A stretch of DNA of 64,000 nt, taken from NCBI GenBank assembly GCA_008682415.1, contig VANK01000003.1:1-64000 (forward strand), written 5' to 3'. Source of the stretch: Acidobacteria bacterium AB60. Lineage in GTDB: Bacteria; Acidobacteriota; Terriglobia; Terriglobales; Acidobacteriaceae. This document shows, one piece after another, positions 1 to 64,000 of the stretch. The notes below the pieces were generated by a model. That model worked only from the letters and a program-made list of their open reading frames with translations. It was not told the origin of the DNA and did no database searches. The position numbers and the translations under genes are program-made. The first letter of the stretch is position 1. The number at the start of each line of letters is the position of its first letter.

Positions 1-130
1 CCTCGACTCACAGCCGTCCATGGGGCATTCTTGTGATAGTCCATTCGGTCTCCTGAGTTTCTGATTGCTCGTCACAACCAGCTTCTCCGGTCCCAACCGA
101 ATGGACAACCTCTTGAAACATCACAGGTGC

Positions 131-159
131 CCCATGTCTCCCGTTGTTGGAGACATGGG
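131..159. repeat. Perfect 11-bp inverted repeat
   Basis: Arms CCCATGTCTCC (131-141) and GGAGACATGGG (149-159) are perfectly complementary around a 7-nt loop. It directly follows a GGTGCCCC-type motif, as does the next inverted repeat, so both look like members of one dispersed intergenic repeat family with variable palindromic inserts. There is no T-run, so it does not look like a simple terminator. Confidence 0.8.
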
Positions 160-176
160 AAGCACGAACCCAACCT

Positions 177-211
177 AGCCGTCTGCGTTCCCGCACGACC
201 GCGGGTGCCCC
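177..211. repeat. 35-nt dispersed repeat, copy A
   Basis: This stretch, starting AGCCGTCTGCGTTCCC and ending GCGGGTGCCCC, recurs at 381-415 with only a small rearrangement in the middle (CGCACGACC against ACGCGACC). Partial copies of the core TCCCGCACGA also occur at 275-284 and 302-311. It ends where the next inverted repeat begins. Confidence 0.8.
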
Positions 212-240
212 GTTCTAGGCGCGTCGTTGCGCCTAGGGCG
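211..240. repeat. 12-bp inverted repeat after GGGTGCCCC
   Basis: CTAGGCGC (215-222) pairs perfectly with GCGCCTAG (229-236) across a 6-nt loop. The stem extends outward to 211 and 240 with two G-T and two G-C pairs. It follows the GGGTGCCCC end of repeat copy A, so a repeat-plus-hairpin unit is likely. Confidence 0.75.
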
Positions 241-322
241 GGACAGTACGAACCTTCCCCAGAGCTATCTCAGTTCCCGCACGATTCGGGGTAACCATAT
301 CTCCCGCACGACCCTCACCCAG

Positions 323-350
323 CCCTTGGCCCTTGGTCCTTGGCCCTCGT
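323..350. repeat. Heptamer tandem repeat (CCCTTGG type)
   Basis: Four consecutive 7-nt units: CCCTTGG, CCCTTGG, TCCTTGG and the degenerate CCCTCGT. The 7-nt period is shared with three other tracts near the right end of the window, although the unit sequence differs. Confidence 0.75.
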
Positions 351-380
351 CTCTCGGCGGAATACCACTCACCCCACCCC

Positions 381-415
381 AGCCGTCTGCGTTCCCACGC
401 GACCGCGGGTGCCCC
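381..415. repeat. 35-nt dispersed repeat, copy B
   Basis: Second full copy of the 177-211 unit, same orientation, again ending in GCGGGTGCCCC. Differences are confined to positions about 397-401. No hairpin comparable to 211-240 follows this copy. Confidence 0.8.
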
Positions 416-818
416 ACGCCACCACACCCACGTGATCACCGACACAGAGGCGCGCGCCCGTTCCCGCTAGCCTTAACCTAGGTTCGTGTCTCTCCAGGCC
501 GATCATGGGAGGGGAATCCACACCATCCCGCGGATTCTGGAGGCAAACGGTCGTTTTACTACATATGAGGTTCGTAATTACCACGAAAATGCGGCGAATC
601 TCGTGTTTTGCACTGGATTCGGTTCAGTTCGGGGCGAATAGCGGGCGAAGCCGACCGTCTTGACGGAGACAGAGGAAAATACACCCCCTCGCCTATGTAG
701 TCTTCGCCTTATATTTGCCTATGTAGAAAACGAAGTCACGTATTATGTTCAGCTTGTAGCCGCAAGGATAAGAAGGAAAGGCGAAATATCACATTTCCGG
801 AGCTCCCGAGACCGAAAA

Positions 819-2342
819 CTACTCCCGAGTTACCACCCGCGCCACCACATCGTAGTCGTGCGCCTCGGTGATCTCCGCACGGTAGAACCGCCCCTTCTCC
901 AGCGCCTCCAGGGCGCCGAAGTCGTTGAGATAGAGCTTCCCGTCGATCTCCGGAGCGTGGAACTCGGTGCGCGCCTCCCACAGCAGGGGCGTCTCTTCGC
1001 TCTCTCCCTCGACCAGCACCGTAAGCTGGCGGCCCACCCACAACTGCTTGGCTTCTTTGGAGATACCCTGCTGCAGCTTCATCAGCCGCCGGCGCCGCGC
1101 CTCGATCGTCCGCTTCGGCACCTGCCCCTCCAGCGCATAGGCCGCCGAGCCCTCCTCGTGCGAGTAGGGAAACACGCCCAGCCAGTCGAATCGCGCCTCC
1201 TGGATAAAGTCCTCCAGCAGCGTCACATCCTCCGCCGTCTCGCCGGGGAAGCCGACGATGAATGAGGTGCGCAGCGCAATCCCCGGGACCGCGCTCCGGA
1301 CCTTTTCGAGCGTCTTCAGGAAGATCTCCGCGCCCGCGCCGCGCTTCATGGCCTTGAGGACCGCGGGCGAGGCGTGCTGCAGGGGTAAATCCAGGTATTT
1401 ACAGATGTTATCGTGCTTCGCGATGGTCTCGAGCAGGCGTCCGGTGACGCGGTTGGGGTACGCGTACAGGAACCGCAGCCAGCGCAGCCCCTCGATCCCG
1501 GCCAGAGCGTCCAGCAGCTGCGCCAGCCCGTCCTTCAGGCCCAGATCCTCGCCATAGCAGGTCGTGTCCTGCCCGATCAGGGTGATCTCCTCGACGCCCC
1601 GCGCCACCAGCTGCCGGGCCTCCGCGACCACCGACTCGAAGCGCCGCGACCGGAACTTCCCCCGCAGGTTGGGGATGACGCAGAACGTGCAGGGATGATC
1701 GCAGCCCTCGGCGATCTTGATGTAGGCCGAGGTCCGCCCCGTGGCGAGGAGGCGGGGCGTGGTCTCGTCATAAAGGTAGGTGGGCAGCAGATGCGCGGCG
1801 CCCTGCCACTCGTCGCGCTTGAAGCGGCCCTGCTGCTCGCGCAGGTCGCCTTCGGCGCGGAAGGCGGGCTCGTGCTTGTGCGTGCCGGAGAGCGACTCCT
1901 GGCCCGACCTTGTATCAGCTAAGGCATTACTGCTCAGGATGTTGAAGGGCGAGGGCGCGACCGGCTGCCGAGCTACTCCGGCGGCCTCCAGGATGGATTC
2001 GAGCTCGCCCGTGCCCACCACGGCGTCGACCTCGGGAATGTTCTTGCGGATCTCGTCCCGGTAGCGCTCCACCAGGCAGCCGGCGACGATGAGCTTGCTG
2101 GCGCGGCCCTCGGTCTTGTGGCGGGCCATCTCCAGGATGGTGTCCACCGACTCCTGCTTGGCCGAATCGATGAAGCTGCAGGTGTTGACCACGAGAATCT
2201 CGGCGTCCTCGGGACGGGCGGTCAGGCGCGCGCCGGCGCGGTCCAGCAGGCCCATCATCACTTCGGAGTCGACGAGGTTTTTGGGGCAGCCTAACGAAAT
2301 AAAGCCCACGGTGGGAGCCGTGGGTTGGGGAACTTTGCTCAC
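819..2342 (-). CDS. rimO: Ribosomal protein uS12 methylthiotransferase RimO
   Basis: Radical-SAM enzyme that methylthiolates the conserved aspartate of ribosomal protein S12 in the cytoplasm. The N-terminal UPF0004 domain has the cysteines of the auxiliary Fe-S cluster at C19, C55 and C89. The radical-SAM motif is C214-x3-C218-x2-C221, within AEGCDHPCTFC, and a TRAM-like domain ends the protein. At 507 residues it is longer than the usual 430-450; the excess is a polar stretch at about residues 127-187 between the two cluster domains. The start is a GTG with no Shine-Dalgarno sequence but with TAGAAT six bases upstream, so the mRNA may be leaderless. It has its own promoter candidate although the TPR gene lies just upstream on the same strand. 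Family assignment is firm. Confidence 0.96.
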   Translation of the reverse strand: MSKVPQPTAPTVGFISLGCPKNLVDSEVMMGLLDRAGARLTARPEDAEILVVNTCSFIDSAKQESVDTILEMARHKTEGRASKLIVAGCLVERYRDEIRKNIPEVDAVVGTGELESILEAAGVARQPVAPSPFNILSSNALADTRSGQESLSGTHKHEPAFRAEGDLREQQGRFKRDEWQGAAHLLPTYLYDETTPRLLATGRTSAYIKIAEGCDHPCTFCVIPNLRGKFRSRRFESVVAEARQLVARGVEEITLIGQDTTCYGEDLGLKDGLAQLLDALAGIEGLRWLRFLYAYPNRVTGRLLETIAKHDNICKYLDLPLQHASPAVLKAMKRGAGAEIFLKTLEKVRSAVPGIALRTSFIVGFPGETAEDVTLLEDFIQEARFDWLGVFPYSHEEGSAAYALEGQVPKRTIEARRRRLMKLQQGISKEAKQLWVGRQLTVLVEGESEETPLLWEARTEFHAPEIDGKLYLNDFGALEALEKGRFYRAEITEAHDYDVVARVVTRE

Positions 2343-2348
2343 ACTTTT

Positions 2349-2354
2349 ATTCTA
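2349..2354 (-). promoter_or_regulatory. -10 hexamer TAGAAT of rimO
   Basis: TAGAAT read on the minus strand ends 6 nt before the rimO GTG. No GGAG-type site fits between them. The same hexamer sits 6 nt before the SRP RNA 5' end, so the start of transcription should fall on or next to the start codon. No good -35 hexamer is seen. Confidence 0.6.
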
Positions 2355-2405
2355 TCCGCAGCCGAGTTTTGGACCAACGGCAGGCGGAGAAGGGGCCTAA
2401 GTGCT

Positions 2406-3311
2406 TTATTTCGCGGCCGGCTTGGGGGCAATTCCTGCAGCGGCGAGCATTCCTTTGGCGTCGGCGGCATACGGGCCGGTGGGCTCGAGCTGGAGGTACT
2501 TCTGCAGGGCATCGGCGCACCCCGGCGGCATAACCAGCTTCTGCGTCTTGGGGTCGATGGAGGATTGGGCAGCCAGTCCCTGTCCCTTGAAGAAGTAGAG
2601 CGAGCCGCGCGTCGGATCGGCGGCGATGGCCTTGTCGGCGGCCTCCACCTGTTCGGGGGCGTGTCCGGTCTGCAGGAAGACGATGGCCTCGTTGCGGTAG
2701 TAGAACCCGGCGGAGGCGGGATTGGCCGCGGCGGCCTTGTCAAAGGCCTCCTTGGCTTCGGGAATCTTGTTGAGCCGGACGTAGATCTCGCCAAGGCCGG
2801 AGTAGGCGCTGCCCTGCACCTCATGGGTATCGATTCCCTTGGAGGGGGCGGCGCTGGAGACGGCGACGTGGGCGACGGTGCCTTTTCCTTCCTGATAGAA
2901 GGCGGCGGGCGCCTGCTTGGGCGCCGAGGATTCGCCACCGGCGAGGGCCGAGTTGAAGCTGGCTTCGGCCTCCGGATACTTCTTCTGGCCGAGCTGCGCC
3001 TGCCCGAGTTCGAGCCACAGATAAGGCATGTGGGGGCGGAGGGCGGTGTCGTGCAGCATCAGCGTCTCGGCGTCTGCGTAGCGCTTCTCCTGGTTGGCGA
3101 CGCGGGCCTGGATCAGATCGGCATTGGCAGTGTCCACGCTCAGGGCGCTCCCCGGCGATTTGGGGCCGGGCTTCTGGTCAGCGAGCGCTCCCAGGGGAGG
3201 AAGCCCCGGGGCCGGCTTAGGGTCTTGCGAACCTCCGAGCGGCGGAAGCTGCGCGGTTGCGAGGGAGGACAGGCCGAGGGTAAGCAGGATTGCCAGAACG
3301 CGCGCAGCCAT
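2406..3311 (-). CDS. Exported tetratricopeptide-repeat protein
   Basis: A 301-residue protein with a Sec signal peptide (MAARVLAILLTLGLSSLATA, then Q), a proline-rich linker, and helical TPR-like repeats through the rest. Typical repeat pieces are LWLELGQAQLGQKKYPEAEA and YSGLGEIYVRLNKIPEAKEA. It should act in the periplasm as a protein-interaction scaffold; the partner is unknown. The ATG at 3311 is chosen over an upstream one because CTCGGAG lies 7 nt before it and the signal peptide starts there. It lies between a Tat-exported hydrolase (67 nt upstream, same strand) and rimO. No enzymatic domain is seen. Confidence 0.8.
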   Translation of the reverse strand: MAARVLAILLTLGLSSLATAQLPPLGGSQDPKPAPGLPPLGALADQKPGPKSPGSALSVDTANADLIQARVANQEKRYADAETLMLHDTALRPHMPYLWLELGQAQLGQKKYPEAEASFNSALAGGESSAPKQAPAAFYQEGKGTVAHVAVSSAAPSKGIDTHEVQGSAYSGLGEIYVRLNKIPEAKEAFDKAAAANPASAGFYYRNEAIVFLQTGHAPEQVEAADKAIAADPTRGSLYFFKGQGLAAQSSIDPKTQKLVMPPGCADALQKYLQLEPTGPYAADAKGMLAAAGIAPKPAAK

Positions 3312-3377
3312 GAATACACTCCGAGAATGCTGTTTGTGCGGCGGAGCCAGCATACTCCAGGCGGAGTGCGGAAGCCA

Positions 3378-4586
3378 TCAGGCGCGGTTGAGGTTGTTGT
3401 AGATGTCGCGGATGTTGCCGTTGATGTCGTTCTGCAGGGGCGAGTCGTCGGCGCTGGAGAAGCGGGGGTGGCCCTCGGACTGGATGCGGGTGAGGAAGGC
3501 GGCGTAGCCGTTGGACTGCAGGGAGCGGAGCGAGGCGACGGTGAAGCGCTTCTGCATCTCAGCGACGCTGAGGCCGTCGCGCTTGCCTTCTTCCACCTTG
3601 CCGGTGAGCTCCTCAATATAGTTGCGCTGGCAGGTCATGATGGTGCGATCGGGCTGCATGGGGCCGTGACCGCCGAGCACGTACTTGAAGTCGGCCTGCA
3701 TGACGTTATCGATGGTGGCGGGCCAGGCTTGCGGGAAGCCGTCGCCGAGGTTCGGGACCCAGCCATGGCTGGCGTCGCCCGTGGCGATGGCGCGCCGCTG
3801 CGGACAGTGGACGAAGACGTCGCCTTCCGTGTGCGCGCGCCCGTGGAACTGCAGGTGCAGGTCGAAGGCGGAGTCCTTGAGCTCGTAGGCGTCGTCGAAG
3901 GTGATGTCGGGCAGCTCGAGGGTGAAGTCTTTGAGCTCGGCCTCGTAGGCCTCCATCTGGCGGATCTGCTCGGCGCAGAACGCCTTCTCTGCGGCGGAGT
4001 TTGAGCTCGCGGCGCGCTTGCGCATGGCCTCGAGAGCCTGCGCGATGTCGTCGGCCGACTCGTGCATACGTTTGACGGACAGGCCGGACATCAGCCGTTT
4101 GGTGGCGTTGGTGGCGAGGATCTCGACCTTGGAGCCGGTCTGGCGGTAGGCGTGATTGCCCTGGGAGTGGTCCCAGTGGAAGTGCGTGTTGACGACGTAG
4201 CGGACAGGCTTGTCGGTGAGTTCGCGCTTGATCTGGGCGAGGAGCGACGCCGCGGCGGAGGGCTTGGAGTGGGCGTCGACCACGACCACGTCGTTAGAGC
4301 GGACGAAGACGGCGGCGTTGCAGTTGATGACGGCCTGGGCGCGGGCTTTGGCGAAGTAGACGCCGTCAGCCGCTTTCTCCAGGTCGAAGAGCTTGCTGTC
4401 AGTGGGCCCGGCGGAGCGGGCCCAGGCGGCGCGGTGCCAGGCAAGCTCCAGCACGGAGGCTCCGGCCAGCGTGCCGCCCATGAGCACGCGGAGAAAGTCG
4501 CGGCGCGAGGAATGGCCGGGCTCGACGTGATTGCGCACCGAAGCGTGCGAGTGGGCGTGGGTATGACGATGACCGCGCTGGCACAT
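3378..4586 (-). CDS. Tat-exported metallo-beta-lactamase-fold hydrolase
   Basis: A 402-residue protein. The metal site HFHWDH (H135, H137, D139, H140) lies in NTHFHWDHSQGN; later ligands are suggested by GDASHG and GGHGP. A twin-arginine motif SRRDFLR (R28, R29) followed by a hydrophobic stretch indicates Tat export of a folded metalloprotein. The segment before the Tat motif is unusually His-rich (HRHTHAHSH within the first 15 residues). The start at 4586 is supported by CCAGGAG about 7 nt upstream. The substrate is not predictable; the sequence resembles quinoprotein-relay or SoxH-like MBL proteins rather than true beta-lactamases. The next gene on the same strand is the exported TPR protein, so co-expression is possible. 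Confidence 0.85.
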   Translation of the reverse strand: MCQRGHRHTHAHSHASVRNHVEPGHSSRRDFLRVLMGGTLAGASVLELAWHRAAWARSAGPTDSKLFDLEKAADGVYFAKARAQAVINCNAAVFVRSNDVVVVDAHSKPSAAASLLAQIKRELTDKPVRYVVNTHFHWDHSQGNHAYRQTGSKVEILATNATKRLMSGLSVKRMHESADDIAQALEAMRKRAASSNSAAEKAFCAEQIRQMEAYEAELKDFTLELPDITFDDAYELKDSAFDLHLQFHGRAHTEGDVFVHCPQRRAIATGDASHGWVPNLGDGFPQAWPATIDNVMQADFKYVLGGHGPMQPDRTIMTCQRNYIEELTGKVEEGKRDGLSVAEMQKRFTVASLRSLQSNGYAAFLTRIQSEGHPRFSSADDSPLQNDINGNIRDIYNNLNRA

Positions 4587-4753
4587 GGTTTTCTCCTGGG
4601 GAAGCAGAAGCGGGCAGGACGATGCGCACCGAAAGGATTGCGCGCGCATGCGCCAAAGGCTACCACGGGCCGCACGCGCGGCAGGAGAAAATCGTTTGCG
4701 GTGAGACGGATGGCGCGCATCGGCGGGCGAAGATTTCTCCGCGTCTGCGGGTG

Positions 4754-4759
4754 CTAGAA
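4754..4759 (+). promoter_or_regulatory. -10 hexamer TAGAAT of the SRP RNA gene
   Basis: TAGAAT ends 6 nt before the predicted 5' end of the SRP RNA (4766). Because the RNA end is fixed by its terminal stem, this gives an internal calibration of -10 to start-site spacing for this genome. No clear -35 hexamer. Confidence 0.6.
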
Positions 4760-4765
4760 TCAATC

Positions 4766-4862
4766 AGTGCCGGGTCCTACGCGACGTAATCCCGCCAACC
4801 CCGCCAGGTCCGGAAGGAAGCAACGGTAACGGGCTAGTACGGGCGCAGTAGGTCACCCGGTA
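4766..4862 (+). ncRNA. ffs: SRP RNA, small bacterial (4.5S) type
   Basis: RNA component of the signal recognition particle that pairs with Ffh to target membrane proteins. The domain-IV hallmark GGTCCGGAAGGAAGCA is present at about 4806-4821. The ends pair: GTGCCGGGT (4766-4774) with ACCCGGTAC (4854-4862), one G-T pair. A run of six T (4863-4868) follows the terminal stem and serves as a terminator. Length about 97 nt fits the small bacterial class. FtsY, the SRP receptor, lies at the right end of the window. Confidence 0.95.
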
Positions 4863-5050
4863 CTTTTTTGGCCGTTAGGGGCGCATGGCACTCGTGAAGC
4901 TGACAGGGAATTGCGCATGATGGCACCGGCTGTGGCGAGGGACGCGTCGTACCCTGCCGCGCACAGCGCTACCCCCTTGAATCGACCTGCGCGGAGGCGG
5001 GTTTCTCCGCTTCCGTTTCGTCCTCTGTTTCGATACCCAGGAGAAAAGCC

Positions 5051-6067
5051 TTGAGTCTCACCGTTCGTCCCGTGGTGGGCCGGCGTGCGAAGATCACCGC
5101 GCTCGGAACCTATGTCCCACCCCAAGTATTGACCAACCAGGACCTGGAAAAGATGGTGGAGACCAACGACCAGTGGATCCTGGAGCGGACCGGTATCCGC
5201 GAGCGCCACATTCTGGCGCAGGGCAAGGGCACCAGCGACATGTGCGTGGAGGCGGCCAAGAAGTGCCTGGCCGCGCGCGGCATTGCGCCCACGGAGGTGG
5301 AGGTGATCATTGTGGGCACGGTGACGCCCGACATGATGTTTCCATCGACGGCGTGCCTGGTGCAGGACAAGATCGGCGCGACGGGCGCATGGGGCTTCGA
5401 TGTCTCGGCGGGGTGCTCGGGGTTTGTGTTCGCGCTGCAGGCGGGCGTGAAGCTGGTGGAGAGCGGCGCGCATAAAAAAGTGCTGGTGTGCGGGGCCGAC
5501 GCCAACACGCGCATGACCGACTACACCGATCGCGCGACGTGCGTGCTGTTTGGCGACGGCGGCGGCGCGGTGCTGATTGAGCCGGCGGAAGAGGGCGAGA
5601 TCGGCATGATCGACTTTGTGCACGAGATCGACGGTTCGGGCGGTGTGTCTTTGAACCTGCCCGCGGGGGGCAGCCTGAATCCGCCGACGCACGAGACGAT
5701 TGACAAGAAGATGCACTACATCCACCAGGATGGGCAGGCGGTATACAAGTTTGCTGTGCGCAAGATGGCGGAGGCGACGACGAAGCTGCTGGAACGCAAC
5801 GGCGTGGCGGGCTCGGACCTGGGCTGCTTTATTCCGCACCAGGCCAACAAGCGGATCATCACTTCGACGGCGGACCGGCTGGGCATGGACCCGGAGCGGG
5901 TGATCATCAACATCGACAAGTACGGCAACACTTCGGCCGGCACCATTCCGCTAGCCATGGAGACGGCGGTGGAGCAGGGCAAGCTGAAGAAGGGCGACCT
6001 GGTGCTGCTGGCGGCGGTGGGCGCGGGATTCACGGTGGGCACGGCACTGATGCGGTGGGAGATCTGA
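5051..6067 (+). CDS. fabH: 3-oxoacyl-ACP synthase III (KAS III)
   Basis: Condenses an acyl-CoA primer with malonyl-ACP to start fatty acid synthesis. The complete catalytic triad is visible: C122 in SAGCSGF, H263 in IPHQANKR and N293 in YGNTSAG. At 338 residues it has the family's usual length. The start is TTG, chosen because AGGAGA sits 7 nt upstream and no ATG or GTG fits. It follows the SRP RNA by about 190 nt and precedes a reductase gene by 155 nt. The family is certain; primer preference is not predictable. Confidence 0.96.
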
Positions 6068-6222
6068 ATCGCGCGGCGTTTGGGCCCGCTCACACCGGTT
6101 TTTGATTCTGCTGGAAAACTGGCGCCGCCTTGCTGCGCGGTGGAAGGCGCTTTCCTGATTGGGCATCGGGCAGGAGGCGCTCCTCATCTGGTTTGAAAGG
6201 TGAAGTGTCTCGGGAGCGGGCG

Positions 6223-6852
6223 ATGAAAGTTGCGTTCTACGGCGCGAATGGAAATATCGGACGACGGATCCTGGACGAACTCCTGAAGCGCGGTCACCTT
6301 GTTACGGCGGTGGTGCGAGACACGAGCAAGCTCGCGGCCCGGGATGGTCTGCGCGTGATTGCGGGAGACGTAAACGATGTACAGGGCATTACCGCCGCCA
6401 GCAAGGGCGCGGACGCACTGCTGAGCGCGTACGGTCCGGGGCACGAGCATCCGGAGAAGCTTGTACCCGTGATGCGCAACCTGCTGACGGGCGCGGAGCA
6501 GAGCGGTGTTCCCCGGTTTGTGTTTGTGGGCGGCGCGGGTTCGCTGGAGGTGGCGCCGGGCGTGACGCTGATCGACAGCGGCCATCTTCCGGAGGAGTGG
6601 AAGGGAATTGCCATTGCGCATCGGGATGCGCTGGAGCTGGCACGCGCGTCGGCGGTGAACTGGACCTGCCTGAGTCCCGCAGCGTTCATCGAGCCCGGCA
6701 AGAAGACAGGCAAGTTCCGCATCGGCGGCGACCGGCTGCTGACGGACGACCGGGGCGAGAGCCGGATTTCGATGGAGGACTTTGCTGCAGCGCTTGTGGA
6801 TGAGCTGGAAAATCCACAGCAGGAGCGCCGCCGTTTTACCGTGGCATACTAA
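6223..6852 (+). CDS. NAD(P)-binding (NmrA/SDR-like) family protein
   Basis: A 209-residue Rossmann-fold protein. The N-terminus MKVAFYGANGNIGRRIL contains the GxxGxxG dinucleotide-binding loop of atypical short-chain dehydrogenases, as in NmrA, YwnB or biliverdin-reductase-B-like proteins. FVGGAGSLEVAPG follows at about residue 100. The start at 6223 has GGGAGCGGG upstream, and the protein aligns with the fold from residue 1. It may be an NAD(P)H-dependent reductase or a redox-sensing binding protein; the substrate is unknown. It is a monocistronic-looking gene between fabH and a secreted phosphoesterase. Confidence 0.8.
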   Translation: MKVAFYGANGNIGRRILDELLKRGHLVTAVVRDTSKLAARDGLRVIAGDVNDVQGITAASKGADALLSAYGPGHEHPEKLVPVMRNLLTGAEQSGVPRFVFVGGAGSLEVAPGVTLIDSGHLPEEWKGIAIAHRDALELARASAVNWTCLSPAAFIEPGKKTGKFRIGGDRLLTDDRGESRISMEDFAAALVDELENPQQERRRFTVAY

Positions 6853-6938
6853 GCGGATTTGACGGCAGAGCAACATACCAGTCGCTCAATGGCATCGAAC
6901 AATACGGCTGAATGCTATCTGAGAGTTCCTGGTAACTT

Positions 6939-9233
6939 ATGCTCAAAATCAAGTTTTGGTGCACGCTTGCGTGCCTTCTTGCGGTGTCGTCGTTTCTTCC
7001 CGGCTGCGGATCGTCCCACACCAGCACTCCACCGAACGTACAGATCAGCGTGGTCGCCGCGGGCACGGGATCGGGAACGGTGAGCAGCGCGCCGGGTGGA
7101 ATCAACTGCGGTTCAACCTGCAGTGCCAGCTTTGCGGCGGGCACCTCCGTGACGCTGACCGCAACGCCGAACAATGGCTCGACGTTTGCGGGCTGGTCGG
7201 GCGGTGGGTGCAGCGGCACGAGCGCGTGCACGATGATGGCTTCGGCAGCGGCGTCGGTGACGGCCACGTTCAACACGGCGGCGGCGAACACCGATCAGCT
7301 GACGGTGCAACTTGCCGGCACGGGCACGGGATCGGTGAGCAGCGCGCCCGCGGGAATCACGTGCGGCACGACGTGCGCAGCGAGCTTTGCTACGGGCGCG
7401 GCGGTGACGCTGACGGCAACAGCCAATGCGGGCTCGACGTTTGCGGGCTGGTCGGGCGGCGGCTGCAGCGGCACGGGCAGCTGCGTGGTGACGCTGTCGA
7501 GTAACACGACGGTGACCGCCACGTTCAACACGTCCACGACGCCGACCAATAATCTGACGGTGAAGCTGGCGGGGACGGGCACGGGCACGGTGAGCAGCGC
7601 GCCGTCCGGCATTACGTGCGGCACCACGTGCACGGCCGCGTTTGCGACGGGCAGCGCAGTGACGTTGACGGCGGCGCCGGGGACGGGCTCGACGTTCGGC
7701 GGGTGGTCAGGCGGCGGCTGCACGGGCACGACGACAACGTGCACGGTGACGCTGTCTGCGGACACGACGGTGACGGCGACGTTCAACCTGAGCGGGACGA
7801 TCAATTCGCTGAACCACATCATCTTCCTGGCGCAGGAGAATCGCTCGTTCGATCACTACTTTGGAGCTTTGCGGCAGTATTGGGCGCAGAACGGGTATCC
7901 GGATCAGTCGTTCGATGGGCTGCCGCAGTTTAATCCGGCAACGGGAGCGGCGCCGCTGCAAGGGCCGGCGCCGACGAATCCGGGATGCGATCCGACCGCT
8001 CCGTATCCGGCTGACTGCAAGCCGACAGCGAGTAATCCGGTGCCCTCTTTCCATCTGAAGACGGTGTGCAATGAGAACACCAGCCCCTCGTGGAATGAGG
8101 CGCACGTGGACTGGAACCTGACCGACCAGGTGGATCAATATAATGATCCACTGCTCAATGGGTTCGTGTACTCGGCGGCCCACGACTTTAGGAGCAACCT
8201 GGCGGCCGGCGTTCCACCGAAGAAAGACCTCAACGGCAACACGGCGATGGGCTACCTTGATGGCGGCGACCTGAACTACTACTACTTCATGGCGTCGAAC
8301 TTCGCCACGTCGGATCGATGGTTCCATCCGATGATGTCGCGGACTCCTCCCAATCGCGACTACCTGATTGCGGCCACCTCGCAGGGAACGGTGAACCCGC
8401 CGGGCACGAATGCCAATGATTCGACGCCGCTGACCGCTCCGACGATCTTTCAGGAGCTTCAGACGGCGGGGATTACCTGGAAGGTCTATGTGGATCCGGC
8501 GACTCCGGCGCAAGGCGGCTGCGCAGGTCCACCGTACGATCCGGCGTGCCTGGTGAAGCTGAGCTCATTGAAGAACTTCAGCTTTGGTCAGACGGTCGTG
8601 ACGACGTATCCGCAGAACATCGCTCCCATCTCTCAGTATCTTGCGGATGTGCAGAACGGCACTCTTCCGCAGGTAGCGCTCATCGAACCGGCAACGGACG
8701 ACGGAACCGACGAGCACGGCTCGAACTCGGACACCGTGCCGACCAATGTGCAGACGGGCGCGAACTATGTCGCTGGGTTGATCAACACGCTCATGCAGAG
8801 CCAGTCGTGGAAGGACTCGGCGTTCATTCTCACGTTCGACGAGTTTGGCGGGCTGTATGATCACGTGGCTCCGCAACCCGCGGTAAACCCCGATGGCATC
8901 AAGCCGCTCGACTACCAACCCAACGATGTTTGTAACAACGGTTCTACAGGGCCGACTTGCGACTTCACGTTCACGGGGTATCGTGTGCCCCTGATCGTGG
9001 TCTCGCCCTTCACCAAGAAGAACTTCGTGTCGCATAAGGTGAGGGACTTCACGGCGATACTCAATCTGATCGAGACGCGGTTCAATGTACCGGCACTGAC
9101 GAAACGCGACGCGGCGCAGGTGGACATGACGGAGTTCTTTGACTTCGTGAATCCGCCGTGGATGACGCCTCCTTCGAATGTGCCGGTGCAAAACACCAAT
9201 GGCACATGCTCGACAGATCCGCCGACGCCGTAG
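6939..9233 (+). CDS. Lipoprotein phosphoesterase with InlB-like repeats
   Basis: A 764-residue protein. A lipoprotein signal ends at FLPGC (C23). Three repeats follow with an exact 85-residue period (about 34-112, 119-197, 204-282), each carrying a CGxTC pair and a GWSGGGCxG...C pair, as in divergent InlB B-repeat (Flg_new-like) modules. A PF04185 phosphoesterase domain (phospholipase C or acid phosphatase A type) starts at NHIIFLAQENRSFDHYFG near residue 292 and includes DEHGSNSD and TFDEFGGLYDHV. The repeats probably form a Cys-stabilised stalk holding the enzyme off the outer membrane. Substrates may be phospholipids or phosphomonoesters. A strong hairpin terminator follows. Confidence 0.88.
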   Translation: MLKIKFWCTLACLLAVSSFLPGCGSSHTSTPPNVQISVVAAGTGSGTVSSAPGGINCGSTCSASFAAGTSVTLTATPNNGSTFAGWSGGGCSGTSACTMMASAAASVTATFNTAAANTDQLTVQLAGTGTGSVSSAPAGITCGTTCAASFATGAAVTLTATANAGSTFAGWSGGGCSGTGSCVVTLSSNTTVTATFNTSTTPTNNLTVKLAGTGTGTVSSAPSGITCGTTCTAAFATGSAVTLTAAPGTGSTFGGWSGGGCTGTTTTCTVTLSADTTVTATFNLSGTINSLNHIIFLAQENRSFDHYFGALRQYWAQNGYPDQSFDGLPQFNPATGAAPLQGPAPTNPGCDPTAPYPADCKPTASNPVPSFHLKTVCNENTSPSWNEAHVDWNLTDQVDQYNDPLLNGFVYSAAHDFRSNLAAGVPPKKDLNGNTAMGYLDGGDLNYYYFMASNFATSDRWFHPMMSRTPPNRDYLIAATSQGTVNPPGTNANDSTPLTAPTIFQELQTAGITWKVYVDPATPAQGGCAGPPYDPACLVKLSSLKNFSFGQTVVTTYPQNIAPISQYLADVQNGTLPQVALIEPATDDGTDEHGSNSDTVPTNVQTGANYVAGLINTLMQSQSWKDSAFILTFDEFGGLYDHVAPQPAVNPDGIKPLDYQPNDVCNNGSTGPTCDFTFTGYRVPLIVVSPFTKKNFVSHKVRDFTAILNLIETRFNVPALTKRDAAQVDMTEFFDFVNPPWMTPPSNVPVQNTNGTCSTDPPTP
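7038..7784 (+). repeat. Three in-gene 255-bp tandem repeats
   Basis: DNA encoding the three InlB-like modules of the phosphoesterase, period 255 bp (85 codons). Nucleotide identity is visibly high in the GGCTGGTCGGGCGG and ACGGGCACGGG segments, so copy-number change by recombination is plausible. Confidence 0.8.
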
Positions 9234-9259
9234 AGGCAACTGCGGGGTCAGGATAGACG

Positions 9260-9293
9260 CGGCCGGTCTCATTGAATTGAGGCTGGCCGTTTT
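9260..9293 (+). terminator. Rho-independent terminator
   Basis: The stem pairs 9260-9271 (CGGCCGGTCTCA) with 9278-9289 over a 6-nt loop, 12 pairs including two G-T, followed by TTTTG. It ends the phosphoesterase transcript and also separates it from mqnA, which converges from the right. Confidence 0.75.
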
Positions 9294-9299
9294 GTTTGT

Positions 9300-10166
9300 C
9301 TAGAGCGCGAGTTGATAGGCCGGGAGGATGCCGGCTTCGGCGGCCATGCGGAAGAAGGCGCGCATGCCGGCGATGCACTCGTCGTCGAGGATGTAGTGGA
9401 TGTTTTCGCTGAGGTAGCGGCGGATGGTGTGCTCGGGGACGGGCAAGCGGAGGGACCACTCGCGGGCGAGGGCTTCGATCTGAGCGAGGCCGTGATCGCG
9501 GGACTGGATGAAGTCGGCGGCGATGGTGTCCCAGGGCAGGGCGGCGCGGGAGGCGGCGTCGGGGTGCGCGGCCCAGACGGCGGAGATGAAGGGAAGGCCG
9601 GTGAGGGAGCGCCACTCGTGCGCGATGTCGTGGTAGGCGAGCTCCTCTTCGTGGCGTTCGCCGCGGTTGGCGCGCTCTTCGAGGGCGAGGAGGGCGGGGT
9701 CGCCGATGAGGATGGCGGCGTCGGCGCGCTCCAGCATGGCGTCGAGGTCGGCGGCCATGGGCAGGAACTCGACGGCGGGATTGCCCCACTTGTGGAACAT
9801 GAGACGCGTGTAGGCGATGGTGGTGCGGCTGGCGGTGTCGGCGGCGACGGTGCGGATCTCCGCGAGAGGCCGGGTGGCGCGGCGGACCAGGAGCAGGGAG
9901 CGCACGTAGTCCCTGGAGGCGATGGTGCAGCCGGGCAGGATGCGCAGCTGGGGATTGTGCGCGAGGGCGGCGATGGGGACGAGGCCGATGTCGGCGGAGC
10001 CGGCGGCGAGGCGGTCGGCGCACTCGGAGGGAAGCATCCAGTCGATCCGATATCGCGCGGCGAGCGCGGTGGCGAGGGGCGGGTGTTCGAAGTCCCACAT
10101 CAGAGGCGCAGGATTGAGGAAGCGGATAGCGGCGATGCGCAGAGGAGATCGATCGGGGACTGGCAC
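9300..10166 (-). CDS. mqnA: Chorismate dehydratase (futalosine pathway)
   Basis: MqnA makes 3-enolpyruvyl-benzoate from chorismate, the first step of the futalosine route to menaquinone. The 288-residue protein has the two-lobed periplasmic-binding-like fold of the MqnA/MqnD family. Recognisable pieces are IRFLNPAPLMW, GSADIGLVPIAAL and TRLMFHKWGNPAVEFLP. The start is GTG; TAAACT lies six bases upstream, and a GGAGAG directly abuts the codon, too close for a normal Shine-Dalgarno, so it may be leaderless. No other men or mqn gene is in the window. MqnD is similar, but the N-terminal pattern fits MqnA better. Confidence 0.88.
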   Translation of the reverse strand: MPVPDRSPLRIAAIRFLNPAPLMWDFEHPPLATALAARYRIDWMLPSECADRLAAGSADIGLVPIAALAHNPQLRILPGCTIASRDYVRSLLLVRRATRPLAEIRTVAADTASRTTIAYTRLMFHKWGNPAVEFLPMAADLDAMLERADAAILIGDPALLALEERANRGERHEEELAYHDIAHEWRSLTGLPFISAVWAAHPDAASRAALPWDTIAADFIQSRDHGLAQIEALAREWSLRLPVPEHTIRRYLSENIHYILDDECIAGMRAFFRMAAEAGILPAYQLAL

Positions 10167-10172
10167 CTCTCC

Positions 10173-10178
10173 AGTTTA
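10173..10178 (-). promoter_or_regulatory. -10 hexamer TAAACT of mqnA
   Basis: TAAACT on the minus strand ends 6 nt before the mqnA GTG; the six bases between are GGAGAG. polA has the same TAAACT seven bases before its GTG. Confidence 0.55.
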
Positions 10179-10349
10179 ATTTCCCGGCGTGCGGAACGCA
10201 TTCCGCGCGTACGCGGGGAGGCGTGCGCCGCGCTGTGTCCGGTGAACTTGACATTCGGCACGGCCGGGCATAACTTGGGCGGAAAATCAGCGAACGAACG
10301 GGAGATTCATCGCGCGAACGGCGGTTGCGTGCGCGCGGCGTGGCGTGGA

Positions 10350-11531
10350 ATGACGAGTGAGAGCAGCAGAGCGGCGCAGTCTCGATCGATAGAGAACGTG
10401 GAGGATCAGCTCGGCTGGCTGGCTCTGACGGGGACTCCGGGGCTGGGCGCGCGGCGGGTACTGGACGTGATGAAAACGCTCGTGGCGCCGAGCCAGATCT
10501 TCGAGCTCTCGCTGACGGAGCTTGAGGCGCTGCAGCTTTCGGCGGAGGCGGCGCAATTTCTTTTCGATGGCAAGGCGCGCCGCGTGGCGGAGGCGGAGTG
10601 GGCTGCGCTGAAGGCGGCCGGCGCCGAGTTGGTGGCGTACAACGATGCGGCCTATCCGGAACGGCTGCGCGAGATCTGGGATCCGCCGCCGGTGTTGTGG
10701 GTGCGGGGCCGGGCCGATCTGCTGACGAGGCCATCGATCGCGATCGTGGGCACGCGGCATCCTTCGCCGTACGGCGCGGGGGTGGCGGAGCTGCTGGCGC
10801 GCGATCTGGCGGCGCGGCACCTGCTGGTGATCAGCGGCATGGCGCGGGGCATCGACACGTGCGCGCATAAGGGCGCGCTGGCGGCGCGCATGCCTACGCT
10901 GGCGGTGTGGGGCACGGGTGTGGATATTCCTTATCCCAAGGAGAACCGGAAGCTGGCGGATGACATTCTCGCGATGGGAGGAACCATTGTGAGCGAGGTG
11001 CCGCTGGGGACGTTTCCTGCGCCGCAGAACTTTCCCCGGCGCAATCGCATTCTGAGCGGGCTCAGTATCGGGGTCCTGGTGGTGGAGGCGGCGGAGAACT
11101 CCGGAACGCGAATTACGGCGCGTTGCGCCGCCGAACAAAATCGCGATCTGTTCGCGGTGCCAGGTAACGTGACCAACAAGAACTCCTGGACGCCTAACAC
11201 GTTGATTAAACAGGGAGCAAAGCTGGTCGCGACGTGGGAGGATGTGTGGGAGGAGCTGCCGTCTGACGTGCGCCTGGAACTGGAGGGCGCGGGGGGTGTT
11301 GCATCCAAAGTGGAGGCTCAAGCATCTCTTTTGCCTGATCCGGCGCTTCGCCCGGAAGAGGCCATCGTGCTCGAGATATTGCGATCAGACGAGTCGCTGC
11401 AGATCGACGGTATCCTGGAATCTCTTGAGACGCAATTGACTTCTTCTGAGGTGTTTACAGCACTGTTCGAGCTGGAGATGGCGGGGCGGATCCGGCAACT
11501 GCCGGGAAAGAACTACGTGCGCACCCTCTAG
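10350..11531 (+). CDS. dprA: DNA-processing protein DprA
   Basis: DprA protects incoming single-stranded DNA and loads RecA during natural transformation. The 393-residue protein has an N-terminal helix-hairpin-helix-like region (LGWLALTGTPGLGARRVLD). The Rossmann-fold core carries GTRHPSPYG, SGMARGIDTCAHKGAL, GTGVDIPYPKENR and FPRRNRILSGLS. A C-terminal winged-helix domain (about residues 325-393) follows. The ATG at 10350 fits the family N-terminus, though the upstream GTGGA is only a weak ribosome binding site. topA lies 301 nt downstream, the classic dprA-topA order. No com genes are visible here. Confidence 0.95.
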   Translation: MTSESSRAAQSRSIENVEDQLGWLALTGTPGLGARRVLDVMKTLVAPSQIFELSLTELEALQLSAEAAQFLFDGKARRVAEAEWAALKAAGAELVAYNDAAYPERLREIWDPPPVLWVRGRADLLTRPSIAIVGTRHPSPYGAGVAELLARDLAARHLLVISGMARGIDTCAHKGALAARMPTLAVWGTGVDIPYPKENRKLADDILAMGGTIVSEVPLGTFPAPQNFPRRNRILSGLSIGVLVVEAAENSGTRITARCAAEQNRDLFAVPGNVTNKNSWTPNTLIKQGAKLVATWEDVWEELPSDVRLELEGAGGVASKVEAQASLLPDPALRPEEAIVLEILRSDESLQIDGILESLETQLTSSEVFTALFELEMAGRIRQLPGKNYVRTL

Positions 11532-11832
11532 CGCAGACGTGTTCCAATCTTTTTGAGAACGAACCGGCCCGATGCAGATTTTGTGCATTTTCCGCCCGTT
11601 TGCGCGTATTGTCTTGGAGAGCGGTTCACGGATTGAGGTGGGCGGAACTGGAAATGAGCCTGCCTTCCGTGATAGGTTGCAAGTTTCAGCGGATCAATTG
11701 GAGACGAGATCGGCGCCGGCGGAATTAGCGGGCCGGAATGAAACCACGAGCCGCGCAGTGTAATCAGAGTTGAAACGGAAGGGACCGTCGCGAGTCCAAC
11801 AGGCCGAGGCGGTATCAGTAATAAGGATGGCA
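11532..11832. other. Intergenic region dprA-topA
   Basis: 301 bases without a gene. It is lower in GC than its neighbours and contains scattered T-rich stretches (for example TCTTTTTGAG near 11550). No hairpin terminator or operator stands out. It presumably holds the topA promoter, but I cannot place a convincing -35/-10 pair. Confidence 0.5.
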
Positions 11833-14508
11833 ATGAGCAAATCACTGGTGATCGTCGAGTCGCCCGCGAAGGCGAAGACGATTGAAAAATATCTTGGCAA
11901 GGGCTACGAGGTGCTGGCTTCGGTCGGGCACATTATGGACCTTCCTAAAAACGATATTGGTGTGGAACTGAAGAAGCGGACCTTCGAGCCGACGTTGATT
12001 GTGTCGCCGGGCAAGGAGAAGGTGGTAGGCCAGTTGAAGAAGGCGGCGGCCAAGGCCGACGAAATTTTTCTTGCGCCTGACCCCGACCGTGAAGGCGAAG
12101 CCATTGCCTACCACCTGGCGCTGCAGCTTGGGACCTCGGCCAAGGAGCAGAAGAAGATTCGTCGCGTGACCTTCAACGAGATCACGAAGAAGGCTGTGCA
12201 GGATGCGTTCCAGCACGCCCGGGAAGTGGACCAGAACCTGGTGGCGGCGCAGCAGACGCGGCGGGTGCTGGATCGGCTGGTGGGCTACCAGATCTCCCCG
12301 CTGTTGTGGGACAAGGTGCGGCGCGGTCTTTCCGCGGGGCGCGTGCAGACGGTCGCGGTGCGATTGATTGTGGAGCGCGAGCGCGAGATTGCGGCGTTCC
12401 AGCCGGTGGAGTACTGGACGCTGGATGCGCTTCTGCATCCGGAGAAGAAGGCGGAGAGCCAGTTCAAGGCGCGCTTCCTGGGCGTGAACGGGGAGCCGGC
12501 GCGCGTTCCCAACGGCAAGGACAAGGACGGCAAGGACCAGTTCCTCTCGAATGCGCTGCCTGACAAGAAGTCGATGGACGAGGTCGTTGCGGCGCTGGAG
12601 AGCGCGAAGTGGTCGCTCACTTCGCTGCAGTCGACGGAGAAACAGCGTCGTCCGCTGGCGCCGTTTATTACCAGCCAGCTGCAGCGCGATGCGGCCGGCA
12701 AGCTGGGCTTTAACGTTCGCCGGACGATGGGCGTGGCGCAGCGTTTGTATGAAGGTATCGATCTCGGTCCGGAGGGAACGACGGGTCTGATTACCTACAT
12801 GCGTACCGACTCGCCGCGCGTGTCGCCGGAGGCCAAGGAGAGCGCCCGCGAGTGGATCGGCAAGAGCCTGGGCCCGCAGTACCTGCCCGCCACTCCCAAT
12901 GAGTACCGGGGCAAGAAGGACGCGCAGGACGCGCACGAGGCGATCCGCCCGACGGATGCTTCGCGCACGCCGGAGTCGATTGCGAAGTATCTGAGCGATG
13001 AGCAGCTCAAGCTGTATCGGCTGATCTGGCAGCGCTTCGTGGCGTCGCAGATGATGCCGGCGGTGTTCGATGTGACCACGGCAAAGATTGCGGCTGTTTC
13101 CTCCAAGACCGGCAAGACCTACGACTTCCGCGCCAGCGGATCAGTGCTGCGCTTCGAGGGATTCCTGAAGGTCTACGAGATGACGGAGGACAAGGCCGCG
13201 GACGACGAGGATGAATCGAAGAACAAGCTGCCCAACCTGGATGGAGTGAACGCGCTGGCGCTGGACAAGCTGGAGCCCGAGGATCACTTCACTTCGCCGC
13301 CGCCGCGTTACAACGAAGCGTCGCTGGTGAAGATCCTGGAGGAACGCGGGATCGGCCGCCCGTCAACCTACGCGTCCATCATCAACACGATCCAGGACCG
13401 CGAGTACGTGACGAAGATCAGCGGGCGATTTTATCCCACGGAGATCGGCGTGGTGGTGTGCGATCTGCTGGTGAAGAACTTCCCTTACATCTTCGATGTG
13501 AAATATACGGCGCGCCTGGAAGAGGAGCTGGACGACATTGAAGAGGGCAAGGAGCGCTGGACGGATCTTCTGAATGCCTTCTACGACCACTTTGAAGAGG
13601 AGCTGGAAGTGGCCGAGAAGGAGATGGAAGATATCAAGCGCATGGAGATCAAGACGGACGAGAAGTGCGAACTATGCGGCTCTCCGCTTCTGCTGAAGTG
13701 GGGCAAGTTCGGTACCTTCTTCGCCTGTTCGGCGTACAACAAGAAGGATCCGACGAGCTGCACGTTCACCAAGGAGAACACCGCGGCCAAGCCCGACCTG
13801 AACACGCCCGAGGCGCAGGAGGCGAGCGAGCAGGAGGAGTACTGCGAGAACTGCGGCAAGGTGATGGTGTTGCGTCGCGGTCCGTTCGGGATGTTCCTGG
13901 CGTGCCCGGACTACAACGCCGATCCGCCCTGCAAGACATTCCGCAAGCTGAGTCAGAAGCAGCAGCAGAAGCAGACGGCGCCGCAGCCCACGGGCGAGGA
14001 TTGTCCGGTGTGCGGCAAGGCTCTGGTGCTGCGCCAGGGAGCCTACGGGGAGTTTGTGTCATGCTCCGGGTATCCCAAGTGCAAGTATGTGAAGCAGAAC
14101 ATCATTGAGGGGATGAAGTGCCCCAAGTGCGGGACCGGCGACATTGCCGAACGTAAGGCAAAGCGCGGCAACGTGTTCTGGGGCTGCACCAATTATCCCA
14201 AGTGCGACTTCACGTCGAACTACAAGCCTGTGTCGCAGAAGTGCCCGGAGTGCGGCAGCGCGTACCTGCTGGAAAAGACTCTGAAGGACGGGATCTATCT
14301 GGAGTGCCCGAACAAGAAACGGGTGGCCGAGGAAGAGGCGCCGAAGAAGAAGGGCAAAAAGACCGAGCCCGAGCCGCAGCCGACGGTGGTCTGCACCTAC
14401 TCCAAGCGCATCGGGGACCCGCCTCCGCCACCGACGGCTGAGACGCACGGGCCGGTTCCGGAGCAGACCGGCAAGAAGACGGGCAAGCGCGAGTTGCAAC
14501 CTGCCTGA
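11833..14508 (+). CDS. topA: DNA topoisomerase I
   Basis: Type IA topoisomerase that relaxes negative supercoils. The 891-residue protein starts with the TOPRIM domain (LVIVESPAKAKTIEKYLG) and has the acidic DPDREGEAIAYH motif. The catalytic tyrosine is Y322 in TYMRTDSPRVS. The C-terminal part carries a series of Cys4 zinc ribbons: CELCG...C, CENCG...C, CPVCG...CSGYPKC, CPKCG...CTNYPKC and a last, partly degenerate CPECG. The tail is Lys- and Pro-rich. The ATG at 11833 is preferred over 11827 because AAGGA lies at the right distance. A strong terminator follows the stop. Confidence 0.97.
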   Translation: MSKSLVIVESPAKAKTIEKYLGKGYEVLASVGHIMDLPKNDIGVELKKRTFEPTLIVSPGKEKVVGQLKKAAAKADEIFLAPDPDREGEAIAYHLALQLGTSAKEQKKIRRVTFNEITKKAVQDAFQHAREVDQNLVAAQQTRRVLDRLVGYQISPLLWDKVRRGLSAGRVQTVAVRLIVEREREIAAFQPVEYWTLDALLHPEKKAESQFKARFLGVNGEPARVPNGKDKDGKDQFLSNALPDKKSMDEVVAALESAKWSLTSLQSTEKQRRPLAPFITSQLQRDAAGKLGFNVRRTMGVAQRLYEGIDLGPEGTTGLITYMRTDSPRVSPEAKESAREWIGKSLGPQYLPATPNEYRGKKDAQDAHEAIRPTDASRTPESIAKYLSDEQLKLYRLIWQRFVASQMMPAVFDVTTAKIAAVSSKTGKTYDFRASGSVLRFEGFLKVYEMTEDKAADDEDESKNKLPNLDGVNALALDKLEPEDHFTSPPPRYNEASLVKILEERGIGRPSTYASIINTIQDREYVTKISGRFYPTEIGVVVCDLLVKNFPYIFDVKYTARLEEELDDIEEGKERWTDLLNAFYDHFEEELEVAEKEMEDIKRMEIKTDEKCELCGSPLLLKWGKFGTFFACSAYNKKDPTSCTFTKENTAAKPDLNTPEAQEASEQEEYCENCGKVMVLRRGPFGMFLACPDYNADPPCKTFRKLSQKQQQKQTAPQPTGEDCPVCGKALVLRQGAYGEFVSCSGYPKCKYVKQNIIEGMKCPKCGTGDIAERKAKRGNVFWGCTNYPKCDFTSNYKPVSQKCPECGSAYLLEKTLKDGIYLECPNKKRVAEEEAPKKKGKKTEPEPQPTVVCTYSKRIGDPPPPPTAETHGPVPEQTGKKTGKRELQPA

Positions 14509-14531
14509 TTCAGGCGGGCATGCATGCTCGG

Positions 14532-14562
14532 GGCGTCCGCATCGCGGACGCCTCTTCTTTTT
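14532..14562 (+). terminator. Rho-independent terminator of topA
   Basis: GGCGTCCGC (14532-14540) pairs perfectly with GCGGACGCC (14544-14552) over a 3-nt loop, followed by a T-rich run TCTTCTTTTT. Confidence 0.88.
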
Positions 14563-14668
14563 GGGAGAGCGAAAGGATGACTGCAGCAGGCCTTCCGGCG
14601 CTCCGAAGAGGGAAGTGCCGTGTGAGAAAATCGTCTTTACGGTCGAAAAGCCAACAGCCTTCCGCCGA

Positions 14669-14674
14669 TAGAGT
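14669..14674 (+). promoter_or_regulatory. -10 hexamer TAGAGT of the proline dehydrogenase gene
   Basis: TAGAGT ends exactly 6 nt before the ATG at 14681. The bases between (CGAACT) contain no Shine-Dalgarno, so a leaderless transcript is likely. Confidence 0.55.
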
Positions 14675-14680
14675 CGAACT

Positions 14681-15607
14681 ATGGCATTGCTTCGTTCTGC
14701 GTTCATCGCGCTCTCCCGCAATCGCAGCCTGCGCCGCTTCGGCGAACGTTCCACAATCGGCACCCGTCTCAGCTCCCGGTTCGTTGCTGGCATGGAGGTC
14801 GAGGACGCGCTCCGGGTAGCGGAGGCAGTGAACAAGCAGGGCATGGCGGTTTCGCTGGATTCGCTGGGCGAAAGCGTGACGTCAGAGAACGAGGCGTTCA
14901 AGGCGGCGGAGGTCTACCATCGGCTGATCGATGCGATTGCCGCGCGGAAGCTCAATGCCAATGTCAGCGTCAAGCTCACGCAGATGGGATTGGGCCTGTC
15001 GCGGGAGATCGCTGAGAGCATTGCCCAGAATCTGACCGAGCATGCGCGGTCGGCGGGCACCTTCGTCCGCATCGACATGGAAGACTCGACGCTGACGCAG
15101 GTGACGCTGGATATCGTTCGCCGCATCCACGCCCAGCCCGGGCTTCGCGGGACCATCGGCACGGTGATCCAGGCGTATCTGTACCGTTCCCAGGCGGACG
15201 TGGAGCAACTGCTGGCAGAGGGTATCCGCATCCGTCTCTGCAAAGGGGCCTATAAAGAGCCGGCAGAGGTGGCGTTTCCGCGCAAGGGCGATGTTGACGC
15301 CAACTATGTTCGGCTGAGCTGCATGCTGTTGGACAGCCCGGTGTACCACGGTCTGGCGACCCACGACATTGCGATGATCCATGCGGCCAAGTCGTTCGCG
15401 CACCAGCATGGGATTGACGCCAGCCGCTACGAGTTCCAGATGCTGTTCGGGGTGCGCCGCGATCTGCAGCGGGAGCTGGTGCGCGATGGCTACCGGATGC
15501 GGGTATATATTCCCTTCGGCCGCGAGTGGTATCCATACTTCATGCGGCGGCTGGCGGAACGTCCGGCGAACGTATTCTTTCTGGCCAAAAACCTGCTGCG
15601 CAAGTAG
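14681..15607 (+). CDS. Proline dehydrogenase, monofunctional
   Basis: FAD enzyme that oxidises L-proline to pyrroline-5-carboxylate. The 308-residue protein has the beta/alpha-barrel of PF01619 with recognisable NVSVKLTQMGLGL, FVRIDMEDS, RLCKGAYKEP and FQMLFGVRRDLQREL. The length fits the monofunctional PutB-like class rather than the fused PutA of proteobacteria; no P5C dehydrogenase gene is adjacent. The ATG at 14681 has no ribosome binding site but a -10-like hexamer six bases upstream. It reads away from topA and converges on the BlaI-type regulator. Confidence 0.93.
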   Translation: MALLRSAFIALSRNRSLRRFGERSTIGTRLSSRFVAGMEVEDALRVAEAVNKQGMAVSLDSLGESVTSENEAFKAAEVYHRLIDAIAARKLNANVSVKLTQMGLGLSREIAESIAQNLTEHARSAGTFVRIDMEDSTLTQVTLDIVRRIHAQPGLRGTIGTVIQAYLYRSQADVEQLLAEGIRIRLCKGAYKEPAEVAFPRKGDVDANYVRLSCMLLDSPVYHGLATHDIAMIHAAKSFAHQHGIDASRYEFQMLFGVRRDLQRELVRDGYRMRVYIPFGREWYPYFMRRLAERPANVFFLAKNLLRK

Positions 15608-15635
15608 GAGTGCAGGACGGACTAGCGTCTCGGAC

Positions 15636-16067
15636 TCATTTCTTCGGGTCCTGTTTGCCGGGCGCATGGGCGGGCGCGCTCTTCTGCGCGACGGCGATTC
15701 GATCCGCCAGACGCTGCAATTCGGCGCGGTCCAGCACCTTGGAATCGACCATGCCCACGAGCAGGGCTTCGACGCTGCCCTCGCAGAACCAGTCCACAAT
15801 GCGCTGCACGGCGCGCCCGGCGACTTTTTGCCGTGTCTCCGCGGGCTGGTAGAGGAAGGTGCGATTTTCAACGGTGTGCGCCAGGTAGCCCTTCTCCTCG
15901 AGGCGACGGAGAACGGTGCGCACGGTTGAGTCTTTGAGGGGGCGATTGAGCTCTTCGCGGACCTGGTCTGCGGTTGCCGTCGTGAGCCGCCACACGATCG
16001 CGAGAATCTCGCGTTCCAGTTCGCCGAGCTCCACCGGATCGTGATCGAGAGGCGTGCTACCCTTCAT
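15636..16067 (-). CDS. BlaI/MecI/CopY-family transcriptional repressor
   Basis: A 143-residue winged-helix repressor. The N-terminal DNA-binding domain has LGELEREILAIVWRL, DSTVRTVLRRLEEKGYL and NRTFLYQP, the PF03965 pattern; the C-terminal half supplies the dimerisation helices. Family members usually repress beta-lactamase or BlaR1-type sensor genes and are removed by BlaR1 cleavage. No M56/BlaR1 gene adjoins it here. A perfect palindrome immediately abuts the ATG, which strongly suggests autorepression. The start is placed at the ATG that begins the recognisable domain. The C-terminal tail is Lys/Ala/Pro-rich and probably disordered. Confidence 0.9.
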   Translation of the reverse strand: MKGSTPLDHDPVELGELEREILAIVWRLTTATADQVREELNRPLKDSTVRTVLRRLEEKGYLAHTVENRTFLYQPAETRQKVAGRAVQRIVDWFCEGSVEALLVGMVDSKVLDRAELQRLADRIAVAQKSAPAHAPGKQDPKK

Positions 16068-16088
16068 AATGTTACTTAGCGTAACATT
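16068..16088. promoter_or_regulatory. BlaI-type operator
   Basis: Arms AATGTTAC (16068-16075) and GTAACATT (16081-16088) are a perfect 8-bp inverted repeat with a 5-nt spacer, touching the repressor's start codon. Placement and symmetry fit an autoregulatory operator for the BlaI-type protein; no second copy was noticed in the window. Confidence 0.75.
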
Positions 16089-16235
16089 TGTTCGGGCGGG
16101 CAGGCAAGGGATTTTCGGGCGGAGGCAATTGTGCGTATGCAGTCGAATCTGGCGCGGGGATTTGCACGGCCAGAGGCAGCGGCCGGGCAGTGGCGAGAGC
16201 GCGCGGCCGAGAAACATGCAAGAATGTTGCTAATT

Positions 16236-16251
16236 GTGGAATCGATTCCAC
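16236..16251. promoter_or_regulatory. LacI-family operator-like palindrome
   Basis: The perfect 16-bp palindrome GTGGAATCGATTCCAC contains TGGAATCGATTCCA, which fits the general LacI/CcpA-family pattern TGnAAnCGnTTnCA. It lies 65 nt before the phosphodiesterase/kinase pair. The cognate regulator is not in the window. Confidence 0.65.
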
Positions 16252-16315
16252 CCGGCGTGGCGGCGTGCGCGACCTCTTCGCTCCGGTGCGATAAGCTTCT
16301 TGCGGGGGAATGTTG

Positions 16316-17674
16316 ATGCGATTGGTGAGATGGCTGCAGGGAGTGCTCGCAATCGCGGCGGTATCCGCGGTTCTGAGCGCCCAACAGCCGGCGCTGAATC
16401 CTGCGCTGCCGCTGATTCACATTGATAACGGCTCCAACTCGGCCGCTGCGCAGAAGGCGCACTATCTTGTGCTGGTTTCCCTGGACGGTTTCCGGTGGGA
16501 TTACGCGAAGCGGGATGGAGCGGCGCATCTGCTCGCGCTGGGCAAGCAGGGAGTGTGGGCGCCGCAGGGCATGCTGCCCAGTTTTCCATCGCTGACGTTT
16601 CCCAATCATTTCACCATCGTCACGGGGCTCTATCCCGAGCACCATGGGTTGATTGCCAACAGCTTTTATGACGAGACGAAGAAGGCGCGTTACGCGATCA
16701 GCGATCCGGCGGTGGTAACGGACGGAAGCTGGTACGCGGGGGTGCCGTTGTGGAGTCTAGCCGAGTCGCAGGGGATGCGGACGGCGTGCCTGTTCTGGCC
16801 GGGGTCGGAGGCGGAGATTGGGGGACGCCGTCCGAGCTGGTATGCGCGCTTCGACAACAAGACGCAGGCGACCGAGGAGGTGGAGCAGGCGCGGCTGGAC
16901 GATGCTGTCGCGCTGTTGAAGCTGCCGGAGGGGCAGCGGCCTCACTTCATTACGATCTACTACTCCGAGCCGGATCATGCGGGGCACCAGTACGGTCCGG
17001 ATGCGCCGGAGACCAGGGCGGCGGTGCACAGGATGGATGTCCTGGTAGGCAAGCTGAAGGCGGCGCTTGATGCGACCCAGCTGCCCATCGACCTGGTGGT
17101 GATCAGCGATCATGGGATGGCGAAGACCGAAGGGCCTTGGATCACGCTCGACAAGTTCGCCGATCTTACGGGATTCGAGACGGTTGGCCAGCTCCTGTAC
17201 GGCAAGAGCGAGGAAGACCGTGTCAGGGTCTACAACAAGCTGAAGCAGGCGACGTCGCAGTTTGTGGCCTACCGCCGCAAGGATGTTCCGGCCGGTCTGC
17301 ACTACAACCAGAATGCGCGGGAAGGTGATCCGGTAATCATTGCTACCGGACCGTACGCCATTCGAGCGCACGAACCGGAGGCGGGGAAGGCGGATACTCC
17401 GCCGAAGGCCGGTTCGCATGGATTCGATGTGCAGGCGGTGCCGCAGATGAAGGCGAGCTTCTTCGCAGCGGGCCCTGACATTGTGGCGGGCAAGACGGTG
17501 GCGCCGTTTGAGAATGTGAACCTGTATCCGTGGATGGCGCATATTCTCGGGCTAAGTCCGGCGAAGAATGACGGAAGCCTGAACATTCTGGCGGGCACCT
17601 TGCGGGATAACGGCATGGAAGCGCAGCAAGAAGCTGCCATGACCCCAACGACACCGGAGCCGGTAAAACCATGA
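16316..17674 (+). CDS. Exported type I phosphodiesterase/nucleotide pyrophosphatase
   Basis: ENPP-like, alkaline-phosphatase-superfamily enzyme of 452 residues with a Sec signal peptide (LVRWLQGVLAIAAVSAVLSA). Metal-binding and nucleophile motifs are in order: LVSLDGFRWDY (Asp ligand), PSFPSLTFPNHFTIVTGLYP (nucleophilic Thr of LTFPNH), YYSEPDHAGHQYGP, VISDHGM and SHGFD. It should cleave phosphodiester or pyrophosphate bonds of nucleotides or nucleotide sugars in the periplasm. The ATG at 16316 fits the GGGGG ribosome site better than 16310. Its stop overlaps the next start (ATGA), coupling it to a GlcNAc-kinase-like protein. A LacI-type palindrome lies upstream. Confidence 0.9.
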   Translation: MRLVRWLQGVLAIAAVSAVLSAQQPALNPALPLIHIDNGSNSAAAQKAHYLVLVSLDGFRWDYAKRDGAAHLLALGKQGVWAPQGMLPSFPSLTFPNHFTIVTGLYPEHHGLIANSFYDETKKARYAISDPAVVTDGSWYAGVPLWSLAESQGMRTACLFWPGSEAEIGGRRPSWYARFDNKTQATEEVEQARLDDAVALLKLPEGQRPHFITIYYSEPDHAGHQYGPDAPETRAAVHRMDVLVGKLKAALDATQLPIDLVVISDHGMAKTEGPWITLDKFADLTGFETVGQLLYGKSEEDRVRVYNKLKQATSQFVAYRRKDVPAGLHYNQNAREGDPVIIATGPYAIRAHEPEAGKADTPPKAGSHGFDVQAVPQMKASFFAAGPDIVAGKTVAPFENVNLYPWMAHILGLSPAKNDGSLNILAGTLRDNGMEAQQEAAMTPTTPEPVKP

Positions 17675-18591
17675 GCGCTGTCGTGCTGGGTATCGACGGT
17701 GGGGGGACCCGTACGCGGGCGTCTCTCGTGAACGGAGGAAGCACGCTGGCGTTTGCGGAGAGCGGCTCGATCAAGCGCCTGCGGGTGGGCGCCGCCGTCG
17801 CCGAACAGAACCTGCGCGAGCTGCTTACCGAGATTTACAAGCAGGCGGGCGTGACCGGTGTGCGCGCGGCGTCGGCCGGAGTAGCGAGTGCGACGATGCC
17901 CGGTGTCCCGGAGTGGATCACGGCAGTTTTCGCTGATTTTGGAGTGGAGCGGTCGGAGGTGGTGGGGGACGAGGTGATCGCGCTGGACGCGGCGTTCAAG
18001 GGCGGTCCGGGGATCCTGCAGATTGCGGGCACGGGCACCAACTGTATCGGCCGGGCTCCGGGCGGGGGCAGGGAGAGCGCCGGGGGCTGGAGTTCGCGGC
18101 TGGGGGATGAGGGCTCTGGTTATTGGATCGGCCTTCATGCCATTCGCCGGGCATTGCACTCGTACGACCGGGAGACGCCGACGCGCGTGCTCGAGGTGGT
18201 GGGCGGCATCTGGGGAACGTCCACGATTGATGAACTGGTGAACCTGGGCGACAGCACGCCGGGACCTGATTTTGCGGCACTGGCGCCCGCCATTTGCCAG
18301 CTGGCGGAGGAGGGAGATCCTGTGGCGCTTGACGTCGTGCAACAGGCCGCTACGGACCTGGTCGGGTTCGTGCTGCTGGTGCGCTCCAAGCTGCGGCGCA
18401 AGCACAACCTCACCAAGGAGGTGCCGGTGGCGTGGATCGGCAGCGTAATTGGCAAGTCGCGCCTGGTCCGCGACGGTTTCTATGCGGGACTTCGGGCAGC
18501 GGCGCCGGAGATGCCGATTCTGGATGAGGAAGTGAACGCCATCGAAGGAGCGGTGTGGCGCGCTCAGCGGATGGCGGGGATGTCCGGCTGA
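17671..18591 (+). CDS. BadF/BadG-type ATPase, probable N-acetylglucosamine kinase
   Basis: ASKHA-fold protein of 306 residues. The N-terminal phosphate-binding loop is GIDGGGTRTRAS, and GTGTNCIGR at about residue 115 is the second ATP-binding motif; GDEGSGYWIG matches eukaryotic-type GlcNAc kinases of PF01869. It likely phosphorylates GlcNAc (or a related amino sugar) to the 6-phosphate in the cytoplasm. Its start overlaps the phosphodiesterase stop by 4 nt, so translation is coupled, and nagA converges 4 nt after its stop. The two products would act in sequence. Alternatives are glucosamine kinase or a benzoyl-CoA-reductase-activator-like ATPase, both less likely in this context. Confidence 0.85.
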   Translation: MSAVVLGIDGGGTRTRASLVNGGSTLAFAESGSIKRLRVGAAVAEQNLRELLTEIYKQAGVTGVRAASAGVASATMPGVPEWITAVFADFGVERSEVVGDEVIALDAAFKGGPGILQIAGTGTNCIGRAPGGGRESAGGWSSRLGDEGSGYWIGLHAIRRALHSYDRETPTRVLEVVGGIWGTSTIDELVNLGDSTPGPDFAALAPAICQLAEEGDPVALDVVQQAATDLVGFVLLVRSKLRRKHNLTKEVPVAWIGSVIGKSRLVRDGFYAGLRAAAPEMPILDEEVNAIEGAVWRAQRMAGMSG

Positions 18592-18595
18592 GGGA

Positions 18596-19753
18596 TCAGC
18601 CGGACACGAGGACGCCCCGCTGGACTGAGGCCAGCAGCTTTCCACGGCTGTCGACTGCCACCAGGTTGGCGGGCTGTCCCACGGTCAGCGATCCTGCCTG
18701 TTCGTGGAGCCCGGTCATCGATGCAGCATTGGTGCTGACTGCGCGCAGGCCGTCGTCGACGGTGGCGCCGGTGAAGGCCACCAGGTTCTGCAGCGCGCGG
18801 TCGAGGGTGAGCAGGCTTCCTGCCAGGACCCCGTGCGCTGTGGCGCGGCCATCGGCGACCTTCACCGCGAAACCGCCGAGCTGGTAGGTGCCGTCCGGCA
18901 TCCCGGCGGCGCTAAGGGCGTCGGTGATCAGTATGGCGCGTTGGGGTCCTTTGGCCTTCCACCAGAGGCGCACCATCTCCGGCGCGTTGTGAATGCCGTC
19001 GCAGATCAACTCGGCAAAGAGTTCCTCGGTGGTGAGGACGGTGCCCAGAATGCCGGGCTCGCGGTGATCGAGTGCGCGCATGGCATTGAAGGTGTGGGTT
19101 GCGCTGGTGGCGCCTGCGGCGATTGCGGCGCGGGTCTGGCTTGCGGTGGCATTGGAGTGTCCCACAGAAACCCGCACACCACGCTCTGTGGCATGCCGCG
19201 CCAACTCCAAGGCTCCCGGCAGCTCCGGCGCCAAGGTCATGAGCCGCACTTGACCCTCCGCTGCTTCGAACATGCGATCGAAGACGGAGATATCGGGCGG
19301 CAGCAGGTGGTCCGGCGGATGAACGCCGCGCTTCTCGTGGGAGAGGAACGGCCCTTCCAGGTGGATGCCGACGGGCCACGCCAGCGTGTTGTCCGGACGG
19401 CGGCGGATCAAGCCGGCAAGCCGCTCGACCGCGGCCAGAATCTTGTCCAAGGGCGCCGTGACGGTGGTTGCCAGATACGCTCCGGTGCCGTGTGCTGCGA
19501 GAAAAGCGCCCATCGCCTCCAGGGACTCTTGCGCGGACTCCATGACGTCGTGTCCCGCCGATCCGTGGAAGTGTATGTCGAGGAAGGACGGCGCCAGAAT
19601 GGCTCCGGGGAAATCATGGACCTTCGCTTCGCGGGGAAGCTCGGTATCAGCGCGCGAGCCGATCCGAGTTATCCGGCCGTCTTCCACAAATACGACCGGG
19701 TCGGCGATCACACGCTGCCCTTCCCACAGCCGTTCTGCCGTGTATATCTGCAT
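18596..19753 (-). CDS. nagA: N-acetylglucosamine-6-phosphate deacetylase
   Basis: Removes the acetyl group from GlcNAc-6-phosphate in amino-sugar and cell-wall recycling. The 385-residue amidohydrolase has DIHFHGSAGHD, HLEGPFLS (metal Glu), VGHSNA and THTFNAM (metal His) and the catalytic Asp in ITDALSAAG. The start is the ATG at 19753, where the family N-terminus begins. No ribosome site is visible, but GATAAT lies six bases upstream. It faces a GlcNAc-kinase-like gene, giving a two-step GlcNAc to GlcN-6-P route; no nagB is present. The gene is divergent from the beta-propeller phosphoesterase. Confidence 0.95.
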   Translation of the reverse strand: MQIYTAERLWEGQRVIADPVVFVEDGRITRIGSRADTELPREAKVHDFPGAILAPSFLDIHFHGSAGHDVMESAQESLEAMGAFLAAHGTGAYLATTVTAPLDKILAAVERLAGLIRRRPDNTLAWPVGIHLEGPFLSHEKRGVHPPDHLLPPDISVFDRMFEAAEGQVRLMTLAPELPGALELARHATERGVRVSVGHSNATASQTRAAIAAGATSATHTFNAMRALDHREPGILGTVLTTEELFAELICDGIHNAPEMVRLWWKAKGPQRAILITDALSAAGMPDGTYQLGGFAVKVADGRATAHGVLAGSLLTLDRALQNLVAFTGATVDDGLRAVSTNAASMTGLHEQAGSLTVGQPANLVAVDSRGKLLASVQRGVLVSG

Positions 19754-19759
19754 TTGCTC

Positions 19760-19765
19760 ATTATC
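19760..19765 (-). promoter_or_regulatory. -10 hexamer GATAAT of nagA
   Basis: GATAAT on the minus strand ends 6 nt before the nagA ATG, with no Shine-Dalgarno between. It lies in a 117-nt divergent promoter region shared with the phosphoesterase gene. Confidence 0.45.
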
Positions 19766-19858
19766 GCAGCCGCGTCCCGCCGGCGAACGGAGAGGGCGGA
19801 CGGAGAAAGCGGTGGTCGCAGTCACACCCTTGTAACGCACAGCGAAACCGCAATTTGT

Positions 19859-19864
19859 TAGGGT
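19859..19864 (+). promoter_or_regulatory. Possible -10 hexamer TAGGGT
   Basis: TAGGGT ends 6 nt before the ATG at 19871. It fits TAnnnT but is a weak match; TTGTAA at 19830-19835 is too far away to be a paired -35. Confidence 0.35.
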
Positions 19865-19870
19865 GTTTGC

Positions 19871-22705
19871 ATGACTAATCGGGCTTGGAGTGCCGTTGTC
19901 GTATTGGCGTGGATCGTGGGTGGGAGCGCAGTTGTTGCGCAGGAAACCAACCTGCCCACCAGCAAGCAGCTGTTAGGCGAGATTCCGGGCCACCCACAAC
20001 GCCTGAACAGCCTGCCCAGCACCATGGTGGTATCGCCCGACCATCGCTATATCGTTACGGTCAACGATGGCTATGGGACCTTCGAGTCGAACTACGACCA
20101 ATCCATCGCGGTATATGACACGCAGAGCGGCACTCTTGCCGATTTTCCAGACGACCGGACTCCGGCGCGCAAGGCCAAGCAGACCCTTTACTCCGGTCTG
20201 GCCTTCAGCCGCGACGGCAGCCGCCTCTACGCCAGCATGGGGTCCATCACCGATCCGAATGGCGAAAAGGAGGGCGACACGGGCAATGGGATCGTGGTGT
20301 ACAAGTTCGCCGACGGCAAGGTTTCACCGCAGCGCTTTCTGAAGCTCCCGCTGGAGCAGCTGCGAGCCGGGCAGAAGACGCGGCTGGTCGGCGAGATGGA
20401 TGGCGATAAGGCCATTCCGTTTCCCGCGGACATTGCGCTGGCGCGGATCAAGGGTGTGGATAAGCTTCTGGTTGCCGGAAACCTGTCTGATGATGTGCTG
20501 GTTGTGGATCCTGAAAGCGGCACGATCGACCATCGCTTCGATCTCTCGGTGGGGAATGTCGTCCCGAGCACCTATCCGATCGCCCTTGCGGTTGCGCCCG
20601 ACGGCGCCCGCGCCTTTGTGGCGCTCTGGAACGCTTCGGAGATCGTCGAGCTGAACCTGGCGACCTCGACGGTGGGCCGCAAGCTGACCTTGCTGAAGCC
20701 CACCAATCCGATTGCACCGGGCACGCACCCCTGCGCCTTCTCTTTCGCACCTGATGGCAAGACGCTGTATGTTGCCCTGGCCAACCGCGACGCTGTCGCG
20801 GCGGTAAGCGTGGGCGGGGGAGGATTTGCGGTGAAGGGCTATTTTGATACGCGGCTGCCCGGCCAGAGCTACTTCGGGGCCGAGCCGACCGCGCTGGCGA
20901 CCGATGCCGGGGGCCGGCGCTTGTATGTTGCCAACGCAGCCAGCGACGCGGTGGCCGTTATCGATCCCGCCAAACTGACGAGCAGCGCTTCCAAATCGGG
21001 ATTCGTGGAACCGATCGGCTTTGTACCAACGGAGTGGCTGCCCTTCTCGATGGCGTTTTCGGGCGGGAAGCTCTACCTGGCCACCGCGAAGGGCCATGGC
21101 ACGGGGCCAAACAATATGCCGCAACGACAGGTTCCAGGGACGAGCGGCCATGCGGCTCCGAACACTTACATCGCCACGCTGCTCTATGGCTCCCTTGCTG
21201 TGCTGGATCCCGCGGAGATCGAGCGGAACCTGCCGACCCTCACCCAGACGGTGATGGAGTCGAACCGGATGAAGGCGGCGGCGGAAAAGATCTCTTTCGC
21301 GGGAGCGAAGACCAATCCGATCAAGCACGTGATTTACATCATCAAGGAAAACAGGACGTACGATCAGGTCTTCGGCGACCTGGCCAACGATGGCAAGCGT
21401 GTGGGCAACGGCGACCCGAGCCTGACTATGTACGGTGCGAGCACGACGCCGAACCTGCACAAGCTGGCGCTGCAGTTCGGGGTCCTCGACAACTTTTTCG
21501 ATTCCGGGGAGGTCTCTGGTGACGGCCACGTCTGGTCCAATGCCGCCATCGGCACCGACTACCTGGAGAAGACCTGGCAGCAGGACTATCGCGGCGGCGA
21601 GCGGACCTACGACTTCGAGGGAGCGGTCGCCAATGGGTATCCCCTCCTGCAAAAGATCCCCGATGTCAACGAGCCGGCGAGCGGTTATCTCTGGGGGGAT
21701 CTGGCCGCTCATCACAAGACCTACTACCACTTCGGCGAGTTCATCTCCACCATCTTCTGCACCGATCCGGTGGCAGCGCACATGCCCAGCAATCCGCAAC
21801 AGGGCCCGCTGATGCCGAGCCAGGCATGCGCCAAGAAGTCGATTTTGCCCGGCGAGGGGATTCCCGAGGAGTGGGGAGGTGGCGTAAACAAATGGCCCTG
21901 GCCGATTCCGCGCATGGCGGCGAACACGGCGACCAAGCCAGAGCTTGTGGGCCACTTTGCAACGGAGGCTCCTGACTTCGAGCTCTTCGTTCCCGACCAG
22001 ATTCGCGTGGAGATCTTCCTGCGCCATCTCAAGGGCTGGACCGAGGATCTGGCGAAGGGCAAGGACACCATGCCCAACTTCGTGATGCTGCGCCTGGGTA
22101 ACGACCACACGGCGGGAACGCGTCCGGGGGGGCCCACGCCCAAGGCTTCGGTGGCGGACAACGATCTAGCGGTGGGCCGCGCGGTCGAAGGTATTTCGCA
22201 CTCGCCCTTCTGGGACTCGACTGCCTTTTTCATCCTGGAGGACGATGCGCAGAACGGGGCCGATCACGTGGACGCCCATCGCAGCATCGGCCTGGTCATC
22301 AGCAAATATGCGCCTCATGGGCAGGACGGCGCTCCCTTTGTGGACAGCCGGTTTTACTCGACGGTGAGCTTTGTGCACACCATGGAGACGCTGCTCGGTC
22401 TGCCGCCGATGAACAACAACGACGCGTTCAGTTCCATTGTGGCGCCGCTGTTCACCGGTCCAGGCGATCAGCCCGCGTTTACGGCCGACACCACGAATCG
22501 CGAGAACAACCTGATCTACACGGCGAACCAGAAGAGTGCTCCGGGCGCCCAGGACAGCATGAAGATGGACTTCCGTCACGCGGACCGCGCGGATGCGCGC
22601 AAGCTCAACGTGATCCTGTGGAAGGACGCCATGGGGGATAAGCCGGTCCCGGCCATGATCAAGGCGCGCACGAAGAAGCCGGCGAAGGCCGATGACGACG
22701 ACTAG
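19871..22705 (+). CDS. Exported beta-propeller phosphoesterase
   Basis: A 944-residue protein. A Sec signal peptide (about 1-24, ending VVAQE) is followed by a YVTN/YncE-type beta-propeller to about residue 400, with repeat pieces such as LVVDPESGTI, APDGKTLYVALANRDAVAAV and RRLYVANAASDAVAVIDP. A PF04185 phosphoesterase domain begins at HVIYIIKENRTYDQVFGDL (about 480) and includes DSGEVSGDGHVW, MLRLGNDHTAG and FILEDDAQNGADHVDAH. The tail is Lys/Asp-rich. It probably cleaves phosphoesters outside the cytoplasm, with the propeller binding substrate or surface. This is the second PF04185 enzyme in 13 kb. It has no clear ribosome site. Confidence 0.9.
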   Translation: MTNRAWSAVVVLAWIVGGSAVVAQETNLPTSKQLLGEIPGHPQRLNSLPSTMVVSPDHRYIVTVNDGYGTFESNYDQSIAVYDTQSGTLADFPDDRTPARKAKQTLYSGLAFSRDGSRLYASMGSITDPNGEKEGDTGNGIVVYKFADGKVSPQRFLKLPLEQLRAGQKTRLVGEMDGDKAIPFPADIALARIKGVDKLLVAGNLSDDVLVVDPESGTIDHRFDLSVGNVVPSTYPIALAVAPDGARAFVALWNASEIVELNLATSTVGRKLTLLKPTNPIAPGTHPCAFSFAPDGKTLYVALANRDAVAAVSVGGGGFAVKGYFDTRLPGQSYFGAEPTALATDAGGRRLYVANAASDAVAVIDPAKLTSSASKSGFVEPIGFVPTEWLPFSMAFSGGKLYLATAKGHGTGPNNMPQRQVPGTSGHAAPNTYIATLLYGSLAVLDPAEIERNLPTLTQTVMESNRMKAAAEKISFAGAKTNPIKHVIYIIKENRTYDQVFGDLANDGKRVGNGDPSLTMYGASTTPNLHKLALQFGVLDNFFDSGEVSGDGHVWSNAAIGTDYLEKTWQQDYRGGERTYDFEGAVANGYPLLQKIPDVNEPASGYLWGDLAAHHKTYYHFGEFISTIFCTDPVAAHMPSNPQQGPLMPSQACAKKSILPGEGIPEEWGGGVNKWPWPIPRMAANTATKPELVGHFATEAPDFELFVPDQIRVEIFLRHLKGWTEDLAKGKDTMPNFVMLRLGNDHTAGTRPGGPTPKASVADNDLAVGRAVEGISHSPFWDSTAFFILEDDAQNGADHVDAHRSIGLVISKYAPHGQDGAPFVDSRFYSTVSFVHTMETLLGLPPMNNNDAFSSIVAPLFTGPGDQPAFTADTTNRENNLIYTANQKSAPGAQDSMKMDFRHADRADARKLNVILWKDAMGDKPVPAMIKARTKKPAKADDDD

Positions 22706-22710
22706 GCGGC

Positions 22711-22716
22711 TAGAAT
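22711..22716 (+). promoter_or_regulatory. -10 hexamer TAGAAT of the endonuclease IV gene
   Basis: TAGAAT ends 6 nt before the ATG at 22723, just after the stop of the preceding gene (22705). The promoter therefore overlaps the end of that gene. Confidence 0.6.
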
Positions 22717-22722
22717 CGATGG

Positions 22723-23583
22723 ATGACGAGACGCATCGGCGTCCATCTCGGCACCGCGGGCGGCGTGTCCAATGCCGTTCTGCGGGCCCATGAGATTGGC
22801 GCCAACACCTTCCAGATCTTCTCCTCGAGCCCGCGGATGTGGCGAGCGGCGAAGCTCGATCCTGCGCAATGCAAGCGCATGCGCGAACTGCGGGCGCAGT
22901 ACGATGTCGGTCCACTGGTGATTCATACCAGCTACCTGGTCAATCTCTGCAGCCAGACGGAAGCTGTGCGCCGCAACAGCGTGAGCGCGTTTCGCGGAGA
23001 GATGGAGCGCGCCCTTGGGCTCGGCGCCGAGTATCTTGTGCTGCATCCCGGGTCCTGGAAGGGGCTGACGCGCGACGAGGGGCTCAAACTCGCAGCCGAG
23101 TCCATCGAACGCGCCATCGAGGGGCTTCCGTGGCAGGACGCGGAGTTCACCATTTTGATCGAGAACACCGCCGGGTCGGAGTGCTCGCTGGGCGGCAGTT
23201 TCGACCAGGTGGCGGAGCTTGTGGCGCTGCTGCGCAACCATGCTCCGGTCGCGGTGTGCCTGGATACCTGCCACACGCACGTCTCCGGGTACGACATTGT
23301 CAGCGAGGTCGGCTATGCGGAGACGATGCACCAGATCGCGTCGACGGTGGGGTTTGACTCCGTGCGGGTATGGCACTGCAACGATGCCAAGGCAGCGCGT
23401 GGTTCCAAGCTCGATCGCCACGAGCACATCGGGCAGGGAACCATCGGCAATGAGCTGTTCCGGCGCCTGCTGAACGATCCGCGGTTCATTCATGCGGCAT
23501 TTATTGCCGAGACGCCGGTGGACGACGATGGGAACGAGGAGAGAAACGTGCTGGTCTTGAAGAGCCTGGCTCAGGTCCGGTAG
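22723..23583 (+). CDS. nfo: Deoxyribonuclease IV (AP endonuclease)
   Basis: Endonuclease IV cleaves DNA at abasic sites in base-excision repair using three zinc ions. The 286-residue TIM-barrel protein has the expected ligand motifs: IGVHLGTAGGVSNA, VIHTSYLVNL, YLVLHPGSW, ILIENTAG, CLDTCHTHVSGYDI, WHCNDAKAARGSKLDRHEHIGQG (the last is split here as VWHCNDAKAARG, SKLDRHEHIGQG) and FIAETP near the end. The length is normal for the family. It starts 17 nt after the previous stop, without a ribosome site but with a TAGAAT hexamer six bases upstream. leuS follows. Confidence 0.96.
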   Translation: MTRRIGVHLGTAGGVSNAVLRAHEIGANTFQIFSSSPRMWRAAKLDPAQCKRMRELRAQYDVGPLVIHTSYLVNLCSQTEAVRRNSVSAFRGEMERALGLGAEYLVLHPGSWKGLTRDEGLKLAAESIERAIEGLPWQDAEFTILIENTAGSECSLGGSFDQVAELVALLRNHAPVAVCLDTCHTHVSGYDIVSEVGYAETMHQIASTVGFDSVRVWHCNDAKAARGSKLDRHEHIGQGTIGNELFRRLLNDPRFIHAAFIAETPVDDDGNEERNVLVLKSLAQVR

Positions 23584-23663
23584 CGAGGTTTTCGAGCAAA
23601 GTTCCTCGCCGTGCGGGCCGGAATCGGCGACGGGGCGACGGTGGCACTCGGTTTCTCTCCATT

Positions 23664-23669
23664 TACACT
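23664..23669 (+). promoter_or_regulatory. -10 hexamer TACACT of leuS
   Basis: TACACT ends 8 nt before the leuS ATG, and GGAAGG starts in between, 2 nt from the ATG. The layout resembles mqnA and the HAD phosphatase gene, where a GGAG-like stretch also directly abuts the start codon. Confidence 0.5.
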
Positions 23670-23677
23670 GGAAGGTT

Positions 23678-26227
23678 ATGGCGGAAGAGAAAGAACTTCG
23701 ATACGACCCGGCCGTGATCGAGCCGAAATGGCAGGAGCGGTGGGCCGCGGACCCCAAGCTTTACGCGGCCGATCCCATTACCAGCGGCAAGCCCAAGTAC
23801 TACGTTCTGGAGATGCTGCCGTACCCCAGCGGCCAACTCCACATGGGACATGTGCGGAATTACTCGATCGGCGACGCCCTGGCGCGCCACATGTGGATGC
23901 GCGGCTACAACGTGCTGCACCCGATGGGCTGGGATGCGTTTGGTCTTCCCGCCGAGAACGCTGCACTGAAGAACAACACGCCGCCGCGCCAGTGGACGCT
24001 GTCGAACATTGCGGGGATGAAGCGCCAGTTCGGGCGCCTCGGCATGGGGTTTGACTGGGCTACCGAGGTCACCACCTGCTTCCCTGACTACTACCGCTGG
24101 AACCAGTGGTTCTTTCTGCGCATGTACGAGCGGGGCCTTGTTTACCGAAAGAAGAGCAAGGTGAACTGGTGCCCGGAGTGCGCGACGGTGCTCGCCAACG
24201 AGCAGGTCATCGACGGCCGCTGCTGGCGGCATGAGGACACGATTGTCGAGCAGCGCGATCTGGAGCAGTGGTTCTTTCGCATCACCGCCTACGCGCAGGA
24301 GTTGCTGGAGGGGCTGGATAAGCTCGACGGCTGGCCGGAGAAGGTGCGCACCATGCAGCGCAACTGGATCGGCCGCAGCGAAGGCACCGAGGTCGACTTC
24401 TTCCTCGCCGAAGACGCGGTGAACGCGCAGAACGACGATGGCTCGCCGAAGGTGATTCCCGCCGGACGGCGTATCCGGGTCTTCACCACCCGCGTGGACA
24501 CCATCTTCGGCGCTACCAGCATTCAGCTTGCGCCCGAGCACGCTCTGGTAACGGAGATGGCTTCGAATGATGCGGGGCTAGCCAAGCAGGTAAGCCAACT
24601 CCTGGAAGAACAGAAGAAGGCGCGCGAGGCGGGTGATGTGGGCGCGATCGAGAAACACGGCGTCCCGACCGGCCACTTTGCAGTGAATCCATACAACGGG
24701 GAACGTATTCCCATCTGGGTGGCCAACTACATTCTGGCGGACTATGGTACGGGCGCCATCATGAGCGTGCCGGGCCACGACGAGCGCGACTTTGAGTTCG
24801 CTACCAAGTACGCGATTCCCGTGCGCCGCGTGATTGCTCCCGCTAACCCTGTGGCGGAGGAGACGGCACTGCCGTTCACAACGGAGGATGGCGTCCTCGT
24901 CAACTCCGGCGAGTACAACGGGCTGGGCTATGCCGAGGCTACCCGCAGACTGCAGGAAGCGGCTGTGCGCGGCGGCTTCGGTGAGCCGAAGATCACCTTC
25001 CGCATCAAGGATTGGGGTGTCAGCCGGCAACGGTACTGGGGGACGCCGATTCCCATGATTCACTGCGAGCGCGACGGGATTGTGCCGGTTCCCGACGAGC
25101 AGCTGCCCGTGATTCTGCCTGACAACGTGGAGATCACGCAGACGGGTGGATCGCCGCTTGCGCGCGTGCCCGAGTTCGTCAATGTGACGTGTCCCAAATG
25201 CGGCGGACCGGCGAAGCGCGAGACCGACACGATGGATACCTTCGTCGACTCGAGCTGGTATTTCTACCGCTATACCGACGCGCACAACGACAAGGCGGCC
25301 TTTGATTCCGCCATCGCCAATTATTGGTTTCCCATCGATCAGTACATTGGGGGCGTCGAACACGCTATTCTGCACCTCATTTATTCGCGGTTCTGGACGC
25401 GGGTGATGCGCGATCTCGGCATGATCAAGAATGATGAGCCGGCAGAGCACCAGTTCTCGCAGGGCATGGTCATCAAAGACGGGCACAAGATGTCGAAGAA
25501 CCGCGGCAATGTGGTTTCGCCCGACGATATGGTGAACCGTTACGGGGCAGACGCCACGCGTATGTACGCACTGTTTGCGGCGCCGCCCGACCGCGATCTC
25601 GACTGGCAGGAGGATGGGGTTGCGGGAGTAAGCCGGTTCCTGGGGCGGGCCTACCGCCTGGTGATGAGATACGCGGCCACGGCGCGTGCGGCGAATGGGG
25701 CGATCGCGCCGGAGCCATCGGGATTGTCCCTGAAGCTTTTGCGTAAACTTCACCAGACCATCGCGAAGATCACGCAGGATTTCGAGGGACGCTGGCACTT
25801 CAACACCGATGTTGCGGCCATCATGGAGCTGGTCAACGAGATTCAGGGGGCGGACGCGCAGCTTGCGGCGGGAGAGGTGCCGGCGGCCGTTCTTCGCGAA
25901 CTGCTCACCGCGCTGGTGCTGTTGCTCGCGCCGTTTGCGCCCTATCTTGCGGCGGAGCTGTGGGATGAGCTTGGCGGCGAAGGCGCGGTGTTGCGCGCCC
26001 CATGGCCGCCCAGCAATCCCAATCTCGCCCGCGAAGACGAGCTCGAGATTCCGGTGCAGATCAACGGCAAGCTGGCCACGCTGGTGCGCGTGCCGGCCGG
26101 GTCGGCGCCGTCCGTCATCGAGGCCGCCGCTCTCGCCGATGAGAAGATCAAATCCCGCACCGCCGGCAAGACGATCGCCAAGGTCATCGTCGTCCCGGGC
26201 AAAACGGTGAATCTTGTCGTCAAATAG
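23678..26227 (+). CDS. leuS: Leucyl-tRNA synthetase
   Basis: Class I aminoacyl-tRNA synthetase of 849 residues. The HIGH-type motif is PSGQLHMGHVRNY near residue 50, and the KMSKS-type loop is KMSKNRGN near residue 605. The CP1 editing domain is present, with VDTIFGATSIQLAPEH and DYGTGAIMSVPGHDERD carrying the editing Thr/Asp region. A zinc-binding-like CPKCG...C lies before the catalytic half. The C-terminal anticodon-binding domain and LeuC-type end (INGKLATLVRVPAG) are intact. The length is typical. It is followed after 1 nt by a membrane protein gene. Confidence 0.97.
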   Translation: MAEEKELRYDPAVIEPKWQERWAADPKLYAADPITSGKPKYYVLEMLPYPSGQLHMGHVRNYSIGDALARHMWMRGYNVLHPMGWDAFGLPAENAALKNNTPPRQWTLSNIAGMKRQFGRLGMGFDWATEVTTCFPDYYRWNQWFFLRMYERGLVYRKKSKVNWCPECATVLANEQVIDGRCWRHEDTIVEQRDLEQWFFRITAYAQELLEGLDKLDGWPEKVRTMQRNWIGRSEGTEVDFFLAEDAVNAQNDDGSPKVIPAGRRIRVFTTRVDTIFGATSIQLAPEHALVTEMASNDAGLAKQVSQLLEEQKKAREAGDVGAIEKHGVPTGHFAVNPYNGERIPIWVANYILADYGTGAIMSVPGHDERDFEFATKYAIPVRRVIAPANPVAEETALPFTTEDGVLVNSGEYNGLGYAEATRRLQEAAVRGGFGEPKITFRIKDWGVSRQRYWGTPIPMIHCERDGIVPVPDEQLPVILPDNVEITQTGGSPLARVPEFVNVTCPKCGGPAKRETDTMDTFVDSSWYFYRYTDAHNDKAAFDSAIANYWFPIDQYIGGVEHAILHLIYSRFWTRVMRDLGMIKNDEPAEHQFSQGMVIKDGHKMSKNRGNVVSPDDMVNRYGADATRMYALFAAPPDRDLDWQEDGVAGVSRFLGRAYRLVMRYAATARAANGAIAPEPSGLSLKLLRKLHQTIAKITQDFEGRWHFNTDVAAIMELVNEIQGADAQLAAGEVPAAVLRELLTALVLLLAPFAPYLAAELWDELGGEGAVLRAPWPPSNPNLAREDELEIPVQINGKLATLVRVPAGSAPSVIEAAALADEKIKSRTAGKTIAKVIVVPGKTVNLVVK

Positions 26228-26228
26228 C

Positions 26229-27131
26229 ATGAGCGCGGAATCGTTGCGTGGCACCCAGTCCGTGGTTGGTCAGATGGGCTGGGTGTTCACGCGGCCGTCG
26301 CTCACCGTGCTCGAAGTGGCCTGGCGCTGGATCTTCGGGGCGCCGCTGCTTGCCGTCTGCTGGGTTCAGGCGCGTCATATCCTGGCCGCACTGCCCACCT
26401 CATCGGCCGGTCTCGATTCCCTCGATCTCGCCAACCCGTGGCTCTCGTCGCTCAAGCTCGCGGCCGCGTGGGACATGTACCGTCCGCACATGGTTGGCGT
26501 GTTGCAGTGGCTCGCACCGGTTGCGGCGGTGGCCTGGGTCGTGCTCTCCGCGCTCGGACGCAACCTGGTCATCATGCGCATGGAACCACGCACGCGTTTC
26601 CGTCCGCTGGCATTGATGGTACTGCAGGCGGTTTGGCTGGCCGTGCTGGGGCTCACCGGATGGGCGTGGTTCCGCTGCGTAGGCTGGGCCGCTGCCACGC
26701 ACATCGGCACCGGCGCGGAGCCGGACCTCGTGGGCTACTCCATCTGGATCATCTTTTTCTCTCTTGGCTTCTTCACGCTATGGGCCCTTGTAAGCTGGGC
26801 GGTCGCGATCGCGCCCATGCTGGTGCTGCTGGAGGGGTGCGGTCCCGGAGCAGCCATTACCCGCAGTTTGCGGCTGGGAAAGCCCTTCACCAGCAAGCTG
26901 GTCGAGATCAACCTCGTGATGGGGATCGTGAAGCTGGCGCTGCTGGTGGTGGCCATGGTCTTCTCGTCGGTGCTCATCCCGTTCAGCGATGAGATTGGAG
27001 CCGGCGCTCTCCACCTCGAGTGGGTTGTTGTGTCGCTCTTTTACTTCATCGCCAGCGACTACTTCCACGTAGTGCGGCTCAAGAGCCTGCTTGAGTTCTG
27101 GCGGGTCTTCCGCGCTCCGCTGCGGCACTAA
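26229..27131 (+). CDS. Unrecognised multi-pass membrane protein
   Basis: A 300-residue integral membrane protein with about six hydrophobic segments, for example around residues 35-55, 95-115, 130-155, 175-205, 240-260 and 265-285. It starts one base after the leuS stop, so it is probably read from the leuS transcript, but no function can be inferred from that. The C-terminal part (GPGAAITRSLRLGKPFTSKLVEINLVMGIVK, split here as GPGAAITRSLRLGKPF and KLVEINLVMGIVK) resembles glycerophosphodiester-type DUF membrane domains in layout only. I do not recognise the family. Confidence 0.75.
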   Translation: MSAESLRGTQSVVGQMGWVFTRPSLTVLEVAWRWIFGAPLLAVCWVQARHILAALPTSSAGLDSLDLANPWLSSLKLAAAWDMYRPHMVGVLQWLAPVAAVAWVVLSALGRNLVIMRMEPRTRFRPLALMVLQAVWLAVLGLTGWAWFRCVGWAAATHIGTGAEPDLVGYSIWIIFFSLGFFTLWALVSWAVAIAPMLVLLEGCGPGAAITRSLRLGKPFTSKLVEINLVMGIVKLALLVVAMVFSSVLIPFSDEIGAGALHLEWVVVSLFYFIASDYFHVVRLKSLLEFWRVFRAPLRH

Positions 27132-27141
27132 GGCCGGAACG

Positions 27142-27774
27142 CTACTTCTTTTCTTTCGCTTCTTCGGCAAGGTATGCCTGGCTGAGCGTCTTCTTCTGCT
27201 GCGCGAGGGGCAACAGCGTGGGGTAGAACTGCACAAACGTCGTGTCCACAGCGCCGTGCGCTGCGTGGCAGGTGTAGCACGGCGCGCCTTGCGGAACCAG
27301 CGATCCCGGCTTATCCAGAGAATCGAATTCGAAGAATGCCCACTTATCAGGGAAGCGGGCCGTGTCCTTCACGTGAACTTCGAGGGCCATCAGGTCGGTG
27401 CCCTGGAAGTGCCCGCGCTGGTTGATGGAGCCCTTGCTCTGGGCCATGCGCGCCTCGAGAACCATGACCGTCTTGTCGGGCCAGGTTCCGGTCTGCACAA
27501 ACGTGCGATAGGCCTCAGGGTTCACGAACACGTTGTCGAACATCGAGTGGTCCGCGAAGTCGGGCTTGGGGCTGTAGCTCATATCGATCCCGGATGTCAG
27601 ATAGATCCACTCGCGATAGCTAGCCGGAGGCTTCATGTCGCCGTTCTTCTCATAGGCGGGCTCGGTTGCGGGCGCGGCGGCCCTGGTATCGGATCCGGTC
27701 TGCGCCACAAAGGGCATCGAGCAGAAAGCAGCGGACAAGCACACGCCAGCCATGAGGACGAGTCGGAAACGCAC
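27142..27774 (-). CDS. Cytochrome P460 family protein
   Basis: A 210-residue exported c-type haem protein. A signal peptide (RFRLVLMAGVCLSAAFCSM) is followed by the P460 domain (PF16694) ending in CYTCHAAHG, where C166, C169 and H170 form the haem-binding CxxCH. KWAFFEF lies upstream in the sheet region. Characterised P460 proteins oxidise hydroxylamine or NO, but many soil homologues are of unknown role. The GTG start has CCGGAGG 5 nt upstream. It lies 66 nt downstream of the MCE protein on the same strand. No ammonia-oxidation genes are present, so a detoxification or electron-transfer role is as likely. Confidence 0.88.
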   Translation of the reverse strand: MRFRLVLMAGVCLSAAFCSMPFVAQTGSDTRAAAPATEPAYEKNGDMKPPASYREWIYLTSGIDMSYSPKPDFADHSMFDNVFVNPEAYRTFVQTGTWPDKTVMVLEARMAQSKGSINQRGHFQGTDLMALEVHVKDTARFPDKWAFFEFDSLDKPGSLVPQGAPCYTCHAAHGAVDTTFVQFYPTLLPLAQQKKTLSQAYLAEEAKEKK

Positions 27775-27840
27775 GGGAACCTCCGGTGATCTTCCGATAC
27801 GTTAGCGCAGAGACAGGGTTCCGGCAACTCGGACGCAGCG

Positions 27841-28917
27841 TTAGAACAGCTTCAGATGGATCACAAAGTACTTTTTGGGATTTTCGCGGATTGCCTTCAC
27901 GAGCTGTTGCGTCTGGTCTAGCGTCTGGTCGGTGTGGTCGTACACCGAGCGATTCACGGCAAGCTGGCCCAGAGTGCCTTTGCCTTCGTTGATGCCCTTC
28001 AGCAACGTGTCGAGGCTGCTGACGGTTTCATCCAGCTTCTGGGCGAAGGCCTGGTCCTGGGTCAGCTTGCCCAGGGCGCCCTTGCCGGAGTTAATCCCCT
28101 CCAGCAGCTTGTTGGTGTTCTCGACGGCGGCGTTCAGGTTGTTGTAGAGCGTCTCGTCATGAAGCAGCTTGCCCGCGGAGCCGTGGCCCTCTGCCAGGGA
28201 CTCGGAGATGGTGTTCAGCCGGTCGACGGTGGCGTTGAGTTTGGTATACATGGTGTCGTCGCTCAACAGCTTGCCCAGTGTTCCCTTACCCTGGCTGATG
28301 CTGCGCGTAATCTCCCCGGCATTGTTCAGCAGCGCCACGGTCCTCTCGTAGACGCGCGGGTCGTTCAGGAGCATGCCCGCCGTTCCCTTTTTCGAGTTCA
28401 GGGTGTCCAGCAGGGTGTTCACCTTGGTCATGACCACGGTGGCCTTTTGCAGGGCCTCCTGGCTGGTGTCGACCACGGCCTGAATACTGGGCACGTTGCG
28501 AGCTGCCAGTTCGGCATTATTGGCCGGCGGCGGCCCGTGGGCGTCCCTGGAGGTGATATCGACGTAGCTGTCGCCCAGAACGCCCGCCGAGGTGATCGAG
28601 GTCGTGGAGTCGGCGTGGAGGCCGACGGCGGCCTTTTCTCCAACCTGCATCGTGACTTCAACTGGGGTGGGATTGCGGGAGGGCACGACCCGGATCCGGG
28701 TAACGTTGCCGATGGTCACGCCTTCCAGGCTGACCGGAGCTCCGCCCTTCAGTCCCGAGGCATTCTGAAAGTAGGAACGGAGCGTGAGCTTCCGGGTGAA
28801 CAGCCCGCCCGTGGAGCCGGACATGAGGAACACCAGTCCGATCAGCACGGCTACGGCCACGAGGACCAGGATGCCTACTTTCAGTTGAGACCACTGAATC
28901 TCTTTGCGGCTTGGCAC
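27841..28917 (-). CDS. MlaD/MCE-family lipid transport protein with 34-residue repeats
   Basis: A 358-residue inner-membrane-anchored substrate-binding protein. An N-terminal transmembrane helix (VGILVLVAVAVLIGLVFLM) is followed by an MCE domain (about residues 40-125; GLKGGAPVSLEGVTIGNV). A long helical tail holds five copies of a G-K-G-T-x-G-K-L-L motif spaced exactly 34 residues (178, 212, 246, 280, 314). MCE proteins form hexameric rings or tubes that shuttle phospholipids to the outer membrane with an ABC transporter; mlaE and mlaF homologues are not adjacent here. The start is the GTG at 28917 because GAGGGGAG lies 4-5 nt upstream; a TTG at 28947 is less likely. Confidence 0.88.
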   Translation of the reverse strand: MPSRKEIQWSQLKVGILVLVAVAVLIGLVFLMSGSTGGLFTRKLTLRSYFQNASGLKGGAPVSLEGVTIGNVTRIRVVPSRNPTPVEVTMQVGEKAAVGLHADSTTSITSAGVLGDSYVDITSRDAHGPPPANNAELAARNVPSIQAVVDTSQEALQKATVVMTKVNTLLDTLNSKKGTAGMLLNDPRVYERTVALLNNAGEITRSISQGKGTLGKLLSDDTMYTKLNATVDRLNTISESLAEGHGSAGKLLHDETLYNNLNAAVENTNKLLEGINSGKGALGKLTQDQAFAQKLDETVSSLDTLLKGINEGKGTLGQLAVNRSVYDHTDQTLDQTQQLVKAIRENPKKYFVIHLKLF

Positions 28918-29127
28918 GATGCTCCCCTCAATGACCGGATCGGCCAAAGATTGCCGACGGCGACCCCGCTGGCGGTCTGCTGCGGCACTCTCAGGAGAAA
29001 TGTGCGGGCGAGCCGCTCAAAGCGGCGAAACGAGCAGGGAGAAGCAATAAAACCAATGGATCCCGCGGATTTCCCGATCGCGCTCTAACTTACCGCATTG
29101 CCTTGAGGATAGCAGACGCCGGGCTGG

Positions 29128-29514
29128 TCAATTGCCGCTGCGTTCGAGCACCACGCTGGCCACGGCCATCTCGCGGGTGTGGGTGAGCGAAAGCGCCGAC
29201 GAATGGACGCCCAGGCGTTGCGCAACCTCTCGGGCTCGCCCGTGGAAGACGAGAGAGGGTCTGCCGCCCGGCTCGCGCACGACTTCGATCTCGAGCCAGG
29301 TCACGCCTCTGCTGATGCCGGTGCCAAGGGCCTTGGCGCCCGCCTCCTTGGCGGCAAAACGGGCGGCCAGGCTCTCTGCGGCGTTCTTCTTGCGCAGGCA
29401 GTAGGCCTGCTCCGCCGCGGTATAAACGCGCTTGAGAAAACGGTCCCCGAAGCGTTCCACCGATATGCGAATGCGCTCGATTTCTACGAGGTCGATTCCA
29501 CTGCCCACAATCAT
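29128..29514 (-). CDS. acpS: Holo-[acyl-carrier-protein] synthase
   Basis: Transfers 4'-phosphopantetheine from CoA to apo-ACP. The 128-residue protein has the two signature magnesium-binding motifs, GSGIDLVEIERI (Asp8) and FAAKEAGAKALGTG (Glu in AAKEA), and the C-terminal SLTHTREMAVASVVLE strand. The length is typical of AcpS trimers. No ribosome site is seen; TACATT lies five bases before the ATG. Its role complements fabH elsewhere in the window, but the genes are not linked. Confidence 0.95.
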   Translation of the reverse strand: MIVGSGIDLVEIERIRISVERFGDRFLKRVYTAAEQAYCLRKKNAAESLAARFAAKEAGAKALGTGISRGVTWLEIEVVREPGGRPSLVFHGRAREVAQRLGVHSSALSLTHTREMAVASVVLERSGN

Positions 29515-29519
29515 TCGCG

Positions 29520-29525
29520 AATGTA
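29520..29525 (-). promoter_or_regulatory. -10 hexamer TACATT of acpS
   Basis: TACATT on the minus strand ends 5 nt before the acpS ATG; no Shine-Dalgarno lies between. Confidence 0.4.
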
Positions 29526-29707
29526 CTTACCTCACTGCAATTTTCGACTCAGGCAAGCAGCCTTCCGCGCCGCCCCTTGCTCCAACTTATCAGTGAAGCC
29601 CGAGCAGAACTTCATCCGCCCCTCTGAGCTGTGCTGAAGCTGGTCATTCGGCGTTCCAGTCCAGAACAAGCCTTAAATCCAGACCCCGACTTACCGATAA
29701 GGCGGAA

Positions 29708-30109
29708 GTGAGGTTTTCCGTGCCGCCACGTGATCCGGCAAGATCCGCAAACATGACCTGGGCTCTCGAAATGAAGGCCGTATCCGTCGTTGAACCGTCG
29801 CGCCTGGTGCGCGCCCTTTCGGGCGGCATCATGGGGTGCGGCGGCTGGATTTTGAGCCGCGGCTCCACGGATACCGGGGTGGTAAACCTGCTGTTCGAGT
29901 TCGAGCGGCAGGCCTGCATCGATATCTACAGCATGCTGATTGCTGCAGGTATCGAACTGAGCCACCACGGACATATCCGGTTTACCGAGCTGTGCCAGTG
30001 TACCCGCAACCATTACCTGGACTGCAGCGAGGACATCGCCAGCGTCGACCTGGAGATCCAGACGTTTCCCTCGGTGGTGATGTCCCGCCCGGCTCCTCGC
30101 AATACCTAA
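29708..30109 (+). CDS. Small unrecognised protein
   Basis: A 133-residue protein of unknown family. The core, from about residue 22, alternates predicted strands and helices: MKAVSVVEPSRLVRALSGG, GCGGWILSRG, VVNLLFEFERQACIDIYS and GIELSHHGHIRFTELCQC. A CQC and a later Cys (DCSED) cluster near residues 99-110. The layout loosely recalls a small ferredoxin-like or ACT-like fold, which is only an impression. The GTG at 29708 is chosen because AAGG lies 5 nt upstream; ATGs at 29753 or 29771 are possible. Composition and codon use look genic, and nothing overlaps it. Confidence 0.6.
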   Translation: MRFSVPPRDPARSANMTWALEMKAVSVVEPSRLVRALSGGIMGCGGWILSRGSTDTGVVNLLFEFERQACIDIYSMLIAAGIELSHHGHIRFTELCQCTRNHYLDCSEDIASVDLEIQTFPSVVMSRPAPRNT

Positions 30110-30177
30110 CTCTTCGCCGTTTCTTCTCTTCAGGAGGATCGATTCGCTGAACGGAGACTAACCACACACATCGACGG

Positions 30178-32508
30178 CTACCCGGCTTCGACCAGACCGT
30201 AGCGCCGCTGCCAGGCTTCTTTCAGGCGAGCGCCCACCCGCGCGCGTTCGGTTTCGGTCCCCTCAGCGGCTTCCGGGGAGGCATTGGCGAATCGGGCGGC
30301 CTCAACCTTCGCCAATTCCAGGATCTCGCGGTCGCGCAGGAGGTTGGCGACCCGGAAGTCCGGGAGACCTGCCTGCTTGGTTCCAAAGAACTCGCCCGGG
30401 CCGCGCATCTGGAGGTCCAGCTCCGCCAGCTCGAAACCGTCCTGGGTGCGCACCATCGCGTTGAGGCGCTCGTCGCCCTGCGGGGAGACCTTGTCCCCGG
30501 TGATCAGAATGCAATAGCTCCTGGCGGCGCCGCGGCCCACCCGGCCGCGAAGCTGGTGCAGTTGGGCAAGGCCGAAACGCTCTGCGTGTTCTACTACCAT
30601 GACCGTGGCGTTCGGGACGTCGACGCCGACCTCAATGACCGTGGTGGCCACCAGCACGTCAATCTCGCCGCGGTGGAAACGGCGCATGAGCACATCCTTG
30701 TCATCCGGGTCGAGCCGGCCATGGAGCAGCCCAAGGCGGAGGCCGGCGAGGGGACCGGTACGAAGCTTTTCATGCATTTCGACCGCAGACTTGAGGCCCG
30801 ACTTCGCAGAGGGATTTGCCTCGGCTGCAGCTTGCGGGAAGAGATTGCCGGATCGTCCTTTTCGAACTTTCCCTTTTCCAGGCGATGCGGCCCGGACAGA
30901 TGCGTGCCGAATGGATAGATCAGCCCTTAGCGTCGCTGCGTCTTCAGGTGCCTGCGTCCCGTTGTTGTCGGTTGAGAAATCGAGCTCGGGCTGATCGTCG
31001 CGGGTTCCCTCGATGACCGGGTAGACGATGTAGGCTTGTCGGCCGAGCGCAACCTGCTTGCGGAGGAACTCCCAGACATCAGCGGCTCGTTCGCCCGGAA
31101 CACGTCGTGTGACGATGGGCGTGCGGCCGGGTGGCAGTTCGTCCAGAACGCTCACGTCAAGGTCACCGTAGAGCGAGAGCGCCAGCGTACGCGGGATGGG
31201 GGTAGCGGTCATGACCAGGACATCCGGCTCCGCCTGGTTGGGCTTCTTCATGAGGCGAAACCGCTGCATCACGCCGAACCGGTGCTGCTCGTCAACGACG
31301 ACAAGGCCAAGGCGATCGAATTCGACCTTCTCTTCAATCAGAGCGTGCGTTCCGATGACGAGGTGGGCCTCGCCACGGTTGATCAGGGCCCGGTTCGAGC
31401 GCTTGCGGTCATCATCCAGCGAGCCGGTCAGGAGGACGATGCGATAGTTGCGGCTGGAGCGCTCCAGGAGCTTGCGGGCGGCGAGATAGTGCTGGGTAGC
31501 AAGGATCTCGGTGGGAGCCATGAGAGCGGCCTGGTACCCGTTTTCCATGGCAACCAGCATGGCCTGAAGGGCCACGATGGTCTTGCCGGAGCCGACGTCT
31601 CCTTGCAGCAGACGCCGCATCGGGACGGGCTGCTTCATGTCCTGCACGATCTCGCCGAGGGTGCGCTTTTGTGCCGCTGTGGGATGAAAAGGGAGCACCT
31701 CGCGAATGGCCTGCCGGACCTTGTCTGTGGTCTCGAAGCCGATTCCGACCCGCTCGCGTAGTTTGCGGCGCTTCAGCTCGAGGCCGAGCTCGAGGAAAAA
31801 AAGCTCTTCGAAGATCAGGCGACGGTGATACGGAGTGGACCAGCCCTGGAGCTGAGCCATAGAGGTCCCTTCGGGAGGGAAGTGCACCTGGCAGAGCGCC
31901 GCCTCGCGATCAGGGAGGGTGAGCCGCTGGAGCATGGCCTTGGGCAGGCACTCGGGAACGCAGCCGCGCATGCTCTCAAGCAGGTGGAAGATGACCTTGC
32001 GCTGCCAGCGAGAGGCCAGGCGCGCGCCGCCGAGGGATTCATAGACGGGCGTGATGCGGCCCACCTCGAGGAGGCGGGTCTCGGCGTCGTCGCTGGAGTC
32101 GGGCAGGACCTCGAACTGGGGCTGGACCATCTTGAAGTTGCTGGTCGACCGCGAGGGCTCCACCTTCCCAAAGACGGCGACGGTCTGGCCGGGCCGGAAC
32201 TTGCCTTCGAGATAGCTTCCGTGGAACCAGAGGCACTTGAGCACCAGGCGTCCCTGGCCGAGGGTAAGTTCGAACAGCGGCATGCGGCGGGTGCGCAGAA
32301 TCTCAGCCCGGCGCACCTCGGCAATGACGCTGGCGGTCTCCCCGGGCTTGAGTTCGTCCAGGCTGCGGGGGTTCTGGCGGTCTTCGTAGCGGAAAGGAAG
32401 ATGGTAGAGGAGGTCTTCCGCGGTAGCGATGCCCTTGCCGGCCAGCGTTTCAGCGATCTGTGGGCCGACGCCGCGTACAAACTTGATGGGAGTTTCGAGG
32501 CCGGGCAT
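30178..32508 (-). CDS. recG: ATP-dependent DNA helicase RecG
   Basis: Branch-migration helicase that reverses stalled forks. The 776-residue protein has an N-terminal wedge/OB-fold domain (FRYEDRQNPRSLDELKPGE), Walker A GDVGSGKTIVA, the DExH-type box VVDEQHRFG, TATPIPRTLALSLYGD and the motif VI region QLRGRVGRGAARSYC. E. coli RecG is 693 residues; the excess here is a polar, Lys/Ala/Asp-rich insertion at about residues 500-575, between helicase motifs, just before LRLGLLHGRLDPDDKD. The ATG at 32508 has no ribosome site but has TACCAT seven bases upstream. Confidence 0.95.
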   Translation of the reverse strand: MPGLETPIKFVRGVGPQIAETLAGKGIATAEDLLYHLPFRYEDRQNPRSLDELKPGETASVIAEVRRAEILRTRRMPLFELTLGQGRLVLKCLWFHGSYLEGKFRPGQTVAVFGKVEPSRSTSNFKMVQPQFEVLPDSSDDAETRLLEVGRITPVYESLGGARLASRWQRKVIFHLLESMRGCVPECLPKAMLQRLTLPDREAALCQVHFPPEGTSMAQLQGWSTPYHRRLIFEELFFLELGLELKRRKLRERVGIGFETTDKVRQAIREVLPFHPTAAQKRTLGEIVQDMKQPVPMRRLLQGDVGSGKTIVALQAMLVAMENGYQAALMAPTEILATQHYLAARKLLERSSRNYRIVLLTGSLDDDRKRSNRALINRGEAHLVIGTHALIEEKVEFDRLGLVVVDEQHRFGVMQRFRLMKKPNQAEPDVLVMTATPIPRTLALSLYGDLDVSVLDELPPGRTPIVTRRVPGERAADVWEFLRKQVALGRQAYIVYPVIEGTRDDQPELDFSTDNNGTQAPEDAATLRADLSIRHASVRAASPGKGKVRKGRSGNLFPQAAAEANPSAKSGLKSAVEMHEKLRTGPLAGLRLGLLHGRLDPDDKDVLMRRFHRGEIDVLVATTVIEVGVDVPNATVMVVEHAERFGLAQLHQLRGRVGRGAARSYCILITGDKVSPQGDERLNAMVRTQDGFELAELDLQMRGPGEFFGTKQAGLPDFRVANLLRDREILELAKVEAARFANASPEAAEGTETERARVGARLKEAWQRRYGLVEAG

Positions 32509-32515
32509 TGATTCG

Positions 32516-32521
32516 ATGGTA
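32516..32521 (-). promoter_or_regulatory. Possible -10 hexamer TACCAT of recG
   Basis: TACCAT on the minus strand ends 7 nt before the recG ATG with no Shine-Dalgarno between. It is a moderate TAnnnT match. Confidence 0.4.
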
Positions 32522-32583
32522 AAGGACCGGACGGAAGGGTCCTGAACGCGGCCGGAAGGGGATTGGGTAAGCGGAAGAGCCGG

Positions 32584-32997
32584 TCAGCCTTTGGTGATGG
32601 CCAGGCGCGCCGTGCGGACCTCGTTGGCGAGGACCCGGAGGATCATCATGGAAAGGCGCGGGTCGGAAAGCATTAGCGCGGAGAACCGCTCGCGGGAGAC
32701 GAAGGCGATCTCGGCGCCGCCTTTAGCCCAGGCGGAGAGCGAGTAGGCGCAGTTTCCAATGACTGCAGGCAGGCCGAGCAGAGATCCGGGCCGGGCATCG
32801 AAGGACATGACCTCGTCCCCCTGGGGCGAGTCCATGGTGATGGTGACGCTGCCGGCGAGAACCAGAAACAGGCCTGTCGGGGTATCGCCCTGATCGAAGA
32901 GGGGGCGGTCCTGGTCGCAGTTGATGGGGGTTGCGTGGGGGCGGAGCACCTCCAGCAGTTCCCGGTCGGCGACAAAGGCAGTCGAATCAAGGTGCAT
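32584..32997 (-). CDS. Single-domain cyclic-nucleotide-binding protein
   Basis: A 137-residue protein consisting of one cNMP-binding (Crp-type) beta-roll plus the C-helix: LFDQGDTPTGLFLVLAGSVTI, split here as LFDQGDTPTGLFLVLAG and SVTITMDSPQG, then MSFDARPGSLLGLPAVIG. It ends about where a Crp would begin its helix-turn-helix; no DNA-binding domain follows in any frame before recG, so this is a free sensor domain, not a truncated Crp remnant with visible debris. The ligand cannot be predicted; the canonical RxA-type cAMP contact is not evident. A perfect TGTGA-N6-TCACA palindrome lies 35 nt upstream, so a Crp-family regulator may control it. Confidence 0.85.
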   Translation of the reverse strand: MHLDSTAFVADRELLEVLRPHATPINCDQDRPLFDQGDTPTGLFLVLAGSVTITMDSPQGDEVMSFDARPGSLLGLPAVIGNCAYSLSAWAKGGAEIAFVSRERFSALMLSDPRLSMMILRVLANEVRTARLAITKG

Positions 32998-33031
32998 GGG
33001 CCTATCTTTTCATCCTCTGCAGGTCCGTTTA

Positions 33032-33047
33032 TGTGAGGGACGTCACA
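33032..33047. promoter_or_regulatory. CRP/FNR-family binding site
   Basis: TGTGAGGGACGTCACA is a perfect TGTGA-N6-TCACA, the E. coli CRP consensus half-sites. It lies 35-50 nt before the start of the cNMP-binding protein gene on the minus strand. Confidence 0.65.
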
Positions 33048-33132
33048 GTGCGATGGTCATGCCTCTGCTTTCAAAGGCAGCAAACTCATGCCTGGAGCGA
33101 GCGAAAGCCCGGAATTAAAGCAGCAGGAGCCT

Positions 33133-33624
33133 CTAAATGAAGCCGATCCAGCGCCCGGCAGCCACCACACCGATCCAGAGAAGGAGGGAGGTCGTGCCGG
33201 CGATTCTGGCGCGGACAGGAGGACGTCCGTCGACGGCCAGTCTAACGTCGGCCCGGTCGGCCGTGAAGCGAAAGACAAGTGCGTGAAGACCGGCCAGAGC
33301 GAGGAGCAGCATCTTGAGGCGGAAGGCGGGGTTAATCGCCATCCGGGAGGCTTCGGACGCGAAGAGCAGGGCCCCGGTGATGACCTGAAGAGCGAATGCG
33401 GTCCAGGTCCACGGGAGGAGCCGTTGTGCAAGGTCTTGAACCCGCACAGTGCGAAAGGCGAGTCCCAGAAGGCGGAGATCGAAGGCGGCGATGGAGGTGA
33501 AGACCACGCCCATGCCGAGCAGGTGAAGTGTTTCAATCGCCGGGAAGAGCCACAGCGATTCGCGCACACTAGCGGCCACGGGGGTGGCTTCCAGAGCCTT
33601 CCAGACGGCGGCGAATTCGCTCAT
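33133..33624 (-). CDS. DUF6644-type membrane protein
   Basis: A 163-residue integral membrane protein with about four transmembrane helices (IETLHLLGMGVVFTSIAAFDL, split as IETLHLLGMG and VVFTSIAAFDL; WTWTAFALQVITGALLF; LKMLLLALAGLHALVF; ISLLLWIGVVAAGRW-like end). His in ETLHLLG and in AGLHALVF could bind haem, but this is inference. It starts 3 nt after the stop of the DUF6152 gene, so translation is coupled. The pair recurs in Acidobacteria and proteobacteria to my knowledge; the function is unknown. Confidence 0.78.
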   Translation of the reverse strand: MSEFAAVWKALEATPVAASVRESLWLFPAIETLHLLGMGVVFTSIAAFDLRLLGLAFRTVRVQDLAQRLLPWTWTAFALQVITGALLFASEASRMAINPAFRLKMLLLALAGLHALVFRFTADRADVRLAVDGRPPVRARIAGTTSLLLWIGVVAAGRWIGFI

Positions 33625-33627
33625 TGG

Positions 33628-34062
33628 TTACGGTTTGCCTTCGAGGGCGCGGCCGCCCTTGATCCAGACCGTTCCCACGGACATGTAGGGGGACCCGTCT
33701 TTGGCGACGAAGCCCTGGACGCGGATGGGGTCGCCCTTCTTCACGGTAGTGGGGGTCCAGCCGCCATATTTGCTGAGCATCCCGAGACTGCCGAGTTCGC
33801 AGCGCCAGTTGGCCTTGTGGCCCTTGTCATCGGTGAGGTCCGCAAAGATGAACGCGTGCGGGTTGATCCACTGGAAATCGGTGACGGTTCCTTCCATACG
33901 GACGGTGTGGGTGGTGTCGAATGCGGCCAGGCCGTGATGGGCCCGGAGGCCGGCCGAGGCCATCAGAAGCGCTATTAGCACGTAGAGAACACGATGGCCC
34001 CTGAAACGCTTGTCGACATTTGTCCATGCCGGGAGACTCGTCGCGGTACGCAAGGCTGTCAT
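33628..34062 (-). CDS. DUF6152-family exported protein
   Basis: A 144-residue protein with an N-terminal hydrophobic signal (VLYVLIALLMASAGLRA) followed directly by HHGLAAFDTTHTVRMEGTV, the start of the DUF6152 beta-barrel, and FQWINPHAFIFADLTDD, KANWRCELG, TVKKGDPIRVQGF and YMSVGTVWIKGG. The fold resembles an OB-fold and may be a small periplasmic metal or ligand binder; the HH and NPH histidines are conserved-looking. It is the first gene of a two-gene unit with the DUF6644 membrane protein. The annotated start includes about 25 residues before the hydrophobic stretch, so a downstream start cannot be excluded. Confidence 0.78.
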   Translation of the reverse strand: MTALRTATSLPAWTNVDKRFRGHRVLYVLIALLMASAGLRAHHGLAAFDTTHTVRMEGTVTDFQWINPHAFIFADLTDDKGHKANWRCELGSLGMLSKYGGWTPTTVKKGDPIRVQGFVAKDGSPYMSVGTVWIKGGRALEGKP

Positions 34063-34210
34063 TTCTGGGGAATCCTTCTTCCCGATGATACGTCGCGTGT
34101 TCCAGTTTGCGGCATGAGTGCTTGTCTCGATTGCCGGAGAAGGGAATGGCTGCTGGTATGGTTATCTACGGCAATTTCATCAGGAACGAAAGAGTTTTGA
34201 GGAGGGCCTC

Positions 34211-35569
34211 ATGAATATTTGGAGTCGCAGAAATTTCCTGCGCGCCGCGGGCGCGACCTCGGCGGTCACGCTCATGCCCGGAGTGCACGTTCTGGCCGCA
34301 CCGGCGAGGGCTTTGAGAGAGGCGCAACAGGCGCCGGTGGCCGCAAATGATCATATCCAGATTGCCCTGATCGGCGCCGGCGGTCAGGGGATGGGCGATA
34401 CCAAGGCTGCTCTGAACGTGCCGGGAGTCAAGCTGGTAGCAGTGGCGGATTGCTACAACGGGCGGCTGGCGCGGTCAAAAGAGTTATGGGGCGACGACGT
34501 GTTTACCACCCGTGACTATAACGAGGTTCTGGCCCGCAAGGATGTGGACGCGGTGATCATCGGGACACCCGATCACTGGCATAAGCAGGCTTCAGTGGAC
34601 GCGATGAAGGCCGGCAAGGACGTGTACTGCGAGAAGCCGATGATCCACCTCTACGCCGATGGCCCGGAGATGATTGAGACCGCCAAGGCCACCAAGCGGA
34701 TTCTGCAGATTGGCAGCCAGAGGGTGAGTTCGATTGTCTACAAGAAGGCCAAGGACCTGCTGGCCTCCGGGGCGATCGGGAAGCTGAACATGGTCACCGC
34801 CTACTGGGACCGCAACTCGGCCATGGGAGCGTGGGACTACACCATTCCCCCCGACGCTTCTCCGGAGACTTGCGATTGGCCGCGGTTCCTGGGGACGGCG
34901 CCCAAGATTCCTTTCAACGCGGAGCACTTTTTCCAGTGGAGGAAGTGGAAGGCCTACGGATCCGGTGTGGCGGGCGATCTTTTTGTCCATCTGTTCTCGG
35001 GCACGCACTTCATTACGGGGGCACACGGGCCTACGCGCGGCATGGCCACCGGAGCCATTCGCTACTGGAAGGACGGGCGCGATGCCGATGACGTGATGCT
35101 GGGGCTCTTCGATTATCGCGAAGGTTTCAACCTCAGCCTGCGAGTCAACTTCGTGGATGGAGGCGAGGAGAGCGAGGGTCTGATCTTCACCGGCTCGGAG
35201 GGAAGCTTTGAGATCGGTTGGGGAGGGCTGACCCTGAACCGGGTTCCGCGCGAGACGGCGCCGGGATACACCGTGAGCACGTTTCCTGAGGCGATGCAGA
35301 AGGAGATCATCGCGGAGTACAACAAGAAGTATCCGCCGCACTCCGGGAAAGAGGAGATGGGCGGGACCGAAAAATTCGTGACGCCGAAGGGATACTCCGA
35401 CAGCGTGGACCACTTCCGCAACTTCTTCCATTCCGTGCGCACCCGGGAGGAACCGGTGGAAGACGGTGTGTTCGGATACCGGGCGGCGGGAGCGGCGCTT
35501 TTGTCAAACCTGAGCATCGAGCGCGGGCAGGTGGTGAACTGGGATCCGGACGAGATGAAGCTCGTGTAG
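34211..35569 (+). CDS. Tat-exported Gfo/Idh/MocA-family oxidoreductase
   Basis: A 452-residue protein. A twin-arginine signal (WSRRNFLRAAGATSAVTLM) precedes a Rossmann domain with IALIGAGGQGMGD, CYNGRLARSKELWG, VIIGTPDHWHKQ and the family hallmark EKPM in VYCEKPMIHLY. The C-terminal alpha/beta domain is present in full. Cofactor-containing members of this family exported by Tat act on sugars or glycosides in the periplasm with tightly bound NAD(H); the substrate here is unknown. The start is the ATG at 34211 because GAGGAGGG lies 5 nt upstream and the Tat signal begins there. The gene is monocistronic. Confidence 0.92.
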   Translation: MNIWSRRNFLRAAGATSAVTLMPGVHVLAAPARALREAQQAPVAANDHIQIALIGAGGQGMGDTKAALNVPGVKLVAVADCYNGRLARSKELWGDDVFTTRDYNEVLARKDVDAVIIGTPDHWHKQASVDAMKAGKDVYCEKPMIHLYADGPEMIETAKATKRILQIGSQRVSSIVYKKAKDLLASGAIGKLNMVTAYWDRNSAMGAWDYTIPPDASPETCDWPRFLGTAPKIPFNAEHFFQWRKWKAYGSGVAGDLFVHLFSGTHFITGAHGPTRGMATGAIRYWKDGRDADDVMLGLFDYREGFNLSLRVNFVDGGEESEGLIFTGSEGSFEIGWGGLTLNRVPRETAPGYTVSTFPEAMQKEIIAEYNKKYPPHSGKEEMGGTEKFVTPKGYSDSVDHFRNFFHSVRTREEPVEDGVFGYRAAGAALLSNLSIERGQVVNWDPDEMKLV

Positions 35570-35681
35570 GAACTCAGCTATCAGCTCGAGGCGGTTTTTG
35601 ACGCGCATCAAGGTTGGGAACCGCTGCTTGGTCACGCGCGTAACCTTACGCAAGTCAAGCTGCGTCCGTCATTTCTTTTGC

Positions 35682-35687
35682 TACACT
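35682..35687 (+). promoter_or_regulatory. Possible -10 hexamer of the ABC exporter operon
   Basis: TACACT in TTGCTACACTG lies about 60 nt before the ATPase start, leaving room for an ordinary leader with its GGGAGA ribosome site. No clear -35. Confidence 0.35.
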
Positions 35688-35748
35688 GCTCGCAGTTTGT
35701 CCCCCGAAGAGGTCCAGCGAGCACGCAGCCCGTGCTCCGGGAGAATGC

Positions 35749-36651
35749 ATGCCAGTAGTGGAACTCGCAGGAGTAACCAAGGCCTACGAGAACAAGGTCG
35801 CGGTGAACAACCTGAGTCTCTCGATCGAAGCGGGCCAAATGTTCGGATTGCTCGGTCCGAACGGGGCAGGGAAGACGAGCTCCATCCGCATGATGATGGG
35901 CATCACGATGCCCGACTCGGGGCGCGTGAGCTTATTCGGGCGCCCCTTCGAGCGGAGAAGCCTGGAAAAGGTGGGATACCTGCCGGAGGAGCGCGGGCTC
36001 TACAAGAAGATGAAGGTGATCGATCAGCTGATTTTCTTCGGCGAACTGCACGGTCTGGAAGCCGCGGAAGCCCGTAAGCGGTCGATCGAGTGGGCCACGC
36101 GCCTGGAGATTGCGGATTCGCTGCAGAAGAAGACGGAAGAGCTCTCCAAGGGGATGCAGCAGAAGATTCAGTTCATCTCGGCCCTGCTGCATGAGCCGGG
36201 GCTAATCGTGATGGATGAGCCGTTCTCAGGCCTCGATCCGGTGAATGCGACGCTGCTGGAGCGCACGCTGCTCGAATTGAAAGATCAGGGCAAAGCGATC
36301 CTCTTTTCAACCCATCGCATGGACCAGGTGGAGAAGCTTTGCGATTCCATCTGCCTGGTGAACAAGGGACAGGCGGTGCTCGAAGGCAAGATGCGCGAGA
36401 TCAAGTCGCGTTACGAGCGCAATCGGGTGATTGTGGAGTTCGATGGCGGCGACAGTTTCCTGAAAAGCACGGAGGTTGCGGAAGCCAAGAACTTCGCCGG
36501 GCATGCGGAGATCCGGTTGCATCCGCATGGCAACGCGCAGAAGCTGTTGCACGAAGCGGCCGCGGTCGCCACCATCTACCGTTTCGAGTTGGTGGAGCCC
36601 TCGCTCGAAGAGATCTTCATTCAAACCGTGGGAGGAAAAGCCGATGCGTAA
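35749..36651 (+). CDS. ABC transporter ATP-binding protein (NatA-like)
   Basis: A 300-residue ATPase. Walker A is GPNGAGKTSS (residues 36-45), the signature is LSKGMQQKIQF, Walker B is LIVMDEPFSGLDP and the switch His is in FSTHRMDQVEKLC. The C-terminal extension is the DUF4162-like domain of NatA/drug-export ATPases. It pairs with the next gene, whose start overlaps its stop by 8 nt. The likely role is ATP-driven export of Na+ or a small molecule; the substrate is unknown. GGGAGA lies before the ATG. Confidence 0.93.
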   Translation: MPVVELAGVTKAYENKVAVNNLSLSIEAGQMFGLLGPNGAGKTSSIRMMMGITMPDSGRVSLFGRPFERRSLEKVGYLPEERGLYKKMKVIDQLIFFGELHGLEAAEARKRSIEWATRLEIADSLQKKTEELSKGMQQKIQFISALLHEPGLIVMDEPFSGLDPVNATLLERTLLELKDQGKAILFSTHRMDQVEKLCDSICLVNKGQAVLEGKMREIKSRYERNRVIVEFDGGDSFLKSTEVAEAKNFAGHAEIRLHPHGNAQKLLHEAAAVATIYRFELVEPSLEEIFIQTVGGKADA

Positions 36652-37888
36652 CCTCTTGCTGGTGGCCCGGCGCGAGTACCTGGAACAGATTCGCGGGCGC
36701 GCCTTCCGGGTCTCGACGATCCTTGTGCCGGTGCTCTTTGCCTTGATCATCTTCATCGCTTATCTCTCCGGGCGCGGCTCCGGCGTGGGCAAGCATATTG
36801 TCATCGCGGCTCCGTCGCCGGGGCTGGCGAATGCAGTTCGCGACGAGATGGTGAAAGACAAAAGCGCCAAGACTACCGTCGACGTCGTTGCTCCCGCGAC
36901 TGCGGCCGACCGCGCAGAACTGTTGCAAAAGGTGCAGGCGAAGGCCGTGGATGGCATGCTCTGGATCGAGTCCGACGGTGGAGTCACGAAGGCCACCTAC
37001 ACCTCGCAGTCCTCGGGAGACATTGTCATCTCGAGCCGCCTGTCAGGCGCCCTGAACCATGCCCTGACGATGGAAAGGATGACGGCGCGCGGGATGAGTC
37101 AGTCTGAAGTGGACGCGCTTCTCAAAGACGTCTCGATCGACACCCTGCAACTCGACAAGCAGGGCAAGGAAGTGAAGAGCAGCGGCATCGGCTCGTACAT
37201 GAAGGGCTACATCATGGCTCTCATGCTCTCCATGACCACCATGATCTATGGAATGAACGTAGCCCGCTCCATTATCCAGGAGAAGACGTCGCGTATCTTC
37301 GAGGTGATGCTGGCCACGGCCAAGCCTAGCGACCTGCTGGCCGGTAAGCTGATCGGGGTGGGTGCAGTCGGGCTCACCCAGATTGCGATCTGGGTTGTGC
37401 TCGGCGTGGCCATAGGCGGAAGCGCCATCGCCGGGCCGTTGCTATCAGGGCAGCTGGCGGTTCACTTCTCGTGGACCGAGGGGATATTGTTTCCCGTTTA
37501 CTTCGTTCTCGGCTACCTCTTGTATGCTTCTCTCTTTGCCGGGCTTGCCGCGTCCTGCGAGACCGAGCAGGAGCTGCAGATGTACACCCCGCTGGCCGCC
37601 CTGCCCATCTGGCTCAGCTTCTCGCTGATCTGGCTCGTGATCAACGATCCCAATTCCATCTGGTCTATCGGCGCCTCCCTGTTTCCGGCGACTGCGCCCA
37701 TCATCATGATGTTGCGCATGGGGTCGGAGATGCCACCGATGTGGCAGTTCGCCGTCTCCATTGCCATCATGGCGTTGAGCATCTGGGTGGTTCTGTGGAT
37801 CTCCTCGCGGCTCTACCGTGTGGGCATCCTGATGTACGGCAAACGCGCTACGCTTCCCGAACTGATGCGCTGGCTCCGATACAGCTAA
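36644..37888 (+). CDS. ABC transporter permease (NatB-like)
   Basis: A 414-residue ABC-2-type permease. It begins NLLLVARREYLEQIRGRAFR, then a first transmembrane helix (STILVPVLFALIIFIAYL), a large extracytoplasmic domain (about residues 45-180), and five further helices in the C-terminal half, including MALMLSMTTMIYGMNVARSI and the ABC-2 signature EKTSRIFEVMLAT. The ATG overlaps the ATPase stop by 8 nt and has GGGAGG 8 nt upstream, so the two subunits are translationally coupled. Confidence 0.92.
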   Translation: MRNLLLVARREYLEQIRGRAFRVSTILVPVLFALIIFIAYLSGRGSGVGKHIVIAAPSPGLANAVRDEMVKDKSAKTTVDVVAPATAADRAELLQKVQAKAVDGMLWIESDGGVTKATYTSQSSGDIVISSRLSGALNHALTMERMTARGMSQSEVDALLKDVSIDTLQLDKQGKEVKSSGIGSYMKGYIMALMLSMTTMIYGMNVARSIIQEKTSRIFEVMLATAKPSDLLAGKLIGVGAVGLTQIAIWVVLGVAIGGSAIAGPLLSGQLAVHFSWTEGILFPVYFVLGYLLYASLFAGLAASCETEQELQMYTPLAALPIWLSFSLIWLVINDPNSIWSIGASLFPATAPIIMMLRMGSEMPPMWQFAVSIAIMALSIWVVLWISSRLYRVGILMYGKRATLPELMRWLRYS

Positions 37889-37934
37889 GGACCCTTAGCC
37901 GCGCTCGCGGAGAGTAGACATCGCGCCTAACCGC

Positions 37935-37940
37935 TAGAAT
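37935..37940 (+). promoter_or_regulatory. -10 hexamer TAGAAT of the DUF374 gene
   Basis: TAGAAT ends 7 nt before the GTG at 37948. An ATG at 37943 is followed at once by a stop (ATG CAG TGA), which supports the GTG as the start and the leaderless layout. Confidence 0.6.
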
Positions 37941-37947
37941 TCATGCA

Positions 37948-38649
37948 GTGACCTCGGCACCGGAAACACGCTTCAGCTTCGGCCAGCGCCTCATCCTGGC
38001 CATCGTTCCCCGTGTTGTTTGGGTGCTGCTCCGGTTTGTGGCTCTCACCTGGCGGTTCGAGGTGCTCGCGGAAGAGGGCGTGACACCCGTTCTCTATGGC
38101 CAGAAGACCGGCGGGGAGATCTACTGCTTCTGGCACCAGTGCGTCTTGCCATGCGCCGTTTATTTCCGGCATACCCATGCAGTCATTCTGATCAGCCGCA
38201 GCTTTGATGGGGAGTTGATCACGCGCACCCTGCGCCTCTTCGGTTTCGACGCGGTGCGAGGCTCGAGCTCCCGTGCCGGCCGCGAAGGGCTGCTCGGCCT
38301 CAAGCGCGTGCTGGAGAGCAACACCCCGGCCATCTTCACCGCCGACGGGCCGCGCGGCCCGATCTATCAGACGAAGATGGGCCCCATCAAGCTGGCGCAG
38401 GTAACCGGTGCCCCCATCGGAGCCTTCCATCTGCAGCCGGAACGGGCGTGGGTCGTCAACTCCTGGGATCGCTTTCTGATTCCCATGCCCTTCACGCGCA
38501 TCGTGGTGAGTTGGGCGCGCTACACGCGGGTCCCCACCGAACTTTCGGCGCAGGAGTTTGAGGCGGCGCGATTGGAATTGAATGCGGCGATCGAACGCGC
38601 GCGGCTCCGCGCTCTCGAGCATCTGAAGCAGGAGCGGGTCTCATCATGA
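37948..38649 (+). CDS. DUF374-type lysophospholipid acyltransferase family protein
   Basis: A 233-residue protein with an N-terminal hydrophobic segment ([21 protein letters not shown]) and the DUF374 (PF04028) core: [58 protein letters not shown] (split here as [10 protein letters not shown] and [12 protein letters not shown]). The S-x-S-x-D and GPRGP motifs are typical of this acyltransferase-fold family. A role in lipid A or phospholipid acylation is plausible. The start is GTG with TAGAAT seven bases upstream. Its stop overlaps queA by 4 nt (ATGA), so translation is coupled although the functions are unrelated. Confidence 0.88.
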
Positions 38650-39737
38650 TCGACCCTTCCAAAGCCTCATTGCGCGTTTCGGACTTCGACTTCGAATTGC
38701 CCGACGATTTGATTGCGCAGGAGCCACCTGCGGAGCGTGGTGCGAGCCGTATGCTGATGGTCGATCGCGCCACCGGGACATTGCGCGATGGGCGCTTCGC
38801 AGATCTTCCGGAGCTGTTGAAACCTGGTGACCTGCTCGTACTCAACGACAGTCGAGTCATTCCTGCGCGCCTGTACGCACGCCGAACCCTCCGCCGCGAA
38901 AAAGAGAAGCCGACCGGACGGATCGAGGTGATGCTGACCGAGCCCGCCGGCGAGCACGAGTGGCATGCTCTGGTGCGGCCCGGCCGCAAGGTTGCGATCG
39001 GCGAGATTCTGGTCTTTCCCAGTCCCACGGGCGCCATCGAACTGCGCGCGGAGGTGATGGAACGCGGTCCGTTTGGAGATCGCCTGTTGCACTTCGAGCC
39101 TGTCGACGATTTCTTTGCCGCGCTGGACCGCATCGGTCATATCCCGCTGCCCCCGTATATTCATCGCGACGATGCGGCCGACGACCGGGAGCGCTATCAG
39201 ACCGTGTATTCGCGGGAGCGAGGCTCCGTGGCCGCGCCCACCGCCGGCCTCCACTTCACTCCGTCTCTTCTGGACGCACTGGCTGCGCGCGGAGTCGAGA
39301 TTGCGCGGATTACGTTGCACGTAGGGCTTGGGACCTTCGCCCCTCTGCGCGTGGAACGCGTCGATGAAGTACGCCTCCACCGCGAGCGCTACTCGCTCTC
39401 CGAAGAGACGGCGCGCGCTCTGAATCGTGCGGTCGCGGAGAATCGGCGCATTATCGCGGTGGGCACCACCGTTGTGCGCACCCTCGAGCATTGTGCGCGC
39501 GAGGCCGGCGGAGAGCCGCTGGCCGCGCACTCAGGAAGTACCGATATCTTCATCTCGCCGGGATTTCCGTTTCGGCTCGTGCGCGGACTCCTCACCAACT
39601 TCCATCTACCGCAGTCGAGCCTGCTGATGCTGGTGAGCGCCTTCGCTGGCCGGGAGCGGGTTCTGGCAGCTTACCGCCATGCGGTTGAGCAGCGATATCG
39701 CTTCTTCAGCTACGGTGACTGCATGTTCCTCGCCTAG
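38646..39737 (+). CDS. queA: S-adenosylmethionine:tRNA ribosyltransferase-isomerase
   Basis: Adds the epoxycyclopentane-diol ring to preQ1 in tRNA, the penultimate step of queuosine synthesis. The 363-residue protein shows the QueA pattern: [67 protein letters not shown] and [19 protein letters not shown]. The length is normal. It overlaps the previous gene by 4 nt. polA follows after 35 nt with its own promoter candidate. Confidence 0.97.
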
Positions 39738-39759
39738 AACCGGCCAGCGGCCCGGCTGG

Positions 39760-39765
39760 TAAACT
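39760..39765 (+). promoter_or_regulatory. -10 hexamer TAAACT of polA
   Basis: TAAACT ends 7 nt before the polA GTG at 39773; no Shine-Dalgarno lies between. It is identical to the mqnA hexamer. Confidence 0.55.
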
Positions 39766-39772
39766 CTCTACC

Positions 39773-42472
39773 GTGCCCGCCGAAACCAAGCCGCCCGTCT
39801 TCCTGCTCGACACAATGTCGTTCATCTTCCGCGCGTACCATGCGATGCAGCGCTCGCGGCCCATGTCGACGCGCTCCGGCCTGCCCACGGCCGCCATCTA
39901 CGTCTTCGTGAATATGATCAAAAAGCTGCGGCAGGACTTCACGCCGCAGTACTTCGCCGCCATATTCGATGTGAGCGGCAAGGTATTTCGCGATGAGCGC
40001 GCCAAGGACATTGGATCGCTGCGCAAGTGGAATTCCAAAACGCAATGCTTCGAAGAAGTGGGCTACGAAGGCTACAAGGCAAAGCGCGAAAGCATGCCCG
40101 AGGACCTGGCGCGGCAGGTGCCCTACATTCGCAGGGCCCTGGAGGCTTTCCGGATCCCCATCCTGGAGATGGAGGGATTCGAAGCGGATGACGTGATCGG
40201 GACCTTGTCCTGCCGCGCCGCCGAACTGGGCCACGACGTGTTCATCGTCTCCGGCGACAAGGACATGATGCAACTCGTCAACGGCCGCGTGAAGGTGCTG
40301 AATCCGCAGAAGGACAATCTGATTCTGGATGCCGCCAAGGTCACCGAGGTACTGGGCGTTCCTCCGGAAAAAGTTGTGGATGTGATGGCCCTTCGCGGGG
40401 ACACGATCGACAACATCCCCGGCGCGCCCGGAATCGGCGACAAAGGAAGCGTCGATCTCATCAAGGAGTTCGGCTCGCTGGAAGCGGTTCTCGATCGCGC
40501 CGACGAGGTGAAGCGCAAGACCTACCGTGAATCGCTGCAGCAGAACCGCGAAGCCGTGTTGCTCTCAAAAGAGCTGGTGACGATCGACTGCAATGTTCCC
40601 ATCGCGCTTGACCTGCATGCGATGGAAACGCAGGAAGCCGATCTGGAAGGATGCCGCGAGCTATTCACCGAGCTCGAGTTTACCTCGATGCTCAAGGAAC
40701 TGGCGCCTGCCGCTGAAGGCGTGAAGTTCGAGTTGATCGAGGACCCGACCTCTGAGCAGATCCAGGCATTTTATGCCACCGCGCGCCGCGACGGCTTCGC
40801 CTTTGCCCTCGATGCTGCGCCGACAGCGGCTGCGGAGGCGGTGGCCGACGAGGAGCCCGAGCAGCCGATGACGTTAAGCCTGTTGGACGTCGCGGAAGCA
40901 GCGGAGAAGGAGCAACGGACGGTCGCGGGGGTGAGCGCTGAGGCGGGCGTGGCTCTGGCGATCTCTCTCACCCCGGAACTGCGAGAACTGTTCGAAGAGG
41001 CGCAAGTTCCAAAGCGAGTTCATGACATGAAGACCGCCATGCACGCTCTTCGTGGAGAGGGAATCGAGCTGCGGGGAAACGTGGACGATGCAATGCTTCT
41101 GTCCTATGGGCTGAACCCCACCAACTCCTCGCAGTCCCTTGCGGACGTCGCTGCTCGCAACGGACATGCGCCGCCCGCGTCACTTACATCGGCGGCTGCC
41201 ATCGTCAATGCTCTCGTTCCCGTTCTGCGCAAAGAGGCAGAGAGCCACGCGGTGACGAGTGTCTATACGGATATCGATCTGCCGCTCGCGCCGGTGTTGT
41301 TCCGGATGGAGCAGGCCGGCGTGCGCATCGACAAAGCCGTGCTGAGCGCCCTCGCAACGCGGTTTGGCGCGGAGATCGAACGCGTCGGCGAGCGCATCTA
41401 CGATCTCGCGGGGCAACGATTCAATATCAACTCTCCCAAGCAGCTCGGCGTCGTGCTCTTCACGCATATGGGCCTGCCCGCTCCGGTGAAATACGGCAAG
41501 GGCAAGACGATTTCGACGGCTCAGGATGTTCTGGAACAGCTTGCCGAAAAGCACGAAGTGCCGCGCCTGGTGCTGGAGTATCGGCACCTGTCGAAACTGA
41601 AATCCACTTATATCGACATGCTTCCCCTGCTGGCGGATGCTGAGTCGCGCGTGCACACCACGTTCCAGGCGGCCGCCACGGCAACAGGCCGTCTCTCGTC
41701 GGTGAACCCGAACCTGCAGAATATTCCCATCAAAACGGAGCTGGGACGCGAGATCCGCGCCGCCTTCACCGCCGCGCCTGGGACGCAGCTACTGTCAGCC
41801 GACTACTCGCAGATTGAACTGCGGCTGCTGGCCCACTTCAGCGGAGATCCTCTGCTGGTGCGGGCCTACCAAACCGGCGAAGACATCCATACCCTCACGG
41901 CCAGCGAGGTCTTTGGCGTGCCCGCGGAGACGATGGACAAGGAGACGCGCGCGCGAGCCAAGGCGGTCAACTTTGGAATTGTCTATGGAATCTCGCCTTT
42001 CGGATTGGCCGCGCAGTTAGGGATTCCCCAGGCTGAGGCGCGCGCTTATATCGACCGCTACTTCGCGCGCTATCAGGGCGTCCGTGCCTTCATCGAGACC
42101 ACGCTTGACGCCACCCGGCGCGAAGGCAGCGTTCGCACCCTGTTCGGACGGGTGAGGCCGATCCCGGATATCGCCAGCCGCAATCCGAATGCGCGTGGCT
42201 TCGCCGAACGCACTGCCGTGAATACGCCCCTGCAGGGCACTGCTGCCGACCTGATCAAGTTGGCGATGATCGCGCTCGACCGCGAACTCACCGCACGCCG
42301 GCTGAAAACGAAGATGGTGCTGCAGGTACACGATGAACTTCTCTTCGAGGTTCCCCAAAACGAGAAGGAAGAAGTGGAGAACCTGGTTCGCGGCGCGATG
42401 GAAGGTGTGGTCAAGCTCAACGTGCCTTTGGTCGCGGACCTGGGCTTTGGGCCCAATTGGCGCGATCTGTAG
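39773..42472 (+). CDS. polA: DNA polymerase I
   Basis: Repair and Okazaki-fragment polymerase of 899 residues. The 5'-3' exonuclease domain is intact (LLDTMSFIFRAYHAM, VSGDKDMMQL, GDTIDNIPGAPGIGDKG). The central 3'-5' proofreading domain is degenerate: the DxE site reads FALDAAPT, lacking the Glu, though an Asp remains in DDAMLLSYGLNP, and an Ala/Glu-rich stretch (about residues 345-385) interrupts it. The polymerase motifs are complete: A, LSADYSQIELRLLAHFSGD; B, RARAKAVNFGIVYGISPFG; C, LQVHDELLFEVP. The start is GTG. It is converged on by a CLC gene with a 1-nt gap. Confidence 0.97.
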   Translation: MPAETKPPVFLLDTMSFIFRAYHAMQRSRPMSTRSGLPTAAIYVFVNMIKKLRQDFTPQYFAAIFDVSGKVFRDERAKDIGSLRKWNSKTQCFEEVGYEGYKAKRESMPEDLARQVPYIRRALEAFRIPILEMEGFEADDVIGTLSCRAAELGHDVFIVSGDKDMMQLVNGRVKVLNPQKDNLILDAAKVTEVLGVPPEKVVDVMALRGDTIDNIPGAPGIGDKGSVDLIKEFGSLEAVLDRADEVKRKTYRESLQQNREAVLLSKELVTIDCNVPIALDLHAMETQEADLEGCRELFTELEFTSMLKELAPAAEGVKFELIEDPTSEQIQAFYATARRDGFAFALDAAPTAAAEAVADEEPEQPMTLSLLDVAEAAEKEQRTVAGVSAEAGVALAISLTPELRELFEEAQVPKRVHDMKTAMHALRGEGIELRGNVDDAMLLSYGLNPTNSSQSLADVAARNGHAPPASLTSAAAIVNALVPVLRKEAESHAVTSVYTDIDLPLAPVLFRMEQAGVRIDKAVLSALATRFGAEIERVGERIYDLAGQRFNINSPKQLGVVLFTHMGLPAPVKYGKGKTISTAQDVLEQLAEKHEVPRLVLEYRHLSKLKSTYIDMLPLLADAESRVHTTFQAAATATGRLSSVNPNLQNIPIKTELGREIRAAFTAAPGTQLLSADYSQIELRLLAHFSGDPLLVRAYQTGEDIHTLTASEVFGVPAETMDKETRARAKAVNFGIVYGISPFGLAAQLGIPQAEARAYIDRYFARYQGVRAFIETTLDATRREGSVRTLFGRVRPIPDIASRNPNARGFAERTAVNTPLQGTAADLIKLAMIALDRELTARRLKTKMVLQVHDELLFEVPQNEKEEVENLVRGAMEGVVKLNVPLVADLGFGPNWRDL

Positions 42473-42473
42473 G

Positions 42474-43862
42474 TCAATACGACGTGCGGAATTCGAATTG
42501 CCGGTAAGTCAGCACGGCTCCTCCGGTCGCAAGCAGCAGGGGCACCATCAAGCCATTCGTGTTGTAGGTCAGTTCAAGGGCGAAGGCCACGGAGGAGATG
42601 GGCGCCTGCGTCGCTGCGGCGAGCACTGCGCCCGCCCCGACAAATGCGCAGCTGCGCTTGTCGGCTCCCACCCAGAGATGACCCCACCCCTCGCCGAGCG
42701 CTGCCCCAAGCATCGCACCCAGCGTCATCGTCGGTGTAAAAAGCCCACCCGGTACGCCGGCCCGCAGGCAGGCGATCGTGGCTATCGGCCGCAGCAGAAG
42801 CACAAACAGCGCGCCGCCCGCTGATCGCGCATCGAAGGCAAGTTGAATCACGTTCTTGCCGTTCCCAAGCATCGCCGGCCAAATCATTGATGATGCGCCG
42901 AGTGCGCAGAACACCACGATGGGGAGAACCGAAATCATCCACCCCTGGGGCTTGTTGTCGCGGGCCCAGTGAAGGCCGCGTACAAACAGCGCAGCAGCGA
43001 TTCCCATCAAGGGCCCGCACACCAGCGCAAACGTCACCAGGGAGAGCGTTGCGGGAAGAGCAGGGATCGAATACGTGGGTTGATTCGGCAGCAGCAGCCA
43101 GGAGATCCCCGTCGCAATGAAGCAGGTTGTGAATGCCGCGAGAGCTGTAGCCATCGAGACCGTGCCCAGCAGCACTTCGAGGATGAACAATGCTCCCCCG
43201 AAAGGCACGTTGTAAGCAGCGGCCATACCGGCCCCAATGCCGCAGGCCACCAGCAGTTTCTGCTCCGCTGCAGTGAGGCGCAGGGCTCTCGCGATGCGGA
43301 GCCCCACAATCCCGCCGCCGTCTTTAAGTGCCGCCTCGCGGCCAAGCGCGGCGCCCATGCCCACCACCACAATGGATAACAATGCCTTCACGCTCAAGGA
43401 TCGTTCCGGCAACTCGCCGTCATGTTTCCACACGCTCTCATTGAGTCCAGGGCCCTCGTGGTCGGGGATCCGCCGCAGGAGCGGCAGGACAATCGCCGCC
43501 AACACTCCCGCACCGGCCACGACCATCAGGCGCCGCACTCCCGAGACGCCCTCGACTCCGGCGAGGAAGTCGCCGCTGGTGTAGTGAAAGCAAGCGTGCT
43601 GGACAATCCGCAGAAGCTTCATCAGCAGTCCGCCTGCCAGGCCGGCACACACCCCTGTGACCACTAGCGCGATGCCCACACGCGGGGTCAAGTCGAACGA
43701 GAGCAGGTTGGGCTGAATGGTCTCTTCATCATGGGCGGAAGCCGCATGCGCGAATCCGGCAAAGTCGCTTCGTTCACGGCGTTTTGGTGTCTTGACAAGC
43801 GGATTCTGCATGCTTTCGGCGCGCAACTCCTTCAAGAGTCTCCAGGCATTTCGCTCCGGCAC
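42474..43862 (-). CDS. CLC-family chloride channel/transporter
   Basis: A 462-residue membrane protein of the CLC fold with about 10-12 helices. The GREGP-type motif is GREAALKDGG and keeps the gating Glu; the GxFxP motif is GGLFTPTMTLGAMLG. The first motif, normally GSGIP, reads GPGLNES, so the halide-coordinating Ser is not in its usual place. The N-terminal 45 residues are polar and acidic. No CBS domain follows. It likely exchanges or conducts anions in the inner membrane; selectivity is uncertain. The start may instead be the ATG at 43811 (17 residues shorter); neither has a good ribosome site. Confidence 0.88.
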   Translation of the reverse strand: MPERNAWRLLKELRAESMQNPLVKTPKRRERSDFAGFAHAASAHDEETIQPNLLSFDLTPRVGIALVVTGVCAGLAGGLLMKLLRIVQHACFHYTSGDFLAGVEGVSGVRRLMVVAGAGVLAAIVLPLLRRIPDHEGPGLNESVWKHDGELPERSLSVKALLSIVVVGMGAALGREAALKDGGGIVGLRIARALRLTAAEQKLLVACGIGAGMAAAYNVPFGGALFILEVLLGTVSMATALAAFTTCFIATGISWLLLPNQPTYSIPALPATLSLVTFALVCGPLMGIAAALFVRGLHWARDNKPQGWMISVLPIVVFCALGASSMIWPAMLGNGKNVIQLAFDARSAGGALFVLLLRPIATIACLRAGVPGGLFTPTMTLGAMLGAALGEGWGHLWVGADKRSCAFVGAGAVLAAATQAPISSVAFALELTYNTNGLMVPLLLATGGAVLTYRQFEFRTSY

Positions 43863-43950
43863 TCTTTTCTATGATGCTTGTCGGCGGACTGTTTGCTTCG
43901 TTCGGGTCGCCCTCGCTTGCTCGTGCGTGCAACTGGACGAATCTCGCGGC

Positions 43951-46068
43951 TCACCCGATTGTCGCCGGATCCAGGACCGGCTGGTTCTCACCCTCTCGCG
44001 CGGCGGGGGCGGTCCGGGTCAGCGCAATGATGCTGATATCGTCCTGTTGACCGAAGGCCTGGGCCGCATCGGCTACCTCGCTCGCTGACTTGGACGTTTG
44101 CACCAGCTGCTGCACGCGAGCGAAGCCCAGCAGCTCCCCGTTCGCGTTGGCCGCCTCTGCCAGCCCGTCTGAGGTAATCACCAGCCGGTCGCCCGCATCC
44201 AGCGTGAACGTGGCAACCGAGAACTCGGCCAGTTCGAAGACGCCCAGGGGCAGAGAACCATCGATATCAACAGGCTTGCCATTAAGATACGGAGTCACAT
44301 GGCCGGCATTGGCCAGCGTGACTTTGCCGTCAGGGGAGATGCGCATAGCAAGGCATGTGGCGTGAGCCTCATTGCGGCCCAGCAGGCGCCGATTGAGGGC
44401 CTGCAAAATCGAGAGCGGATTTGTCGTGGCTTCGGCCGTGCTCCGAATGGCTCCCACCAGCAGAGCCACCAGCATGCCCGCCTGCAGTCCTTTGCCCGCC
44501 ACGTCGCCTGCCACCACCACAAGACTCCCATCGAACGGATGCGGAATAAGCTGAAAAAAGTCGCCGCCCACCTGGCGCGCAGGCCGGTACTCCGTTTCGA
44601 TCTCAAGATTCGGAAAGCTGGTTCGTGCCTCGGGCAGAATGACTCGCTGCACCTCCTGCGCCTGTTTCACATCCAGCGCCATCAGCCGCTGGCTGCGAAT
44701 CGAGAGCACCAGCCGCCGCAACAGCAGCACGGCGAGCACCCCCACCAGCAGCAGCGACGATGCCACCGGGAGCGTGATCTGCACGCCGAAAGGGAACCAC
44801 ACAGTCGCCACGCCCAGTCTGTGCAGCTCAAGGTGGAACTCCGCGGCGGTTGCCAGCAAAACGGCTGGCATCACCAGCCAGCCTTCCAACCCCTGTTCCC
44901 TGATCCCTTGGTACACAACGAAAAACAGCAGCCCGGTGATGAGCAGTCGCACGCTGAGGGAAACGGCGTGCGCGGCTGCGGCCACGGGGGCGGAAAAAAC
45001 CGTAAAGAAGAAGTTCTGCACGATTGCCTGCGAGCCAATCAGGACCAGCAACAGCGGGACAAGCGTCCAGGGAATCCAGGTCGGGCGGCGCTGCCGGAAC
45101 CAGGTTCGCCACACCATCACCCATCCGGCGTACTGAAGTGAGAAAAGCGCAATCTCGTGCGAGAACTGGTCGTACCGCGAGTTCACCAGCAGCGTCCAGA
45201 CCGCCAGTGTTCCGGAAAATGCGTCGACGGCAATGATCAGCAGCAACCCGCCAATCCATAAGTAGACGCGATCAGAGCGGTCCACCAGGGTCAGGCTGAG
45301 CGCCACAATCCCCAGGAGCCCGAAGAGCACGGCCTCGATCGGCGCCCAAAGATAGGCGCGAACCAGTTCGTCGAAGGCCACCTGGTGCTGAGCTGCAATA
45401 GCATCGGCTTCTCCCAGCGACGGAAGGCTCTCAAATCCCCCCACATCCGATGCCTGGGCCAGTGTCTGCGGTCCCATCCATATACGAAACGCGATCACGT
45501 GCGTTGAGCCGGACTGGGATGCAGAGGGAGACGAGGGCAGCTGAAAGGCCAGCGGACGCGAGTAGAAGATGCCGGCGTCATGCGCAGTGAAGTTGCCGAA
45601 GGATCCGACGAACGCCCCGTTGTCGTAAATCTCATAAGCGTCGTCCACTTGGGCGGGGCCCGCAATTGCCAGTTTCACTCCCGGCGCGGAGTCTACCTGC
45701 ACGCGGATGCGGTACCAGGCGTAACCCCAGTATCCGGCGTGCCCGCGGGTGGTCCAGCCCTGAATGTACCCGGAAGCTCCCGTAATCGGGCTCTGTTCAT
45801 TCACCTTGGGCGTCAGGTCCAGAGACTCCCACTTCGAATCATCGAAGCCCGGCTCAGCCCACACCGGCGCGCTGGTCGCCGGATCAATCGGCGAGTCACC
45901 GGTCGTGAACTTCCACGGAGAATAGAGAGGCACCGCGGACCGGCCCAGCGTAATCTGAAGCGACCGAGACGCAGCCGCATCCGCATGCGCATTGCCCTGG
46001 GTCCATGCACGGCCACTCACTGCCCCGAATAGCAGAATGAACAAAATGAGCCTGTGGCCAGGGCGCAT
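43951..46068 (-). CDS. Membrane PP2C (SpoIIE-type) serine/threonine phosphatase
   Basis: A 705-residue protein. A signal peptide (to about residue 23) and an extracytoplasmic beta-sandwich sensor (about 30-200; WAEPGFDDSKWESLDL) precede about seven or eight hydrophobic helices (215-460), a coiled coil (LRRLVLSIRSQRLMALD) and a C-terminal SpoIIE/PP2C domain with ARQVGGDFFQLIPH, VAGDVAGKGLQAGM and RLVITSDGLAEAAN, the metal-binding Asp residues. It should dephosphorylate an anti-sigma-antagonist or similar protein on an external signal; no anti-sigma or STAS gene is adjacent. Start supported by GGAGAGG upstream. Confidence 0.9.
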   Translation of the reverse strand: MRPGHRLILFILLFGAVSGRAWTQGNAHADAAASRSLQITLGRSAVPLYSPWKFTTGDSPIDPATSAPVWAEPGFDDSKWESLDLTPKVNEQSPITGASGYIQGWTTRGHAGYWGYAWYRIRVQVDSAPGVKLAIAGPAQVDDAYEIYDNGAFVGSFGNFTAHDAGIFYSRPLAFQLPSSPSASQSGSTHVIAFRIWMGPQTLAQASDVGGFESLPSLGEADAIAAQHQVAFDELVRAYLWAPIEAVLFGLLGIVALSLTLVDRSDRVYLWIGGLLLIIAVDAFSGTLAVWTLLVNSRYDQFSHEIALFSLQYAGWVMVWRTWFRQRRPTWIPWTLVPLLLVLIGSQAIVQNFFFTVFSAPVAAAAHAVSLSVRLLITGLLFFVVYQGIREQGLEGWLVMPAVLLATAAEFHLELHRLGVATVWFPFGVQITLPVASSLLLVGVLAVLLLRRLVLSIRSQRLMALDVKQAQEVQRVILPEARTSFPNLEIETEYRPARQVGGDFFQLIPHPFDGSLVVVAGDVAGKGLQAGMLVALLVGAIRSTAEATTNPLSILQALNRRLLGRNEAHATCLAMRISPDGKVTLANAGHVTPYLNGKPVDIDGSLPLGVFELAEFSVATFTLDAGDRLVITSDGLAEAANANGELLGFARVQQLVQTSKSASEVADAAQAFGQQDDISIIALTRTAPAAREGENQPVLDPATIG

Positions 46069-46581
46069 GCAGAAGAGCCTCTCCAGGAAGGGGAAGAAAC
46101 GCTACCAATATACGCCAGAGCGCGAGCTTGTTGAGAGGCACGTAGCAAACTTAGGGGTATTTGTTCGCACGCTCCCATATTTGCGAGTGCGGAGAGAAGC
46201 CCGGCGCGAATCGCAAAAACAAACGCCGGGAGAAGATGCAGATCGTTTTTTTGATCCACCTCAACCATACGTGGCCCCTTCCCGAGCAGCAGACATACTG
46301 TGAAAACTTGGCCAAGTGCCCCGTCGGCCCCAAAATGCCCATCCCCAGAAAATAACGAGCGAAGGAGTTGGAAAAAGTAACTAAGCCAATGAAAATGGGA
46401 GATATGCTCGCCCTTCTACATGCAGAACTCATCGGACAAAGAGCGAGCGAAATGGAATCAACCATCGCTTTGAACCACCCAGGCGACAGATGGAGATGAT
46501 TCCGCAGTCTTACGAGACAAGAGCGGGCCGGGTTGCCGTGGGTCGCGTGCACCGCGTCAAAGTCAATCAAGGAGTCATGGC
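46069..46581. other. Gene-free, lower-GC intergenic region
   Basis: 513 bases between the divergent phosphatase and aldo/keto reductase genes. Base composition is visibly lower in GC than the neighbours, particularly 46140-46500. Several short open frames exist on both strands, the longest minus-strand one about 147 codons, but they lack ribosome sites and recognisable sequence. I see no terminator, palindromic operator or mobile-element end. Confidence 0.55.
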
Positions 46582-47469
46582 ATGAATACCTCACAAACCA
46601 TCTCTGCGGCTGCAGCGGGCACCTTCACGCTGGGCGGCGACCTCACGGTAAACCGGCTCGGGTACGGCGCCATGCGCATTACCGGCAAAGGCGTCTGGGG
46701 TCTCCCCGCGGACAAGCCCGCCGCGCTCGCGACGCTGCGGCGCGCCGTCGACCTGGGAGTGAACCTGATTGACACCGCCGACTCCTATGGTCCGGGCACC
46801 TCCGAAGAGCTGATCGCCGAAGCCTTGCATCCCTATCCGGCTGGACTGGTCATCGCCACCAAGGGCGGCTGGGAACGGCCTGGTCCGGGATGGTGGACAC
46901 ACAATGCCAGCCCGGCCCATCTGACGAAGGCCGTCGAGGATAGCCTGAAGCGGCTGCGTCTGGAACGAATCGACGTCTACCAGCTGCACGTGCCGGACCC
47001 GGCCGTCAGCTACGAAGGGTCAATCGAAACCCTTGCCCAGCTACGGGAGCAGGGGAAGATCCGGCATGTGGCGCTGTCGAACGTCACGCGGGAACATATC
47101 GAGCGGGCGCGCAAGATCGTCCCCATCGTCTCCGTCCAGAATCGCTACAGCTTCGCGGATCGCGAGTCCGACTTCATCGTCGATCATTGCCAGAACAACG
47201 GAATCGGCTTCATGCCCTGGGCCCCTCTCGCGCAGGTTCGTTTCGCCCATGAGGCGCTGGAGCGCGCCGCCGCGCAACTGGATGCCACGCCTCTGCAGGT
47301 AGGCCTCGCCTGGCTGCTCCGGCGCGCGCCCAACCTCCTGCCCATTCCCGGAACCTCCTCGGTGGAACACGTCGAGCAGAACATCGCGGCCGCATCCATC
47401 CATTTGCCCGATAGTCTCTTCCAGGAGCTTTCGGCGGTCAGTCCGCCGCATGTCGCCTTGCGTGGCTAA
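46582..47469 (+). CDS. Aldo/keto reductase
   Basis: A 295-residue (beta/alpha)8 NADPH-dependent oxidoreductase. The catalytic tetrad is visible: D64 (LIDTADSYG), Y69, K94 (ATKGGWE) and H136 (YQLHVPDP). The C-terminal phosphate-binding part reads LLPIPGTSSVEHVEQNI. The family resembles the YdbC/YeaE-like cytosolic AKR5-type group; the substrate is unknown. AAGGAG lies about 9 nt before the ATG. The gene converges on glmM with 18 nt between stops. Confidence 0.92.
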   Translation: MNTSQTISAAAAGTFTLGGDLTVNRLGYGAMRITGKGVWGLPADKPAALATLRRAVDLGVNLIDTADSYGPGTSEELIAEALHPYPAGLVIATKGGWERPGPGWWTHNASPAHLTKAVEDSLKRLRLERIDVYQLHVPDPAVSYEGSIETLAQLREQGKIRHVALSNVTREHIERARKIVPIVSVQNRYSFADRESDFIVDHCQNNGIGFMPWAPLAQVRFAHEALERAAAQLDATPLQVGLAWLLRRAPNLLPIPGTSSVEHVEQNIAAASIHLPDSLFQELSAVSPPHVALRG

Positions 47470-47487
47470 TTGCAGAGCTGGCGGCGA

Positions 47488-48861
47488 TTACGCTCCCAGC
47501 TCTGCTCGGATTGCCTCGGCGATCGCATGAGCGTGGCGGCGCATGGCTTCCTCGCTCTCCGCTTCGATCATCACGCGGGCAAGCGCTTCGGTCCCCGAAT
47601 AGCGGATGACCACGCGGCCAGAACCATCGAGCTCCTCTTCGGCTGCGCGAATCCGCGCCCGCACGGAAGGAATTGATTCCAGGGGCACCTTCTCGCGTAC
47701 CCTCACGTTCTCAATCACCTGCGGAAACACCTTCAGATCGGAAGTAAGCTCGGCAATGGTTTTGCCGCTGCGCGCGATCAGATCCAGCACCACCAGCGCG
47801 GTCAGCAATCCATCCCCGGTGGTCGCCAGGTGGGGAAACAAAATATGTCCGGACTGCTCGCCGCCTAGCGCAGCCTTCTCCTTTTGCATCCTCTCAAGCA
47901 CGTAGCGGTCGCCAACCGGTGCGCGCAGCATGCGGATACCGGAATGCTTCAGAGCCGCTTCCAGGCCCATGTTTGACATGGTCGTCGCCACCACTACATC
48001 GCCGCTCAGCAGCCCGCGTTGCTTCAGGTCGCGGGCTGCCATCAGCAGGATGGCATCGCCGTTGATCACCTGCCCATTTGCTCCGGCCAACATGCAACGA
48101 TCGGCGTCTCCATCGAACGTGACACCGACATCGGCGCTGCGCTGCTGCACTTCATGCGCCACCCATTGCGGATGCAGCGCGCCGCAATGGTCGTTGATGT
48201 TGCGGCCATCCGGGCTGATGTTCAGCAGCGTCACCTCGCCCCCCAGTCGCCGGAAGAGCTCCGGCGCCACAGCCGCTGCCGCGCCGTTAGCGCAGTCCGC
48301 CACAATGCGCAGCCCCTTCAGCGTGAGATCCGGGACGCAATCAAGAAGGAACTGAATGTAGTCCGCCTGCAGTGCGGCATTGTCCTGCAAGGGCGGAAGC
48401 GTCCCGGGATCCGGCGCGGTCGCCAGGCGCGCGTGATTCAGAATCTCGTCTTCCATGGCCAGTTCCACCGCGTCCGGCAGCTTGTAGCCATCCGCGCCAA
48501 AGAGCTTGATGCCGTTATCCCGCCACGGATTGTGCGACGCCGAGATCACCACCCCCGCGGCAAACCCATGCGCCCGCGTCAGGAAGGCCACGGCCGGCGT
48601 GGTAATGACGCCAGCGCTCTCCACCTCGGCGCCCGCCTGGCGCAGTCCCGCCGCCAGCATTGCCCCAATCCACGGGCTGGATTCGCGCGTATCGCGTCCC
48701 AGGAGCACGCGCCGTTCTGCGGCCATTCGCGACAGGGAATGCCCAAGGGCCAATCCCGTGGCAAACACTGTGGTTGCATTCAGAGGCGCCTCGCCGGCTA
48801 CCCCGCGAATCCCATCCGTGCCAAAAAGCTTTCGTTCGATCGTTGTGGTCATATTGCTCAC
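47488..48861 (-). CDS. glmM: Phosphoglucosamine mutase
   Basis: Converts glucosamine-6-phosphate to glucosamine-1-phosphate for UDP-GlcNAc. The 457-residue protein has the phosphoserine loop GVVISASHNPW (S109), the metal loop TFDGDADRCML and the C-terminal phosphate-binding VVIRYSGTEALARV. KLFGTDGIRG opens the recognisable domain. The GTG at 48861 overlaps the xseA stop (GTGA) and would be translationally coupled; an ATG three codons later (48852) is the alternative. It links biosynthetically to NagA, whose product is the GlmM substrate. Confidence 0.96.
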   Translation of the reverse strand: MSNMTTTIERKLFGTDGIRGVAGEAPLNATTVFATGLALGHSLSRMAAERRVLLGRDTRESSPWIGAMLAAGLRQAGAEVESAGVITTPAVAFLTRAHGFAAGVVISASHNPWRDNGIKLFGADGYKLPDAVELAMEDEILNHARLATAPDPGTLPPLQDNAALQADYIQFLLDCVPDLTLKGLRIVADCANGAAAAVAPELFRRLGGEVTLLNISPDGRNINDHCGALHPQWVAHEVQQRSADVGVTFDGDADRCMLAGANGQVINGDAILLMAARDLKQRGLLSGDVVVATTMSNMGLEAALKHSGIRMLRAPVGDRYVLERMQKEKAALGGEQSGHILFPHLATTGDGLLTALVVLDLIARSGKTIAELTSDLKVFPQVIENVRVREKVPLESIPSVRARIRAAEEELDGSGRVVIRYSGTEALARVMIEAESEEAMRRHAHAIAEAIRAELGA

Positions 48862-50267
48862 TTCGTTGGTTGATCGGGGCCCGCCAGGGCCTCCACGCGG
48901 CTGGTAAACGCACCGTCGCTCATCCGTGTAAACACGCGTTGCCCGGGAACGACTCGCTCCGCGGAGCGAATCAGCACCCCGCTCTCATCCAGCACCAGGG
49001 CATATCCGCGTTCCAGCACAGCCAGAGGCGAAAGCGAGTGCAGGCGCGCTTCCAGTGCCCTCAGCTTCGCCTTCTCCGCGTGAATCGTCCGTTCCATCGC
49101 GCGATCCATTCGGGTGTTGCCCGCCGCGAAATGCTGCAGGGCGTGTGCCAGGCGCTGCCGCGGATCATGCCGCAACACCGCCGCGGAGAGCTGATCCAGT
49201 TGCCGACAAAGTTGCCGCACTCTGTTGCTCTGACAGTCCACCAAGGCCTGGCACCTGTCATCCACCCTTTGTTGGAGTCGATGGATCAACGCCGAAACCC
49301 GCGCCTCCGCCCTGCTGGCCGGAACCCGCCCAAATCGCTGTTGGGCCTGCAGCAGCTGGAACCGCGCCGCCCGCGCTAGACGTCCGCTCACGCCCGCCAG
49401 ATGCTCCGCGATCCGATGCTGAGCCGCGGTGATCAACTCGGCGGCGGCAGAAGGCGTGGGTGCGCGCAAATCGGCCACAAAGTCCGCAATGGTGAAGTCG
49501 GTCTCGTGGCCGATAGCCGAAACCACGGGAAGCTTCGATCCCGCGATGGCGCGAGCCACACGCTCGGAATTGAACGCCGCAAGGTCCTCCAGCGATCCCC
49601 CGCCGCGGGCAATCACGATCACGTCCACCAGACCTGAGGCGTTCAAACTCTTCAGCGCGGCTTCCACCTCGGCTGCGGCGGAGTCGCCCTGTACGGCGGC
49701 GCCGCACAGCAATACGTTCAGTCCGGAATGGCGGCGGCCCGCGATGTTCAGAAAATCCCGGATGACCGCGCCCGTTGGCGAGGTAATGATGCCAACACTC
49801 CGCGGAAACGCCGGCAGAGGCTGCTTCCGGTCCGCTTCGAACAGGCCTTCCGCCTTCAGCTTCTGCTTCAACTGCTCGAATGCCAGTTGCAGCGATCCCG
49901 CGCCCACCGGCTCCATCGTCTCGGCCACAAGCTGCAGTTGTCCGCGCTGGTCATACACGCTTACACGGCCGCGTACCAGTACGTGCAGTCCATCCTCCGG
50001 ACGGAAGCGCAGCAGAACCGCCTGGCGCCGGAACAGCACCACCGGCAGCTGCGCATCCGCGTCTTTGAGCGTGAAATACAAATGGCCGGAGGGCGCCGGG
50101 CGGAAGTTGGAGATCTCGCCCTCCACCCATAAATCCCCGTACCGCTGCTCCACCAGTTCCCGAACCTGGCTGACCAGTTCGCGCACAGGCCAGATGCGCC
50201 GGACCGGACGCGGCTCCTCAAACATGAGGCCGAGCTGCGCCGAAGGTGGATCGGGCCGAGTCACCAT
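48858..50267 (-). CDS. xseA: Exodeoxyribonuclease VII large subunit
   Basis: Nuclease subunit degrading single-stranded DNA, 469 residues. An N-terminal OB-fold (LWVEGEISNFRPAPSGHLYF) is followed by the catalytic domain with IITSPTGAVIRDF, VIVIARGGGSLEDLAAF, ISAIGHETDFTIADFVAD (seen here as VSAIGHETDFTIADF) and DLRAPTPSAAAE, then a coiled-coil tail. The usual partner xseB is not next to it; glmM follows with a 4-nt overlap. The ATG has TACACT five bases upstream and no ribosome site. Confidence 0.96.
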   Translation of the reverse strand: MVTRPDPPSAQLGLMFEEPRPVRRIWPVRELVSQVRELVEQRYGDLWVEGEISNFRPAPSGHLYFTLKDADAQLPVVLFRRQAVLLRFRPEDGLHVLVRGRVSVYDQRGQLQLVAETMEPVGAGSLQLAFEQLKQKLKAEGLFEADRKQPLPAFPRSVGIITSPTGAVIRDFLNIAGRRHSGLNVLLCGAAVQGDSAAAEVEAALKSLNASGLVDVIVIARGGGSLEDLAAFNSERVARAIAGSKLPVVSAIGHETDFTIADFVADLRAPTPSAAAELITAAQHRIAEHLAGVSGRLARAARFQLLQAQQRFGRVPASRAEARVSALIHRLQQRVDDRCQALVDCQSNRVRQLCRQLDQLSAAVLRHDPRQRLAHALQHFAAGNTRMDRAMERTIHAEKAKLRALEARLHSLSPLAVLERGYALVLDESGVLIRSAERVVPGQRVFTRMSDGAFTSRVEALAGPDQPTK

Positions 50268-50272
50268 CTCTG

Positions 50273-50278
50273 AGTGTA
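50273..50278 (-). promoter_or_regulatory. -10 hexamer TACACT of xseA
   Basis: TACACT on the minus strand ends 5 nt before the ATG at 50267 (8 nt before the GTG codon that follows it). No Shine-Dalgarno lies between. Confidence 0.45.
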
Positions 50279-50309
50279 ATCGCCGCGAGTCTGCATTCGC
50301 TTAGACCGC

Positions 50310-50639
50310 CTACTTGCGGCTGGAAACAAGAACCTTGAGCTCGCTGGCAATCTCGTGGAGTCGCGGCACAGATCCCGGATCGGGTTCGGCATCGCCCGCG
50401 TACAGCAGCTCGGCTTCCCGCGCCAGCACCGTGCCCTTGGTCAAGCCAAACGTCCCCAGCACGCCCGCAAGCTTGTGCGCCGCTGCGTTCGCCTGGCCCT
50501 GTTGATCCTTTGACAGTTCGTTCGCCTGCAGCGCGCGCGTGGCAGATTCAATTTGCGAAACGCGTTCCACAATCTGCGGGTGATGTTGTTTCCACAGGCG
50601 GTCGAGCGCCTCGGCCATAGCCTGTTGCGGAGTGCCCAT
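50310..50639 (-). CDS. Hpt-domain phosphotransfer protein
   Basis: A 109-residue helical protein with the Hpt motif AAHKLAGVLGTFGL; H55 is the predicted phosphorylation site. It is a stand-alone histidine phosphotransfer module that would shuttle phosphate between receiver domains. It starts 6 nt after the stop of a CheY-like regulator and lies downstream of a hybrid kinase, all on the same strand, giving kinase, receiver and Hpt parts of a relay. xseA follows after 42 nt with its own promoter candidate. Confidence 0.88.
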   Translation of the reverse strand: MGTPQQAMAEALDRLWKQHHPQIVERVSQIESATRALQANELSKDQQGQANAAAHKLAGVLGTFGLTKGTVLAREAELLYAGDAEPDPGSVPRLHEIASELKVLVSSRK

Positions 50640-50645
50640 GCGGCC

Positions 50646-51020
50646 TTAGCTCCAACCCAGCACGCCGGCTATCTGGGTGGGCAGGGTGAGGGGATCGAAC
50701 GGCTTGAAGAGAACCGCCTGAACGCCCAGGTCGGCGAACCGGCGCTGGTCATTGCTCTGCACCTTGGCCGTCAGCAGCAACACCGGGATGCTGGCGGTAA
50801 TCGGATTCTTGCGCAGCTCGCGGAAGGTGGAAGGCCCATCCATGCCGGGCATCATTACGTCCAGCAGAATCGCATCGGGGTTGTACTCCGCGGCCCGTAC
50901 CAGGCCCTGTGCTCCCGAGCTGGCAACCGCCACATCCCAACCGGCTACGGTCTCCAGGCTCAGCGCTGCTACCTCGCGAATATCATCTTCATCATCAATA
51001 ATCAGGATCCGGTGAGACAT
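50646..51020 (-). CDS. CheY-like single-domain response regulator
   Basis: A 124-residue receiver domain. Acidic pocket DDEDD at residues 9-13, phospho-acceptor D54 in ILLDVMMPGMDG, the Thr/Ala switch in LLLTAK and Lys in LFKPFDP are all present, so it should be active. No output domain. GGGAG lies 7 nt before the ATG. It sits between the hybrid kinase (113 nt upstream) and the Hpt gene (6 nt downstream) and is the natural partner of the Hpt protein. Confidence 0.92.
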   Translation of the reverse strand: MSHRILIIDDEDDIREVAALSLETVAGWDVAVASSGAQGLVRAAEYNPDAILLDVMMPGMDGPSTFRELRKNPITASIPVLLLTAKVQSNDQRRFADLGVQAVLFKPFDPLTLPTQIAGVLGWS

Positions 51021-51133
51021 AAGACAGCTCCCGTCGGCAGCCTCAAGCGTACAGTTCCGTCTGCGCCACGTACGCGATCCTGATCTGAGCCAGAATGAAA
51101 CGCACTCTGGTGCAAATCGGAGCAGCCGGATCG

Positions 51134-54100
51134 CTAAACAGTCCGGTCGCCGGAAACAATTGAGGGGGCCTCTTCCAACATCTGACGCGAATTACGCAGC
51201 AACGTCAAGACCAAAGCTTCAAGCTGTTGCGGTTGGACCCGCGCCTTGGTCAGGAAGTGCGTAGGCCCGAGCGTCAGTTGCCTCCGTTCTTCCTCGCCCA
51301 GGTCGCGCCCTGAGTACACCACCAGGGGCAGGTTCGCCAGCCCGTTCTGCTGGCGCAGCCAGTCCACCACGTTGAACCCATCGCCATCCGGCAGCCCAAT
51401 ATCCAGCACCACCAGGTGCGGCTGCTGCGTAAAACACGCGTCCAGCGCCGCCTGCCGCGTCTGGGCGATGGTCACCGCAATCGATTCGCGCGAAAACACA
51501 TCGGCGATCACATTGGCCAGGTCCAGGTCATCCTCCACCACCAGGACCCGCGCCGTCTCGCCCGGAGCGCATAGAACCCGCGCCAGTTCGTGCACCAGCG
51601 CATTTTCCTCCACCGGCTTGGTTACCAGTCCTTCGGCTTCCGAAGGCAGCTCCGCGGGGTTCTGGTCGGCCACGCTCAGCAGAACCACCGGAACGCGGCG
51701 TTCCTCGTCAGGACGACGCAGAAGCCGCAGTACCTCCCATCCATTCATTCCATCCAGCGAGGTGTCGACCAGGATGGCGTGCACGCCGTTCTGCGCCGCT
51801 GCCACAGTCTCGTCCACCGTGGTCGCCTCCACCACCCGGTATCCATGGCGCGATAGTTTCTCCACCACTACCGGCCGCGTCGCATCATTGGCATCGGCCA
51901 GCAGTACCGTTCCATGCCCCGTGATCTCCGGGGTTGGAAGCGCTCCGGTCGGTTGCGGCGCGTAGGGCAGGAACATGCGGAACGTGGAGCCGCGTACAGG
52001 GTTCCGTTCCGCCCAGATCTTGCCCGAATGCTGGGTAACGATCGAGCGGCAGATCGCCAGTCCCAGCCCGCTCCCGCCCTTCTGCCGGGAATCCGAAGCG
52101 TCCACCTGCTGGAATCTTCCGAAGATTGCCTCGAGTTTGTCGGCGGGAATGCCACGCCCCTGGTCGATGACCGAGAGCGTTACGCCGGAGGAGCCCGGCC
52201 GCATCATGATCGAAACGCCGGAGCCGGGCGGCGAGAACTTCACCGCATTCGACAGAAGATTCGTCAGCACCTGCAGCAGGCGGTCGGGATCGCCGGAGAT
52301 CTCCACCTGGGTCGTGTCGTGAATCAATTGCACTCCGGCCGCGTCGGCTACCGGTTGCATGCCGTCAATCGCCTGCCGCACCACCTCCGATAGCTGGATC
52401 TGCCGGAACATGATCGGCTCACGCCCGCTCTGGATGCGTTCCAGATCCAGAATGTCATTGATCAGCCGCACCAGCCGGTCGGAGTTGGTGACCGCGATAC
52501 GGAGCAGATTTGCGGCTTTGTCGTTGATCTGGCCAAGAATGCCCGAAGTCAGCAGACCCAGGGCGCCGCGAATCGAGGTCAGCGGCGTGCGCAGTTCGTG
52601 ACTCACTGTTGAGATGAACTCGTCCTTCAACCGGTCCAGAGCGTACCGCTGGCTGATGTCGCGGAAGCTCAGCACCGAGCCCGAGAAGCGCCCCTGGTCC
52701 ATGATCGGCGTAAAGAAGTACTCGGCGGGAACAGGCGTGCCGTCCATCCGGTAGATGGTGTCTTCGCCGGCCGCCGCCACCTGCAGCGAGGTGGCCTTGC
52801 GCAACGCGCAATCCGGGCCGCAGCGGTTGCTGGCGCGCGCTGACCCGTGCAGCAAATCATGAATCGGTTGCCCCGTCAGGCGTGCCGCCGCAGCGCCCAT
52901 CAGGCGCCCTGCCGCGGGATTGGCAAAACTTACCATCCCATGACGATCGATACCGCAGATGCCGTCGGCGACCGAGTCAAGCAGGATCTCCTGCTGCCGG
53001 TAAAGCTCATCGGCGCGGCCCCGCTCGCGCGAGCGGGCCATCATCTGCCCCAGCGATGCCCCGACCGTCTCAATCGCTGCCAGAGCCTCGGAGTCCTCGC
53101 GGAGCCGAAGGTGAGAGTAAAACTCCAGCACGGCCAGCACGCGGTTCCCCACCCGCACCGGGACAGCCCACCCCGAAACCATGCCGTGCCGCAGCGCAAC
53201 CTCGGTGCGTGCATCCGGACGAACCGCCGGCAGATCGGCCAACCAGACCGGGCGCCCTTCCTGCCAGACCCGTCCCGGCAGGTCCGTGCCCACCTGCAGC
53301 GGGCGCCCCATGCTCTCCTGGATAATCGCGTCCGGATGGCCTCCGGGTGCGCCCCAGGCGGCGAAGAAGCCCAGCTTCCGCTCGTCCGCGTGCACCTCCC
53401 AGGTCACCGCCAGATCCCATCCCTGCGACACGCAGATCGCCTCCAGAATGCGGGTGGCCGCGGCCTCCGGTGAAGCGTTTTCCCCAACAATCTGGCTGAC
53501 CACCAGTTGCAGGGCCAGCCGGTGCTCGCGCTGCTTCTGCTGGGTCACGTCGCGCAGCAGGCAGCGCACCGCCAGGGGATTGCCCGCCTTCTGCCGCTGG
53601 CTCAGGCTCAGCTCGAACTCCAGAATCCGCCCATCCGCGGTGTGATTTCGAAGCGGCGCCCGGTCGATCATCTCGCCGTCCAGAGCCCGGCGGAACAGCG
53701 CCGCTACCTCGGCCCGGCATTCCGCTCCGAAGAGCTCCTCGAACGAGTTCAGGTCCATCAGCGCCGAATGGCTGATCCCGAAGGAACGCTTCCACGCAGG
53801 GTTCGCGTACAGAAAACGCCCCGTGGTGCTCAGCGTCGCGATCATCTCCGTCGAGTTCTCGAACAGATCGCGATAGCGCTCCTGCGATTCCCGTGTCGCC
53901 TGCTCCTGGCGGACTGTGGCGCTCAGATCCAGGCCCACCACCACCAGCCCCTGCATCGCCCCATACTCGTCGCGCCGCGCCGAGATGTGCAGCGCAACCG
54001 GGAACGTCGCCCCGTCCTTCCGCCGGAACTGCGCCTCGAAGCTGGGCACCTGGCTCGGTGCCAGATTCCGCACCGTCCCCATCAGCGTCGTCAGCCGCTC

Positions 54101-54583
54101 CAGCGGGGTCATGTCGGGATTCGGTTCGATTCCCGCCAGGCGCTGTAACTCCGTGATCAGGCGCGGCCCTTCGTCCACCCCAAGGATCTCAGTCGTCCGC
54201 GGTGTTCCCACCAGCTCTTCCGCGTGAAAGCCCAGCAGCCGCTCGGCCGCCGGGTTCATGTGCGTGATCGCTCCGTCCAGCCCGATCGCGATCACCATCG
54301 GCCCCGCGGAATCGAAGATCTCCCGGTGCGCGCCCGAAAGAATCTCCTTCGCATCCGTGCGAAGAAAGATCAGCCGCAGCGCGATGATGACGATCGCCAG
54401 CGTGAAGGCGCCTTCGAAGTAGCCGTAGCGGCCTCCCCGCAGCCGGGCCTCCAGCGTGATCCCCGCCGACAGCAGCAGAACACACGGAGCCACCACGTTC
54501 CACAGGATGGAAATACGCGGTCGTCTCGGTGTCCCCGGGGGGCGAACCCCTTCGGCTGTAGCTGCGCTGGCCCCTCCGCGCAT
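51134..54583 (-). CDS. Hybrid sensor histidine kinase with two receivers
   Basis: A 1149-residue membrane protein. Domains in order: two N-terminal transmembrane helices (about 25-75), PAS (about 95-215), PAS (225-340), GAF (350-510), PAS (515-635), HisKA with H662 in TVSHELRTPLTS, HATPase (NLLSNAVKFSPPG; DQGRGIP; GGSGLGLAIC), a first receiver (HAILVDTSLDGMNGW) and a second receiver (LVVLDIGLPDGDGF). The second has the full acidic pocket VVEDDLDL; the first begins LLADANDA and may be degenerate. The ATG at 54583 is chosen over 54610 because AGAGGAG lies 5 nt upstream. It heads a run with a CheY-like and an Hpt gene, suggesting a multistep relay. Confidence 0.93.
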   Translation of the reverse strand: MRGGASAATAEGVRPPGTPRRPRISILWNVVAPCVLLLSAGITLEARLRGGRYGYFEGAFTLAIVIIALRLIFLRTDAKEILSGAHREIFDSAGPMVIAIGLDGAITHMNPAAERLLGFHAEELVGTPRTTEILGVDEGPRLITELQRLAGIEPNPDMTPLERLTTLMGTVRNLAPSQVPSFEAQFRRKDGATFPVALHISARRDEYGAMQGLVVVGLDLSATVRQEQATRESQERYRDLFENSTEMIATLSTTGRFLYANPAWKRSFGISHSALMDLNSFEELFGAECRAEVAALFRRALDGEMIDRAPLRNHTADGRILEFELSLSQRQKAGNPLAVRCLLRDVTQQKQREHRLALQLVVSQIVGENASPEAAATRILEAICVSQGWDLAVTWEVHADERKLGFFAAWGAPGGHPDAIIQESMGRPLQVGTDLPGRVWQEGRPVWLADLPAVRPDARTEVALRHGMVSGWAVPVRVGNRVLAVLEFYSHLRLREDSEALAAIETVGASLGQMMARSRERGRADELYRQQEILLDSVADGICGIDRHGMVSFANPAAGRLMGAAAARLTGQPIHDLLHGSARASNRCGPDCALRKATSLQVAAAGEDTIYRMDGTPVPAEYFFTPIMDQGRFSGSVLSFRDISQRYALDRLKDEFISTVSHELRTPLTSIRGALGLLTSGILGQINDKAANLLRIAVTNSDRLVRLINDILDLERIQSGREPIMFRQIQLSEVVRQAIDGMQPVADAAGVQLIHDTTQVEISGDPDRLLQVLTNLLSNAVKFSPPGSGVSIMMRPGSSGVTLSVIDQGRGIPADKLEAIFGRFQQVDASDSRQKGGSGLGLAICRSIVTQHSGKIWAERNPVRGSTFRMFLPYAPQPTGALPTPEITGHGTVLLADANDATRPVVVEKLSRHGYRVVEATTVDETVAAAQNGVHAILVDTSLDGMNGWEVLRLLRRPDEERRVPVVLLSVADQNPAELPSEAEGLVTKPVEENALVHELARVLCAPGETARVLVVEDDLDLANVIADVFSRESIAVTIAQTRQAALDACFTQQPHLVVLDIGLPDGDGFNVVDWLRQQNGLANLPLVVYSGRDLGEEERRQLTLGPTHFLTKARVQPQQLEALVLTLLRNSRQMLEEAPSIVSGDRTV

Positions 54584-54824
54584 CGATCTCCTCTGATATT
54601 GCCGCCGCACAGGCCATCTGCATTAGAACGCAGTTGTTCCCCTTCGAGCCTGCGCGTCCAGCCCACCGGTCGCCCCCGGGTAATCTCCTGTTGTGGCGAA
54701 CTGGTTTGGGTTGCGTTCCTACCTTACACCTTTTGTTCGTCTCTATCGCGGCAAATCGGCCCTCAGCTTCTGTCGCAACACCAGCCGCTCTGCCAATCCG
54801 CCGCCTTGTCGAACTTGCCGCGCT

Positions 54825-55490
54825 CTAGGGAAGAACCTGCTTCACATGCAGGTAAAGCATCACATTCAGCACCAGGGAAACGATCAGCATCGCAAACAGC
54901 AGCAGCGCAAACAGGTTTACCTTGTTCCCGACAGCCTTCAGATCCTCGATCAACTCCTGCTGCTCCAGCGTATTGCGGTCGGTCGCCTCGCGCACCATGT
55001 CCAGCTGGTCTTCCACCCGCTTCAGCGACGAGCTCTGTTCCTGCATCTGCGTCCGCAGGTCCTGGCTGTGCGCCTGCAACTCCGTGATCTGCGTCTGTAC
55101 CGGAGCCAGGTCCACCGTCGGCGACGGCGTCCCGTGCGTCCGCGGCGCGAACAGGTTCGCCACCGCCGTCGCAATGTTGCCGTCAATCAGCGGCAGCAGC
55201 TTGTGGACGAACGGCATCGCCTGCTTCAGCACGCTCATCGCCCGCTGCATGCCGTGATCGTCGGCGCTCGTCCCGCTCAGTGACCGCCCCTGCGGAGGCG
55301 CCGGGCGAAACGCCGGCTCCTGGCCGGCACGCGGCGATCCCATCGGAAGCGGCGATCCCACCGCCCGCGTCCGCGAATCCCGGCTTTCCTGGCCGTGCAC
55401 CTCGTTAATCGTGAGGTCGTTCCGCGCAGGCTCCCGTTGCCAGGTTTCCACCAGGTACGGCTCCTTCCGGGTTTCCTCTGGCTCGATCAT
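54825..55490 (-). CDS. Tail-anchored coiled-coil protein, unrecognised
   Basis: A 221-residue protein. The N-terminal 80 residues are polar and Pro/Arg-rich, probably disordered. A helical segment (VLKQAMPFVHKLLPLIDGNIATAVANLF, split as VLKQAMPFVHKLLPL and IDGNIATAVANLF) follows, then a coiled coil (ITELQAHSQDLRTQMQEQSS onward to about 190) and a single C-terminal transmembrane helix (LFALLLFAMLIVSLVLNVML) with a short tail. This is the layout of a tail-anchored inner-membrane scaffold. Function unknown. AGGA lies 6 nt before the ATG, and TATAGT about 18 nt before it gives an ordinary short leader. Confidence 0.75.
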   Translation of the reverse strand: MIEPEETRKEPYLVETWQREPARNDLTINEVHGQESRDSRTRAVGSPLPMGSPRAGQEPAFRPAPPQGRSLSGTSADDHGMQRAMSVLKQAMPFVHKLLPLIDGNIATAVANLFAPRTHGTPSPTVDLAPVQTQITELQAHSQDLRTQMQEQSSSLKRVEDQLDMVREATDRNTLEQQELIEDLKAVGNKVNLFALLLFAMLIVSLVLNVMLYLHVKQVLP

Positions 55491-55507
55491 AGGTGTCCTA
55501 TCCAAAC

Positions 55508-55513
55508 ACTATA
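55508..55513 (-). promoter_or_regulatory. -10 hexamer TATAGT
   Basis: TATAGT on the minus strand lies 17 nt before the ATG of the coiled-coil gene, leaving room for the AGGA ribosome site. It contrasts with the 5-8 nt spacing seen at the leaderless candidates. Confidence 0.45.
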
Positions 55514-55667
55514 AAGGTGAAATGCTTGCCGTGGCGCCCCCACAGCCCTGAAATGCATCAATTTGGGCTCCAAACCCCTTTGGCTGCCTCAAAAACAGCC
55601 CCTCCCGCCCCGCCGCGCATCCGACCTACAGGAACAAGATCCAAACCACACCCGTCGGAGACCCCTG

Positions 55668-56384
55668 TTGAATCAATTCGTCCAGCACACCGCCAGCGAC
55701 CTCAAACGGCACATCCTCGCTGGCATCATCACCGCCGGCCCGCTCTTTGTCACCTGGCTCCTCTTCACCTTCATCCTCGGCGTCCTCGCCAATGCCGGCC
55801 TGCCCCTCGTCCGCCTCATCGCCGCCCCGTTTCCCGGAACGCTGCTCAGCGCCTCCTGGTTCCAGTACGGCTTGGCCGTCCTGCTCACCGTCGCCGTCTT
55901 TTACGTCGTAGGACGCGCTACCTCCCGCGTCGTAGGCCAGCAGATGTTCGCCCTCTTCGAGGCCTCCCTCGAACGCCTTCCCCTGGTCAACAAGATCTAC
56001 ACCTCCGTCCGCCAGGCCATCGACACCCTCACCGCCAAAAAGGAAAACGGCAGCCAGCGCGTGGTCCTCATCGACTTCCCCCTGAAGGGCCAGAAGTCCA
56101 TCGGCTTCCTCACCCACATCCTCGCCGACACCAGCACCGGCACGCCCGTCGCCGCGGTGCTCGTTCCCCAGGCCATCAACCCCTCGTCGGCCTACCTGCA
56201 GCTCCTGCCCATGGACGCCATCACCGAAACCGACATCACCATGGAGCAGGCCATGAGCATGCTCCTCACCGGCGGCGCCGTCTGCCCCGACGTCATCCGC
56301 TACTCCGCTCCGGTTCCCGCCGCCGTCGACCGGGACGGCGAACCCATCCCCGTCTCCCTCGCCATCGAGTCAGAGGTCCACTGA
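55668..56384 (+). CDS. DUF502 membrane protein
   Basis: A 238-residue protein of PF04367. Two transmembrane helices (GIITAGPLFVTWLLFTFILG and YGLAVLLTVAVFYVVGRATS) are followed by a soluble domain with the family pieces LPLVNKIYTSVRQAIDTL, VVLIDFPLKGQKSIGFLT and VAAVLVPQAINPSSAYLQLL. It acts in the inner membrane; function unknown, although DUF502 proteins are widespread. The start is TTG: GGAG lies 7 nt upstream and the preceding codons are Arg/Pro-rich and not family-like. It converges on the flippase-like gene. Confidence 0.88.
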   Translation: MNQFVQHTASDLKRHILAGIITAGPLFVTWLLFTFILGVLANAGLPLVRLIAAPFPGTLLSASWFQYGLAVLLTVAVFYVVGRATSRVVGQQMFALFEASLERLPLVNKIYTSVRQAIDTLTAKKENGSQRVVLIDFPLKGQKSIGFLTHILADTSTGTPVAAVLVPQAINPSSAYLQLLPMDAITETDITMEQAMSMLLTGGAVCPDVIRYSAPVPAAVDRDGEPIPVSLAIESEVH

Positions 56385-56394
56385 GCCAGTCCCG

Positions 56395-57435
56395 CTAAAC
56401 GCCGCCCTGCTCCGCCACTTCGCTCTCCGACGTCACCTTTCGCAGGCTCACATTCTCCACCTGCGCCCAGATCAGCCCCACCGGCACAATCCCCAGGAAC
56501 GTCACAATCAGCAGCATGGCGGCGCAGGCGGTTGCCGCCTCCGGCCGCACCCCAAAGAACCCCGTGATCGCCGCCGCCACCAGCCCGATCTGCGAAAACC
56601 ACCCGATCACCGGCAGCTGCACCACGCTTGCCCCCCCGCTCACCACCATCAGCAGAACGCAGTTCGCCGGAGACATCCCCGCCAGCTGCGGGCTGTGCAC
56701 GAACGCCTGCGCCACATTCAAGTACGCCGCCGTGATCAGCACCCACATCCCCAGCGACAGCACCACCACCACGGCAAAGTCCGAAAACGACCGAATCGTG
56801 TCCAGCCCCGTCTGGAACGTCCGGATCTTGTGCCCCACCGCCAGCCCCATCTTCTTCGAAACCGTGCCCAGCACGCGCTCGAATCCGGCCGCCAGCGTGT
56901 TTCCCGCCAGGCGCACCGCCGTCAAAAAAAGCGCGCCGCCCGCCGTCCCCGCCAGCCCCCAGTACCCCGCCTTCTTCACCAGCTCCGGATGCGGCATCGA
57001 CCCCGCCGGGGTCAGCACAATCGCGGCCGAAAAGATCAGCGCCATCGCGCCCGCATCCGACAGCCTTTCCACGATGTACACCGCGATCTGCGTGCTCAGC
57101 TCCATCCCCGTCTTCTTGGCCACAAGGTAGGGCCGCACCAGGTCCGCCACGCGCCCAATCAGCGCCACCGCCGTGAACCCCATCACCTGTGTTCCCAGCA
57201 AGGACACCGCCGGCACCCTCCGGTTGTGCCGCAGCAGCCACGCCCACCGGATCGACCGGAACACGTACCCCACATAAATGCACCCCAGCGCAAACACGAT
57301 CTTGCGCCAGTCGGCCATCGCCACCTGTACCTTGAACTCCTCAAAATCGAAGTGGATCCGGTTCCGGCCCCAGAACGCCACGGCCGCCAGAATCAACAGG
57401 ACAACGATGCCAATAATCAACTGCTTCTTCTTCAA
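56395..57435 (-). CDS. UPF0104 / LPG-synthase-TM-type membrane protein
   Basis: A 346-residue protein with eight to nine transmembrane helices of the PF03706 (AglD/MprF-like flippase domain) family: YVGYVFRSIRWAWLLRH, VMGFTAVALIGRVADLVRPY, YIVERLSDAGAMALIF and VVSGGASVVQLPVIGWFSQI (the last with a GG-x-G turn). Members translocate or synthesise lipids; this one lacks the soluble synthase part, so a lipid-flippase-like role is inferred. The TTG start at 57435 is supported by GGAG 5-6 nt upstream. Confidence 0.85.
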   Translation of the reverse strand: MKKKQLIIGIVVLLILAAVAFWGRNRIHFDFEEFKVQVAMADWRKIVFALGCIYVGYVFRSIRWAWLLRHNRRVPAVSLLGTQVMGFTAVALIGRVADLVRPYLVAKKTGMELSTQIAVYIVERLSDAGAMALIFSAAIVLTPAGSMPHPELVKKAGYWGLAGTAGGALFLTAVRLAGNTLAAGFERVLGTVSKKMGLAVGHKIRTFQTGLDTIRSFSDFAVVVVLSLGMWVLITAAYLNVAQAFVHSPQLAGMSPANCVLLMVVSGGASVVQLPVIGWFSQIGLVAAAITGFFGVRPEAATACAAMLLIVTFLGIVPVGLIWAQVENVSLRKVTSESEVAEQGGV

Positions 57436-57672
57436 GAATTCTCCATCGATCTCGCGTTTCTCTTAGTGTACGTTGCGCAATCCTTCGCTCTGCTTCACGG
57501 CCGTGTGAAACCTCATCGCCGATTCGCACCGGTTCGGCCCTCTCCAATCCAATGCACTTTCGTCATGCCTGCCGAAGTCATCCCCGCTCCCTGAAACTGA
57601 TATCGTCGAAACAGGCGAACCCTTGTCGTATCCCGCCCCGACCGGAATCCAATCGATCTGATCAAGGTGGAA

Positions 57673-58701
57673 ATGCCCCCAGCACCCCCTTCGCCCCACG
57701 AAATCAGGCGTCTCGCTGCCGTACAGAAATTGCGCCTGCTCGGCACCCCCGCTGAAGAGCGCTTCGACAAAATCACCCGCCTTGCCCGCCGCATGTTCAA
57801 TGTGCCCATGGCCTGCCTCGACATCGTCGGAGAGAAGCTCGCCTGGCTCAAAAGCGTTCAGGGCTTCGACGGCATCGAAGGTCTGCGCAAGGATTCCTAC
57901 TGTCATCACACCGTCCTCGACGAGGGCGTCTGCGTGGTATCCGATGCGCGCAACGACCCCCGCGTTCACGACAGCGCCTTCGCCGACCTGTGGGTCTTCT
58001 ACGCCGGCGTCCCCCTGCATTTCGACGGAGAACGCGTCGGCGTCCTGTGCATCGGCGACTCCCAGACCCGCGACTTCGACTCCGATCAGCTCGACACTCT
58101 CGCCGACCTGGCCTCCCTGGCCGAACGCGAGCTGCAGGTGGCCGCCCTCTCCGAGGCGCAGATCGCCCTCGCCCACTCCCACGAAGAACTGGAGATGAAG
58201 GCCCGCATCGATGTGCTGACCCACGTCTGGAACCGGGGAGCCATCCTCGACATCCTGGCCGCCGAACGCATCCGCGGCGCCCCCGGCGCCTCCACCGCCC
58301 TCCTCATGATCGACCTCGACCACTTCAAGATCATCAATGACACCTACGGCCACGCCGCCGGGGATGAAGTGCTCCGCGTGGTCGCCTCCCGGCTGCGCGC
58401 CGCCCTGCGCCCCCTGGATGCCGTGGGACGATACGGCGGGGAAGAGTTCATCGCCGTTCTGCCGGGTGCCGCCCTCGAAGGAGCCGCCCAGGCCAGCGAA
58501 CGCGTCCGTCAGGCCGTGGAAAAGAAGCCCGTCCCCTTCGGAGGGCACAACATCCCCGTCACCTGCAGCATCGGCTGCGCCGCCTCCGGCAATGCCTCCG
58601 CCGACGAGGTCACCACCATGCTCCTTCGCGCCGACCGCGCCCTCTACCGGGCCAAGCTCTCAGGCCGCAATCGCGTCGAGGCCGAATCGCCCACTCCCTA
58701 A
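57673..58701 (+). CDS. GAF-GGDEF diguanylate cyclase
   Basis: A 342-residue soluble protein. A GAF domain (about residues 25-165; ARRMFNVPMACLDIVGEKLAW, split as ARRMFNVPMACL and DIVGEKLAW; GLRKDSYCHHTVL; FYAGVPLHFDGERVG) precedes a GGDEF domain with the active-site motif RYGGEEF and DLDHFKIINDTYGH. It should make cyclic di-GMP on binding a small molecule or redox signal. The inhibitory RxxD site is not at its usual place (five residues before GGEEF reads LDAVGR). AAGGTGG lies before the ATG at 57673. Confidence 0.92.
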   Translation: MPPAPPSPHEIRRLAAVQKLRLLGTPAEERFDKITRLARRMFNVPMACLDIVGEKLAWLKSVQGFDGIEGLRKDSYCHHTVLDEGVCVVSDARNDPRVHDSAFADLWVFYAGVPLHFDGERVGVLCIGDSQTRDFDSDQLDTLADLASLAERELQVAALSEAQIALAHSHEELEMKARIDVLTHVWNRGAILDILAAERIRGAPGASTALLMIDLDHFKIINDTYGHAAGDEVLRVVASRLRAALRPLDAVGRYGGEEFIAVLPGAALEGAAQASERVRQAVEKKPVPFGGHNIPVTCSIGCAASGNASADEVTTMLLRADRALYRAKLSGRNRVEAESPTP

Positions 58702-58717
58702 GCCGCTGCCCGCCGGC

Positions 58718-58723
58718 TAAAAT
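58718..58723 (+). promoter_or_regulatory. -10 hexamer TAAAAT
   Basis: TAAAAT ends 13 nt before the ATG at 58737 of the small lipoprotein gene, so the leader would be very short. The in-frame ATG at 58722 lies inside the hexamer and is unlikely to be used. Confidence 0.4.
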
Positions 58724-58736
58724 GAACTCGGTCTCC

Positions 58737-59033
58737 ATGCGTAAATCCCCGGCCGTTCCCCTTACTGTCCTGGCAGCCGTCGCCGCATTCGTCACCGCCT
58801 GTCAGAACGAACCCCGCCACTGTGTCGACTCCCAGGGCCGCATCGTTCCCGACGCCAGCTGCGCCGCCTCGGGCTCCGGAGGAGGCGCCTTCCGCTACGT
58901 CTACGGAGGTTCCAGCGGCGGACGCATCGGCGACACCGTCGTCGGCGGAAGCACCTCGCCCAGCGGCGTCTCCCGCGGCGGCTTCGGCGGTCATGGCGGC
59001 GAAGGCGGTGAAGGCGGCGGAGGAGGGGAGTAA
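58737..59033 (+). CDS. Small Gly-rich lipoprotein
   Basis: A 98-residue protein. It begins MRKSPAVPLTVLAAVAAFVT with a lipobox-like VTAC (Cys22) and continues with CVDSQGRIVPDASC and a Gly/Ser-rich tail ending in a run of Gly and Glu. The two Cys in the mature part may pair. The next gene starts on its stop codon (TAATG), so translation is coupled to the glutathionylspermidine-synthase-like gene, as in the E. coli ygiB-ygiC (DUF1190) arrangement; direct homology to DUF1190 is plausible but not proved. Confidence 0.75.
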   Translation: MRKSPAVPLTVLAAVAAFVTACQNEPRHCVDSQGRIVPDASCAASGSGGGAFRYVYGGSSGGRIGDTVVGGSTSPSGVSRGGFGGHGGEGGEGGGGGE

Positions 59034-60207
59034 TGCGCCGTCACACCATCAACCCCCGCCCCGGATGGCAGGAAACCGTCGCAAAGACGGGGCTCACCTA
59101 CAACACCCTCGCCGACGGTTCGCCCTACTGGGACGAATCTGCCTACTGGGAGTTCACCGCGGCAGAAGTCGATCGGATTGAAGAAGCTACATCCGAGATT
59201 CAACGCCTTGCTTTAAGTGCCGGCGACCACATCCTCGACCGGGATCGGCTCGCCGCGATGCACATTCCGCCCCAGGCCGCCGCCCGCATCCGCGAAACCT
59301 GGAACGCCGAGCCTCCCGCGCTCTACGGCCGTCTCGACCTGGCCTTCGACGGCCGCCAGATCAAGCTCCTGGAGTACAACGCCGACACCCCCACCGCCCT
59401 CGTCGAGGCCGCCGTCACTCAGTGGTACTGGCTTCAGGACTGCTTCCCGGCCGCCGACCAGTTCAATTCCCTCCACGAAAAGCTGGTCGCCAAGTGGAAG
59501 GACCTGCGGGCCTACGTCCACCAGCCCGTCTACTTCGGCCACGACGGCTCCGAAGAAGACTTCATGACCGTCAGCTACCTCCGCGACACCGCCGAGCAGG
59601 TCGCCTCAAAACCCATCCCATCGCCATGCGCGACATCGGCTGGGAAGAGAAGGCCTCGCGCTTCGTCGACCTCGATCGCCGCCCCATGCAGACCATCTTC
59701 AAGCTCTACCCCTGGGAGTGGATGCTGGCCGAACGCTTCGCCCCTCACGCCCTCGCCACCATGGGCCACGGCCAGAAAGACCCCGTGCAGTGGATCGAGC
59801 CGATCTGGAAGATGCTGTGGTCCAACAAGGCCCTTCTCGCCATCCTCTGGGAGCTGAACCCCAACCACGAGCTACTCCTGCCCGCCTATCTCGACGGCCC
59901 CCGCAACCTGAAAGACTACGTGAAGAAGTCGCTCTTCGGCCGTGAAGGAAAAGGGGTTAAGGTCTTCAGGGATTGGGTTGAAGGAAAGCCAGAGAAGGGA
60001 AGCGAAGCACCGGCGGAAAGCGAGAGCTCCTCGGAAAGCGAGCCCTGCGTCTATCAGAAGCTGGCCGTGCTCGCCGAATCCGGCGGCAACTACGCCGTCA
60101 TCGGCAGCTGGCTGATCGACGGGGAACCCGCCGGAATGGGCGTCCGCGAATCAAGGGCCCTGGTCACCACCAACACCAGCCGCTTCGTCCCCCACCTCTT
60201 CCGCTGA
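59033..60207 (+). pseudogene. Glutathionylspermidine-synthase-like gene, frameshifted
   Basis: Homologue of the ATP-grasp amidase/synthetase family (YgiC/YjfC, PF03738). The first frame gives the N-terminal half (HTINPRPGWQETVAKTGLTY; YGRLDLAFDGRQIKLLEYNA; EDFMTVSYLRDTAEQ) up to about 59600; the -1 frame continues with THPIAMRDIGWEEKASRF, MLAERFAPHALATMGH, LAVLAESGGNYAVIGSWLID and GMGVRESRALVTTNTSRFVP to the stop at 60207. One missing base near 59600-59611 would restore a single frame of 391 residues, the usual family length. Whether it is a real mutation, a read error or a recoding site is open. A low-complexity stretch (EKGSEAPAESESSSESE) interrupts the ATP-grasp part. Confidence 0.8.
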
Positions 60208-60230
60208 CCCGCCAATCCGGTAGGGTTTCC

Positions 60231-60268
60231 CTGACCACTGACCACTGACCACTGACCACTGACCACTG
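60231..60268. repeat. Heptamer tandem repeat (CTGACCA x5)
   Basis: Five exact copies of CTGACCA plus CTG, 38 nt, filling the 64-nt gap between two convergent genes. It resembles the tracts at 63214-63258 in unit sequence and at 62024-62064 and 323-350 in period. Confidence 0.9.
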
Positions 60269-60271
60269 TTC

Positions 60272-61024
60272 CTACCGGCTCGTCACCGCAGCCTGCGCCC
60301 GCGTCTGCGCCGCCTGCCGCTCCCGTTCCTTCACGCGCCGGTTGAACTCGTGGATCACACGGGCCACATACAGCTTGGTTTCCCGGTACGGCGGCATGCC
60401 GTGGTACTTGTCCACCGCGCCGGGCCCTGCGTTGTAAGCCGCCAGGGCCAGTGCAAGGTTGTCGTGATAGCGCTGCAAGAGCCAGTCCAGGTAGCCCGCT
60501 CCGCCGCGGACATTGTCCGCGGGACGGAAGGCGTCCTGTACGCCCTGCTCCGCCGCCGTCCCCGGCATCAGCTGCATCAGTCCCTGAGCTCCCTTGGGGC
60601 TCACGGCGTGCGCGTTCCCGTTGCTCTCGGCTTTCACCACGCTGGCCAGCAGGTCTTCGTCCACATTGTGCGCCGTCCCCGCCGAGGCCAGCATCTGGTG
60701 CAGGTCAGAGGAGGTAAGCTTGACCTCAACCGGCTTCGCGAGCGCGGGCGTGGGGGGTGGTGCGGCCTTCACAGATTCGGCCACCGGCTCCGGGGGCGGA
60801 TCCGGTACGGTCTCGATAGACGCAATCTGTGATTGAGTGAAGTCGATGAAATCTTCCGAGCCCTTCTTGAAGTAGAACCTGTACTTGCCTTCCACCATCT
60901 CGTGGCGATCGAAAACTTGTTCAGCCCCGGTCCTCAGGGAGACAAGCTCCGCGGCACGGGCCGGAATCGTCGCTCCCGCTGCCACCGTCACCGCCACAAC
61001 GAATTGGATACCGATTCTCACCAA
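60272..61024 (-). CDS. Exported lytic transglycosylase (SLT domain)
   Basis: A 250-residue cell-wall enzyme. A signal peptide (about 1-24, ending ARAAE) is followed by a domain with EGKYRFYFKKGSEDFIDFTQ and a Pro-rich linker, then the SLT fold (about 105-230) with catalytic Glu133 in SVVKAESNGN, GAQGLMQLMPGTA and LALAAYNAGPGAV. It cleaves the glycan strand in the periplasm. The start is TTG at 61024 or GTG one codon later; GAAGAG lies upstream. Its stop faces the heptamer tract. Confidence 0.9.
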   Translation of the reverse strand: MVRIGIQFVVAVTVAAGATIPARAAELVSLRTGAEQVFDRHEMVEGKYRFYFKKGSEDFIDFTQSQIASIETVPDPPPEPVAESVKAAPPPTPALAKPVEVKLTSSDLHQMLASAGTAHNVDEDLLASVVKAESNGNAHAVSPKGAQGLMQLMPGTAAEQGVQDAFRPADNVRGGAGYLDWLLQRYHDNLALALAAYNAGPGAVDKYHGMPPYRETKLYVARVIHEFNRRVKERERQAAQTRAQAAVTSR

Positions 61025-61047
61025 ATCACTCTTCTACGGACGTAACG

Positions 61048-61944
61048 TTAAAGCTTTACCTCAACCCCGGCAACCGCTTTTTGCTGTGCGACAAGTCGCT
61101 CCAGAACCACCGCCACCCCGTCCTCATCGTTCGGACGCGCCTGCTTCCATCCCCGCATCTTCGCCATCGTCCGCAGCTCCATCGCCGCATTGCCCATCAG
61201 CACCCCCTGGGCCGCCCACTCCAGCATCTCCACGTCGTTCCAGTTGTCGCCGATCGCCATCGTCTCCTTGCGGTCCACGCCCAGCCGCAGCGCCAGCCGT
61301 TCCAGCGCCCAGCCTTTGGAAACCCCGGGCGGCAGCAGGTCCAGAATCGACAAGTCCCGCGCCGGATACTCCGTCCGCACGCACTCGCAGTGCGCCTGCC
61401 ATTCGCTCGCCCGCAACGCCGTCTCGGCCTTCTTCATCTTTTCGATGCTTCCCGTCGCCATCCCCTGGATCGGATCCTCGCCGTCCGGCAGCGCCTTCTC
61501 CAGCGGCACCACCACCTCGATGGCGTTCCGGTTGGCCTCCACCCACAACGAAATCTGTCCCTCGGCCTGCGGAAGATCTTCCAGAACCAGCTCGCCCCGC
61601 CCCGGTCGGTCGAACGTAAACACCACCGTCCCGAAACTGCGCGCCAGCCCGCAGATCCCCCGCGCCACCCGCGCCTCCAGATGGCACCGGTCGATCGCGT
61701 CCCCGCCCAGCGTCCGGGTCACTGCCCCATTGGACGTGATCAGGGGCATATCCGCTCGTAACCCCAGCCCCTCCAGCAGCGGAACCGTGTACGCCGTCCG
61801 GCGTCCCGTGGCAATCGCCACCGTGATTCCCGCATCCTGGGCCGCCCGCAGCGCCTGGGCCGTCCGCGCACTCACCGCCTGCGAAAACGTCGGCAGCAGC
61901 GTTCCATCCACATCAATTGCCACCAGCCGAACCGGAGGGTGCAT
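61048..61944 (-). CDS. HAD-family (Cof-type) phosphatase
   Basis: A 298-residue HAD hydrolase of the Cof/YidA subfamily. The catalytic Asp pair is D11/D13 in AIDVDGTLL; IATGRR is motif II, KGWALERL carries motif III and AIGDNWNDVEML is motif IV. A type-IIB cap lies between motifs II and III (about residues 85-200). The likely substrate is a sugar phosphate or a flavin-pathway phosphate, the latter possible because ribD is the next gene upstream on the strand. The ATG has TAGACT six bases upstream, the six bases being GGAGGT. Confidence 0.92.
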   Translation of the reverse strand: MHPPVRLVAIDVDGTLLPTFSQAVSARTAQALRAAQDAGITVAIATGRRTAYTVPLLEGLGLRADMPLITSNGAVTRTLGGDAIDRCHLEARVARGICGLARSFGTVVFTFDRPGRGELVLEDLPQAEGQISLWVEANRNAIEVVVPLEKALPDGEDPIQGMATGSIEKMKKAETALRASEWQAHCECVRTEYPARDLSILDLLPPGVSKGWALERLALRLGVDRKETMAIGDNWNDVEMLEWAAQGVLMGNAAMELRTMAKMRGWKQARPNDEDGVAVVLERLVAQQKAVAGVEVKL

Positions 61945-61950
61945 ACCTCC

Positions 61951-61956
61951 AGTCTA
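61951..61956 (-). promoter_or_regulatory. -10 hexamer TAGACT of the HAD phosphatase gene
   Basis: TAGACT on the minus strand ends 6 nt before the ATG; GGAGGT fills the gap with zero spacing to the ATG. This matches mqnA (TAAACT, then GGAGAG, then GTG) almost exactly. Confidence 0.55.
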
Positions 61957-62023
61957 CCGGAGCAACAAACCCGCCAGACCCCCCGGGCCAGATCCGGTCG
62001 CTCGCAGGCGCCTCTAAGCCAAC

Positions 62024-62064
62024 CTATTCCCTATTCCCTGTTCCCTAATCCCTGTTCCCTGTCC
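62024..62064. repeat. Heptamer tandem repeat (CTRTTCC type)
   Basis: Units CTATTCC, CTATTCC, CTGTTCC, CTAATCC, CTGTTCC and a 6-nt CTGTCC. It overlaps the 3' end of ribD (stop at 62031), so the repeat encodes the last residues of RibD (KDREQGLGNRE). Confidence 0.88.
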
Positions 62065-63206
62065 TTCCATGGATCCCGAAGCAGCGAGCACAACCCCAGA
62101 TCGTTCTCATACCGCTCCACCTCGACCGCCCCCAGCCGCAGCGCGTGCGCCATCCCCTTGAACGCCGGCACCGCATCCGATCCCATGATCTGCGGCGACA
62201 CAAACAGATGCACCCGGTCCACCAGCCCCCCGGCCAGCAGCGCCGTGTTCAGCCGCGTCCCCGTCTCCGTCAGAACCGTCAAAATCCCCTCGGCCCCCAG
62301 CCTCTCCAGCACCAGCCCCAGCGGCACCCGCCCGGCCTCCGCGGGAAGCACCTCCACCCGCACCCCGCGCGCCCGCAGCTCCCCAATCCGCTTCTCGTCC
62401 TTCGATACGGTGAACACCACCACGTCGTCGTTCGCCGTGTCCACCATCTTGCACTTCACCGGCATCCGCAGCGCCGAATCCAGCACCACCCGCAGCAGCG
62501 GCCGTCGCCTCCGCAACCCGCTCCGGTCCGTCAGCAGCGGATCGTCCGCCAGAACCGTATCCACGCCCGTCAGCGCCGCATCCGCCTGCCACCGCAGCGG
62601 CTGCACCGCCGCCCGCGCCGCCTCGCACGTGATCCAGTACGGCGCCGCCGGCCCGGAGTGCACCCCCGCCGGCGGTGCGATCCGCCCATCCAGCGTCATC
62701 GCTACCTTCATCAGCACCAGCGGCCGCTTGCTCACAATCCAGCGCGCAAACCCCTCATTGATCCGCCGCGCCTCCTGTTCACACACGCCCACTCTTGTTT
62801 CCAGGCCCGCTGCACGCAGCCGCTCGAGACCGTGTCCGTCCACTCCCGGATTCGGATCCCCCGTAGCCGCCACCACCCGCTTGATCCCCGCAGCGATCAG
62901 CGCCTCCGTGCACGGCCCCGTCCTTCCCGTGTGATTGCACGGCTCCAGCGTCACATACGCCGTCCCGCCCTTCAGCCGGTCCTTCGTCCCCGCCGACACC
63001 GCATGCCGCCGCGCCTCCTTGAGCGCCGCCACCTCGGCATGATCCACCAGGTCGTACTCGTGCCACCCCTCCCCGATCACCTGCCCGGCCACATCCAGAA
63101 CCACGCACCCCACCGCCGGGTTCGGCGACGTCAGCCCAATCCCCCGCCGCGCCAGCTCCAGCGCCCGCGTCATCCAGTAAACGTCTTTTTTCTGGCTCAA
63201 CATCAT
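62031..63206 (-). CDS. ribD: Riboflavin biosynthesis protein RibD
   Basis: Bifunctional pyrimidine deaminase and reductase of 391 residues. The N-terminal deaminase has the zinc ligands H56 (DHAEVAAL), C90 and C99 in LEPCNHTGRTGPCT, with E58 catalytic. The C-terminal reductase contains KVAMTLDGRIAPP, TGVDTVLADDPLLT and VTETGTRLNTALLAGGLVDR. The last 11 residues are coded by a heptamer repeat tract and are unlike the family end. The start is ATG 63206 (or 63203); another heptamer tract ends 8 nt upstream, so no ribosome site is seen. ftsY lies upstream on the same strand. Confidence 0.95.
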   Translation of the reverse strand: MMLSQKKDVYWMTRALELARRGIGLTSPNPAVGCVVLDVAGQVIGEGWHEYDLVDHAEVAALKEARRHAVSAGTKDRLKGGTAYVTLEPCNHTGRTGPCTEALIAAGIKRVVAATGDPNPGVDGHGLERLRAAGLETRVGVCEQEARRINEGFARWIVSKRPLVLMKVAMTLDGRIAPPAGVHSGPAAPYWITCEAARAAVQPLRWQADAALTGVDTVLADDPLLTDRSGLRRRRPLLRVVLDSALRMPVKCKMVDTANDDVVVFTVSKDEKRIGELRARGVRVEVLPAEAGRVPLGLVLERLGAEGILTVLTETGTRLNTALLAGGLVDRVHLFVSPQIMGSDAVPAFKGMAHALRLGAVEVERYENDLGLCSLLRDPWKDREQGLGNRE

Positions 63207-63213
63207 CCGTTCA

Positions 63214-63258
63214 CTGACCCCTGACCCCTGACTCCTGACCACTGACCCCTGACCACTG
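63214..63258. repeat. Heptamer tandem repeat (CTGACCM type)
   Basis: Six units (CTGACCC, CTGACCC, CTGACTC, CTGACCA, CTGACCC, CTGACCA) plus CTG, 45 nt. It fills nearly all of the ftsY-ribD gap, ending 2 nt from the ftsY stop and starting 7 nt from the ribD start. Confidence 0.9.
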
Positions 63259-63260
63259 CC

Positions 63261-64000
63261 TCACCCCACCAGCCCTTCCACAAACGCCTCCGAATCAAAC
63301 TCCAGCAAGTCCGTCATCTTCTCCCCGATCCCCACAAACCGCACCGGCAAACTCAGCTCCCGCGCAATCGCCACAGCGATGCCGCCCTTCGCCGTTCCAT
63401 CCAGCTTGGTCAGCACAATCCCCGTCACCCCCGCCGCCGCCGTAAACAGCCGCGCCTGCTGCAGCCCGTTCTGCCCCGTCGTCGCATCCATCACCAGCAG
63501 CACCTCATGCGGAGCACCCGGGATCAGCCGCGACGCCGTACGCCGCATCTTCTCCAGCTCATCCATCAGTCCCGTCTTGGTGTGCAGCCGCCCCGCCGTA
63601 TCCACATACAGGTCCGCCGTCCCCCGCGCCTTGGCCGCGCTCGCCGCGTCATACAGCACCGCCGCCGGATCGCCCCCCTGCTTGGTCTTGATCATGTCTA
63701 CGCCCGACCGCCCCGCCCACACCTCCAGCTGCTCAATGGCGGCGGCCCGGAACGTATCTGCGGCACACAAAAGCACGGAGTGCCCCTGCGCCCGAGACCA
63801 CGCCGCCAGCTTCCCGCTCGTCGTCGTCTTTCCCGTCCCGTTCACGCCCACCAGGAACGTCACCTTGGGCGGCTCCGCCGGCTGCGCCACCGCCTTCTGC
63901 GGCGCATCCAGAATCGCCTTCAACTGCTCCTTCAGCAGATCCCGCAGCTCCGCCCCGCCCTCAATCGCCTTCCGCCGCGCCCGCTCCCGCAGCGCCTCCA
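63261..64000 (-). CDS. ftsY: Signal recognition particle receptor FtsY (3' part)
   Basis: The reading frame runs off the right end of the window, so the 5' part is missing. The visible 246 residues are the end of the N domain and the whole GTPase G domain: P-loop GVNGTGKTTTSGKLA, DTFRAAAIEQL, YVDTAGRLHT, LTKLDGTAKGGIA and FVGIGEKMTDLLEFDSE. FtsY docks the Ffh-SRP-RNA complex at the membrane; the RNA is encoded at 4766-4862. Confidence 0.96.
   Translation of the reverse strand, partial: EALRERARRKAIEGGAELRDLLKEQLKAILDAPQKAVAQPAEPPKVTFLVGVNGTGKTTTSGKLAAWSRAQGHSVLLCAADTFRAAAIEQLEVWAGRSGVDMIKTKQGGDPAAVLYDAASAAKARGTADLYVDTAGRLHTKTGLMDELEKMRRTASRLIPGAPHEVLLVMDATTGQNGLQQARLFTAAAGVTGIVLTKLDGTAKGGIAVAIARELSLPVRFVGIGEKMTDLLEFDSEAFVEGLVG

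Follow-up and report, generated by a model that had tools for sequence, protein, structure and literature searches.

Within the window, by which is meant the whole 64,000-nucleotide stretch of contig VANK01000003.1 of Acidobacteria bacterium AB60, a short gene for a protein with the cyclic nucleotide-binding (cNMP) fold is preceded by a perfect Crp-type palindrome. This arrangement raises the question of whether a Crp/Fnr-family regulator controls the gene and what a stand-alone domain of this kind would then do for the cell. The features of the locus are collected in Table 1.

Table 1. Coordinates of the stand-alone cNMP gene, its promoter elements and the regions of its product discussed in the text.
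Feature	Position in window	Strand	Remarks
Upstream element TGACCA	33054..33059	-	7-12 nt before the operator
Crp-type operator (palindrome), written in the direction of the gene as TGTGACGTCCCTCACA	33032..33047	-	Perfect TGTGA-N6-TCACA
Predicted extended -10 TGAAAAGAT	33004..33012	-	Offset 20; spans nt 20-28 past the operator
Predicted start of a leaderless mRNA, at the A of the ATG	32997	-	Inferred from the -10; operator centre at -42.5
Gene of stand-alone cNMP-fold protein, 137 aa	32584..32997	-	ATG at 32997; PF00027 match
Codons 75-77, G-L-P in place of cassette G-E-(L/I)	32767..32775	-	G 99%, L 91%, P 95% of 112 rows
C-helix, residues 113-136	32590..32661	-	Model secondary structure; alignments extend to residue 137 = CRP 134-135

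The operator and its promoter

A first-pass annotation of the window had described a perfect TGTGA-N6-TCACA upstream of a cNMP gene, and the palindrome was found as described. Its position ahead of the gene also stood, but the distance of 35 nt did not; a recount gave 34 nt to the ATG. The operator is the only perfect site within the window, where near matches with up to two mismatches numbered 10 versus 16.9 expected and were not above chance. The AB60 genome as a whole contains 22 perfect sites versus 0 for the reversed pattern. Among them is a site 45 nt ahead of C22:34683, which is also a stand-alone cNMP gene, and a full-length Crp-type gene on C1 likewise has one upstream.

Retention of the operator in relatives had been set beforehand as the test. 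A profile was built from 14 aligned short homologues, at least one of which (L049) has no visible site, and was run against 398 genomes of the bacterial family, from which the best 112 rows by E-value were taken. These rows represent 87 genomes, and a few of their promoters were already in the first homology search; two loci cut by contig ends and therefore scored improperly in that search (L053 and L058) are among the 112 rows as L079 and L143. Upstream DNA was available for 111 rows, with L127 (7 nt upstream) excluded and L084 contributing 270 nt. Within 300 nt upstream, the best site was perfect in 32 rows, while 63 rows had one mismatch, 12 had two, 2 had three and 2 had four. An operator with at most one mismatch precedes 95 of the 111 genes, the window gene included (51/57 rows in the window's genus and 44/54 in other genera). 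At the same threshold the reversed pattern gave 0/111, the gene body (first 300 nt) 1/111, the 300 nt past the stop 7/109 and Markov resampling about 0.7%. Judged from these counts, the operator ahead of the stand-alone cNMP gene is kept across the bacterial family. The unremarkable number of near matches in the window would suit a chance palindrome ahead of an unrelated gene, an explanation made vanishingly improbable by the conservation figures, 95 of 111 rows for the operator and 0 for its reversed form. The first homology search had covered 30 loci, 16 of them Crp/Fnr homologues whose ORFs were long enough to be classed as full-length; in the 400 nt preceding the match, not one of these 16 carried a site at the one-mismatch threshold.

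Allowing up to two mismatches in the site gave 107 promoters, which were aligned on the operator and reduced to 93 non-redundant sequences (<60% identity). In the alignment of the 107, GTGAYNNNNRTCAC is followed 20-28 nt downstream by another element. An extended -10, TG..A...T (TGnnAnnnT), begins at offset 19 or 20 after the operator in 49 of the 93 non-redundant promoters, while at the other offsets from 1 to 49 it occurs in no more than 2 promoters per offset. The strict -10 is unmatched in about half of the 93, and the reduced form A...T stands at offset 23/24 in 75 of them, compared with a maximum of 18 for other adjacent offset pairs. Because TGAAAAGAT lies at offset 20, the window transcript is predicted to begin on the ATG; a close relative of the gene (L076) has the identical -10 element and a longer leader. 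Farther upstream, an element resembling TGACCA or TCAC is marked by a C at -8 in 70/93 non-redundant promoters.

CRP and FNR activate class II promoters from operators centred near -41.5, upstream of the -10. The predicted operator centres in the promoters studied here, at -41.5 or -42.5, are at this class II activator position, and the fixed spacing between operator and -10 that characterizes such promoters was found, in the window gene as well. Since the geometry is that of class II, activation is predicted, and a class II Crp/Fnr activator very probably controls the stand-alone gene. The first-pass proposal that a Crp-family regulator governs the stand-alone domain thereby gains high probability from the conservation in 95 of 111 rows. 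At position 11 the operator of the window has a C, whereas A or G fills this position in at least 94% of the 107 sites; because of this C it falls outside a stricter composite pattern consisting of operator and spaced -10, the distribution of which is described below.

The protein, its lost cassette and its relatives

The first-pass reading of the product as a cNMP-binding protein without a DNA-binding domain was borne out. In a Pfam search at E up to 0.01, PF00027 (cNMP_binding) was the sole family matched by the 137-residue protein (residues 29-111), and the score of 49.1 bits exceeds the curated cut-off of 27.5, which places the protein in the fold; no helix-turn-helix family was detected at this threshold. 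The AlphaFold2 model (pLDDT 92, pTM 0.85) consists of a beta-roll and a C-helix, in which the chain finishes at residue 136, so that the C-terminal helix-turn-helix by which a Crp/Fnr transcription factor is defined is missing. The solved-structure matches listed for the model were mainly CRP/FNR-family sensor domains together with other CNB domains (for 5h5o_A, Z 16.4, rmsd 2.1, 123 aligned). The C-helix, which we take to be the equivalent of the CRP/FNR dimerisation helix, keeps E126 in 93% and R131 in 86% of the 112 rows.

The Glu and Arg of the phosphate-binding cassette were located via E72 and R82 of CRP, their counterparts. Glu at position 76 was found in 0/112 rows and Arg at positions 85-89 in 0/112, while an Arg somewhere in 83-88 was present in 10/112. 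A functional CNB domain is recognized by this Glu and Arg, and the stand-alone proteins do not possess the pair. The remodelled cassette is itself conserved, with Y85 in 98% and A89 in 91% of the rows in addition to G75, L76 and P77 (Table 1). The cyclase search of the AB60 genome covered classes I and III, and no match to class I or to class III was found. Class III cyclases (PF00211) are present in 32/80 family genomes; five genomes (G026, G030, G033, G056 and G078) have stand-alone genes without PF00211, and their best sites have 1 mismatch in G030, 0 in G033, 2 in G056, 2 in G078 and 3, which is counted as no site, in G026.

These data bear on the suggestion, also made in the first-pass annotation, that the protein could serve as a buffer of the cyclic nucleotide, which would be cAMP or cGMP. 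Such a role would agree with the PF00027 membership and with the class III cyclases of the family, and parts of the literature describe atypical relatives, the Popeye proteins and the cAMP-independent trypanosome PKA, that still bind nucleotides or nucleosides. However, because the cassette is lost and the AB60 genome has no class I or class III cyclase match, buffering is unlikely. The stand-alone genes in genomes without PF00211 argue in the same direction, as does the loss of the cassette from the five AB60 regulators with a CRP-type recognition helix described below. The buffer has been set aside with a very low residual probability. Feedback of another kind, through protein-protein contact or another ligand, is possible.

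Kinship was estimated from two quick trees calculated from few columns with SH-aLRT support only, in which rows were taken in file order for the first and at random for the second. The main stand-alone clade comprised 46/48 rows in the first tree (support 98; L142 and L150 outside) and 56/60 rows in the second (support 97; midpoint root, weak deep forks), and in both trees it adjoins regulators of the RETVTR type. RELVSR-type proteins and others lay outside the group of stand-alone and RETVTR-type proteins in the first tree (support 95). The regulators' cysteines are absent from the main-clade proteins. The four rows outside the main clade in the second tree (L126_26, L185_741, L188_758 and L192_458) are all real, stop-terminated short proteins, and because of these outliers the truncated form has more than one origin, although a single stand-alone clade was not rejected by the AU test (p 0.914).

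Short cNMP-domain proteins that keep the CxxCx8C motif were also observed in L192 and L193 (nt 1429 onward, 190-aa open frame). In L193 a full-length RETVTR regulator ends at nt 1251 and the short gene starts about 180 nt later; the L192 protein is a homologue encoded in the same relative place. Since each of these short genes carries a site, GTGAYNNNNRTCAC or GTGATAGNARTCAC, 52 nt before its start, headless relatives under this operator have arisen more than once. A second kind of stand-alone cNMP protein, with an LELAAVLGD region, is encoded beside type B regulators (defined below) in L022 (3871-4362, G000:C1) and L126, upstream of which no site within two mismatches was found. By eye, the frame before the script-picked start of the short cNMP proteins in L176 and L179 encodes a regulator-like cysteine motif, and in three AB60 loci (L016, L019 and L020) cNMP-binding domains are fused to histidine kinase-like regions.

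Several stand-alone paralogues per genome occur in G287, G347 and G327, most of them preceded by a site that differs at no more than two positions; five rows are listed for G287, where two paralogues are in tandem (C32). Conversely, 7/30 genus genomes gave only stand-alone matches weaker than E 1e-30, short of a strong one; composite-promoter matches are kept in 5 of these 7, so that the protein is dispensable. When 297 genomes of the phylum were searched at E <= 1e-26, the out-of-family matches, from three genomes, were open frames of 246-252 aa; weaker short relatives, such as L188, exist outside the family.

The neighbours of the 112 rows were surveyed by crude gene calling. The next gene downstream is on the same strand in 72/112 rows, and for this reason read-through into it is possible; it begins within 60 nt in 8/112. 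The commonest downstream clusters were plsY-like (21 rows; assigned by eye) and recG (14 rows), the latter lying 75 nt downstream of the stand-alone gene in the window. An operon partner was looked for and rejected, no neighbour being conserved in the 112 rows.

Genes that share the promoter class, and candidate regulators

The composite pattern was found in 46/49 genus genomes, whereas the reversed control gave 2 matches in all. Among the composite matches listed, two more recurrent promoter sequences were recognized, and the genes behind them were checked in the AB60 genome and in two relatives each. They encode an H+-translocating pyrophosphatase (hppA, PF03030; C4:98268 in AB60; L228, L232, L233) and a phosphoketolase (xfp; C27:475586 in AB60; L229, L234, L235), with acetate kinase (ackA) next after xfp in AB60 and in L235. 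The AB60 copies of hppA and xfp were confirmed with Pfam. Other composite matches precede different genes, for example that of a multihaem cytochrome in L238. Of the 21 other perfect sites in the AB60 genome, 5 have TAnnnT at class II spacing (one orientation) and most do not; these 5 include sites ahead of a NiFe hydrogenase and of a Prismane-family (Hcp) gene, the site of the latter lying 74 nt upstream. Among the listed promoters of hppA and xfp, the TGACCA/TCAC element was not evident. In L236 and L237 a conserved promoter of class II (GTGAYRTAAATCACTTTAC...) was also noted, and there the same-strand downstream ORFs are very short (54-59 aa).

The genes hppA, xfp-ackA, hydrogenase and Hcp are presumably used under energy or oxygen limitation, and these targets suggest that oxygen or energy limitation is the trigger of the shared promoter. 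A transcriptome of Acidobacterium capsulatum reports, in the sections available, that acetate and ethanol genes are up at low oxygen, naming pta, acs, poxB and adhP (PMC11636273). Neither "pyrophosphatase" nor "phosphoketolase" appears as a word in the main text of that study (PMC11636273).

Five proteins of the AB60 genome have a CRP-type recognition helix, R-E-T/S-V-T-R. Arg and Glu at CRP positions 180 and 181 pair with G3 and A6 of TGTGA, as stated in part of a comparative study (PMC1274295), and R-E is present at these positions in the candidate regulators. An N-terminal CxxCx8C motif is found in two of the five, designated type A (C29:155898) and type B (C1:89526), and not in the other three. 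The acting activator would be one of these five, with type A or type B as the most likely candidates.

A type A query was matched at E <= 1e-25 in 49/49 genus genomes, with matches at only about 29-34% identity in G177, G359, G390 and G675. When 30 type A loci were inspected, the 500 nt ahead of the first cysteine picked contained a site with no more than one mismatch in all 30, a count made without a control and with the first cysteine wrongly picked in L258 and L277. In many of these loci (L248-L277) the distance from a site such as CGTGAGGCCCATCACA to the first cysteine codon is about 240 nt. On account of the upstream site, autoregulation of the type A genes is suggested. A comparison of the stand-alone gene with type A in 30 genomes, made by eye, was uninformative, type A being present in 22/23 genomes with the gene and in 5/7 without it.

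The possibility was considered that the operator of the stand-alone gene serves repression rather than activation. A regulator bound there need not activate, and in the type A loci the upstream sites had class II geometry in 0/30. However, the -10 lies at 19/20 nt in 49/93 promoters and almost never elsewhere, which is the position expected for an activator, and identical spacing is kept at hppA and xfp. Repression is therefore an improbable reading.

Possible action of the protein and comparison with known systems

The genome comparisons give good support for the predicted control of the gene; a mode of action of the protein can be proposed as well. A Crp/Fnr-family activator would bind the operator in class II mode and turn on the stand-alone gene, the product of which would be a truncated relative of the sensor and dimerisation domain of such activators. 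In the least certain step, the product would feed back on the same regulatory network. In the simplest form of feedback, its C-helix would pair with a full-length regulator, giving a dimer with one DNA-binding domain that would act as a dominant-negative brake; alternatively, the product could compete for the regulator's signal. Modulation of the activator or its relatives is the simplest assumption because the protein is a headless, activator-induced relative that is seldom in a tight operon and has no fixed neighbour. As a whole, activator-driven feedback or cross-talk by a sensor-domain-only relative of the regulators is the best explanation, held tentatively. Several paralogues per genome are more than one simple brake needs and count against the brake. 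The explanation is also weakened by the dispensability of the protein, the missing cysteines of the main clade, possible read-through into the gene downstream and the lack of a site ahead of the second kind of short protein. The more specific scheme, in which lineage-wide, class II-induced anti-regulators made of sensor domains damp or retune a low-energy regulon via one-armed heterodimers, is rather unlikely.

The same control could equally serve another job. The protein may sense a small molecule or act as an adaptor in the low-energy response, with a ligand in the remodelled GLP...Y pocket and an enzyme or kinase, not the regulator, as its target. The kept remodelled cassette and E126 and R131 on the C-helix suggest a retained pocket or surface. 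Also consistent with this role are the want of a fixed neighbour and the genomes with several paralogues, of which the majority have an operator of their own. However, no partner gene is conserved nearby. This reading is possible without being probable, and a ligand-binding adaptor is about as likely as modulation of the activator.

An annotation reading "cyclic nucleotide-binding" is turned by this analysis into a testable module with an activator-type promoter, few candidate activators and a headless relative of the regulators as target. Truncated partners that block DNA binding are a kind of inhibitor seen elsewhere, and if the feedback is true, Crp/Fnr networks have an inhibitor class of this kind. 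Even without feedback, the analysis predicts a co-regulated set of H+-pyrophosphatase, phosphoketolase/acetate kinase, hydrogenase and Hcp in this bacterial family.

In the open-licence literature, nothing direct was found on Crp/Fnr regulation in this bacterial family, nor was a Crp-controlled stand-alone cNMP family. The HcpR regulon offers a first comparison. The HcpR consensus is wTGTGAnnnnnnTCACAw, hcp is a target, and HcpR-type proteins are without the FNR cysteine motif, according to the parts of the study available (PMC1274295). The AB60 hcp gene likewise has a perfect site, whereas type A and type B carry CxxCx8C and the recurrent targets are hppA and xfp-ackA. GlxR of Corynebacterium resembles type B in that its structure, 4cyd, is among the best solved-structure sequence matches of type B (E 1.8e-17) and in the SRETV of the recognition helix; it differs in having G-E and P-R where type B, in the alignment, has G-L and A-H. 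The class II promoters of E. coli CRP and FNR share an operator centred near -41.5 and upstream of the -10, but the gene targeted here encodes a headless protein related to the sensor domain of the regulators themselves.

The closest parallel is Vfr/CbpA of Pseudomonas aeruginosa, in which a CRP-family regulator is likewise accompanied by a separate cNMP protein that is not a transcription factor. Expression of CbpA reportedly requires Vfr, so that control of a separate cNMP protein by the CRP family has a precedent. In the portion of a recent article available, CbpA is named merely as another cAMP effector (PMC11139211). CbpA binds cAMP, whereas the window protein has lost the cassette, is single-domain and belongs to a promoter class common to energy genes. 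In the open-licence literature searched, no counterpart was found to a conserved single-domain family that has lost the cassette, is kin to the regulators and is linked with this promoter class.
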